A DNA stretch of 30,523 bases, from IMG/VR virus record IMGVR_UViG_3300032282_006650, positions 1-30,523 of that record. One strand, written 5' to 3'. Shown piece after piece: positions 1 through 30,523 of this stretch (positions within the stretch are counted from its first letter, which is position 1; every line of letters begins with the position of its first letter). A program made the position numbers and the translations under genes. A model generated the notes under the pieces. The model was given only the letters and a program-made list of their open reading frames with translations. It was not told the DNA's origin and did no database searches. This DNA is from a virus.

Positions 1-1
1 A

Positions 2-60
2 CTCTTCATAGCTTCTTGGTCTTATCTTCTTACTAAGACCTAGAAACCAAGATTGAAGAG
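2..60. repeat. Nested inverted repeat with two competing folds
   Basis: Seen directly: CTCTTCA (2-8) pairs with TGAAGAG (54-60), and TCTTGGT (14-20) pairs with ACCAAGA (46-52). An inner pair GGTCTTA (18-24) / TAAGACC (34-40) shares the bases GGT with the outer stem, so the two folds exclude each other. No T-run directly follows, so it is not a simple terminator. It may be a leader or processing element of a gene to the left of the window, which I cannot see. Confidence 0.5.
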
Positions 61-119
61 AACTCAGAAAGAAGGGTTTTTATTTTCGTCAATACGTAGG
101 CGTGGGGAGGGAGACGGGG

Positions 120-129
120 TGGTATGCTG
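120..129 (+). promoter_or_regulatory. Extended -10 promoter TGGTATGCTG
   Basis: TGG followed by TATGCT matches the extended -10 motif recurring in this window. Initiation about 7 bases downstream would give a leader of about 14 bases before the ATG at 150. No clear -35 box is visible. Confidence 0.45.
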
Positions 130-149
130 TGGCCACGAAACGGCGACCA

Positions 150-428
150 ATGGACCAGCAGCCACCAGACGGCTACCAGGAGATCGGCGAGAGCCTTGCC
201 CAGGCAGTCGCCGAAGGACTGAGGGGCTTCCGTTGGGGCGCAGACCTGGCAAACCTGTCTGGCTACACCACGGGACAGTTCAAGCAATGGCTGGCGTACT
301 ACCGAGAAGTTCACGCCAAGGACCTGGAGGTGCTAGACCGTCAGCGGCTACGTCGGTCCAAAAAGATCAGTAAGTGGAAGAAGCAGTCGGAAAGATTGCG
401 CAAGCAAGCGAATGGGCTTGACAGGTAG
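150..428 (+). CDS. Small basic protein, function unknown
   Basis: A 92-residue protein that I do not recognise. The N-terminal half is mixed and slightly acidic. The last 30 residues are strongly basic with repeated RLRR/SKK/KWKKQ elements, as in a nucleic-acid-binding tail. I chose the ATG at 150 over an upstream in-frame ATG at 102 because an extended -10 element at 120-129 would place the transcript start near 136. Its end lies 40 bases before the annealing-protein start, so it probably belongs to the same early transcript. Confidence 0.55.
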   Translation: MDQQPPDGYQEIGESLAQAVAEGLRGFRWGADLANLSGYTTGQFKQWLAYYREVHAKDLEVLDRQRLRRSKKISKWKKQSERLRKQANGLDR

Positions 429-468
429 CCGCAAGCCACGTACACTCAGCAAATCACAACACAGCACC

Positions 469-1149
469 ATGCCTCAAGAACTCCCAAATCTCGCTGGCGT
501 TGCTACCAAGAACCTGATCGAAAAGATCGGCAGTGGCAGCTACTCCGCTGAATACATCAACTGGAGCCGCACCCTTAAGCTTCTGCGTGAGTACGCCCCT
601 GGTTGGTGCATCGAGTCTGTCTTCAATGCTGAGGGTGGCCTGGTGCATCGTGCTCCCGGCAATGGCGGCTACCTTCTGCTGCGTTTCCGTCACGTTGATG
701 GAACCGTCACGCCAGAGGTTCCTCAGGCAGTGATGGACAACAGGAACAAAGCGATTATCTACGACAACATCAGTGCCCGCGATGTCACTGATACGCATCG
801 TCGTGGTGCCTGCCTTGCCGCTGCCATGACATTTGGTCTGGCCTATGAGCTCTGGGCAAAGCTTCCACTAGAAAGCGGCTATGCGGATGAACAACCTGCC
901 TCTGTAGCTACTGCCGCTCCTCCTGCTGCTGCCGCAGCAACAGCACCTTCTGCGCAAACAGTTACGAAAGAGAAATTTCTTGAGGCTGCTATTGAAAAAG
1001 GTCTGACTACTCATGCAGCGGAAGCGCTGGCAGCTAAGCTCAATGGGAACTATGCTGGTGGCATTGATCGCCTCAAGGAAAAAGATGATGCATGGGTGAA
1101 ATCGTTCAATGAGGCATCTGCCCCAAAGAACAGCGCCGAGCAGTGGTAA
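469..1149 (+). CDS. Single-strand annealing protein, DUF1071/Sak3-like
   Basis: This 226-residue protein matches the DUF1071 (Sak3-type) single-strand annealing family, which anneals homologous strands in phage recombination. Seen: an NWSRTLKLLREYAPGW-like block near residues 31-46, MDNRNKAI near 88-95, and the family signature ARDVTDTHRRG followed by FGLAYELWA around 102-129. An Ala/Pro linker (about 145-165) leads to a small helical C-terminal module of unknown role. The ATG at 469 fits the family N-terminus better than an in-frame ATG at 412 that would overlap the preceding gene. The exonuclease at 3931 and SSB at 2128 are its expected partners. Confidence 0.85.
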   Translation: MPQELPNLAGVATKNLIEKIGSGSYSAEYINWSRTLKLLREYAPGWCIESVFNAEGGLVHRAPGNGGYLLLRFRHVDGTVTPEVPQAVMDNRNKAIIYDNISARDVTDTHRRGACLAAAMTFGLAYELWAKLPLESGYADEQPASVATAAPPAAAAATAPSAQTVTKEKFLEAAIEKGLTTHAAEALAAKLNGNYAGGIDRLKEKDDAWVKSFNEASAPKNSAEQW

Positions 1150-1168
1150 ACGGGGCCTACCCGCAACT

Positions 1169-1198
1169 GGGCTCACTCGATAGCGTAGTGGGCCCTTT
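1169..1198 (+). terminator. Probable intrinsic terminator after the annealing protein
   Basis: GGGCTCACT (1169-1177) pairs with AGTGGGCCC (1187-1195) over nine pairs with one G-U, leaving a 9-base loop. Only three T follow, so termination may be partial. Confidence 0.5.
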
Positions 1199-1279
1199 GG
1201 ACTTGCTCAATGCTGCTACGGCATCAATCGCTTCCTTTTTTAACGGCGTCATTATTGAAGACTACAATCAAAAAAACTA

Positions 1280-2095
1280 ATGAAGGAAAACAACACCAAG
1301 ACTGATATTACAAACTGGCTTGATAATGCTGGTAGGTATCCAGTGCTTTCTCCAGATCGCGTATGCATGATTGCAAGGGAAATTCAGTCGCTTCCAGAAG
1401 AAAGCCATAGGCGTCGCAAGCTTGTTAATACGCTTGCAAGACATAACCTAAGGCTTGTTGTTTCATTTGTTAAAAGCTTCCTTGCTGCAGCGCCAGTTAA
1501 TAAATGGGGTTGCACAGAAACTGTAGACTATTTGCAAGTTGGTGCAATTGGGCTCATTCGTGCTGCGGAAATGTATGATCCTACAAAAGGATATACATTT
1601 GCAACATACGCAAATTACTGGATTCGCAGTAAGGTAAGTCGATATAATATTAAAAATAGAAGTTTAGTCCATGTTAGTGAATCGATGTCCCGCAAAATTA
1701 TTTTTTATAGTCGCAATGGTTATCTAAAATCAAAGAAAAATGGCGAGCGTTATGACGATAATGTAATCGTGCCTGTGCTACGTGAAGCCAATGCGGCCCT
1801 GTCATATTCATCGCTTAATGTTCCCGATGATAAAGGAAATGAAATGATCAATAAGATTCCCGATCGCTCTAGCAAGCCTGGCAGTGACTTGCTTTATGAA
1901 GACATTCATCAGGCGTTGGATAATGCAGGAATTACCCCGCTCGGTAAGGAAGTTCTTGTTTCCTTGTTTGTGCACGAAGAAACCTGTCCACAAATCGCAA
2001 TCAGGCTGAGCATGCCTGTTGCCAGGATTAGGAAGGAAAAAGAGACGGCATTGACACTGGCTCGCTGCAGCAAAGAGCTTGCTGGGTTGGTATAA
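1280..2095 (+). CDS. Sigma-70 family RNA polymerase sigma factor
   Basis: A 271-residue sigma-70-like protein, predicted to direct host RNA polymerase to phage promoters. Region 2 is clear: ARHNLRLVVSFVKSF at about 53-67, DYLQVGAIGLIRAAE at 83-97 and PTKGYTFATYANYWIR at 101-116, the last being the -10-recognition helix. The middle is diverged. The C-terminus (about 235-258, PQIAIRLSMPVARIRKEK) looks like the region 4 helix-turn-helix that contacts -35 boxes. The 130-base gap upstream holds the terminator at 1169. The stop codon overlaps the promoter in front of ssb. A second sigma-like protein lies at 9397. Confidence 0.85.
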   Translation: MKENNTKTDITNWLDNAGRYPVLSPDRVCMIAREIQSLPEESHRRRKLVNTLARHNLRLVVSFVKSFLAAAPVNKWGCTETVDYLQVGAIGLIRAAEMYDPTKGYTFATYANYWIRSKVSRYNIKNRSLVHVSESMSRKIIFYSRNGYLKSKKNGERYDDNVIVPVLREANAALSYSSLNVPDDKGNEMINKIPDRSSKPGSDLLYEDIHQALDNAGITPLGKEVLVSLFVHEETCPQIAIRLSMPVARIRKEKETALTLARCSKELAGLV

Positions 2096-2097
2096 TG
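2088..2097 (+). promoter_or_regulatory. Extended -10 promoter TGGTATAATG
   Basis: A perfect TATAAT (2091-2096) preceded by TGG, at the end of the sigma gene and 31 bases before the ssb ATG. A small ACCC...GGGT hairpin lies in the leader. Confidence 0.65.
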
Positions 2098-2127
2098 TGA
2101 CTGTACATAAACCCATCAAGGGTCCCG

Positions 2128-2481
2128 ATGGCTTCGATTTCTATTGTTGGTAAGGTCGTCTGCAAAGAAGGCACTGCCCCTGTCAGTCTTAAAACTTTTG
2201 ATAACGGTAATTCGATCGCTACGTTTTCAGTAGTTGATAACGAATACTTCTACGTTAAAGAAGGCGAAGAGCGCTTCGGCCAGTTTTATAGCGTTGAGGT
2301 AAACGGCAAGGCCGCTACGATCGTTACTGATCGCCTGCAACGTGGTGATCGGGTTGGTGTTCATGGTCAATTGGTGCAACGTCAGTATCAAGACAAGGTT
2401 TACCTGACCATCAAGAACGCACGTGTTGTTACCCAAGAACCTCGGCGTGATGGTCCTAGTAGCGAAGAAGTTCCGTTCTGA
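2128..2481 (+). CDS. ssb: Single-stranded DNA-binding protein
   Basis: A 117-residue SSB with one OB fold: an N-terminal strand IVGKV, a central FSVVDNEYFYV segment, and YSVEVNGKAA...RLQRGDRVGVHGQLVQRQY, all typical. The short tail ends in SSEEVPF, resembling the acidic C-terminal tip that recruits partner proteins (DDDIPF in E. coli). It protects single strands during replication and works with the annealing protein. It has its own promoter at 2088 and is followed by a terminator at 2505. Confidence 0.92.
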   Translation: MASISIVGKVVCKEGTAPVSLKTFDNGNSIATFSVVDNEYFYVKEGEERFGQFYSVEVNGKAATIVTDRLQRGDRVGVHGQLVQRQYQDKVYLTIKNARVVTQEPRRDGPSSEEVPF

Positions 2482-2490
2482 CGCATAGCC

Positions 2491-2500
2491 TGCTAGACTG
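2491..2500 (+). promoter_or_regulatory. Extended -10 promoter TGCTAGACTG
   Basis: TGC plus TAGACT directly before the terminator hairpin at 2505. Transcription would begin near 2506, inside the left arm of that hairpin, so the new mRNA could not refold it completely. Confidence 0.5.
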
Positions 2501-2504
2501 TTGT

Positions 2505-2532
2505 GGCCCGTTTCGGCGGGCCTTCTTCTTTT
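2505..2532 (+). terminator. Intrinsic terminator after ssb, overlapping a promoter
   Basis: GGCCCG (2505-2510) pairs with CGGGCC (2517-2522), followed by the T-rich stretch TTCTTCTTTT. It sits 8 bases before the next start codon. Confidence 0.75.
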
Positions 2533-2539
2533 GAAAACA

Positions 2540-2854
2540 ATGACCTCTTCCCAAATCCAACTGGGTTCTGATACGGTTAATCCGCGGGACATTCTGGATG
2601 CGTTTAATGATCCAACTCATAATGATCCTACGGTTAACCGAGACGCAGAGAAGAATACTGCCCTGCAGGCAGTTGCTTATGTTCTCGGTCGTAACTTCAA
2701 GGCTGCTGAAGCCAGTGCTGGTGATGGCGTGTTTTCGTTGAACATCAAGCTTACCTTTGATCGCAATGATGTCCCGACGACAATCAAGGCAGTTGCTCGT
2801 TGCTCTCGCGTCTCTAAGGCAGATATCGAACTGACCTGTCCGCAGGACGATTGA
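2540..2854 (+). CDS. Conserved-looking phage protein, function unknown
   Basis: A 104-residue soluble protein that I do not recognise. It begins with a polar, Asp/Asn-rich segment and continues as an alternating strand-like C-terminal half (FSLNIKLTFD, TIKAVARCSRV, ADIELTC). The ATG at 2540 was chosen because an in-frame ATG at 2501 lies inside the promoter-terminator module. Its TGA overlaps a TTG that opens the next small ORF. Confidence 0.65.
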   Translation: MTSSQIQLGSDTVNPRDILDAFNDPTHNDPTVNRDAEKNTALQAVAYVLGRNFKAAEASAGDGVFSLNIKLTFDRNDVPTTIKAVARCSRVSKADIELTCPQDD

Positions 2855-2952
2855 TCGATAACAACGAACCGGAACAGTTCGTAGCAGTAATATGCGGTGC
2901 CCTTATTGGTGCCGCATCCATCATAGTACCACTGCTTGCACTATTACTTTGA
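2851..2952 (+). CDS. Tiny single-span membrane protein, TTG start
   Basis: A 33-residue ORF opening with TTG at 2851 that overlaps the previous stop as TTGA. Residues 1-9 are polar and acidic (IDNNEPEQ). Residues 10-33 form an uninterrupted hydrophobic helix (FVAVICGALIGAAS, then IIVPLLALLL) ending at the stop. An AGGA lies just upstream. It closes with another TTGA overlap onto the next gene. The function is unknown; the shape suggests a small membrane peptide. The main doubt is whether TTG is used. Confidence 0.5.
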   Translation: MIDNNEPEQFVAVICGALIGAASIIVPLLALLL

Positions 2953-3395
2953 ACACAATCAAGTCATTGGACCTGCCGCCAGGTAGCGTCGGTGCTTTCA
3001 TTGAAGATTTGCCCATGTTGACAACAGCACACGTAAAGCCGTTTGTTGTTGCCATATTGCTACATCGTGGTGCTGTGCGATCATCGGAAGTAATTGCATC
3101 ACTTGTTCCACATTGTTGTAGTGATGATTTAAAGGTCGGTGGATGGGATTCACTTGACAATGAATACTGTGAAGGCACTAGAACCGAAAAGCTAGTCGAT
3201 GAAGTACTTGGTGAATTTGTAGCGCAAGGTATTACTCGTTACAATGAAGAGCAAGACCTGTGGGTGCTTACTGCTAATCACTTGCCGCAAGTAATCTCTT
3301 GGGTGACAGCACTCGGTGCTAAGATGCCTCAGCACTTGTTGACAGAAATGAGCAGGCAACAGGTATTGTCTTTGCCGGAAACCGCCCATGAATGA
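2949..3395 (+). CDS. Phage protein, function unknown
   Basis: A 148-residue protein without a family I recognise. It is mostly helical in appearance (VKPFVVAILLHRG, SSEVIASLV, TEKLVDEVLGEFVAQG), like a small DNA-binding or winged-helix protein, but no diagnostic motif is visible. I place the start at the TTG at 2949, which overlaps the stop of the upstream membrane ORF as TTGA. An in-frame ATG at 2892 would run through that ORF, and the next ATG is at 3015. It ends by overlapping the next ORF through ATGAATGA. Confidence 0.55.
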   Translation: MNTIKSLDLPPGSVGAFIEDLPMLTTAHVKPFVVAILLHRGAVRSSEVIASLVPHCCSDDLKVGGWDSLDNEYCEGTRTEKLVDEVLGEFVAQGITRYNEEQDLWVLTANHLPQVISWVTALGAKMPQHLLTEMSRQQVLSLPETAHE

Positions 3396-3531
3396 CCAGG
3401 AAGCCACCGATCAGTGGGATGGAACTGATATTGAACCTTCTTATGCGCCGCGTAAAATGAAGGCAGAAGACTCTGAATCATTGGGTGATGATTACGTCGC
3501 AAGCTATCGAGAGGGTGATTTATTTTCCTGA
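3388..3531 (+). CDS. Small acidic protein, function unknown
   Basis: A 47-residue acidic protein (many Asp/Glu, no hydrophobic segment). It starts at an ATG overlapping the previous stop and ends 47 bases into the RusA-like gene in another frame. It is likely an intrinsically disordered phage peptide translated by coupling. No family recognised. Confidence 0.45.
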   Translation: MNDQEATDQWDGTDIEPSYAPRKMKAEDSESLGDDYVASYREGDLFS

Positions 3532-3931
3532 CTACGTTATCGAAGTCAGGGCACCGCTGTTCTCAAAGGCTCGCCCCAGGCTAACAAAATCAGGCCATGC
3601 GTACATGCCAGAGTCGTATCGCTTGGCGCAAGCCAACATGAGACATCAGATTCGTGAACAATGGCAGCCACGTGAACCGTTGAACGGGCCGATTGCACTG
3701 TACATTGAGATGCATGGCGAGGCCAGGCTTGACGCGGATAACGGGGCAGGTGCACTCATGGATGCAGCAGGCCCATCAAAGAAGGAAGCGGGTGTGCTAT
3801 GGCAAGACGATCGGGTATCCATCATCCCATTGCTGATTGTCGACTGGAAAAAGGCAAAGAAAGATGATTCGCTTTGGCGCATCCATATCCTGGAGCTCGC
3901 TATACTGACTGAGAAGTGTCAGATTGGCTGA
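3485..3931 (+). CDS. RusA-like Holliday junction resolvase
   Basis: A 148-residue protein with RusA hallmarks: a basic SKARPRLT strand at 27-34, the acidic LDADNGAGALMDA motif at 82-94 (Asp83 and Asp85 are the expected metal ligands, Asn86 conserved), and VLWQDDR at 104-110, matching the family's DD motif. RusA cuts four-way junctions during recombination and before packaging. An ATG at 3488 is an equally possible start. Its TGA overlaps the ATG of the exonuclease (TGATG), so the two are probably co-translated. Confidence 0.8.
   Translation: MMITSQAIERVIYFPDYVIEVRAPLFSKARPRLTKSGHAYMPESYRLAQANMRHQIREQWQPREPLNGPIALYIEMHGEARLDADNGAGALMDAAGPSKKEAGVLWQDDRVSIIPLLIVDWKKAKKDDSLWRIHILELAILTEKCQIG
3898..3907 (+). 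promoter_or_regulatory. Possible -10 element CGCTATACTG
   Basis: TATACT at 3901-3906 within the end of the RusA-like gene. If used, initiation near 3913 favours the ATG at 3931 over the GTG at 3916 as exonuclease start. The TG of the extended motif is missing, so this is weak. Confidence 0.3.
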
Positions 3932-4806
3932 TGGCTGCCGCAGTTTCATACATGCAGGCGGATCCTGCTTACCGGAAGGACCCGGCTCATGCGCAGTCGC
4001 ATGTTAAGCATATTTTAAGATCGCCTGCTCATTACCTGGCAGCCAAGCAGCGTCGGTTTGCACCAACAATCTCAATGCAGATCGGCTCGGCTCTGCATTG
4101 CCTGGTTCTCGAAGGGCAGGAGCAGTTTGATAATGATTATGTCCTTAAGCCTGATGGTCTGTCGATGACGACTAAAGCAGGAAAGGAGTGGAAAGAACAA
4201 AATGCCAAGAAGACGCCACTGTCCAAGACGGATCAGTATGCATCCTGGGATGCTGTTCATGGAATGACCAAATCGTTGCGAACACTCGAATGGTTCAATC
4301 CGCAACAAGAAGAGTACAGGAAATACAACGAAGTTTCTCTGTATTGGGACGCTGATGGAATCGACTGCAAGTGCAGGCTTGATCGACTGGTACTGAATAA
4401 GGATTCTGCAATCGTGCTTGATCTTAAGACAACTGACAGTGTTGATGAACGGGACTTCCTGAAGAAGGTAATCGGTGGCATGAACTACTTGTTTCAGGCT
4501 GCATGGTATGTCCAAGGCGTTGAAGCAGTCTACAAGGTTCCGGCTTCTTTTGTGTTCATCGGTGTTGAACGCACGCCACCATATTCGATGGCTGTTTTTG
4601 AGGTTTCATCCGCGATGCTAGCAGAAGGCCTCAGGCAGACACATGCCGCCAGGCTTCGGCTCGCTGATTGCTTAAAAGCCAATAAGTGGGTGGCGCCGTC
4701 CACGACATCAACCATGCTTGAACTGCCGCCGTGGTACCATTCCCCATTGGATGGTGCTACGCTAGATGTGCATGTCGATAACCTTGATGCAGCCTTTGCT
4801 ATTTGA
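3931..4806 (+). CDS. PD-(D/E)XK exonuclease, RecE/exodeoxyribonuclease VIII-like
   Basis: A 291-residue nuclease of the phage RecE-like (PDDEXK_12/DUF3799) type that resects ends for the annealing protein. Seen in order: SPAHYLAAK at 31-39, IGSALHCLVLEG at 51-62 (His56), NEVSLYW at 133-139, the catalytic core CRLDRL with Asp151, VLDLKTT with Asp164 and Lys166, and the RecB-type YLFQAAWY motif with Gln189 and Tyr193. The ATG at 3931 shares TGATG with the RusA stop. A GTG at 3916 is the alternative start. Confidence 0.85.
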   Translation: MAAAVSYMQADPAYRKDPAHAQSHVKHILRSPAHYLAAKQRRFAPTISMQIGSALHCLVLEGQEQFDNDYVLKPDGLSMTTKAGKEWKEQNAKKTPLSKTDQYASWDAVHGMTKSLRTLEWFNPQQEEYRKYNEVSLYWDADGIDCKCRLDRLVLNKDSAIVLDLKTTDSVDERDFLKKVIGGMNYLFQAAWYVQGVEAVYKVPASFVFIGVERTPPYSMAVFEVSSAMLAEGLRQTHAARLRLADCLKANKWVAPSTTSTMLELPPWYHSPLDGATLDVHVDNLDAAFAI

Positions 4807-4811
4807 TCATC

Positions 4812-5027
4812 ATGAGTAGCTCAAGTTCTAGCTCCAGTTCTGCTTCTATTTCTACGTCAGGCCTGCTTGGCGTGCTGTTTGTTGGCCTTAAACTGACGGG
4901 CTTTATTAATTGGCCATGGGTCTGGGTGCTGGCACCATTCTGGATTCCGGTCGTTATCGTCCTCGGCATTTTGCTTCTTGGTGGCATTGCAGTACTTACC
5001 TGTTATCTTATTAACTCATTGAAATGA
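4812..5027 (+). CDS. Small two-span membrane protein with a serine-rich N-terminus
   Basis: A 71-residue protein: a run of nine serines, then two hydrophobic segments, about 16-32 (LLGVLFVGLKLTGFI) and about 43-65 (FWIPVVIVLGILLLGG...), separated by NWPWVWVLAP. The LKLTG-INWPWVWVLAPFWIP pattern matches small phage membrane proteins often labelled transmembrane Fragile-X-F-like, whose role is unknown. An upstream in-frame TTG at 4803 also overlaps the exonuclease stop. Its own stop overlaps the ThyX ATG. Confidence 0.7.
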   Translation: MSSSSSSSSSASISTSGLLGVLFVGLKLTGFINWPWVWVLAPFWIPVVIVLGILLLGGIAVLTCYLINSLK

Positions 5028-5758
5028 CACTGATCGATTCAAGGTTTAAGGTGGTTACAATTGCCGCCACCCCCAATCCGCAGCAGTGCGTCTATGCCGC
5101 GATGCACCAGGACTACAGCGAGGGCTTCGTGGCCGATCAGGCTCACGAATGGCCCGATGAAGCGCGGGCCGGAGAGATCTGCGTCAAGCGCCTGCTGGCC
5201 GGCGAGCGGGGGCACTACGGCCCCCTGGAGCACGCCCAGATCGTGCTCAATGTGGGCTGGTTCCCCCATTCGGTGATGCAGCAGGCCCGCACCCACCGGG
5301 TGGGGGTGAGCTTCGATGTGCAGTCGATGCGTTACACAGGCGACCGCATTTGTAAGGCAGCGCTGGGTCAAGTCGATCTCGAAGAAGTTTTCTACTTGCG
5401 TCCCCCAGGCCAGTACAGCGATCGGCAAGGGAAAAAGTATACCTACACTGAGCATCAGCGTAACAAAGATTTGGCGTTGTGTGAGGAAGCGGCTAGTCGT
5501 TATCATGATCTGATTCTTGGTGGCTTTGCTGAAGAACATGCTCGCGGTATCTTGCCTTTCGACTATCGTCAGCACTTTGTCGTCAGTTTTTCCCTTCGTG
5601 CATTCTTGCATTTTCTTGATCTTCGTGCCAAACTAGATGCTCAAGAAGAAATCAGGGCACTGTGTGAACTGATGCTTCCTTGCCTTCGCGACTGGACACC
5701 ACAGTTTGCGGAATGGTACGAAAAAACACGCCTTCACAAAGCACGCCTCGCCCCTTAA
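5024..5758 (+). CDS. thyX: FAD-dependent thymidylate synthase ThyX
   Basis: A 244-residue ThyX, which makes dTMP from dUMP using NADPH/FAD and methylenetetrahydrofolate. Seen: RGHYGPLEHAQIVL at 62-75, the ThyX signature region RTHRVGVSFD at 89-98 (RHRxxS-type with Ser96) and SMRYTG at 101-106, then substrate-binding residues near LPFDYRQHF. It supplies thymidine together with dCTP deaminase (16374) and RNR (12757). Composition is split: 5101-5340 is about 67% GC by hand count, while 5461-5640 is about 45%. This suggests recombination with a host-like thyX. Confidence 0.93.
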   Translation: MTLIDSRFKVVTIAATPNPQQCVYAAMHQDYSEGFVADQAHEWPDEARAGEICVKRLLAGERGHYGPLEHAQIVLNVGWFPHSVMQQARTHRVGVSFDVQSMRYTGDRICKAALGQVDLEEVFYLRPPGQYSDRQGKKYTYTEHQRNKDLALCEEAASRYHDLILGGFAEEHARGILPFDYRQHFVVSFSLRAFLHFLDLRAKLDAQEEIRALCELMLPCLRDWTPQFAEWYEKTRLHKARLAP

Positions 5759-5766
5759 TCCTTATC

Positions 5767-6189
5767 ATGTCTTTCCAGCAAAAAGGATCAATCGATCCTG
5801 CCCTCCTTCTCGGTTCGTTTGCTATCATCGGAGCAGTTGCGTTCGCACTCTGGGGCTTCCCTCAGTTGGGCGTGTATAATCGCACCCTAGCAGGCAAGGC
5901 AGCACTGATGGAGGCCGAATCTACTCGTCAGGTTCGTGTTCTCGAAGCTAAAGCCAAGGAAGAGGCTGCAGCACTCGAAGGCCGAGCAGAGGTCACTCGC
6001 GCCGAAGCCAGTGCAAAGGCGATCTCTGCGCTTAAGCGTGAGCTCGGTTCTAGCGAGGCTTACCTCAAATGGCTTTACATTCAAGGCCTGCAGGAACAAG
6101 GGAATGCGCAAGGCGAAAAAACTGTTGTCTACATTCCTACTGATGGCCTGGTGCCGCTGCCAATTTCAGAGGCACCTCGTCTGAAGTGA
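5767..6189 (+). CDS. Membrane-anchored coiled-coil protein resembling the SPFH C-terminus
   Basis: A 140-residue protein with one transmembrane segment at about 12-31 (LLLGSFAIIGAVAFALWGF). An Ala/Glu/Lys-rich coiled coil follows (about 42-85, EAKAKEEAAALEGRAEV type), then AYLKWLYIQGLQEQG and a final VVYIPTDGLVPLPI. That order (EA-rich helix, then the yIPt..PlPi end) resembles the C-terminal half of SPFH/band 7 (HflK/stomatin-like) proteins, but the band 7 domain itself is absent. Function is unknown; a membrane scaffold or protease modulator is conceivable. It lies between ThyX and a promoter-terminator module. Confidence 0.6.
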   Translation: MSFQQKGSIDPALLLGSFAIIGAVAFALWGFPQLGVYNRTLAGKAALMEAESTRQVRVLEAKAKEEAAALEGRAEVTRAEASAKAISALKRELGSSEAYLKWLYIQGLQEQGNAQGEKTVVYIPTDGLVPLPISEAPRLK

Positions 6190-6197
6190 GCAAAACC

Positions 6198-6207
6198 TGC
6201 TATGATG
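6198..6207 (+). promoter_or_regulatory. Extended -10 promoter TGCTATGATG
   Basis: TGC plus TATGAT (6201-6206). The predicted start near 6213 falls in the loop of the adjoining hairpin, 20 bases before the kinase ATG. Confidence 0.6.
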
Positions 6208-6232
6208 GGGCTGTTACAAGCCCCTTCTTTTT
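6207..6232 (+). terminator. Intrinsic terminator overlapping the promoter of the next gene
   Basis: GGGGCT (6207-6212) pairs with AGCCCC (6219-6224), then TTCTTTTT runs straight into the ATG at 6233. Confidence 0.75.
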
Positions 6233-6838
6233 ATGGCGATCTTGCAGGCAGGCGAAAGCAGAAAACTGGTGCTCTTTAATGGCCCCAGGCATTCCGGCAA
6301 AGATACGGCAGCACTGCGATGCGTCGAAACCTTTGATGCGTATCACTTTAAGATGAGCGGTCCGATCAAGGCTGCGATTCGTGCTGCCTTCGAACTGCAT
6401 GATGATGAAGTAGAATATCTTGAGTCGATCAAAACCTTTGATTCATCGCTGTTGTTCGGCAATAGCTACGTCAATACGCAGATCTCGTTCAGTGAAGACT
6501 GGGCGAAGCAGTTCTTTGGTACCGAAGTATTTGGTTGGCTTGCTGAACGCCACATTCGTAAAGCGATCGAAAAGTACCCAGACCAGGGATTGTTTGTTTG
6601 CAGTGATAGCGGCTTCGACCATGAAGCATTGCCACTTGTCGAACTGTTTGGCAAGAAAAACGTACTATTGGTGCGCATTCATCGCGATGGTAAAACCTTT
6701 GATGGGGACAGTCGGTCATACATCCACCTCAAAGGTGTTCATGCCATTACGGTAACAAATACTACCATTAACTCGTACAGCATCGCAATTGATGATGTTG
6801 TTGCCTCGTTCCTTGCAAAAGAACCTTCACTTGTATGA
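6233..6838 (+). CDS. P-loop kinase, deoxynucleoside monophosphate kinase-like
   Basis: A 201-residue P-loop protein with a Walker A-like loop GPRHSGKDT at 17-25. A late FVCSDSGFDHEA segment and RIHRDGKTFDGDSR resemble the nucleotide-binding and lid parts of phage dNMP kinases. It would phosphorylate dNMPs to dNDPs, matching the other nucleotide genes here. It is transcribed from its own promoter, has no visible ribosome-binding site, and its stop overlaps the next gene (ATGA). Substrate specificity cannot be read from the sequence. Confidence 0.7.
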   Translation: MAILQAGESRKLVLFNGPRHSGKDTAALRCVETFDAYHFKMSGPIKAAIRAAFELHDDEVEYLESIKTFDSSLLFGNSYVNTQISFSEDWAKQFFGTEVFGWLAERHIRKAIEKYPDQGLFVCSDSGFDHEALPLVELFGKKNVLLVRIHRDGKTFDGDSRSYIHLKGVHAITVTNTTINSYSIAIDDVVASFLAKEPSLV

Positions 6839-7092
6839 CAAAAATATCTAAACAATATATTGAACTGGCAAATGAATATGGTTTTACGCTGGTTCGATCT
6901 AACAAGCATCTTATCTTTAAGCACAAAAATGGTCGCATTTTAGCGTGTCCATCTTCTCCGTCCGACTCAAGGCGTGGACTAATGAATCTAAAAAGGGATA
7001 TTAAACGAACATTGAATCGGTACAATATGGTACTTCGGCCCGGTGATCGAGCTAAAGGTGGAGTGGAAAGAAGCAGATCTTCCCAAGGGTGA
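6835..7092 (+). CDS. HicA-like small basic protein
   Basis: An 85-residue basic protein, ATGA-coupled to the kinase. GFTLVRSNKHLIFKHKNGR followed by a short strand resembles the HicA/YcfA dsRBD-like fold (GFe-vRqkGSHhi pattern), in which the conserved His acts in mRNA cleavage. Here the glycine of GSH is replaced (SNKH), and no HicB antitoxin gene is adjacent, so toxin activity is doubtful. Its last 50 bases overlap the next gene. It could also be a solitary phage RNA-binding protein. Confidence 0.5.
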   Translation: MTKISKQYIELANEYGFTLVRSNKHLIFKHKNGRILACPSSPSDSRRGLMNLKRDIKRTLNRYNMVLRPGDRAKGGVERSRSSQG

Positions 7093-7675
7093 TCCTGGGC
7101 CTATTTACGGATTTCGTAGAGGTTACAAGGTCAGGGATGCCGGTAGGCACGAAACCGCTGAGCAGTTTTCATGCTTTCAGTACTACCTTAGACTGGGCAG
7201 TAATCGTTCGTTTAATGAGCTATCCAGGATTACTGGTCACACTGTTATTGCAATATCTAGGTGGCATAAAAAATTCCAGTGGGAGCGCCGTACTGCTGCA
7301 TGGCAAAAGGATCAAATGGCATTGACATGGAGGCAGGCCGACAAGCTAGACAGGAATGCGCACCGCGAAGCCATTGCTGAATTCCGAATAAACTCAGAAC
7401 GGCAAGCGAGAATGATGTCTCGTGTGTCAGAAGACCTGGTCAGGGTGCTTGGTCGCAGAATTGCGCAAGCAGAGGAGAATAATGAGGCGATTCCGATGCA
7501 CATGATTGGTGGCCTGCTGCGTGCTGCTGCCAGCCTTAGTGAGCAGTCTCGTGAGTCGTGGGGCAATGCGCTCGGGATCAATGAGCTATTGGATGTGGTT
7601 GATGCAGAAGTCGAAAAGGTTCGCGTAGAGGAGGTAGACTTAGAGGATCCATACGACTTTGAGATCGATGAGTGA
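7043..7675 (+). CDS. Probable terminase small subunit
   Basis: A 210-residue protein two genes before the large terminase. It contains a helix-turn-helix-like stretch at about 55-75 (SFNELSRITGHTVIAISRW) followed by HKKFQWERRTAAWQKD. This RS-x-HTH-x-W-x-k-f-W-x-eR arrangement is common in small terminases that recognise packaging sites. The rest is a long helical region and an acidic tail (about 190-210). The GTG at 7043 is used because no ATG precedes the conserved part; GTG at 7058 is an alternative. The assignment rests on position and the HTH. Confidence 0.6.
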   Translation: MIELKVEWKEADLPKGDPGPIYGFRRGYKVRDAGRHETAEQFSCFQYYLRLGSNRSFNELSRITGHTVIAISRWHKKFQWERRTAAWQKDQMALTWRQADKLDRNAHREAIAEFRINSERQARMMSRVSEDLVRVLGRRIAQAEENNEAIPMHMIGGLLRAAASLSEQSRESWGNALGINELLDVVDAEVEKVRVEEVDLEDPYDFEIDE

Positions 7676-7874
7676 GGAATTTGTGCTGCCGGAAGGCGTG
7701 AACCCAGACTTTCCATTCTGGTGTACTGAAGAGGAAGATGGATCACTTACGATGAACTGGGATGAAAATCATCCTATTACTTCGGTATTTAATGATTGGA
7801 CTGAGCAGCAATTCATTGAAATGCTGATAAAACGTGCTGAAGAAATCATTAGGGAACTAGAAGGGGCAAACTGA
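7668..7874 (+). CDS. Small acidic protein between the terminase genes
   Basis: A 68-residue acidic protein starting at an ATG inside the previous gene's end and finishing one base into the terminase ATG. It has aromatic, Pro-containing segments (PDFPFWCTEEEDGS, MNWDENHP) and a C-terminal amphipathic helix (FIEMLIKRAEEIIREL). Function unknown; position suggests a packaging accessory or simply translational coupling. Confidence 0.65.
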   Translation: MSEEFVLPEGVNPDFPFWCTEEEDGSLTMNWDENHPITSVFNDWTEQQFIEMLIKRAEEIIRELEGAN

Positions 7875-9394
7875 TGCCAAAATCAGTTGGTGATCGCTTC
7901 CTACAGCATGTTGCTGGCCAGGCAGATCTTGTTCAAGAACTGAAGACTGCTAAAAATAAGCAAAAACAAGGCGGGCAACGTGTCATCTTGCATAAGATGA
8001 TCAGGCAGGTGTCGTCGAACTACAAGTTTTATAGGATGCATGCAGAACTCATCAAGCAACTGCAGCGTATCATTGATGGCGAGTGCAAAAGGCTTATTGT
8101 TAGTTGCCCCCCGAGGCAAGGCAAGTCAGAACTATCCTCTAGGCTTCTACCGGCGGCATATCTGCTTGCTCATCCTGATAGGTATGTAGCAATCTGCTCC
8201 TACAGCGCCGAGCTTGCTGAAGGCTTTAGCAGAGAGGCACGTGATTATTATCAAGAAGCAGGTGGATTGATCGATCCACTGAACAAATCTGTTAATGAAT
8301 GGGGCACCGAAGGTGGTGGTGGTTGCTGGGCGGCGGGTGTTGGCGGTTCGGTGGTTGGTCGTTCTGCAAATCTTATTATTGCTGATGACACAGTAAAAGG
8401 ACGCGAGGATGCAGATAGCAAGCGATCGATGGAAAAGCTATGGTCTTTTTACCAAGGTTCGTTATATACCCGCCTCGAACCTGGTGATAGCGCCATCGTT
8501 ATTGTTGCCACCAGGTGGAGTGAAAGTGATTTGACTGGTAGGATCCTCGAAATGGAGGCCAGTTGTCCTGAGCATGCCAGGGAGAATTGGACAATTATTG
8601 ACCTGCCTGCAATTAGCGAAGACCAGGGCTCCAGGCCCCCCTTCCCTGATCATTGCACTGTTATCCCAGATTGGCGAGATGAGCCAGGTATCGCATTATG
8701 CCCACAACGTTATGACCTGGCAGCACTGGAGCGCATACGATCCGCTGTTGGCATTCGCGAATGGTCCTCGCAGTTCCAGCAACGACCCGCTAAAGAAGGC
8801 GGTAATATGTTCGCTAATGATTGGTGGCAATACTACGACGATTCTAGTAATCTGCCAGTCATGGATCGTATTATGCTTAGCGTCGACTGTACATTTACCG
8901 CTAGCGAAACTTCTGACTACGTGGTTGGTATCGTTGTTGGCCAGGCCGCAGCATCCTACTACGTGCTAGATCTGTTTCGCGAAAGAGTGGACATAAACGG
9001 AACAATTTCGATGATCCTAAGGATGCAGAACAAACATCCGCTTAGCGGTACGATCATTGAGCTTGCAGCAAGTGGTCATGCGGCTTACCAAATGCTACAT
9101 ACGCGCATTCCAGGTCTAATCGGTTACAAGCCTGGCGACCGTAGTAAGGTCGCTAGACTGGCTGGTATCGTACCAATCGTCGAAGCAGGTAACGTGCACC
9201 TACCAAGTAATGCTCCGTGGCTTGATGTTTTCTTGAATGAGTTTAATTTATTCCCCGCCTCTCGTAATGATGATATTTGTGATGCTCTTGCTCAAAGCAT
9301 TAACTACATGAATACGCGATCAACGCCACAGGTTACAGAGGTGCACTGGGGACGAGCAGCAATGCTTCCCGATGGTCCCCGGAGGGCTTGGTGA
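7874..9394 (+). CDS. terL: Terminase large subunit
   Basis: A 506-residue packaging motor. ATPase domain: Walker A PPRQGKSEL at 79-87, Walker B LIIADD at 167-172, coupling motif VATRW at 211-215. Nuclease domain: first acidic residue in MLSVDCTF (Asp338), a second candidate in IIELAASG (Glu396), and the last acidic cluster RNDDICDA (Asp466/467/470). Length and motif order are normal for a large terminase. It starts on the stop of the previous gene and is followed by a GGAGGG ribosome-binding site for the next gene. Confidence 0.95.
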   Translation: MPKSVGDRFLQHVAGQADLVQELKTAKNKQKQGGQRVILHKMIRQVSSNYKFYRMHAELIKQLQRIIDGECKRLIVSCPPRQGKSELSSRLLPAAYLLAHPDRYVAICSYSAELAEGFSREARDYYQEAGGLIDPLNKSVNEWGTEGGGGCWAAGVGGSVVGRSANLIIADDTVKGREDADSKRSMEKLWSFYQGSLYTRLEPGDSAIVIVATRWSESDLTGRILEMEASCPEHARENWTIIDLPAISEDQGSRPPFPDHCTVIPDWRDEPGIALCPQRYDLAALERIRSAVGIREWSSQFQQRPAKEGGNMFANDWWQYYDDSSNLPVMDRIMLSVDCTFTASETSDYVVGIVVGQAAASYYVLDLFRERVDINGTISMILRMQNKHPLSGTIIELAASGHAAYQMLHTRIPGLIGYKPGDRSKVARLAGIVPIVEAGNVHLPSNAPWLDVFLNEFNLFPASRNDDICDALAQSINYMNTRSTPQVTEVHWGRAAMLPDGPRRAW

Positions 9395-9396
9395 TC

Positions 9397-10119
9397 ATGG
9401 CAAAACGCAATAAGGATATTAAATTAAGTGAACAGCAGCAAATTTTGGCTGCAACAAATATTAATCTTGCTAGGGATATTGCATGGAAATATCAAAGACG
9501 TACAAATATTGAATATTCGATATTAGAGTCTGCTGCGTTCGAAGGTTTGTGCCAGGCTGCTGCAAAATATGATCCAGAACTTATTAGTGGTCGTACTGGT
9601 AAGTCAATGAAGTTTTCTTCATTAGCTGTCCCATACATTCGTGGCAGTATCTTGCATTATATTAGGGACAAAACATATTCAATGCGATTAACACATCGAA
9701 TGCGTGAAATTTGGTCTAAAGGCCGAAAGTTTCTTAACAAAGGAATGTCTGATATTGAGATTTCCGAATTGCTTAATATTGGACTTAGTGAATGGCAGGA
9801 TGCAAAATCAGCCTGTAGCGGACCACCACTTGAGTTAAAAGATCAGGCGACACCTTGTGAAGCACTTGATGTTGAAGAATTTGATAATCTTACAGCATTC
9901 CAGCAGCAGGCAGAAGCGATGCTTGAGGCGATGCCAAATGCATTAAAACGCAGGCTTGAAAGGTTTTGCCGGAGTCGCGCTGTCGACGTGCCCCGCCTAG
10001 TTGCGGATGAGTTGCCGCGTTACCTGGAATCTGCTAGCATCGAAAGTACCAGTGCGCTACCCGCCGATGCCGATCAAGGATTCTACAATCGAAAAGATTC
10101 GCCAACTGCCAATCAGTGA
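9397..10119 (+). CDS. Second sigma-70-like protein
   Basis: A 240-residue sigma-70-like protein. Region 2 is recognisable: NLARDIAWKYQRR, then ESAAFEGLCQAAAKYDPE, then KSMKFSSLAVPYIRGSILHYIRD, with the FsslAvpyIRGsilhyiRd helix typical of sigma region 2. A region 3/4-like part follows (MSDIEISELLNIGLSEW). The C-terminus is unlike standard region 4. The ATG at 9397 lies 10 bases after a strong GGAGGG; a GTG at 9391 overlapping the terminase stop is possible. Its 3' end overlaps the primase by 53 bases. Confidence 0.75.
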   Translation: MAKRNKDIKLSEQQQILAATNINLARDIAWKYQRRTNIEYSILESAAFEGLCQAAAKYDPELISGRTGKSMKFSSLAVPYIRGSILHYIRDKTYSMRLTHRMREIWSKGRKFLNKGMSDIEISELLNIGLSEWQDAKSACSGPPLELKDQATPCEALDVEEFDNLTAFQQQAEAMLEAMPNALKRRLERFCRSRAVDVPRLVADELPRYLESASIESTSALPADADQGFYNRKDSPTANQ

Positions 10120-11650
10120 GGTTCTGATCGCTGAAGAGATTAATCTTAAAAAAATTGGTAGAGAATATGTAGCACTATGCCCATGGCACAATGATAGCAA
10201 TCCATCACTTACGATAAGTGATGATAAAAATATTTGCTTTTGCTTTGCCTGCGGTGGTGGTACAGACGCCATTGCTTTTGTACAACAAAAATTTAGCCTT
10301 TCTTTTGCGGATGCCATTCAAAGAATAGCTACTAATCATGGTATTATCGTTGAATATGACAACCTAGATCCAGAGGAGGCGTTACGACTTGCGGCTGAAC
10401 GGAAACAACTTGTTGATTCTGTAGCGGAAAGTCATCTTAGGTATCGATCAGCACTGCGCAATGAGGTTACTGGGTTCAATGCCCGTCAATGGCTAATTGA
10501 TCGAAATATTGAGCCAGCTACTTCACGTGAATTTGGCATTGGTTGGTCATCATCTGGTTATTTTGCTGGCCGCGTAACGATTCCAGTCTGTGACCATCGT
10601 GGCACTATTGTTGGCTTTACCGGCAGAAAAATTTCTGATGATTCGCAACAAAAATATAAAAATTCTTCATCAAGTCAATTATTTGATAAGGGCGCGCTAT
10701 TGTTTAATGAGCATCGCGCCATGGAGGCAGCCAAGATTGCTGGATCTATTATTTTTGTTGAAGGGCATTTTGATGTAATATCAATGTGGCAACATGGTAT
10801 ACGTAATGTTGTGGCAACACAAGGTACAGCAGGCCCATCAATTGAAAGCATCAGGCGACTGCTAAGGCGTTGTCGACGCTTTATTTTGTGTTACGATGGA
10901 GATGAAGGTGGACAAAAAGCAATTGAGGGTTTTATTAAGGTTGCCGGACCGCTTGCCTGTCAGGGTGAGTTGACGATTACGGTAGCTCAATTACCAAGTG
11001 AATCTGACCCAGATAGCTGCATCAGGAATGGTATTGATTTATTTTCTATTATAGAAAATGCTCCGCAATGGCTCGATTGGCAAATTGATTGCTGGCTTCG
11101 AAATGTAGACCGTACTGATACCCATAGGTTCTCCAAGATAGAAGCGGCAGTAAGGGAACTTGTCGAATCAATTAAATCACCAGCATTACGTCAGTTTTAT
11201 ATCGATAAGGCAGCCAAAGTTCTTGCCGAAGATCCGAAGGCAGCAGCAAAACTTGCGCAAAATTGGAACAAAACGCTTCCAAAGATCAATAACAGCCAGA
11301 AGTGGTCAAAGCCTGTACCATCTTGGGTTAGAAACCAGGTAGAACGTCGTGTTCTTCGATCCTATATTCATTGCCCAGAAACACGTAATCGTTTGCGACC
11401 ATTGATGAATAATCTTGATGGGCCATCTCATATTTGGCTGTGGAATAGGCTTTTAGAATTAGAGCAATATACAAAACTCTTTGATCATGTAATGGTTATG
11501 GCGGTACTCGCTGTATGTGAACCACATTACACCAGGGCACTTCGGTCTATTGTCGTACCAACGATTAAGGTGATCGAGGGAGATGGTATAATGGATCATG
11601 CTGAGAAGGTACTTATCCGTGGAATTGAAACAAATGGGACAACAGGCTGA
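10067..11650 (+). CDS. DnaG-type DNA primase
   Basis: A 527-residue primase synthesising RNA primers. CHC2 zinc finger: CPWH at 38-41 and CFAC at 59-62, followed by GGGTDAIAFVQ. The catalytic middle includes GRVTIPVCDHRGTIVGFTGR. The TOPRIM domain has IIFVEGHFDVISMW with Glu232 and LCYDGDEGG with Asp277/Asp279. The C-terminal 200 residues are helical and lack any helicase motif, so a host or distant helicase must be used. The start at 10067 overlaps the sigma-like gene. Confidence 0.92.
   Translation: MPIKDSTIEKIRQLPISEVLIAEEINLKKIGREYVALCPWHNDSNPSLTISDDKNICFCFACGGGTDAIAFVQQKFSLSFADAIQRIATNHGIIVEYDNLDPEEALRLAAERKQLVDSVAESHLRYRSALRNEVTGFNARQWLIDRNIEPATSREFGIGWSSSGYFAGRVTIPVCDHRGTIVGFTGRKISDDSQQKYKNSSSSQLFDKGALLFNEHRAMEAAKIAGSIIFVEGHFDVISMWQHGIRNVVATQGTAGPSIESIRRLLRRCRRFILCYDGDEGGQKAIEGFIKVAGPLACQGELTITVAQLPSESDPDSCIRNGIDLFSIIENAPQWLDWQIDCWLRNVDRTDTHRFSKIEAAVRELVESIKSPALRQFYIDKAAKVLAEDPKAAAKLAQNWNKTLPKINNSQKWSKPVPSWVRNQVERRVLRSYIHCPETRNRLRPLMNNLDGPSHIWLWNRLLELEQYTKLFDHVMVMAVLAVCEPHYTRALRSIVVPTIKVIEGDGIMDHAEKVLIRGIETNGTTG
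11584..11593 (+). promoter_or_regulatory. Extended -10 promoter TGGTATAATG
   Basis: A perfect TATAAT (11587-11592) with a preceding TGG, inside the primase end and about 41 bases before the glutaredoxin ATG. Identical to the ssb promoter core. Confidence 0.55.
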
Positions 11651-11867
11651 TCATCCTTACTACTTACTGCATGTCTCAGAAGACTGTCCGTGGTGCCTTC
11701 GCGCCAAGGCGTTGCTGGAATACTATGGCGCAGACTACAAGACGACATCAGAACGATGCGAGGAGTGGGCAACAGTTCCTGCGATATATAAGATAACACC
11801 TCAAGGGAAGGAACTGCTAGGGGGATATGACCAACTTTGTCAATTCTCGTTTGAAGGCGGACTCTGA
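11634..11867 (+). CDS. Glutaredoxin
   Basis: A 77-residue glutaredoxin. Seen: redox motif CPWC at about 17-20, preceded by the strand YLLHVSED; the cis-proline region TVPAIY; and the GGYDQL glutathione/target loop. It would reduce disulfides of ribonucleotide reductase, encoded 1.1 kb downstream. The ATG at 11634 gives the usual short N-terminus; an upstream ATG at 11598 would extend into the primase. It overlaps the next small gene. Confidence 0.88.
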   Translation: MGQQADHPYYLLHVSEDCPWCLRAKALLEYYGADYKTTSERCEEWATVPAIYKITPQGKELLGGYDQLCQFSFEGGL

Positions 11868-12003
11868 GGCCTACGAGGATGCCCTGGATTCAATCAGGCT
11901 TGTCGCAGCAAGGCACAAGGAGTGGGTGCCTGTACTAAAGGCAATCCAGTCCTATGTGCTGACACTTGAAAAAACGGCAGGCCTACACGAGCCGGGGACT
12001 TGA
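11827..12003 (+). CDS. Small helical protein, function unknown
   Basis: A 58-residue protein overlapping the glutaredoxin end by 41 bases. It reads as one or two amphipathic helices (SEAYEDALDSIRLVAARHKEW, VPVLKAIQSYVL). Nothing identifies a function. Its stop lies inside a promoter -35 box at 12000. Confidence 0.55.
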   Translation: MTNFVNSRLKADSEAYEDALDSIRLVAARHKEWVPVLKAIQSYVLTLEKTAGLHEPGT

Positions 12004-12028
12004 CCCATTCGGGATCCTATGTTACGCT
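12000..12028 (+). promoter_or_regulatory. Sigma-70-type promoter TTGACC-17-TACGCT
   Basis: TTGACC at 12000-12005, a 17-base spacer and TACGCT at 12023-12028; the gene it serves starts at 12050. One of only a few places in the window with a good -35. Confidence 0.55.
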
Positions 12029-12049
12029 TAGTTGGCACCGCTGCTTTCC

Positions 12050-12256
12050 ATGTCTGATCAAAATCCATTAGAGCTCCCATTGAACCAAAAATTCGAGAAG
12101 GAGCGCTTTGCCCGTGTAATCGACGAATCATCTAATATTGAAGAGCTAAGAAAAGTATCCAAGGTTCTTCTTGATGGATGGTTTGCGCAGCGCGCTGCTA
12201 CGCAATGGATGCTCAGGCAGGCGCTTAGTGCACCAGTTAAAACGACCAACATTTAA
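12050..12256 (+). CDS. Small helical protein, NblA-like (tentative)
   Basis: A 68-residue protein consisting of two helices. The pattern LPLNQKFEKERF, then IEELRKVSKVLLDGWFAQRAA, then MLRQAL, resembles the NblA/Ycf18 arrangement (LsxEQxFxxxxF, a turn, LxxLxxxxMxRxxxxxLL). NblA proteins target phycobilisomes for degradation, and cyanophages are known to carry nblA. Identity is low and a generic two-helix protein is equally possible. It has a dedicated promoter at 12000, which suggests independent control. Confidence 0.45.
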   Translation: MSDQNPLELPLNQKFEKERFARVIDESSNIEELRKVSKVLLDGWFAQRAATQWMLRQALSAPVKTTNI

Positions 12257-12273
12257 CTTACTATCAAGTCAGC

Positions 12274-12411
12274 ATGAAATCTTCTATCCGAAAAACTCTT
12301 AGCGGTGCAACGATTCGCATTGATCGACCAGGGAAAAAGACGCGTCAAGGCAATGGCCTGCGTTCTAAGCCGACTGGTGACAAGAAGCGCTATCATGGAC
12401 AAGGTCGCTAA
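12274..12411 (+). CDS. Small basic cyanophage-type protein
   Basis: A 45-residue, very basic protein (IRKTLSG start, KKTRQGNGLRSKPTG middle, YHGQGR end). The TRQG...GQGR pattern resembles small uncharacterised proteins that I recall from cyanophages. It may bind nucleic acid. Its TAA overlaps the next ATG (TAATG). Confidence 0.6.
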   Translation: MKSSIRKTLSGATIRIDRPGKKTRQGNGLRSKPTGDKKRYHGQGR

Positions 12412-12713
12412 TGACTGGTGATCCTGCATTTGGCATTAGCGCAGAGCGATCTGTTCAAGTTTTAATCGAAATGATCGATGACTTTCGTTACGATGAGGCA
12501 TCGGTATTTTTGTTTAATTTAAACAAAAACCATCCCGAAGAATGGGCCTACGTCAAAGATCGGCTCGTTAAAGTGGTGCCACGTTCGCAACTATCGGCGA
12601 TTGCAACCATCATTGATTGCTCTGCTCGTCCTGAGCTTTCTTCTTGTAATGCAGTAATTCCTGGCCTCAGCCAATACACGCATTACGTCGAAGATACAGA
12701 ACTGTTTGATTAA
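12411..12713 (+). CDS. Phage protein, function unknown
   Basis: A 100-residue acidic protein, TAATG-coupled to the previous gene. The N-terminal half looks helical (SAERSVQVLIEMIDDF, EASVFLFNLNKN), with no recognised motif. It lies immediately before the ribonucleotide reductase gene. Confidence 0.6.
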   Translation: MTGDPAFGISAERSVQVLIEMIDDFRYDEASVFLFNLNKNHPEEWAYVKDRLVKVVPRSQLSAIATIIDCSARPELSSCNAVIPGLSQYTHYVEDTELFD

Positions 12714-12756
12714 TTCTGCTGATCTAGGCAGTCTAACTTCACCGTCTTTCATTCTG

Positions 12757-15700
12757 ATGTCTGAATTCCGCGATTCCGCGCCGTCTGCTCCTGCCGTTTT
12801 TTATCGCAGCTATTCGCGTCGCAAGCCTGATGGCACCCGCGAGTCGTTTGCTGATGCCATTACCCGTACGGTGAACGATCTTGCGGATATTGGTAAGCTC
12901 ACCGATGAGCAGCGTGCGCTGTGCCTGGAGATGGGCCTGAAGCAGCATGCATTCCCCAGTGGTCGTGCACTGTGGGTAGCGGGCGCTGATTGGGCGAAGA
13001 AGCCGGAAAACTTTTCTGGCTACTACAATTGTCATGGTGGCGTACTGACCGGCACGCATGTCTTTGGTCGCCTCATGGACCTAGCCATGTGCGGTACGGG
13101 TACTGGCGTGCTGCTTGAAAAGCATCTTGTCGAGAAGCTGCCACCTGTTTGCCGTCATATCGAAGTTGTTGATGTTCTCGAAAACACTGGCGTCAAAGGT
13201 GGTAGTGAAGTTACGACTATTGCAAGGCAGGAAGATGGTGTCTACAGCCTGCAGGTCGGTGATTCGCGTAAGGGGTGGGTTGACGCCTATCAGGCGCTCA
13301 TCGACATCGCTATTCATGGAAGTCATATCGACACTGAATCTGATAAGGTTGAGGTCGTTCTTGATCTGACGCAGGTCCGCCAAAAGGGTCAGCGGCTCAA
13401 GGGCTTTGGTGGTGTTGCGAACCCTGTTAAGCTTGGGGAGGCCCTGCAGCGCGTCGCCAGTGTCCTGAACAGGGCTTTTGGCCGTAAGCTTACTCCTGTT
13501 GAATGTTGTCTTGTTGTTGATGAGGCGGCAAGCGCAGTCGTAGCAGGAAACCTCCGAAGAAGTGCGGGAATCCGCTTGTTCTCCAGTGATGACGAAGAGG
13601 CAAAAACTGCCAAACTTGGTCTGTACAAACAAGACCAAAATGGCAACTGGAGCGTAGATCCGGAGCGCGAATCGCTGCGGCTTGCAAATCATACGATCTG
13701 CTATCACCATAAACCCACCTATGAGGAACTGCTCGCTTCAGTGCGCCAGCAGTTTTATAGCGGAGAAGGTGCCATCCAATTTTCGCCCGAAGCCATTGCA
13801 CGTTCTAATGCTGATCTGATCGATAACGATAGGGTTCGCCGTGATTTCCTGAAAGTCTACACGACTGAAGGCAAGGAAGCTGGACGCGAGTTTCTCAAGA
13901 ATCTTTCTATCAAGAAAGGAATCGAGCATGATGATAAACTGCTTGATCATCGTATTACTCGTTATTCGGCCAATCCCTGCGCTTCGTACGAAAGTCTTTT
14001 GCTTACGGCTGATGGCTACAAGCAAATTGGCGAACTGGATGGGCAAACTGTTGATGTCATTAATTCCGAGGGTGAAGTTTCAACTGGTAAGGTTTGGTGC
14101 AGTGGTATCAAACAACTGAGCAAAATCACTCTTTCGAACTCTGAAAAGTTTCGCTTTACGAGTGATCATGTGTTCATGACGGAAGAAGGGCCTAAGAAAA
14201 TTGGCGAGGCAAAGGGGCTGAAGCTTGTTCCGTTCTTGAAGTATCCTGAGCACGACAAGGAATTTACGTGCCTTGGCTTTATCCAAGGGGACGGTCTCCT
14301 CACCGATGTCGCTAATGATTCCAAGCATGGTATTGGAGTTTATTTTGGCGCTAAGGATGACGATATCCGCAAGCTTTTCTTTGATTACGTCGACGAAGAG
14401 GACGTTGATGGCGATTCTATTGCTGTTTATGTGAGGAGTTTCAGGCAGCAAATTGATGATCTTAAGTTCAAGATTGCAAAAACATACGAAAGGGAGCTTC
14501 CTCTTACTTACGGCGAGTGGTCTAAGTCTCAGAAAGCAGCTTTCCTGTGTGGCCTTTATACGGCCAATGGGTCTGTCGTCAGTCCCTCCAACGCTGGCCG
14601 CGTTACGCTAAAGGCGACCAGCAAAAAGTTGATTGATCAAGTTAAGCAAAGCCTTTGCGATGACTTTGGTATTGAATCGTATGTTACAACGAACAAGCCC
14701 TCTGTTGTTCAGATTTCAAACGGTGTCTATACCTGTAAGCAAAGTTATGACCTGAATATCCAAAAGCATTTAGATCGTTGCAAGTTTTTTAACTCGATCA
14801 ACTTTGCAATTGGCTACAAAACAGAAAGGCTTGCGACTTGTCTTATTAACAAGGCTCCCTATGTACGCAGCGTCAAACCGGACAAAATCGAGCCTGTCTA
14901 TGACTTCTCGGAACCCCTCACGCATTGGGGCGTGATCAACGGATTCGTTGTTCACAACTGCCACGAGATCGTTGGCGATACATTCCAATGTAATCTTGGG
15001 GAAGTTCATCTTAATACGATCAATCCTGGCGACAAAGAAACGCAACATAAGGCGTTCTACTCGACGGGTCTCATGGTGGCCGCATTGCTGCAACACAAGT
15101 TCCCTGACGAAGAACTTCAGTATTCTCGTGAAGTTGATCCAATTGTTGCGGTTTGCCTTAGCGGCTTGTTTGATTTCTTCGTCCAGGCATTTGGCGTCGA
15201 ATGGCTTGATTGGATGGTGAAAGGTCGCAAGACTGGACGTAAGTTCAAGAAGTTTGTAGAGGCCGAACGACGTTATCTTGAATCTTGGCGTGAATCTGCG
15301 CGTCAGGGTGTTGCAGATTACTGTAAGCAAGCAGGGATCAAGATGCCAAACCGCTATACCGCCGTGCAGCCCTCTGGTTCCAAGGCTTTGCTTACCGGAG
15401 CATCTTCTGGCTGGCATCCGCCTAAATCTCAGCGTTTCATTCGTCGCATTACGTTTGGTATTGAAGATCCAATTGTAGCAGCGCTTCGCGACTACGGCTA
15501 CAACGTTGTTCCTGCGCAATCTGCCCGCGACGACGATGGTAACCTGCTGGATGACATCAGTGATCCTCGTGTGCGGGAGGTCTTGGTAGAGATTCCTACC
15601 GAAGTTTCCTGGGCCAACTTGCCTGAAGCTGATCAGTATGATCTGTCCCAGATTCCGGTCAAAAGCCAAATGGGCCTCTATATGCAGGTGCAGCGCCATT

Positions 15701-16065
15701 ATTCGACCCATACGACAAGCGCAACTGTTGAGTTTCGCGAACACGAAATTGAAACGCTTGCGAAGCTTGTGTATGACGAAATTCAAAATGACGGCGGCTA
15801 TATCGGTGTAGCTATGCTTGCCCGCTTCGATGCCAATGCGACCTTCCCTCGCCTGCCGTTTGAGCCGATCGACAAGGTCACCTACGACCGCCTAATGGCC
15901 CAGATCAAGGCCTATCGCGTCACCCTGCCGGAGGACGTGACGATCCTGGACCTGCTCAAGCCCTATGATCGCCCCGATCATGTGTTAGAACCTCAAGACA
16001 CCGCTTGCGCAAACGCAGCGTGCCTTGCTAAGATCGAGCAGGACCAAGCCAAAGGTCTGGTCTGA
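12757..16065 (+). CDS. Class II (B12-dependent) ribonucleotide reductase with intein
   Basis: The precursor of 1102 residues contains a 327-residue intein; the spliced enzyme has 775 residues, close to the monomeric Lactobacillus RTPR (739). Seen: redox Cys92 (YYNCHGG) and MCGTGTGVLLE; after splicing, the catalytic NPCHE with Asn406, thiyl-radical Cys408 and Glu410; the second redox cysteine in QCNLGE (Cys418); PSGSKALLTG near the substrate phosphate; and the C-terminal shuttle pair CANAAC (757/762). It reduces ribonucleotides using adenosylcobalamin, aided by the glutaredoxin. The 5' and 3' ends are richer in GC (about 60%) than the middle. The ATG at 12757 was chosen because the frame upstream overlaps the previous gene. 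Confidence 0.93.
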   Translation: MSEFRDSAPSAPAVFYRSYSRRKPDGTRESFADAITRTVNDLADIGKLTDEQRALCLEMGLKQHAFPSGRALWVAGADWAKKPENFSGYYNCHGGVLTGTHVFGRLMDLAMCGTGTGVLLEKHLVEKLPPVCRHIEVVDVLENTGVKGGSEVTTIARQEDGVYSLQVGDSRKGWVDAYQALIDIAIHGSHIDTESDKVEVVLDLTQVRQKGQRLKGFGGVANPVKLGEALQRVASVLNRAFGRKLTPVECCLVVDEAASAVVAGNLRRSAGIRLFSSDDEEAKTAKLGLYKQDQNGNWSVDPERESLRLANHTICYHHKPTYEELLASVRQQFYSGEGAIQFSPEAIARSNADLIDNDRVRRDFLKVYTTEGKEAGREFLKNLSIKKGIEHDDKLLDHRITRYSANPCASYESLLLTADGYKQIGELDGQTVDVINSEGEVSTGKVWCSGIKQLSKITLSNSEKFRFTSDHVFMTEEGPKKIGEAKGLKLVPFLKYPEHDKEFTCLGFIQGDGLLTDVANDSKHGIGVYFGAKDDDIRKLFFDYVDEEDVDGDSIAVYVRSFRQQIDDLKFKIAKTYERELPLTYGEWSKSQKAAFLCGLYTANGSVVSPSNAGRVTLKATSKKLIDQVKQSLCDDFGIESYVTTNKPSVVQISNGVYTCKQSYDLNIQKHLDRCKFFNSINFAIGYKTERLATCLINKAPYVRSVKPDKIEPVYDFSEPLTHWGVINGFVVHNCHEIVGDTFQCNLGEVHLNTINPGDKETQHKAFYSTGLMVAALLQHKFPDEELQYSREVDPIVAVCLSGLFDFFVQAFGVEWLDWMVKGRKTGRKFKKFVEAERRYLESWRESARQGVADYCKQAGIKMPNRYTAVQPSGSKALLTGASSGWHPPKSQRFIRRITFGIEDPIVAALRDYGYNVVPAQSARDDDGNLLDDISDPRVREVLVEIPTEVSWANLPEADQYDLSQIPVKSQMGLYMQVQRHYSTHTTSATVEFREHEIETLAKLVYDEIQNDGGYIGVAMLARFDANATFPRLPFEPIDKVTYDRLMAQIKAYRVTLPEDVTILDLLKPYDRPDHVLEPQDTACANAACLAKIEQDQAKGLV
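13978..14958 (+). other. Intein with LAGLIDADG endonuclease in the RNR
   Basis: 327 residues starting with Cys1 (ANP before it) and ending in His-Asn, followed by Cys as the +1 extein residue. Splicing blocks: CASYESLLLTADG at the start, TSDHVF (61-66, block B), and VYDFSEPLTHWG...GFVVHN at the end (blocks F and G). Endonuclease motifs: LGFIQGDGL at 99-107 and CGLYTANGSVV at 191-201. In the second motif Asn197 stands where an acidic residue is usual, so cleavage activity may be reduced. Insertion directly before the catalytic cysteine makes enzyme activity depend on splicing. Confidence 0.92.
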
Positions 16066-16078
16066 CGGTTGGTGGCTA

Positions 16079-16088
16079 TGGTAGACTG
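16079..16088 (+). promoter_or_regulatory. Extended -10 promoter TGGTAGACTG
   Basis: TGG plus TAGACT directly abutting the terminator at 16089. Initiation is expected near 16094, in the left arm of that hairpin, 20 bases before the ATG at 16115. Confidence 0.55.
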
Positions 16089-16114
16089 GCGGGGCCTGAC
16101 GGTCCCGCTTTTTT
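16089..16114 (+). terminator. Strong intrinsic terminator after RNR
   Basis: An eight-pair stem GCGGGGCC / GGTCCCGC (one G-U) with a TGAC loop, followed by TTTTTT and then immediately the ATG at 16115. Confidence 0.85.
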
Positions 16115-16390
16115 ATGATCAGCAAAGAAAAGATGGTGGAATGGGGATACACGCTAGATCGCCACATGCACTACGGCCCCAAGACGCAGGCCGCAACGCA
16201 TGCCTTTCAGGTCTGCTTCGCGAGCTACCAGGCCCTGAAGAAGTCCGATTGGAATGCTGCCACATACTGGTCAAACGAGTCGCAAGCAGCCTGGAACAGG
16301 CTGGTAAAATGTCGTCGAGAGGAGACAGGCCATACCCTGTACCTTGACCCAGAACAGTACCAAGAGGCAGTACGTGAGCTCGCTCGTTGA
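16115..16390 (+). CDS. Small protein before dCTP deaminase, function unknown
   Basis: A 91-residue, mostly helical, aromatic-rich protein (HAFQVCFASYQALKKSDW, AATYWSNESQAAWNRLVK). No family recognised. The ATG follows a T6 terminator tail with no ribosome-binding site, implying near-leaderless translation. It overlaps dCTP deaminase by 17 bases, so it may be needed for that gene's coupled translation. Confidence 0.65.
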   Translation: MISKEKMVEWGYTLDRHMHYGPKTQAATHAFQVCFASYQALKKSDWNAATYWSNESQAAWNRLVKCRREETGHTLYLDPEQYQEAVRELAR

Positions 16391-16886
16391 TTGGCAAATC
16401 GAAGAACTGTGCAAGAAGTTTGACCTTGTGTCGCCATACAACGAACTGCAGTTAAACCCAGCATCTTACGATGTGCTGCTTGGCGATAAGATCTTGATCG
16501 AACGACCACCGGTTAATGGCCTCAGGGTTTGGGAGGAGGTCGACATCTTGGAGAAGCCACATCAGTTCGTGCCAGGAGAAATTATTCTCGGTTGCACGAA
16601 TGAAAAGGTAAATATTCCAAATCACCTTGAGGCTGTTTTTTGCCTGAAAAGCAGTCGCGGTCGAGAGGGCTTCGATCATGTCCTTAGCGCATACATTGAT
16701 CCCGGCTTTAGTGGCAGGATTACGTTGGAGTTGCATAATGCTAATAGGTACAACAATCTGAAGCTTTATGCTGGGTTACGCATTGGCCAACTGCGGTTTT
16801 CTACATTAAACGAAAGCCCGCGTAATGCTTATAATGTAACTGGTCGGTATCATTTAGACATGAAGCCGGAACCATCAAAAGGATGA
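16374..16886 (+). CDS. dcd: dCTP deaminase
   Basis: A 170-residue dCTP deaminase making dUTP, the precursor of the ThyX substrate dUMP. Seen: LNPASYDVLLG at 27-37, SSRGREG at 93-99, AYIDPGFSGRITLEL at 106-120 with the catalytic Glu119, and GLRIGQL near 134-140. The GTG at 16374 is preceded by AAGAGG and gives the normal family N-terminus; an in-frame TTG at 16344 would add 10 residues. Confidence 0.9.
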   Translation: MSSLVDWQIEELCKKFDLVSPYNELQLNPASYDVLLGDKILIERPPVNGLRVWEEVDILEKPHQFVPGEIILGCTNEKVNIPNHLEAVFCLKSSRGREGFDHVLSAYIDPGFSGRITLELHNANRYNNLKLYAGLRIGQLRFSTLNESPRNAYNVTGRYHLDMKPEPSKG

Positions 16887-17059
16887 GCACCAGAGATCGT
16901 TTTACGGGGCTGCCGGTAGAAATCTACCGCCGCAGCCCTTTTTGGTACTGGAAGCGTTATATGTCCAGCGATCCCATCAGGCTTGCGCTTGGTGGTAAGC
17001 ACTACGGTGCAGACTTCTGGTTTCATCTAAATCAAGGTTGGTACGACATTCAGCCCTGA
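16883..17059 (+). CDS. Small aromatic-rich protein spanning a terminator
   Basis: A 58-residue protein, ATGA-coupled to dcd (PVEIYRRSPFWYWKRYM, then LALGGKHYGADFWFHLN). Unusually, bases 16906-16943 of this frame form a strong terminator hairpin. The product could therefore start at the later ATG at 16961 (32 residues), or be made only by transcripts reading through. Function unknown. Confidence 0.5.
   Translation: MSTRDRFTGLPVEIYRRSPFWYWKRYMSSDPIRLALGGKHYGADFWFHLNQGWYDIQP
16906..16943 (+). terminator. Long terminator hairpin between dcd and portal
   Basis: GGGCTGC (16907-16913) pairs with GCAGCCC (16932-16938) and CGGTAG (16914-16919) with CTACCG (16924-16929). The loop is AAAT, with a two-base bulge, and TTTTT follows. 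Confidence 0.75.
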
Positions 17060-17105
17060 ACTGGAAACCTAAACTAGGTCGTGTGCGCAGCGACCACAAT
17101 GTGGC

Positions 17106-18554
17106 ATGGAAGTAACACATCCCGTCAACGACGAGTCGTTGGTCAGTTATCATCGACCGGAACTACTGGCATTACTGCCAGGTCTTGACCTTGCATTAGA
17201 TTGCTGGAACCTGCTGGATACGAACGGCAGGGGATCTGAAAAAGGGAAATACTTGCACAAGGAAGTTGGCGAACCAAAAAGTGCTTACGAAGAAAGGCTG
17301 CATCGTTCTACTTATACGCCAATCTTTCGTGATTCGATTAGGGCATATGCTGGCCTGCTAAGCCGTTTCCAAATGGTTGATGTTCCACCGAGCATGCAAT
17401 TAGCGGAACAAAATATTGATATGCAAGGCTCCAGTGTTCATAGCTTTTGGAATAGTTGCGATGAGTTAGCCATCAGGGATGGTGGTGTTTTTATCATGGT
17501 AGATATGCCGCCATCGGATGGCGAGACGAACTACCTAGATGAGATGCGTAACAATCGTACGCCATACAAGATTCAGATCGAACGCAGGGATGTCATCAAT
17601 TGGTCAGTTGAGTACATTAGGGGACGTGAGTTCATTCGGCGCGTAACGGTACGACAATTGCGTTCCAGGCCCGCCGAAAAGGGTTATGGTTCTATCATCG
17701 AACCCGTTTACCTGGTCATGAGGCCTGGCTCCGTAGAAACAGTGAGGCTAGAGAAGCGTGATAATCGCTGGCTGCAGTTCAGCGAAGGCGTGATCCAAAC
17801 ATCTCTGCCAGTGGTTCCGATCCGTTGGTATGGTGCCTCCAGCCCGCGTTTCGCGCAAGGCGACCTGCCGATGAATGGCCTGGCAGAGCTCAGCATTCAG
17901 CACTATCAAATGCGTAGTGACCTGCAGGAGCTACTGCACAAGTGTGCGATGCCGGTACCGGTGCGCAAGGGTGCACCGATTGGTACCAATGGTCGTCCTG
18001 CCCCGCTGGTGATTGGCCCGAACACTGCCGTTGACCTGCAGGACAATGGCGACTTCCAGTTCGCAGAACCCACTGGTCGCAGCCTGGAGCGCCATCAGGC
18101 CGAGATCACGCATGTCGAAGCATTGATGGATCGTTCTGGCCTGAACTTCTTGTATGGCGCAAACATCAAGACTGCAACAGAGGCGTCGCTGCGTGCCTCG
18201 CAGATCTCCAGTCAGGTCAGTTCGCTGATCAGGAATAAGGTCTCGACATTTGCGGGCGTTATGAGGCTCTGGGTAGCATATGCTGGTGAGCTTGCTGCAT
18301 TGACCAGGGAGTCTGGTATTGCAATCAATGATTCTCTGATCAATCGCCCGATCGATCCAAGTGGAATCGCTCAAATGGTTAATCTTTACAATGCTGGTAT
18401 ACTGAGCAAGCGCACTGTTCTCGATGAGTTGGCGAGGGGTCAAATTCTCGACCCCGACCTTAAGATTGATATGGAACTCCAGCGCATTCGGGAAGAGCGT
18501 TTACAAGAACAGTCAGTATCAAGTCAAATTTCTCCACCAGTTCCTCAAGCATAA
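17106..18554 (+). CDS. Portal protein, DUF4055-type
   Basis: A 482-residue portal of the DUF4055 type, forming the head-vertex channel. Seen: YLHKEVGEPKSAYEERL near 50-66, RDSIRAYAGLLSR, EVYIRR-like and VPIRWYGASSPRF segments, then the long helical stem region GLAELSIQHYQMRSDLQELLHKC and TATEASLRASQISSQVSSLI, as in the family. The C-terminal end (RLQEQSVSSQISPPVPQA) resembles a second tail encoded after the GIY-YIG gene at 19291, so the original C-terminus was probably replaced. No head gene follows in this window. Confidence 0.85.
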   Translation: MEVTHPVNDESLVSYHRPELLALLPGLDLALDCWNLLDTNGRGSEKGKYLHKEVGEPKSAYEERLHRSTYTPIFRDSIRAYAGLLSRFQMVDVPPSMQLAEQNIDMQGSSVHSFWNSCDELAIRDGGVFIMVDMPPSDGETNYLDEMRNNRTPYKIQIERRDVINWSVEYIRGREFIRRVTVRQLRSRPAEKGYGSIIEPVYLVMRPGSVETVRLEKRDNRWLQFSEGVIQTSLPVVPIRWYGASSPRFAQGDLPMNGLAELSIQHYQMRSDLQELLHKCAMPVPVRKGAPIGTNGRPAPLVIGPNTAVDLQDNGDFQFAEPTGRSLERHQAEITHVEALMDRSGLNFLYGANIKTATEASLRASQISSQVSSLIRNKVSTFAGVMRLWVAYAGELAALTRESGIAINDSLINRPIDPSGIAQMVNLYNAGILSKRTVLDELARGQILDPDLKIDMELQRIREERLQEQSVSSQISPPVPQA

Positions 18555-18566
18555 GACGGTCATTGT

Positions 18567-19316
18567 ATGTACTACACGTATGCGTATTTACGTGACGACG
18601 GGAGACCCTATTACATTGGCAAGGGTGTAAGGCGGAGGGCCTGGGTTCAAGGCGGCAGGTCGGTGCGAACACCGAAGGATCGCAATAAAATTCTAATACT
18701 AAAGAAGGGCTTAACGGAGGAGCAGGCCATTGACCACGAGAAGTATATGATCTTCGTCTTTGGCCGTCTTGATCTTGGTGCGGGAATTTTGCGCAATTTT
18801 ACGAATGGAGGTGAAGGGACATCTGGTAGGGTCTATAACAAGGAAACCAAAAAGAAGATCAGCACCAGTAGGCGTCTTTTCCTTGAGCGCAATCCTGACT
18901 TCAAGGTGGTCTACTCGGAAGAACGTCTGCTCAAAATGCAAGAGAGGATTTCTGGTAAAAACAACCCGATGTATGGCAGAACGCTATCAGATGAGCACAG
19001 GGCCAAGATTAGTGCCAGTCTTAAAGGGGAAAAGAATGGATTCTACGGAAAGTCGCATAGCGAAGAAACTAAAGCAAAAGTAAGTAAAATGAAGCGTGAC
19101 CTATTCAAAGAAAATCCGGGAGCGCTCCCCTGGGCGAAGACTTATATCTTGACCAGCCCGAACGGCCTTCAATATTGTGTTAGTGGTCGACTAGAGGCTT
19201 TTTGCAAGGAACATCAAATATCGTATAAAGGGATGAGGGCCGCCTTACACCGAAAACCAAACCGATCCTCGTCCGAATGGGTGGAGTATAATGAGACTGG
19301 AAAACCAATCAAATGA
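18567..19316 (+). CDS. GIY-YIG homing endonuclease with NUMOD3 repeats
   Basis: A 249-residue free-standing homing endonuclease. N-terminal GIY-YIG domain: TYAYLRDDGRPYYIGKG at 4-20, a conserved basic RRRAW, and an EKYMIFVFG stretch carrying the catalytic Glu. The DNA-binding part has NUMOD3-like repeats: KKKISTS, GKNNPMYGRTLSDEHRAKIS, GEKNGFYGKSHSEETKAKVS. A C-terminal helix-turn-helix-like module follows (LEAFCKEHQISYKGMRAAL). It begins 12 bases after the portal stop. Its end overlaps a duplicated portal tail, marking it as an insertion in the portal gene's end. Confidence 0.88.
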   Translation: MYYTYAYLRDDGRPYYIGKGVRRRAWVQGGRSVRTPKDRNKILILKKGLTEEQAIDHEKYMIFVFGRLDLGAGILRNFTNGGEGTSGRVYNKETKKKISTSRRLFLERNPDFKVVYSEERLLKMQERISGKNNPMYGRTLSDEHRAKISASLKGEKNGFYGKSHSEETKAKVSKMKRDLFKENPGALPWAKTYILTSPNGLQYCVSGRLEAFCKEHQISYKGMRAALHRKPNRSSSEWVEYNETGKPIK

Positions 19317-19440
19317 CTCCTCCTTGAGTACTCCGCCAATCAGCAATGAACAACCAGAGCCCCAGCAGCCCCAAGTCCAGCCGACAGTCTCGCCAACTGC
19401 CGCGATTCCGAGCACCAAAGGGCAAAATGGTAACCGCTAG
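19291..19440 (+). pseudogene. Displaced portal C-terminal tail
   Basis: A 49-residue reading frame: RLENQSNDSSLSTPPIS, then a Pro/Gln-rich tail (QPEPQQPQVQP). It aligns with the portal's present end: RLxxQS, spaced serines and SxPP occur in the same order. The simplest reading is that this is the original portal tail, cut off when the GIY-YIG gene inserted together with a replacement tail. It has its own ATG, so it might still be translated as a fragment. Confidence 0.55.
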
Positions 19441-19627
19441 GATCGAGTTCAAGCCAGGCTGCGGCAAGGACTTTTGTCCCGGTGCTGAGCAAAACCTGAT
19501 CGAGATGCGTTTTGAGTCGGTCGAGGCCTTGATCTCGACCCTGAAAGATTTTGAAGAATTTATTTATAACTGCACCGCCCAGGTCAATGGTAGGATTATT
19601 GACCTGAGGAACATCTCTGGTAATTGA
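19427..19627 (+). CDS. Small protein, function unknown
   Basis: A 66-residue protein (ARIEFKPGCGKDFCPGAEQNLI, then helical ESVEALISTLKDFEEFIY). I prefer the ATG at 19427, which overlaps the portal-tail stop as in a normal operon. A longer start at 19346 would read the Pro/Gln-rich tail region in a second frame. The stop forms a TTGA overlap with the next gene. Confidence 0.55.
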   Translation: MVTARIEFKPGCGKDFCPGAEQNLIEMRFESVEALISTLKDFEEFIYNCTAQVNGRIIDLRNISGN

Positions 19628-19977
19628 TCCATCCTGCGCCTACTGGCGAATGGTTTCGCTCGCCTGGTGGGGGGTTTGCCTACAAGGTACTTGGCCCGGT
19701 CTGCCGCCTGTATGATCGAGAGGAACTACCGTGGCCAAGTTGCTCGATGGTCTGGCGTGGCAAGCAGCCATCGTGGAACCGTGTGGGCATCCGACTGGTT
19801 CCTGATATGGCAGCAAGCCGCTGTCCAAGCTATACTGTAGAATGCATGGACCAGTGGGGTTGTAGGTGGATTCAAGTCATCACTTTGTATCATCATCGCC
19901 TGTCGAGGCAAGAAAAGCATTGGTGGGTAACGAAAAAACCAGTGGACAAGAGCTATCCATCCCTACCGATGCAATAG
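19624..19977 (+). CDS. Small protein, TTG start, function unknown
   Basis: A 117-residue Trp/Cys-rich, beta-looking protein (GEWFRSPGGGFAYKVLGPVCRLYDRE, SCSMVWRGKQPSWNRVGIRLVP). It starts at a TTG overlapping the previous TGA, the same TTGA arrangement as at 2851 and 2949. Its last 112 bases overlap the next gene, so the tail may be out of use. No family recognised. Confidence 0.45.
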   Translation: MIHPAPTGEWFRSPGGGFAYKVLGPVCRLYDREELPWPSCSMVWRGKQPSWNRVGIRLVPDMAASRCPSYTVECMDQWGCRWIQVITLYHHRLSRQEKHWWVTKKPVDKSYPSLPMQ

Positions 19978-20162
19978 CACGTAGCAATAATCTTGACTGG
20001 CGGGCAATTTTTACCGAACGACCCGAGTTGTCACCGCCTGGCTATGAAGAAGCCGCAAGGATAACAAGAGAAAAGGTACAGCAGCGTAAGCTGACAGTAC
20101 AACAGGCTTCGCGAGATAAAATGTCGCAAAAGTCGCCACCAAAATCAAAAAGGAAACGTTGA
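19866..20162 (+). CDS. Small basic protein with an ELSPPGYEEA motif
   Basis: Up to 98 residues. The convincing part is the second half: DWRAIFTERPELSPPGYEEAA followed by a basic helix and a Lys/Arg-rich end (KSPPKSKRKR). The upstream part overlaps the previous gene, so the true start may be GTG at 19923 rather than GTG at 19866. The function is unknown. The strongly basic end suggests nucleic-acid binding. Confidence 0.5.
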   Translation: MDSSHHFVSSSPVEARKALVGNEKTSGQELSIPTDAIARSNNLDWRAIFTERPELSPPGYEEAARITREKVQQRKLTVQQASRDKMSQKSPPKSKRKR

Positions 20163-20214
20163 ACAACAAAAAATTGCAAAGAAAAGTTATTCGCTTCTCC
20201 AGGGGGGAGGGTCG

Positions 20215-20243
20215 TTGACACAATCCGCTGAATGGCGTACGAT
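20215..20243 (+). promoter_or_regulatory. Consensus-like promoter TTGACA-17-TACGAT
   Basis: A perfect TTGACA (20215-20220), an exact 17-base spacer and TACGAT (20238-20243). A GAGGG ribosome-binding site lies 8 bases before the ATG at 20270. This is the best housekeeping-type promoter in the window, so the genes downstream may be expressed early by host polymerase. Confidence 0.75.
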
Positions 20244-20269
20244 ACGTTTGTCGTTTGAGGGAAACCCCC

Positions 20270-20791
20270 ATGATCGCAACCATTACACCAATCAAGCAAC
20301 GTTCCAACAGGCCGATCACTGAATTTGCATGCAAGGAGCTTCAAAGGTTTGTTCTGGATAACTTCCAGGATGATTATCAAGTTGAAGAAAAAAACACGAC
20401 AATCAAGGTGGTCAGGGACCGAGCTATTCGCGTTATTCAGGTTTTCTTGTACGAGGAGGAAATCCTGAAACTGGTCATGACTGATGATATGTCAGTATCG
20501 CTTAGCCTGTCATTTACGTCATTTTTTGATTCCTACGGGCAACCGACGACGACAACTTGCGAGCGGCTTAATGGGCTGCTGGATCGTCTTGGTATCTTGG
20601 GCATCCTGCCTCAAGGCGTGCGCCTCTTCCGCGACCAGGAATATCATACGACCTACGTTGGTAAGGGTGATGAAAAAGTTGCTATTGGACAAGACTTGTT
20701 TACATCTGTATACATCACACCAGATCAAAACAGGCTGATTTTTGCTGGCTATATTTCTAAAATTACTTCTGAGGTTGAGGCTTTTAACTGA
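20270..20791 (+). CDS. Phage protein, function unknown
   Basis: A 173-residue protein driven by the strong promoter at 20215. It has alternating strand-like segments (EKNTTIKVVRDRAIRVIQVFLYEEEILKLVM, VSLSLSFTSFFDSYG, TSVYITPDQNRLIFAGYISKI) and no cysteine or metal motif. No family recognised. Early expression and position before a zinc-ribbon protein (TGATG overlap) make a host-takeover role possible, but this is only inference. Confidence 0.65.
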   Translation: MIATITPIKQRSNRPITEFACKELQRFVLDNFQDDYQVEEKNTTIKVVRDRAIRVIQVFLYEEEILKLVMTDDMSVSLSLSFTSFFDSYGQPTTTTCERLNGLLDRLGILGILPQGVRLFRDQEYHTTYVGKGDEKVAIGQDLFTSVYITPDQNRLIFAGYISKITSEVEAFN

Positions 20792-21324
20792 TGGCTAATC
20801 GTTCATATCCTGTCTGGGTATGCCATAACTGTGGCACTAAGTTCTGCAACGCTGCGGTCAATCCTTGCGCAACGTTTTCATTAGGAAAATGTGAATGTTG
20901 TGGCACCGAGGACGTGTCGATCACTGAACCACGGAACTATGGCCATTTCAAACAATGGCCGCCGCCTAAAGACATCGATCCACTGCCAGATCCAGCGACG
21001 TTGGAAGATCTAATTGAGCCGGTTCTTAATCATTTTGATTTCGAAAAGGTTCATCGTGCCATGAAGGTATTGGACTGGAGATGGGCACCAAGGGATGCTG
21101 ATTCAAGCTTTGAAACCCCTAGCATTGAGCTCATGCGCGAAACTGCGAGGGGGCTGCTTGCAAGTGTTGTCAAAAGCAACGAGTTTGCGATAGCGAGGAC
21201 AGGAGGATTCTGGGCCAAGAAATCCAGTGGCAACGAGGATTCACTAGATGATGGGCTGCTTCTTTGCTTCGTGCTAGAGCAGTCAGAGTCGTATTTTGGG
21301 GATTTTTATGACGATCCGCTCTAG
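20791..21324 (+). CDS. Zinc-ribbon protein, function unknown
   Basis: A 177-residue protein. The N-terminus holds a zinc ribbon: CHNCGTKFC at 11-19 and CECCG at about 34-38. A proline-rich linker (PPPKDIDPLPDP) leads to a domain with DFEKVHRAMKVLDWRWAP and SIELMRETARGLLASVVKS. That second pattern (F-k-v-M-L-W-W, then PT/SIEelk-A-LL) resembles an uncharacterised domain I recall from phage proteins. It is translationally coupled to the previous gene. Confidence 0.65.
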   Translation: MANRSYPVWVCHNCGTKFCNAAVNPCATFSLGKCECCGTEDVSITEPRNYGHFKQWPPPKDIDPLPDPATLEDLIEPVLNHFDFEKVHRAMKVLDWRWAPRDADSSFETPSIELMRETARGLLASVVKSNEFAIARTGGFWAKKSSGNEDSLDDGLLLCFVLEQSESYFGDFYDDPL

Positions 21325-21487
21325 TGTCAATTACTATCGAGTGTCATTCTCTGATGGCACAATCGAAAAGGTGCCTGGCAACTATGCTGCCCATGCTTGG
21401 GCAGTAGCTCGTCAATTGTGGCCAAGTAAAGACATTTCTGGCCTGCAACTGGTCGAAAACCCTTCTAAGACCGCTCCGGTACCCTAA
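21308..21487 (+). CDS. Small protein, function unknown
   Basis: A 59-residue protein (VNYYRVSFSDGTIEKVPGNYAAHAWAVARQLWP) that looks like a short beta hairpin followed by a helix. The ATG at 21308 has GGGGA upstream and overlaps the previous gene by 17 bases. A TTG at 21296 is possible. Confidence 0.6.
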   Translation: MTIRSSVNYYRVSFSDGTIEKVPGNYAAHAWAVARQLWPSKDISGLQLVENPSKTAPVP

Positions 21488-21491
21488 GGTG

Positions 21492-21501
21492 TGCTAAGAT
21501 G
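21492..21501 (+). promoter_or_regulatory. Extended -10 TGCTAAGATG in a hairpin loop
   Basis: TAAGAT (21495-21500) forms exactly the loop between TGTGC (21490-21494) and GCACA (21501-21505). The gene it would serve starts at 21598, giving an unusually long leader of about 90 bases with GC-rich repeats. Confidence 0.45.
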
Positions 21502-21597
21502 CACATATTGGTCTTACTTTGAGATCACCGGCTGATTGTCGAAAGCGATCCCGGCGGTGGCGTTGCCGATCCAGCGTCGTTGAGTTCTACTAATTTA

Positions 21598-22056
21598 ATG
21601 CATTTTTCTAAAACACTGCTTGCCGCCATTGGTTCCGTTGCCGTGATGGCAGCACCAGTTAAGGCGGTATCTTCTGCTGCCAACATTCAAACGTTTGGCT
21701 TTGAGGATGCCCCCGCTACTGGTAACTGGAATCCCTCTAGCGTTGATCGCATCCGTAGCCAACAGGCTACACTTGCCTCCAACGCGAGTTGGTATGGCCC
21801 CGGTTTTCATGGTCGCCGCACGGCAAGTGGCGAAATCTTCAATGCTTACGACATGACTGCAGCGCATCGCAGCCTGCCGTTTGGTACGCGTGTCAGGGTT
21901 ACTAATCTGAACAATGGTCGCAGCGTAGTCGTGCGAATAAATGACAGGGGACCTGCTATCCCAGGTCGTATTATCGACATTTCAGAAAGTGCTGCAGAGA
22001 AGATTGGGATGATTACCGCTGGCACCGCTCAGGTATATCTTCGGGTTTTGCGCTGA
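21598..22056 (+). CDS. RlpA-like lytic transglycosylase, secreted
   Basis: A 152-residue protein with a signal peptide (residues 1-23: basic start, [13 protein letters not shown] core, VKA cleavage site) and a double-psi beta-barrel RlpA domain at about 62-152: [31 protein letters not shown] with His90, [10 protein letters not shown] with Asp116, and [14 protein letters not shown]. His and Asp match the catalytic positions of RlpA, which cuts naked glycan strands at the septum. In a phage it could aid lysis or interfere with division. The ATG at 21598 gives a proper signal peptide; TTG at 21580 is upstream. No SPOR domain is present. Confidence 0.85.
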
Positions 22057-22065
22057 CCATCAGTG

Positions 22066-22101
22066 GGCCGCTATACTGTCTTTCAGTGCTAGCGGCCTTT
22101 T
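22066..22101 (+). terminator. Terminator hairpin enclosing a -10 box
   Basis: GGCCGCTA (22066-22073) pairs with TAGCGGCC (22090-22097); an inner ACTG/CAGT pair extends the stem. TTTT follows, three bases before the GTG start at 22104. Confidence 0.75.
22069..22078 (+). promoter_or_regulatory. -10 element CGCTATACTG inside the terminator
   Basis: TATACT at 22072-22077 overlaps the left stem of the terminator. Initiation near 22084 falls in its loop, so the new transcript lacks the left arm. Confidence 0.45.
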
Positions 22102-22103
22102 CA

Positions 22104-22811
22104 GTGTCTGTTGAAATCCTGCTGTCCGAAGAGCAGTATGCGCGTGCGATGGCCGAAGCCCAACGGCGGCAGACCGTAAATGAAGCAAAACGATTGCGTG
22201 GTCGCAATAATGCGCCATCAAAGGGTGACGCATCACTGGAAATGCATCGTCTTGGTTGCACTGGCGAAGCAGCAGTAGCCGCGCATCTCGGACTGGAGGA
22301 GCGCCTCTTCGAGCAGAAGACTGCCATTGCCGGCTCTGTGGATTTACCAGGAAGGCTAGAAGTTAAAACACGCAGCAAGCATGGTTACGACTTGTTAATC
22401 CAATTAGATGATGATCCGACCAAGCTATTTGTGCTTGTTACATGTAACAGGACCACGGATCAATACAAGGCTATAATTATTGGCTGGACATATGGTGCAA
22501 ATGTGATGAGGCCTGAACTCGTTCGTGAATTTGTGCGTGGTCGGCCTTGTTATGCCATCCCGCAGTCCATGTTGCAGCCAATCGAAACCTTGGATTCGGA
22601 GGTCAGGCGACCGACCACGCCAAGTCGCATCTTGGCGCCCAGCGAGGCATGGCTTTCTCAGGAAGATGAAGAAATGATGTTGAATATTGGTGATGCGCTT
22701 GCGCTTGAGCTAGGATGGCAACCCGGAGACACGTTGCTCTGGACTATTGATGAATCAAACAATTCCTGCTATCTGAAGAAGGTCAATGACAGCAAAGCGC
22801 AAATCAATTGA
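22104..22811 (+). CDS. PD-(D/E)XK nuclease-like protein with C-terminal beta domain
   Basis: A 235-residue protein. After a basic N-terminal helix it has a compact nuclease core: GCTGEAAVAAHLG with Glu55, then SVDLPGRLEVKTR, giving Asp80, Glu86 and Lys88 in PD-(D/E)XK spacing. The C-terminal 50 residues (LALELGWQPGDTLLWTIDE...CYLKKV) resemble an AbrB/SpoVT-like swapped-hairpin module seen at the end of some phage proteins. It may be a structure-specific or restriction-like nuclease. The GTG at 22104 follows a terminator T-run. Confidence 0.65.
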   Translation: MSVEILLSEEQYARAMAEAQRRQTVNEAKRLRGRNNAPSKGDASLEMHRLGCTGEAAVAAHLGLEERLFEQKTAIAGSVDLPGRLEVKTRSKHGYDLLIQLDDDPTKLFVLVTCNRTTDQYKAIIIGWTYGANVMRPELVREFVRGRPCYAIPQSMLQPIETLDSEVRRPTTPSRILAPSEAWLSQEDEEMMLNIGDALALELGWQPGDTLLWTIDESNNSCYLKKVNDSKAQIN

Positions 22812-22977
22812 GCTTACACAGCAAGAGCGTCTGGAGCTTGATGATTTGTTTCATCAAATCAAGGGCAATATCACTGCATCAAGTATTTGCGAACTTGAGC
22901 GTTTTACTGACCTGTTTGCTAAAAGTCTTGCTGGCAAAGGTAACGATATAGTAGTTAGCGATCAACAGGAATACTAA
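22786..22977 (+). CDS. Small helical protein, function unknown
   Basis: A 63-residue protein with a good GAAGAAGG ribosome-binding site, overlapping the nuclease end by 26 bases. Two helices (TQQERLELDDLFHQIKG, SICELERFTDLFAKSL) are apparent. No family recognised. Confidence 0.6.
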   Translation: MTAKRKSIELTQQERLELDDLFHQIKGNITASSICELERFTDLFAKSLAGKGNDIVVSDQQEY

Positions 22978-22986
22978 GGCGAGCTA

Positions 22987-23199
22987 TTGCCTACAGTGGC
23001 AAACGAACGCAGAACATGGGACTCCCCAGTTAGGGAGCCATGGAATCCAAAAATTCATAATATACTGAAGTCAGTTGATCTGCACGTCAGCTTGTACTTA
23101 CAAACTGGTGATATTACGCATCTCGAAATGGCGGATCTGTTGCGGTGCTACGCACGGAAGCTTAAGGATTGGATCCATGCGCAAGAAGGCCGTCAATAA
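22987..23199 (+). CDS. Small protein, function unknown
   Basis: A 70-residue protein. The conserved-looking part is WNPKIHNILKSVDLHVSLY, then GDITHLEMADLLRCYARKLKDWI, probably helical. The start is uncertain: TTG at 22987, GTG at 22996 or ATG at 23016; AAGGCGAG lies just upstream of the first two. It is the last plus-strand gene before a converging minus-strand operon, overlapping it by 7 bases. Confidence 0.55.
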   Translation: MPTVANERRTWDSPVREPWNPKIHNILKSVDLHVSLYLQTGDITHLEMADLLRCYARKLKDWIHAQEGRQ

Positions 23200-23450
23200 A
23201 GGCTTGAGTAACGTTCGACAAAACGTTTCGCGCTACGAATCGTATGATTTTGTGGCCTAAGCTCTTCGTTTTGTCCTTCACGAATCATTACATCATTCAC
23301 GAAACCACCGGGCGAGAATTGCACCTCAAAGCCCTTGGCACGTGCTTCACTTGCTAGTGCGAGGACACTTGCGCAATGCCGCAACTGCTCGCGAACCACT
23401 AGCACAGGGCGGTTGTCATACAGTTCAGCAAATGGTTCGTAGCTAGTCAC
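23193..23450 (-). CDS. Small protein, function unknown
   Basis: An 85-residue protein starting at a GTG that overlaps the stop of the upstream gene on the same strand (GTGACTAG). Seen: RPVLVVREQLRHCASVLALASEARAKGFEVQF, an alternating strand-helix-strand pattern, then GGFVNDVMIREG. No function recognised. It is the promoter-distal gene of the minus-strand cluster. Confidence 0.55.
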   Translation of the reverse strand: MTSYEPFAELYDNRPVLVVREQLRHCASVLALASEARAKGFEVQFSPGGFVNDVMIREGQNEELRPQNHTIRSAKRFVERYSSLY

Positions 23451-23592
23451 TTTTCTTTTTTGAACGTTTCTTCGCCCTAGAGGCTTCCGAAAGGGCAATA
23501 GCAAGTGCTTGTTTTTGTGATCGCCCCTCATCAATCAGTTTCTTGACGTTTTTACCAATGATCTTGGAGCTAGAACCTTTTTTGAGTGGCAT
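23443..23592 (-). CDS. Small basic conserved phage protein (MPLKKG family)
   Basis: A 49-residue, very basic protein: MPLKKGSSSKIIGKNVKKL, then RSQKQALAIALSEASRAKK. This matches a small protein seen in many phages and some bacteria (MPLkkGkSkkaIskNIk...skkQAvAIALs), whose function is unknown. Its ATG lies two bases after the TAA that ends the frameshifted upstream gene, which supports the latter's extended reading frame. Confidence 0.75.
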   Translation of the reverse strand: MPLKKGSSSKIIGKNVKKLIDEGRSQKQALAIALSEASRAKKRSKKKSD

Positions 23593-23594
23593 GG

Positions 23595-23866
23595 TTACTT
23601 CTTTAGTGTAGCACGATTTGTTTTCGGATTGTACTTGAAGTCACTGGGCTTTCTGTTCAGTCGATCAGCAGCCCTTTGTTTGGCGCGACCTGCGGCACCA
23701 AGTGCTTGCTTTTTTTGCCTTTATCTGTCAAGCCGGCACCGTTTTTCTTCAAGGAACCGGTACTACGCAATCTGAAAGCAGCAATTCTTTGCGCATCTTC
23801 TTTCGACTTACCTTGCGCCTGGACTTGCTCCGTAAGACGTTGAACAATAGACTTTTTGACTGCCAT
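23595..23866 (-). pseudogene. Conserved small phage protein, frameshifted at an A7 run
   Basis: Reading starts at the ATG at 23866 (MAVKKSIVQRLTEQVQAQG, then SLKKNGAGLTDKGK). At an A7 run (T7 on plus, 23710-23716) the frame leaves the conserved sequence and stops at 23657. In the -1 frame the expected ending continues: QALGAAGRAKQRAADRL, then SDFKYNPKTNRATLKK, to a TAA at 23597-23595. Either one A is missing (mutation or sequencing error), or -1 slippage on the run makes the full 90-residue product. Family function is unknown. Confidence 0.7.
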
Positions 23867-23885
23867 TACTTGATCCTATGATGTT

Positions 23886-24524
23886 TTATTTTGGCCATAG
23901 ATTTGCGCTTTTAGTATAAACTAGCTTTCCTTTTAATGAAGTCTTCTTGAGACTCGTTGGCCAGTCTGCCATTCCTGTAACGCCAGCGTCCTTTGTGGAA
24001 TAAAAGATCTTGAGGACAGTTGTTTTTATTCGATCCCTGAGCGCACAACTACTAATGCCTGACGCTTTTGATGCATCTTCAAGGCACATTTTCTTGCCAT
24101 TGTACTCAAGTATAACATTATTTCTTTTATTTCGGCATTGCTCTTTATGTGTCGCCCAACGGACATTGCCAGGTTCATAATGACCATTTACGTCAATGCG
24201 ATCGAGTGTTTTCCCTTCTGGGCAAGGACCTATTTCTGCCAAAAACTGCTCATACAATTCAAACCTAAACTCAACATGCGAATAAGCATTCTGGTGATTA
24301 ATTGCAACCCTTTGTTTTGCTTTGTTATATGACGAATATGCACCTTGGTTTATCCTTAAGTCTTCCGGCGCTTTTTTCTTTCTTGTTTTGGACCTTGGCA
24401 CGCATTTCCTGCAGTATGGAGGGCGACCTTGTTTTGCGAGCTTAGTAAAAACATCTTTTCTAGCAATTCTGCTTTGTTTGCATATAGGGCAGGTCACTTC
24501 TATATAAGAATGATGGGCGGCCAT
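23886..24524 (-). CDS. HNH homing endonuclease
   Basis: A 212-residue endonuclease. An N-terminal zinc finger (CPICKQS at 12-18 and CRKC at about 38-41) precedes a basic linker. The HNH core reads CPEGKTLDRIDVNGHYEPGNVRWATHKEQCRNKRNN, with the Asp/His-Asn pattern of AP2/HNH-type homing enzymes. A C-terminal helix-turn-helix-like part follows (LEDASKASGISSCALRDRI). It sits between two conserved small phage genes, both disrupted, so it probably inserted into that gene pair. Confidence 0.82.
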   Translation of the reverse strand: MAAHHSYIEVTCPICKQSRIARKDVFTKLAKQGRPPYCRKCVPRSKTRKKKAPEDLRINQGAYSSYNKAKQRVAINHQNAYSHVEFRFELYEQFLAEIGPCPEGKTLDRIDVNGHYEPGNVRWATHKEQCRNKRNNVILEYNGKKMCLEDASKASGISSCALRDRIKTTVLKIFYSTKDAGVTGMADWPTSLKKTSLKGKLVYTKSANLWPK

Positions 24525-24559
24525 TTAGGGACGGATTAACTGATTACCAGTTTAGCATA

Positions 24560-24835
24560 TCACCACTTAGTACGCGAGGACCACCAACTTCCGCTCATCC
24601 GACCCTTTGCGATTCCTTCGGCATGCCTAGCTTTGAACGCCGCCCTGCGCTGCTTGTCTGCCTGGCTCTCGCCTTTACGAGGTGGCGATCCGGTCACGCC
24701 TTGCTGACCAAAGCGGATCAGTCGAATCTTATCACCTTCCTTTGCAAGAACAGCATGTGACTTATTGGGATGACTTGGTGTCCGTTTGGGTTTATTGTAG
24801 CCAGCAAATCGCTCGCCACGTTATTCAATTGCCAT
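24560..24835 (-). pseudogene. Conserved phage protein interrupted by an in-frame TAA
   Basis: The frame begins ATG GCA ATT GAA, then TAA (24823-24821), then continues open for 86 codons: RGERFAGYNKPKRTP, SKSHAVLAKEGDKIRLIRFG, QQGVTGSP, FKARHAEGIAKGRM, ending SWWSSRTKW. This matches a widespread phage family beginning M-x-I-x-RGE-F-GYNKPKRTP. No in-frame start exists between the TAA and the core, so the copy is either dead, read through, or carries a sequence error. Function unknown. Confidence 0.7.
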
Positions 24836-24844
24836 CGCTTACGG

Positions 24845-24850
24845 TATGCT
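24845..24850 (+). promoter_or_regulatory. -10 element TATGCT in an imperfect hairpin
   Basis: TATGCT follows ACGG (24841-24844), and a CCGT occurs about 25 bases later. The string TATGCTGTCTTTAGT closely resembles TATACTGTCTTTCAGT at 22072, suggesting a shared promoter/leader. The gene it would serve starts at 24873. Confidence 0.4.
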
Positions 24851-24872
24851 GTCTTTAGTATTCCGTTAGCAC

Positions 24873-25079
24873 ATGAAAGGCAGCACCGCTGACTACGAAC
24901 AGGCTATGGATATGCTGTATCGAGCCAAGTGGAATATTCCTCAGGCAAGTGTTGCCATGGGGATGGTAAATACAGAAAAATCATGGCAGGAAACAATGGT
25001 ACTTTTTAGGAAGTACTGCCTGGCGCGACAGGTTAATACTGGGATGTATCCAAGGGCGACTGATGAGGTGATGGTATAA
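24873..25079 (+). CDS. Small helical protein, function unknown
   Basis: A 68-residue protein (TADYEQAMDMLYRAKWNIPQAS, then ETMVLFRKYCLARQ), helical, possibly a small DNA-binding fold. It stands alone on the plus strand, divergent from the disrupted minus-strand gene. Its last codons contain the TATAAT that precedes the tRNA island. Confidence 0.65.
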   Translation: MKGSTADYEQAMDMLYRAKWNIPQASVAMGMVNTEKSWQETMVLFRKYCLARQVNTGMYPRATDEVMV

Positions 25080-25080
25080 T
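25072..25080 (+). promoter_or_regulatory. Extended -10 promoter TGGTATAAT
   Basis: TGG plus perfect TATAAT (25075-25080), directed into the tRNA island. The first tRNA begins 150 bases downstream, so a leader or primary transcript is processed. Confidence 0.55.
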
Positions 25081-25231
25081 ATGCATATAAGCCGGTCAGA
25101 ACAGGTGTTCAGAGTCGCCTTATAAGCGATTTGCCCCAGATTAGGGCCTTTGGCAGGGATCGTTACCCTGGATCGGTATAGTGACGATATCTTCCAGTAA
25201 AGCACTCAAACTGAGTCGGTATGCTGAGAGT
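25081..25231 (+). other. Non-coding leader before the tRNA genes
   Basis: I see no protein gene here. It holds two hairpins. ATCGTTAC (25159-25166) pairs with GTGACGAT (25181-25188, one G-U). AGCACTC (25201-25207) pairs with GAGTGCT (25228-25234), enclosing a TATGCT and running into the first tRNA base pairs. CAGGG/CCCTG around a 7-base loop (25154-25170) resembles an anticodon arm, so this may be tRNA debris. Confidence 0.4.
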
Positions 25232-25304
25232 GCTCGCGTAGCCCAACGGCAGGAGGCAAGGGAATTAGAATCCCTACAGTGCGCGTTCGAATCGCGTCGC
25301 GAGC
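25232..25304 (+). tRNA. tRNA with anticodon UAG and a short variable loop
   Basis: Cloverleaf seen by eye: acceptor GCTCGCG/CGCGAGC (7 pairs), D-stem GCC/GGC, anticodon stem AGGGA/TCCCT with loop ATTAGAA (anticodon TAG), variable region ACAGT, T-stem GCGCG/CGCGT around TTCGAAT, discriminator A at 25305. UAG reads the Leu codon CUA, but Leu tRNAs normally have a long variable arm and this one has five bases. The amino acid it carries is therefore uncertain. Confidence 0.8.
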
Positions 25305-25305
25305 A

Positions 25306-25315
25306 TGCTATACTG
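25306..25315 (+). promoter_or_regulatory. Extended -10 promoter TGCTATACTG
   Basis: TGC plus TATACT (25309-25314), fused to the 3' end of the preceding tRNA and 12 bases before tRNA-Leu. The same ten bases occur on the minus strand before the opposite tRNA set. Confidence 0.55.
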
Positions 25316-25326
25316 TGCAGGTACCA

Positions 25327-25620
25327 GGGAACGTGGTGGAACAGGTAGACACAACGCACTTAGAAAATTGAGCTCCATTGGGGAAACCCTTTGGATGAAA
25401 TCCCTCAAATTCGGGGAAACCTAAACCGATTAATCGGTATGGCAATCCCGAGCGAAGCCTGTGAACGCAGGAACGTGTAGAGATCAGACGGGGGACACCT
25501 AAGCCGAAAGGTATGGTGAAGGGATGATCCAGACTACAAACGAGCAATCGGCGGGGAAATCCGTAGTGGTAAGAAAATGCGTCGGCCTTTGGCCATGGGA
25601 GTTCGAGCCTCCCCGTTCCT
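25327..25620 (+). tRNA. trnL-UAA: tRNA-Leu(UAA) with group I intron
   Basis: Exon 1 is 25327-25361 and exon 2 is 25574-25620. Spliced structure: acceptor GGGAACG/CGTTCCT (first pair G-U), D-stem GTG/CAC, anticodon stem ACGCA/TGCGT with loop CTTAAAA (anticodon TAA), long variable arm GGCC-TTT-GGCC, T-stem GGGAG/CTCCC around TTCGAGC, discriminator A at 25621. The split lies after U34, the classic position in cyanobacterial and plastid trnL-UAA. It reads UUA codons, which should be common in this phage relative to a GC-rich host. Confidence 0.9.
25362..25573 (+). ncRNA. Group I intron of tRNA-Leu(UAA)
   Basis: 212 bases between U34 and A35 of the tRNA. The preceding exon base is U and the last intron base is G, as group I splicing requires. 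Core elements are visible: AATTCGGGGAAACCTAAACC (P region), GGCAATCCCGAGC (Q), GTGTAGAGATCAGACGG (R), and a late AAGGTATGGTGAAGG...GATCC stretch (S region). No ORF lies inside it. It starts AGAAAATTGAGC, close to the AAAATTGAGC start of cyanobacterial trnL introns. Confidence 0.88.
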
Positions 25621-25637
25621 ATTCCTTTAATTACAAA

Positions 25638-25898
25638 ATGAGCAAGTTCGTCTTTGTTACTGGTGGTGTTGTTTCCGGTATCGGCAAAGGTATCGTTGCT
25701 GCCAGTCTTGGGCGGTTGCTCAAAAGCCGTGGTTACACTGTTTCGATTCTTAAATTAGATCCGTACTTGAATATCGATCCAGGTACGATGAGTCCGTATC
25801 AACATGGTGAAGTATTTGTCACCGAAGATGGGGCAGGCATCGAACCTGCAGAGGCCAGTCCCGATGGAACTGCCGGGACTTCCCCCGGAATGCACTGA
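25638..25898 (+). pseudogene. 5' fragment of CTP synthase gene pyrG
   Basis: The first 66 codons (25638-25835) read as the N-terminus of CTP synthase: [47 protein letters not shown] and [15 protein letters not shown] synthase is normally above 530 residues. Homology stops at GGGGCA, and 20 unrelated codons follow before a TGA at 25896. The fragment holds part of the ATP-binding amidoligase domain only and cannot be active. It lies 17 bases after tRNA-Leu and before an AT-rich HNH element. Codon use is phage-like, not GC-rich. Confidence 0.85.
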
Positions 25899-25944
25899 TA
25901 GTATACCAATGGATGTTGCAAAAATTTTTAATTTTCCTAAAAAT

Positions 25945-26424
25945 TTATAGAATTTCTTTATTTATCTGATTTCTTTGCCTAATTGTTCTTCCGTTCCCCC
26001 AATTTCTTGCTTTATATGTTGATGTTTGAGAGTGGCAATTTGGACAAATAAATCTAAGGTTGCTAGGTCTGTCATTGTATGGATTGCCATCAATATGATC
26101 AATTTCTAAGACGATCGTATTGCAATTCCATTTATTAATTTTACAACATGAACATTGATAGCCTTGCGCTTCTGTTAAATAATCTCTCAGGGCTATTTTC
26201 CCAGGTTTTCTGCCTCCAAGCATCCACTCTTTAATGCGTTGATTCTTTTGAAAGTTTTTTTGACAAATATTGGAGCAGTATTTTCCTATCTGACTTCCTG
26301 GATTGTATCTAAAATTTTTGTTGCAATGACAACAGGTTCCTATTATGGATTTTTCTAATTTTCTTTTTGGATAAACTTTATTATTGTACGTAGCAGCACA
26401 TTTTTTTACTACAGAAAGCTGGAT
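25945..26424 (-). CDS. HNH endonuclease, start unresolved
   Basis: The clear HNH core lies in the last 92 codons: CSCCKI, LEIDHIDGNPYNDRPSNLRFICPNCHSQT, YKARN. The frame stays open for 67 more codons upstream of the first ATG (26223). It encodes a plausible zinc finger (TCCHCNKNF, GKYCSNICQKNFQ) as in longer phage HNH proteins, but no ATG, GTG or TTG opens it before a stop near 26427. An A7 run at the expected start (26401-26407) may carry an indel, or an unusual start codon is used. The block is much richer in AT than its surroundings, suggesting recent transfer. Confidence 0.7.
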   Translation of the reverse strand: MQLSVVKKCAATYNNKVYPKRKLEKSIIGTCCHCNKNFRYNPGSQIGKYCSNICQKNFQKNQRIKEWMLGGRKPGKIALRDYLTEAQGYQCSCCKINKWNCNTIVLEIDHIDGNPYNDRPSNLRFICPNCHSQTSTYKARNWGNGRTIRQRNQINKEIL

Positions 26425-26512
26425 TTTTTGTCAGCGCATTGCACTGTTTGCAATTCTTTTCTATAGAATTGGTCATACTACTGATTCGAACTTCAGTAGT
26501 ATTCCTAATAAC

Positions 26513-26585
26513 ACCCCGACCTGGATTCGAACCAGGGGCACGCGAGGTAGAAACTCGCTGCTCTCATCCACTGAGCTACCGGGGC
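26513..26585 (-). tRNA. tRNA-Arg(UCU)
   Basis: Minus-strand cloverleaf: acceptor GCCCCGG/TCGGGGT (two G-U ends), D-stem GCTC/GAGC, anticodon stem GCGAG/CTCGC with loop TTTCTAC (anticodon TCT), variable GTGCC, T-stem CCTGG/CCAGG around TTCGAAT. It reads AGA, a rare codon in GC-rich hosts. Confidence 0.9.
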
Positions 26586-26587
26586 AA

Positions 26588-26666
26588 GTGAGAACTCGGG
26601 AATCGAACCCGACCTCAATCCTACAGGGTGATCAATCCTGGGTTTCGGGGTATCCATCCGCTCTCT
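26588..26666 (-). tRNA. Degenerate tRNA-like sequence, anticodon GAU-like
   Basis: A good T-arm (TCGGG, TTCGATT, CCCGA) and an anticodon-like arm CAGGA-TTGATCA-CCCTG (GAT, one mismatch) are seen. The acceptor AGAGAGC/GTTCTCA pairs in six of seven positions. The D-arm lacks the GG of normal tRNAs and the variable part has 11 bases. It may be a decayed tRNA-Ile or another non-functional relic, upstream of tRNA-Arg on the same strand. Confidence 0.35.
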
Positions 26667-26702
26667 GGCCGAGCATGTCCACGTCTGGGGCTCGGTTGGG
26701 CA

Positions 26703-26712
26703 CAGTATAGCA
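26703..26712 (-). promoter_or_regulatory. Extended -10 promoter TGCTATACTG (minus strand)
   Basis: Identical to the motif at 25306-25315 but on the opposite strand, reading into the tRNA-like sequence, tRNA-Arg and the HNH gene. Confidence 0.6.
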
Positions 26713-26720
26713 CATACACC

Positions 26721-26743
26721 AAAGGCCCCCTTTTCAGGGAGCC
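26721..26743 (-). terminator. Probable terminator of the phosphoesterase operon
   Basis: On the minus strand GGCTCCCT pairs with AGGGGGCC (one G-U) around GAAA, followed by TTTGG. The short T-run makes it moderate. The minus-strand tRNA promoter begins 9 bases later. Confidence 0.5.
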
Positions 26744-26805
26744 GATGGAAGACCAGGATGTCGGACCTGGTTGTGATGGCCACTGTGGGGGCCATCACCT
26801 ACATA

Positions 26806-27360
26806 TTATACAGGCCTCGGGCCGGATTCGTCAAGTTGCTGCCGAAAACGGAGTTTCACCTCCTCCCAGGCGATCGGTGCGTAGTTCGTGTGTTCTACGC
26901 AAACGCAGAGGTAGCGAGGGTCAATCTGACCAAGATCCATGACGCGCTTCCAGTGGAGGTGACCATGAATATTGCCGTCAAAATTCCGCAGGCTATCGGG
27001 ATGGATCGGAACATGACTCAGCGTGAAGTTATCAAGCTTCCAGTAAGCCCTGACTGAGCGAAAGTGCTTACCAAGGTGTTTCTCCCAAGGCCAGTCATGA
27101 TTGCCAGCGATAAGAACCTTGTCACCATTAAGCCTATAGAGGACATCGAGGCCAGCGCGAGGCATTGCTACATCGCCGAGGTGATAGACCTTGTCAGTGG
27201 GCTTGACGACAGCATTCCACCGCCTGATCATTTCTTCATCAGCCTCTTCCACGGAAGACCATGGACGTAGCAGTGTGCCATCAGCCCGCAGGAAGGGCTT
27301 TTCGTACATTGCTCTGTGGCCAAAATGGGTATCGGAAACTAGGAAGACGTTTTTTGTCAT
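26806..27360 (-). CDS. Calcineurin-like metallophosphoesterase
   Basis: A 184-residue metallophosphoesterase with all family motifs in order: SDTHFGH (Asp10, His12), HLGDVAMP (Asp63), AGNHDW (Asn87, His88), LSHVPIHP (His116, His120) and NIHGHLH (His132, His134). It may act as a phosphodiesterase or phosphatase; the substrate is not evident. The ATG at 27360 follows the stop of a small membrane protein by 10 bases. An upstream TTG at 27381 would overlap it. The gene points against the flanking plus-strand genes. Confidence 0.88.
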   Translation of the reverse strand: MTKNVFLVSDTHFGHRAMYEKPFLRADGTLLRPWSSVEEADEEMIRRWNAVVKPTDKVYHLGDVAMPRAGLDVLYRLNGDKVLIAGNHDWPWEKHLGKHFRSVRAYWKLDNFTLSHVPIHPDSLRNFDGNIHGHLHWKRVMDLGQIDPRYLCVCVEHTNYAPIAWEEVKLRFRQQLDESGPRPV

Positions 27361-27370
27361 GGTAGCGCGG

Positions 27371-27466
27371 CTAACGCGCAAATTTTAACACAGTAGCGAT
27401 GGCAAAGCACAGCATCGCCAGGCCAATGCAATCAAGGGCGGCCTTGGTGTATTCTGGGTTGACCAT
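27371..27466 (-). CDS. Small single-span membrane protein
   Basis: 31 residues: MVNPEYTKAALD, a hydrophobic helix CIGLAMLCFAIATVL, and a KFAR end. It lies directly before the phosphoesterase on the same strand and was probably missed by length cut-offs. Function unknown. Confidence 0.5.
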   Translation of the reverse strand: MVNPEYTKAALDCIGLAMLCFAIATVLKFAR

Positions 27467-27528
27467 GAACTTAAGATCAGCGTCTAAGTAAGACTACCCA
27501 CTGCGTCGGCATGTTTTGATTTGCAAAC

Positions 27529-27556
27529 TTGACAATGGGCGGCGTGATGGTATGAT
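27529..27556 (+). promoter_or_regulatory. Promoter TTGACA-16-TATGAT
   Basis: TTGACA (27529-27534), a 16-base spacer and TATGAT (27551-27556) with an upstream TGG. The ATG it serves is at 27578. Both boxes and the extended element are present. Confidence 0.7.
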
Positions 27557-27577
27557 ATAGTTTTGCGGTGATCACGC

Positions 27578-27937
27578 ATGACGGGCCGTATTGATTATGA
27601 AAGATGGGCACACAAATTTGCGGAAATCACTGAAGAATTTGTTTGGATCCATTCTGGTTCCAGTAATGGCGGTGAGCTTAATACAGTCTTCAGGAATGCA
27701 TTAAATGCACTTACTGCGTACAAAAAACAAGTAAAGGTGCCGGCAAAACGATGTTTGAAGCACTCGCTAAAAGCAGCCTATGATAATGCAAAAAGGAATG
27801 GCACCGATCCGTGGTCCGCAGTACTAACGACAATTGCTGAACGCGCCGAAGACTGGACGCAGCACATTAGTGAGGATCATGAGGTTACGGAAGATATTCG
27901 TAGTTGGCTACTTGCGGAAGCAAGGAAGGTTGATTAG
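27578..27937 (+). CDS. Helical protein, function unknown
   Basis: A 119-residue mainly helical protein (YERWAHKFAEITEEFVWIH, NTVFRNALNALTAYKKQ, WSAVLTTIAERAEDWTQHI). No family recognised. It has a strong promoter at 27529 and converges with a minus-strand gene, overlapping by 53 bases. Confidence 0.6.
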   Translation: MTGRIDYERWAHKFAEITEEFVWIHSGSSNGGELNTVFRNALNALTAYKKQVKVPAKRCLKHSLKAAYDNAKRNGTDPWSAVLTTIAERAEDWTQHISEDHEVTEDIRSWLLAEARKVD

Positions 27938-28088
27938 CCTCCAGCATTGCCTTCATCGCATCCTTGTTCGCCAGTGGCACCTCCCAGAAGGGTGGCACGT
28001 CGGCATTGCGCCAGATACGTTCCCGCGCCTCACGTCTTCGTTGCGCAATGGACTTCCTGGTAGCCTTGTAGCCTGTTGGCTTTGCCAT
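27885..28088 (-). CDS. Small basic protein, function unknown
   Basis: A 67-residue protein. Its first 45 residues look real (KPTGYKATRKSIAQRRREARERIWR, then DVPPFWEVPLAN): a strongly basic helix and a Pro/Trp segment. The last 17 residues are antisense to the end of the previous gene, so the frame may have been extended by loss of its original stop. An AGGA lies 10 bases before the ATG. Confidence 0.5.
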   Translation of the reverse strand: MAKPTGYKATRKSIAQRRREARERIWRNADVPPFWEVPLANKDAMKAMLEANQPSLLPQVANYEYLP

Positions 28089-28116
28089 TGCACATCCTGG
28101 GAGCCTTTGCTAGGAT
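28088..28116 (+). promoter_or_regulatory. Promoter TTGCAC-17-TAGGAT
   Basis: TTGCAC (28088-28093), a 17-base spacer ending in TGC, and TAGGAT (28111-28116). The gene it serves starts at 28141. ATCCT and AGGAT in the spacer and -10 can pair. Confidence 0.6.
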
Positions 28117-28140
28117 TCCTTCATCGTCCTCGTCTGATCC

Positions 28141-28332
28141 ATGCTAAATTTTTTCCGTCGCAAAAAAAACAAGGCTGCTGCAGATCTTCTTTTTATAGAA
28201 GCATTCACCACTGGGCTGCGGTCTGGCATCGAAATGGTGAGGATTGCGGCAGCACGTGACCATCAGATCACATTAACACAACTGGCAGATATTATGCAGC
28301 AAACCCTAAATGAATTTAAGGATATCAAATGA
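28141..28332 (+). CDS. Small protein with basic N-terminus, function unknown
   Basis: A 63-residue protein: LNFFRRKKNK, then helices AADLLFIEAFTTGLRSGIEMV and TLTQLADIMQQTLNEF. The basic, aromatic N-terminus could attach to membrane or nucleic acid. It is ATGA-coupled to the following membrane protein. Confidence 0.6.
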   Translation: MLNFFRRKKNKAAADLLFIEAFTTGLRSGIEMVRIAAARDHQITLTQLADIMQQTLNEFKDIK

Positions 28333-28493
28333 CCAAGAAGTGCGAATGCGACTGTATTGACGAAGAAACCTTGCACAAGACCATTAATTCGGCAATTGTG
28401 GCGCACGAAATACGTGTCGCTATCGTCAGTGGTATTATTGGCCTGGCACTGTTAATCGGTACATGGCATGCAATCTGGACCCTTCGCAACTAA
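28329..28493 (+). CDS. Small membrane protein with Cys cluster
   Basis: 54 residues starting at an ATG overlapping the previous stop. The N-terminus has CECDC, a possible metal site. A single transmembrane helix follows at about 31-47 (VAIVSGIIGLALLIGTW), with a short cationic end. Function unknown; holin or anchor roles cannot be told from sequence. Confidence 0.6.
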   Translation: MTKKCECDCIDEETLHKTINSAIVAHEIRVAIVSGIIGLALLIGTWHAIWTLRN

Positions 28494-28496
28494 CAA

Positions 28497-28991
28497 ATGA
28501 AAGCACAACTGCTAGGAACACTTGACATCAAAACAGTTCCCGTTGAAGACAGGGAAATAGCAAAAAAGCTTACGATAAGGGGCAGCAAGTGGCTCGGAGA
28601 TGTGGATCCAATTGCACTATCAAGCGACAACCCATTCATCAAGGCCCTGCTTGATTTTGGTGCTAGCCGTGGCTTTAAGTATAAAGAATGCAGGCTTTAT
28701 CTCGGACTTTGTTTACTGCCGCTGAATGGAACTGTTTTGTGGCACGATGATAACGGAATCGGCCATATACTATGCTGGGTTATTGAAGTCCAGAAGTTTG
28801 GCCGTTCACTTATTCCCTCCAGGGATACGCCAGCACTGTTATCGATCCATGACAGGAAAGTAGAGCAATTAGACAACCTGAAGGTTGGCGATGTTTTTGT
28901 GTTCAATGGTGACTACGGCCATGCATGGCTGAGCAATGAGTCCTGTGTGCTGGTACAGGTGACGGTATCTGCTCCTCGTGCTATTCTATAG
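28497..28991 (+). CDS. 2OG-Fe(II) oxygenase-like protein
   Basis: A 164-residue protein. LNGTVLWHDDNG gives a His-x-Asp pair (near residues 83-85). About 60 residues later LKVGDVFVFNGDYGHAW gives the distal His within the typical GDvfvF...H loop. An Arg in the last residues (SAPRAIL) could bind 2-oxoglutarate. This order is that of the double-stranded beta-helix dioxygenases often carried by cyanophages. Overall similarity is modest, so a non-catalytic cupin-like protein is possible. Confidence 0.5.
   Translation: MKAQLLGTLDIKTVPVEDREIAKKLTIRGSKWLGDVDPIALSSDNPFIKALLDFGASRGFKYKECRLYLGLCLLPLNGTVLWHDDNGIGHILCWVIEVQKFGRSLIPSRDTPALLSIHDRKVEQLDNLKVGDVFVFNGDYGHAWLSNESCVLVQVTVSAPRAIL
28979..28988 (+). 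promoter_or_regulatory. Possible extended -10 TGCTATTCTA in a hairpin
   Basis: TGC plus TATTCT (28982-28987), enclosed by CGTGCT (28977-28982) and AGCACG (28995-29000). It would serve the small ORF at 29009. Confidence 0.4.
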
Positions 28992-29008
28992 GGCAGCACG
29001 GTTACTTC

Positions 29009-29131
29009 ATGACCTACAACTGTCGTTCACCTTGGAATCCAATGATTGACGAATTTGATGCGGCATGTGTCGTTGCTGCAATGTTCAATAAAGAAGAGAA
29101 CCCGAAGACGATGCAGGAGTCGATGCGCTAA
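29009..29131 (+). CDS. Small protein, possibly part of a frameshifted gene
   Basis: 40 residues (CRSPWNPMIDEFDAACVVAAMF, then NKEENPKTMQESMR). The first part looks like a real helix; the end may be out of frame. Just after NKEE a second frame continues as PEDDAGVDALNELLIERLLPLC. See the ORF at 29140. Confidence 0.45.
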   Translation: MTYNCRSPWNPMIDEFDAACVVAAMFNKEENPKTMQESMR

Positions 29132-29139
29132 ATGAATTA

Positions 29140-29256
29140 TTGATCGAAAGGTTGTTGCCGCTTTGTGCTCAGGGTATAAGTCCGCTGACGGAAACCCGTT
29201 ACCGTGGATTCGTCCATAAGAAGCACGGTCATTTTATCATTAAAACAGAGGCTTAA
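29140..29256 (+). CDS. Small ORF or 3' part of a frameshifted gene
   Basis: 38 codons from a TTG: IERLLPLCAQGISPLTETRY, then GFVHKKHGHFIIKTEA. The frame is open from 29092 without a normal start upstream, so it is either a TTG-started peptide or the second half of the protein beginning at 29009. Function unknown. Confidence 0.35.
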   Translation: MIERLLPLCAQGISPLTETRYRGFVHKKHGHFIIKTEA

Positions 29257-29259
29257 ATC

Positions 29260-29475
29260 ATGTCGATTACTACAATTAAACACTGTCAAAATGCTCCGGA
29301 CTACTGGTTCACGGTAGAAGATCGAGATCGGGAATGGGATGACGAAATCAAAGCGCTGGTCGTTACGTATTATGACGAAAGTTGTCCAGAAGGGCAGCGA
29401 AAATTGGTGGTTAACGAAGAAGATGCACTACTGATTCGCGATGCAATCAATGAGTTGTTTCCTGTTGAGCAATGA
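29260..29475 (+). CDS. Small acidic protein, function unknown
   Basis: A 71-residue acidic protein (DYWFTVEDRDREWDDEIKALVV, KLVVNEEDALLIRDAINELF), probably a compact alpha/beta fold. It is ATGA-coupled to the next gene. No family recognised. Confidence 0.65.
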   Translation: MSITTIKHCQNAPDYWFTVEDRDREWDDEIKALVVTYYDESCPEGQRKLVVNEEDALLIRDAINELFPVEQ

Positions 29476-29942
29476 AAACAAATTATTACCTAAGAACACC
29501 ATCTCGATGGTTGCCTTTTCATCTCAAGGAAAGGGTTTATCTTGGCCAATCAATTGATGGTTGGACCTTTGCATTGCATGTAATGCCAGAATATGACATC
29601 TATGATCTTCCTGATATGATTACATGGCTTAGTGCTAAATTGTCAAGCAACCAATCTGTTATCACAGATAATAATGGAAGGCATTTTTCCTTGTTATCAT
29701 TTTTAGAAGTTATCACGAAGCGCAGTTGTTCATATATCATTAGATATGGCTGGGAAAGCGATTGGTGGACAAAGCATCCAACAGCATTTCGATTTTATGG
29801 GTATGCATCAGAGGAGGGCTTTCATCGCTTGAATGCTTCAGAACGCGGGCCAAGTGGATTGTTACGTCGTCAGATCGATGGAAAATTTTGCATCGATCAT
29901 GGCAGTGGTACGTGGGACCTTTGCATTGGGGATTTTGCTTAA
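29472..29942 (+). CDS. Conserved-looking phage protein, function unknown
   Basis: A 156-residue protein. The first third (SRWLPFHLKERVYLGQSIDG, FALHVMPEYDIYDLPDM) suggests a defined fold. Later parts are rich in Trp, Tyr and His without metal spacing. It is coupled upstream by ATGA and abuts the next ATG. No function assignable. Confidence 0.65.
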   Translation: MKTNYYLRTPSRWLPFHLKERVYLGQSIDGWTFALHVMPEYDIYDLPDMITWLSAKLSSNQSVITDNNGRHFSLLSFLEVITKRSCSYIIRYGWESDWWTKHPTAFRFYGYASEEGFHRLNASERGPSGLLRRQIDGKFCIDHGSGTWDLCIGDFA

Positions 29943-30188
29943 ATGACTAATCTTTACGATTCGATAAAGAGCTACGCAAATAACGATCCGATTTTTGCAG
30001 AAGAGATTGATTCAGGTGGTTATTATTGGGGAAATAGCGCAATAGCTGTCCCGAAGCCGGCCGACTGGCAGAAACTATGCGTTGAATATCTTGAAATATC
30101 TGAACGGGATGATCCGTGCGCCAAAATGGCAGCACTTAATACCATCCTAGATGCTTACGCTGCTTTTAATGCTTATGTATTGCATTAA
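29943..30188 (+). CDS. Small protein, function unknown
   Basis: An 81-residue acidic protein with helical ends (LYDSIKSYANN, MAALNTILDAYAAFNAYVL) and a glycine/tyrosine loop in between. It starts directly after the previous TAA. No family recognised. Confidence 0.6.
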   Translation: MTNLYDSIKSYANNDPIFAEEIDSGGYYWGNSAIAVPKPADWQKLCVEYLEISERDDPCAKMAALNTILDAYAAFNAYVLH

Positions 30189-30378
30189 CCCAGACTGCAG
30201 GCAAGAACGGCTTCGTTGCCTAGAAAGCCGCTACAACAAGAACCAACCTATTGATAGAACCGCTCATCGTCGAAGACGATACGAGTGCCCAGTATGCAAT
30301 TTCAGATTTAGCTCTATCGAAATGATTATTAATGTACGAAAAACCGATGATTTAATGCAGGAGATGAACAATGATTGA
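30175..30378 (+). CDS. NrdR-like zinc-ribbon protein
   Basis: 67 residues. MYCINPDC and CPVC provide a four-cysteine ribbon. LESRYNKNQPIDRTAHRRRRYECPVCNFRFSSIE follows the NrdR N-terminal pattern (C-x2-C..vleSR...iRRRReC..C..RFtt.E). NrdR represses RNR genes, but its ATP-cone domain is absent here, so this could be a phage regulator, decoy or general zinc-ribbon. The ATG at 30175 gives the NrdR-like start; ATGs at 30151 and 30169 are upstream. Confidence 0.6.
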   Translation: MYCINPDCRQERLRCLESRYNKNQPIDRTAHRRRRYECPVCNFRFSSIEMIINVRKTDDLMQEMNND

Positions 30379-30490
30379 AGAAGAATTTCTTGGTTGGCTT
30401 GATTGCGAGGTGGAAAACGTAACACTTCGTAAAGAATTGCTGTACAAGTGGATGCTCGCCGCATTCTCAGAGGGTTGGCAAGCGGGCTAG
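30371..30490 (+). CDS. Small protein, function unknown
   Basis: 39 residues (EEEFLGWLDCEVENVTLRKELL, YKWMLAAFSEGWQ), one amphipathic helix. The ATG overlaps the previous stop by 8 bases. It probably continues the same operon. Confidence 0.5.
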   Translation: MIEEEFLGWLDCEVENVTLRKELLYKWMLAAFSEGWQAG

Positions 30491-30495
30491 CGCTG

Positions 30496-30505
30496 TGCTA
30501 TGATC
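30496..30505 (+). promoter_or_regulatory. Extended -10 promoter TGCTATGATC at window end
   Basis: TGC plus TATGAT (30499-30504), six bases after the last stop. It matches the motif at 6198 and should serve a gene beyond the window. Confidence 0.5.
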
Positions 30506-30523
30506 GAGTCGTCGTCTGCACAG

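Follow-up and report, generated by a model that had tools for sequence, protein, structure and literature searches.

Has the portal gene of this virus kept its native end, or has it lost that end to the endonuclease gene that follows it? The question arises in a 30,523-base virus record, analysed as a whole and called the window below, in which the portal ORF, an endonuclease ORF and a Pro/Gln-rich frame follow one another as the first-pass annotation had read them. Judging from comparison with related sequences, we propose that a free-standing homing endonuclease of the GIY-YIG/NUMOD3 type has quite probably invaded the portal gene of a cyanophage resembling S-CBS2, at the 3' end of that gene, and cut off the native tail.

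The portal ORF spans positions 17106-18554, with its stop codon at 18552-18554; it belongs to Pfam family DUF4055 (PF13264, 3.6e-20) and matches the PHROG 145 portal profile (2.9e-76). The portals of the Synechococcus phages S-CBS2 and S-CRES1/2/3, also DUF4055 proteins, are 63-65% identical to it and have similar neighbors, including orf117-like genes further on. These phages have no endonuclease and a tail contiguous with the portal, whereas the window differs in both respects. The host of the window virus is probably a cyanobacterium. Among the relatives, portal tails vary strongly in length, some being short and others long, and are little conserved in sequence; they reach up to 89 residues past LDPD. 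On these comparisons, they are a rapidly diverging part of the gene. The features of the locus, and two tRNA genes elsewhere in the window, are listed in Table 1.

Table 1. Coordinates of features in the window, with the basis or limits of each assignment.
Feature	Position	Strand	Basis or remark
Portal body (DUF4055; PHROG 145)	17106..18497	+	Homology with relatives extends to ELQRI (about 18488-18497)
Present portal tail RLQEQSVSSQISPPVPQA and stop	18498..18554	+	Foreign origin probable, starting at about 18498-18513
Free-standing endonuclease, probably GIY-YIG type, with NUMOD3 motifs and a C-terminal DNA-binding module (residues about 190-240)	18567..19316	+	Pfam, PHROG
Right junction zone: end of endonuclease ORF and RLENQSNDSSLSTPPIS	19286..19345	+	From insert or portal; homology to L003 begins only at about 19345
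Putative displaced native portal tail (NEQPEPQQPQVQPTVSPTAA...), in the frame of the L003 portal tail, detached from the portal	19345..19440	+	Match to L003 tail
Next gene (MVTARIEF..., unknown function)	19427..19627	+	Directly after portal in relatives
tRNA gene	25232-25305	+	
tRNA gene	26512-26585	-	

The endonuclease ORF starts 12 bases after the portal stop. Two stretches of it match NUMOD3 (PF07460; 74.7 bits, 5.4e-21), a DNA-binding motif of the NUMOD type, and it also matches a PHROG homing endonuclease profile (1.4e-17), the PHROG 314 alignment beginning at residue 1. The Pfam GIY-YIG domain gave no match in this protein at E up to 0.1. Residues Y3, Y5, Y7, Y16, G18, G20, R24, E58 and N77 are invariant across 36 endonuclease sequences, and in the predicted structure (mean pLDDT 78, pTM 0.37) four of the five highest-ranking PDB matches by fold are to the UvrC GIY-YIG domain, all of them weak (probability 0.63-0.75, E 0.5-0.84). 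The gene's own C-terminus is unremarkable, because it ends 11 residues past W238 and related endonucleases with a visible last module end, by eye, about 4 to 14 residues past the conserved W/Y; the best C-terminal alignment to a relative (L041) reaches W238, at about position 19280.

Upstream of 26 of 35 related GIY-YIG endonuclease genes, within 60 bases and at 26-35 bases before the start, stands a TATAAATA box, which we take to be a T4-type late promoter. The window gene differs in having no such box and is therefore probably read from the portal message; no RNA structure beyond that of shuffled sequence was found at its start. In the related genes the box is often followed by GCGAACCA...AGAGTAGAA (e.g., L013:839, L016:3001 and L062:2057), likewise missing from the window copy, an arrangement suggesting that the related genes carry a promoter and leader along when they move.

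The first-pass annotation held that the endonuclease brought a replacement portal tail and displaced the original, and that portals of relatives without the endonuclease should run in frame into a Pro/Gln-rich tail. Two IMG/VR scans for portal relatives, one scan for the orf117 neighbor and five named phage records yielded 69 other distinct portal 3' regions, with duplicate contigs merged before counting and with L155 and L166 left out for portals cut by the contig end. The endonuclease is patchily distributed: none of the 69 regions has it within the portal locus. The closest relative found, L003, has a portal 88% identical to that of the window and is among those without the endonuclease; the search with orf117 returned no relative closer than L003, and the search with the protein of the next gene returned no confirmed relatives. 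Collinearity of L003 with the window stops at 18488 and resumes at 19427 (matches at 15115-18488 and 19427-19629), the spacing being 938 bases in the window and 76 in L003. Those 76 bases encode DDEQNPEPQPQQPAVPEAAPVAKA and a stop, such that the L003 portal carries an in-frame Pro/Gln-rich tail directly before the same next gene, itself 76.8% identical in DNA over 203 bases with no gaps. L003 is the only close empty-site relative found, at about 73-77% DNA identity, and it places the break at 18488-18497; with this uninterrupted reference, both pieces of one gene stand in order on either side of the endonuclease.

The spacing of the locus points the same way. The distance from portal stop to next gene, measurable in 45 of the 69 relatives (the other 24 have no detectable next gene), ranges from -4 to 356 bases and is at most 128 in 44 of the 45, too short for a separate 49-codon gene; in the window it is 872. 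The contrary arrangement, a portal ending naturally in QISPPVPQA beside a separate 49-codon gene, occurs in 0 of the 69 other portal regions, and a back-translated QISPPVPQA pattern retrieved 0 viral contigs. Displacement of the original tail is supported because L003 is as predicted, the contrary arrangement was not seen and the gaps are too short. The other half of the claim, that the present tail came with the endonuclease, is suggested by a foreign codon composition.

That composition belongs to the portal ORF end at 18498-18551, which reads RLQEQSVSSQISPPVPQA. G or C occupies 12, 9 and 1 of its 18 first, second and third codon positions, a coding-like periodicity, and GC3 falls from 0.54 in the portal body to 1/18 in the last 18 codons and 0/13 in the last 13. 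Under the codon usage of the window, the chance of at most one G or C at the third positions for these residues is P 0.00024, and a GC3 change point lies at 18513 (5/2000 permutations). Under a stricter filter (69 rows, the window counted among them), the drop from body to tail is larger in the window than in any other portal (-0.488; next, -0.357), with a mean change of -0.067 (sd 0.141) in relatives. Taken as sequence evidence, this suggests that the last 13-18 codons of the portal are foreign and part of the incoming DNA. Such composition is not unique in the window, because several 18-codon stretches of the primase gene (10130-11339) also have a low GC3 of 1-2 of 18; the other genes examined differ. 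The endonuclease itself, with a GC3 of 0.52, is portal-like rather than like the left tail, and its relatives average 0.21. Neither a degenerate pattern nor blastn found a donor for the left tail, and no similar gene end was seen by eye upstream of the endonuclease in 35 related loci.

The alternative that survives best is that RLQEQSVSSQISPPVPQA is native and that the endonuclease simply inserted after it, with the stop lying at the junction and nothing replaced. The stretch RIREERLQEQ is similar to the charged beginnings of tails in relatives (RITEEEQKRLDEQ in L103, for instance), and a longer ancestral tail would fit, since tails of up to 89 residues after LDPD occur. Against this stand the GC3 values and their low probability under window codon usage, and the absence of a match between the left tail and the tails of 21 relatives (0/21; lowest p, 0.07). 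QSVSSQISPPVPQA may be of either native or foreign origin, and we consider the simple split, with a native present tail, a serious but rather unlikely alternative. We also raise, as a doubtful extension of the insertion model, that the endonuclease cassette could carry its own replacement gene end, consisting of 13-18 codons that continue the portal frame and a stop.

On the right side, the frame of 49 codons at 19291-19440 reads MRLENQSNDSSLSTPPISNEQPEPQQPQVQPTVSPTAAIPSTKGQNGNR. It is present as annotated, except that it does not begin after the endonuclease: its first approximately eight codons overlap the last endonuclease codons (19291-19316). From about 19345 onward, its second half matches the L003 portal tail above chance. 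At the protein level, the score of NEQPEPQQPQVQPTVSPTAA was reached by 0/400 shuffles of the orphan frame and by 19/5000 shuffles of the L003 tail; it is the top score against that tail among 12168 six-frame pieces of the window. The match is also specific to the frame that continues the portal (1/2000 shuffles, compared with 805/2000 and 888/2000 for the remaining frames). For DNA, an alignment anchored at the next gene was equalled by 3/3000 shuffles. Without the anchor, one minus-strand place (reverse-complement windows starting at 15041-15101) scores 16.0 versus 15.5 for the orphan frame, and the displaced-tail claim therefore depends on location, frame and protein match taken together. 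Beyond L003, 20 relatives were compared with the orphan frame; L006 and L101 matched at p < 0.01, L106 and L104 at p < 0.05, and the others did not match. As a protein, the frame has no match among phage records. The putative displaced tail is a short sequence of low complexity. Just before the next gene, the L003 tail has the stop TGA where the window has CAA and no stop, and the window frame enters the next gene by 14 bases (19427-19440).

Two further alternatives concern this frame. The portal might always have ended in QISPPVPQA, the 49-codon frame being unrelated and similar to a Pro/Gln-rich tail by composition. Its low complexity, the present portal length of 482 (close to that of L001, L003 and L006) and the one unrelated place that scores as high by DNA are compatible with such an origin; the match to L003 is nonetheless specific in frame and position, immediately before the same next gene, and we consider a chance resemblance improbable. 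It is quite improbable, too, that the orphan frame uses a start codon of its own and yields a 49-residue peptide that still serves the portal ring in trans. There is an ATG at 19291 with a GGTGGAG stretch four bases upstream, and the split NrdA of phage Aeh1, according to the part of PMC2988022 that treats it, stays functional. Set against this, the tail is not conserved among relatives, the stop present in L003 is missing so that the frame runs into the next gene, and no second endonuclease-bearing relative was found for a selection test. Finally, splicing of the portal mRNA around an intron-encoded endonuclease is extremely unlikely and was rejected: the match to TIGR01453 (group I intron endonuclease) is weak, at 47.9 bits with a cut-off of 56, no group I or group II intron was found in the window at the gathering threshold or at E up to 5, which leaves the gene outside any self-splicing intron or intein, and the endonuclease ORF takes up all but about 100 bases of the insert, which leaves too little room for a ribozyme core.

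The displaced-tail reading was originally drawn from a likeness between the two flanks of the endonuclease, described as two versions of the portal C-terminus that share RLxxQS, spaced Ser and PP. That likeness does not hold up as evidence. In protein, 7 of 15 aligned residues agree. In DNA, only 15 of 45 bases are shared, below the mean for random synonymous codons (18.8, sd 2.6; 95.5% of simulations reach at least 15), and the codons for four among these seven matching residues differ at two or three positions. When the first stretch is shuffled, the score is reached in 4/5000 cases against the 17 residues picked by the reader and in 342/5000 against the whole 49-residue frame; for DNA, 350/2000 shuffles equal the score of the local alignment between the flanks. 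RLENQS falls inside the last endonuclease codons. A likeness beyond chance is thus not shown by these sequences. Each flank also carries a copy of an imperfect 15-base repeat (TCAAATNNCTCCNCC). Its reading as a target-site duplication was rejected, because 350/2000 shuffles score as high and its copies lie in different frames.

Returning to insertion as the preferred reading, the sequence of events may be pictured as follows. About 0.85 kb would have entered between the ELQRI(REE) codons (18488-18497) and the NEQPEP codons (19345), neither junction being exact. The portal body would have remained intact while the native Pro/Gln-rich tail was severed and left behind the endonuclease, beside the same downstream gene; the portal frame would now be closed, as its composition suggests, by a short borrowed tail ending 12 bases before the endonuclease start. 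The portal presumably works without its native tail, a loss that would be tolerated because the core is untouched and that tail is highly variable in relatives. Survival of portal function, as the first-pass annotation supposed, is accordingly plausible from the sequence. The endonuclease would be expressed by read-through from the portal transcript and could spread by cutting endonuclease-free relatives at or near the site and being copied in with flanking sequence. Such genes are known to act in this manner: the empty site is cut and then repaired on the template of the copy that has the endonuclease, and the flanks are co-converted (described in part of PMC2988022). Homing at the portal site is inferred from that mechanism.

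Other elements occur in the same sequences. In the window, the gene for a B12-dependent ribonucleotide reductase (12706-16065) contains an intein with a LAGLIDADG domain; L003 seems to be without it, because it has no alignment match over about 13826-15114. In L003, a 402-residue ORF (L003:5736-6944) between the MVTARIEF gene and the orf117 homolog, one gene further down, looks by eye and by its motifs like a TnpB/OrfB transposon protein, which would make it another type of mobile gene within this small region.

The splitting of phage genes by homing endonucleases is already known, and the window would represent a further case, in a portal. In the passages of PMC2988022 that describe them, mobE in nrdA of phage Aeh1 and mobA in gene 60 of phage T4 are free-standing homing endonucleases that split the coding region of an important gene, recognized, as here, by comparison with related phages. 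These are mob (HNH) genes in functionally critical regions whose pieces reassemble, whereas the window gene is probably of the GIY-YIG type and would have cut off a hypervariable tail and left a substitute end. Similarly, the Seg-type free-standing GIY-YIG endonucleases of T4-like phages lie outside introns and adjoin a conserved phage gene; the T4 seg genes sit between genes (same passages of PMC2988022), in contrast to the window gene, which would sit inside a gene end. PMC10448857 deals with homing endonuclease genes close to essential genes of phages; the word portal does not appear in its main text. Titles and opening abstracts found in the literature describe no portal gene cut in this way, which does not prove the absence of one.

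If the insertion reading is right, a seemingly "natural" portal end and an apparently stray frame of 49 codons would be two halves of one event, which is a warning for gene callers, and the contig would hold a second mobile element beside the ribonucleotide reductase intein. If the cassette does carry its own gene end, insertion would swap one disordered tail for another at no price to the virus, and homing endonucleases would have, in a portable 3' gene end, a strategy for entering coding regions. Overall, the locus would indicate that, in an essential structural gene, a dispensable tail can offer a selfish nuclease a way into the coding region.

Follow-up and report, generated by a model that had tools for sequence, protein, structure and literature searches.

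Does a tRNA-Leu(UAA) gene of a phage, split by a group I intron at the site known from cyanobacteria, mean that the trnL intron which cyanobacteria inherit vertically is also carried by phages? The question is raised by a locus in the IMG/VR virus record IMGVR_UViG_3300032282_006650, whose 30,523 nt were analysed as a whole and are referred to here as the window. Group I introns are well known from tRNA genes of bacteria and from protein genes of phages. According to the 2014 review of Hausner et al., all phage introns observed to date lay in protein genes, despite the many tRNA genes that phages carry (PMC3984707). Our survey of open-access texts yielded no account of tRNA genes split by group I introns in phages. 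The evidence presented below makes it likely that the window contains a cyanophage tRNA-Leu(UAA) gene with a group I intron of a phage family, predicted to splice itself out and brought in by the recent transfer of a tRNA/pyrG block, and not a captured cyanobacterial trnL gene.

The split tRNA-Leu(UAA) gene

With introns allowed, ARAGORN assigns positions 25327–25621 to a tRNA-Leu(UAA) gene interrupted after U34, and before A35, by an intron of 212 nt, and the spliced 83-mer folds into a class II cloverleaf (-28.7 kcal/mol). Both results agree with the preliminary description of this DNA, in which the exons gave a complete class II tRNA-Leu once the 212-base insert was removed. The gene order, absent from that description, places a tRNA-Leu(UAG) gene before the split gene and a truncated pyrG after it. 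The tRNA and endonuclease features of the locus are the following:

25231–25306 (+): tRNA-Leu(UAG), inside the same presumably transferred block (ARAGORN; Rfam tRNA, 52 bits)
25327–25361 (+): 5' exon of tRNA-Leu(UAA), ending ..GCACUU (U34) (ARAGORN with introns; spliced fold)
25362–25573 (+): group I intron, 212 nt, without an ORF (Rfam RF00028; covariation counts)
25574–25621 (+): 3' exon of tRNA-Leu(UAA), from A35 onward, CCA not encoded (ARAGORN; spliced fold)
25945–26223 (-): free-standing HNH endonuclease ORF, 92 aa (phrog_10822, E = 6e-25)
26511–26586 (-): tRNA-Arg(UCU), without intron (ARAGORN; Rfam)

UUA accounts for 0–2% of the Leu codons in GC-rich picocyanobacterial pyrG genes, whereas UUA and UUG account for 6% and 14% in the phage (small samples, set against a host group rather than an identified host, and with AT-rich Prochlorococcus being a heavy UUA user). 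Since UUA is rare in the former and commoner in the phage, the tRNA-Leu(UAA) may serve translation.

A full-length group I intron with a conserved core

In a 1-kb search, the Rfam model Intron_gpI (RF00028) matched positions 25352–25544 over its whole length (1–253) with 45.9 bits (E = 2.7e-10). This value lies just below the RF00028 gathering score of 50, so a default Rfam scan misses the intron and a permissive scan detects it. The preliminary description had counted a score below threshold as evidence against its reading; formally the score is of that kind, but it is overridden by comparative evidence of pairing. Eight phage tRNA introns were aligned to a 53-pair group I structure that includes the P3/P7 pseudoknot. 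Standard pairs occupy 94.7% of the cells of this structure (shuffled mean, 77.4%), and two-sided changes are found at 34 pairs (shuffled mean, 17.1). None of 500 shuffles attained any of the covariation measures, and slid structures were only 30–43% paired. P3 and P7 are paired in 100% of the cells, with two-sided change at five and three pairs, respectively. P7 is GATCA/TGATC in the window phage and its near-identical relative L178, and GACTA/TAGTC, GACTT/AAGTC or GGCTT/AAGTC in other phage introns. As read from the sequence, the CUU/GAG pairing of P1 places a U.G wobble at the 5' splice site (..CUU^A..GAG, the caret marking the site), and the last base of the intron is G25573. The core elements were placed by pair counts, and the terminal G by sequence:

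25376–25382/25387–25393 (+): P2
25401–25406/25490–25495 (+): P3
25411–25416/25446–25451 (+): P4
25420–25421/25441–25442 (+): P5
25452–25454/25474–25476 (+): P6
25482–25486/25525–25529 (+): P7
25496–25499/25515–25518 (+): P8
25533–25537/25566–25570 (+): P9.0/P9
25573 (+): terminal G

The insert is a real, full-length group I intron all the same, and the whole-model match, the covariation and the final G25573 bear out its earlier assignment as a group I intron placed after U34 and ending in G. A presumed resemblance to the tRNA introns of Azoarcus and Synechococcus makes it a candidate for subgroup IC3.

The tRNA or the intron could instead be a decaying remnant that no longer works, as the Rfam score under the gathering threshold, the truncation of the adjoining pyrG and the degenerate look of a nearby tRNA-Phe-like element would allow. 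We consider such decay improbable, because pairing in P7, P3 and P9b is kept by compensatory changes, the difference from L178 at position 25535 retains a G.U pair in P9, and the spliced tRNA is intact.

Cyanophage context and a block probably exchanged recently

The 30.5-kb IMG/VR contig encodes a terminase, a portal protein (DUF4055), a primase, a thymidylate synthase and a class II ribonucleotide reductase, and the closest phages for its genes are the Synechococcus phages S-CRES and S-CBS2. The virus is a siphovirus-like cyanophage related to S-CBS2. The alignment of its class II ribonucleotide reductase ORF (12706–16065, +, 1119 aa) with phage homologues falls into two segments, as it would if the ORF contained an intein.

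The relative L178 (IMGVR_UViG_3300032233_003111) is collinear with the window, with a nucleotide identity of ~63–74% over most of the shared length and of 86% over window positions 26703–27501. The region of the split tRNA gene compares with L178 as follows:

25091–25836 (+): block near-identical to L178, 2 differences in 746 nt, both intronic (25364 and 25535) (alignment)
25638–25835 (+): pyrG (CTP synthase), first 66 codons, after which the frame is non-homologous and stops at 25898 (PF06418, E = 9e-35)
25831–25836 (no strand): deletion junction, ~2.4 kb relative to L178, with shared GGGCAG (comparison with L178)

At the junction, codon 66 of the window pyrG joins sequence homologous to L178:4527 over the 6-base GGGCAG overlap, and in L178 a complete pyrG of 534 aa (L178 1926–3530) stands behind the split tRNA gene. 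An att-site origin of trnL plus pyrG was dropped as a candidate on account of this complete gene. Given a near-identical block in otherwise divergent phages, we infer that the block was exchanged recently and that the window subsequently lost most of its pyrG.

A sharp jump of identity at the block edges and a broken pyrG reading frame, in a record that is metagenomic, might also be expected if host DNA had been joined to a phage contig by chimeric assembly or contamination. This is very improbable, since the divergent second contig L178 has the block in syntenic position, flanked by collinear phage genes, an overlap of 6 bases is less than an assembler would need to make a join, and none of the cellular homologues compared exceeds 79% identity to the phage pyrG. 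The phage pyrG groups with Prochlorococcus/Synechococcus (SH-aLRT 100), which points to these as the probable host lineage. ARAGORN found no intron-bearing tRNA in the viral pyrG contigs L369–L380 and no tRNA-Leu beside pyrG in the cyanobacterial pyrG loci L002–L038, and the latter result argues against a simple chromosomal capture.

Further tRNA-like sequences were observed in this region. Positions 25091–25178 (+), which begin exactly where near-identity with L178 starts, form a cloverleaf-like sequence with a 7-bp acceptor, an anticodon-like UAU and a long variable arm that both ARAGORN and Rfam miss; it has the variable-arm letters CCAGATTAG in common with a 93-nt tRNA-Ile(UAU) of L206. 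A tRNA-Phe(GAA)-like element at 25828–25910 (-), apparently degenerate, has its 3' end at the pyrG deletion junction, and its counterpart in L206 is called as a 93-nt tRNA-Phe.

The intron lies outside the cyanobacterial trnL clade

The preliminary description had called the intron cyanobacterial-type and had seen in the phage a direct route of movement for an intron regarded as vertically inherited. Insertion after U34 of tRNA-Leu(UAA) is indeed shared with cyanobacteria; lineage placement and signatures are not. For the trees, a first set of introns was collected by means of a core pattern that the phage and cyanobacterial types share, and the 30 cyanobacterial trnL introns included were the best BLAST matches to the window among 386 genomes. 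All 30 form a single clade (100/100) that leaves the window intron outside; a tree of trnL-UAA introns had been suggested as a check. Besides the near-identical L178, the nearest kin of the window intron are two phage introns, one in a tRNA-Arg(UCU) gene and one in a tRNA-Leu gene, within a set of phage introns whose deep branches have weak support. Forcing the window and L178 together with the cyanobacterial introns L221, L222 and L232 was 47 log units worse and was rejected (AU p = 0.0017); a position of the window as sister to the whole cyanobacterial trnL clade was not rejected (AU p = 0.44).

The signatures of the window, GTGTAGAG and CCAGACyACAAAC..GTGGTAAG, are of the phage type, and the cyanobacterial signatures GTGCAGAG and CCAATTCTCAAA..GAGAATG are absent from it. 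Among the 386 cyanobacterial genomes, 43 contain the cyanobacterial signature and one contains the phage-type signature, this single match being a tRNA-fMet intron amid ordinary chromosomal genes. There, at L386 8195–8580 (-), the chromosomal tRNA-fMet(CAU) gene carries a ~310-nt intron with a phage-type 3' end. An RF00028 search of 250 genomes of the likely host order detected no group I intron, with a positive result for the Synechococcus elongatus control.

Capture of a piece of cyanobacterial chromosome, bearing pyrG and trnL(UAA) with its vertically inherited intron, is an extension of the preliminary reading. It would explain the identical insertion site and the grouping of the adjoining pyrG with picocyanobacteria, and a placement next to the cyanobacterial trnL clade as its sister, which the AU test does not reject, is in its favour. 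Nevertheless, capture from the host appears unlikely in view of the 0 of 250 host-order genomes with a group I intron, the lack of an ARAGORN tRNA-Leu beside pyrG in the cyanobacterial loci L002–L038, the rejected nesting with the closest cyanobacterial introns and the phage-type P9 and J signatures of the window. Taken together, the separate clade, the phage signatures and the empty host-order genomes indicate that the window does not reveal a direct path along which the vertically inherited trnL intron would move, and on these comparisons the label cyanobacterial-type is mostly wrong.

An intron family in phage tRNA genes

Contrary to the earlier impression that there was no close phage precedent, other viral contigs and the huge phages LR756501 and LR756511 also have this gene interrupted at this position. 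The phage-type 3' motif matches 111 stretches of viral contigs, a set biased to the phage type because it was gathered with this very motif. Exon sequences typed 109 of these matches, many of them near-copies, as tRNA-Leu(UAA) (54), tRNA-Arg(UCU) (33), CAU tRNAs (15) and others (7). Where ARAGORN called intron-bearing tRNAs as Ser(aga), Tyr(ata) or SeC, it had misplaced the boundaries, and the exons were used to correct the type where possible. The family end is CCAGACyNCAAAC..GTAGTGGTAAG, and the window reads CCAGACTACAAAC..GTAGTGGTAAG within 25529–25573, one base off the exact search pattern (A for G) at a position of P7 that has co-varied. Sampled family loci bear tail, baseplate, DNA polymerase, ribonucleotide reductase or RNA ligase genes. 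The tRNA types are intermixed on the intron tree (15 changes vs. a minimum of 4, weakly supported), and at L145 3526–5060 and L200 784–2316 at least two split tRNAs (Arg UCU and Leu UAA) with group I introns lie within 2 kb. A third intron-like call in the L145/L200 region, SeC, has uncertain boundaries. A plasmid search with the intron region of a phage CAU tRNA gave no match. In Pelagibacter phage HTVC120P (L366 1501–1651) and phage KM23-C739 (L367 1501–1576), a similar intron core lies between two capsid-annotated ORFs and is probably a group I intron of a capsid gene.

HNH endonucleases are encoded within the trnL(UAA) introns of L094, L087, L157, L179, L106, L252, L297 and L322, and the larger introns of the family (605–844 nt) contain HNH, LAGLIDADG or, by eye, PD-(D/E)XK-like reading frames. 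The window intron has no endonuclease gene within its 212 nt, and most family members found are ~200 nt long. The free-standing HNH ORF of the window lies 324 bp downstream of the split tRNA-Leu(UAA) gene; its best PHROG family, 10822, is also that of the intron-borne HNH proteins of L094 and L106, and its tblastn matches to intron-borne HNH genes (37–51% identity) also include L087, L157, L179 and L252. Further homing/HNH endonuclease ORFs of the window are located at 18567–19316 (+) and 23886–24524 (-).

Proposed splicing, spread and significance

We propose that the window intron derives from a phage-wide family residing in tRNA anticodon loops (Leu UAA, Arg UCU, CAU tRNAs and others). In the usual group I reaction, exogenous GTP would attack the 5' splice site at the P1 U.G pair and the freed exon would then attack after the terminal G, removing the intron and leaving a mature tRNA-Leu for UUA/UUG codons. 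Family members bearing an endonuclease would spread between phages by homing. The window intron would be a mobile element whose endonuclease gene was lost or never present, and which may travel with the tRNA block or be aided by nearby HNH proteins. Its arrival, in the window phage or in L178, would be recent, via a tRNA/pyrG block swapped between cyanophages. More tentatively, and as a possibility that we hold somewhat short of even, phages may keep their own mobile intron family, specialised for tRNA anticodon loops, whose members with HNH, LAGLIDADG or other endonucleases would have passed among tRNA-Leu, tRNA-Arg, CAU tRNA and other sites; phages would then act as a reservoir for sporadic bacterial tRNA introns such as that of the cyanobacterial tRNA-fMet.

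Alternatively, the intron might be retained for an advantage to the phage, for example a slower or GTP-dependent maturation of tRNA-Leu, or protection of the anticodon loop against host nucleases or integrases up to the moment of splicing. Phage tRNAs are employed against tRNA-cleaving defences (PMC13096335), and both the intron and the tRNA remain intact. We find a benefit of this kind unlikely, however, as the more distant relatives L204, L205 and L206 have the same tRNA-Leu(UAA) without an intron, and the relatives with endonucleases point to selfish spread. It can now be tested directly whether such introns spread selfishly or help the phage with its tRNA supply or with evading defences, and whether phages drive the spread of tRNA introns.

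In the view of the review, tRNA genes are places that phage group I introns avoid (PMC3984707); the window and more than 100 viral contigs show otherwise. Public database records with phage tRNA introns exist, for instance a 286-nt tRNA-Arg. The findings on the window also correct an attractive misreading, in which the vertically inherited trnL intron of cyanobacteria is carried by phages.

Comparison with known systems

The cyanobacterial trnL(UAA) intron shares with the window intron the gene, the position after U34, a similar size and a similar core. It differs in belonging to a separate clade and in its P9 pairing and 3' end, with GTGCAGAG where the window has GTGTAGAG, and with an A-U pair in P4 where the window has C-G. 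The cyanobacterial tRNA-fMet(CAU) intron of L386 shows the phage-type P9 and 3' end (GACCACAAAC..GTAGTGGTAAG), but it resides in another tRNA, is 312 nt long and sits on a long tree branch.

The closest parallels in gene and site are the huge phages LR756501 (735 kb) and LR756511 (595 kb), whose tRNA-Leu(UAA) genes are split at the site of the window by introns of 205 and 700 nt, respectively. LR756501 matches the window at 67.7% over the gene, and LR756511 encodes an HNH endonuclease in its 700-nt intron, unlike the ORF-less intron of the window. The main text of the study on huge phages does not contain the word 'intron' (PMC7162821). In Microcoleus phage My-WqHQDG (OR578706), a tRNA-Arg annotated as 286 nt harbours a 213-nt intron and is split like the window gene, although the tRNA and the phage group are different. 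Finally, the introns of T4 td/nrd, SPO1, Twort and S-PM2 psbA are phage group I introns like that of the window, often with homing endonucleases, but they interrupt protein genes, whereas the window intron interrupts a tRNA gene.
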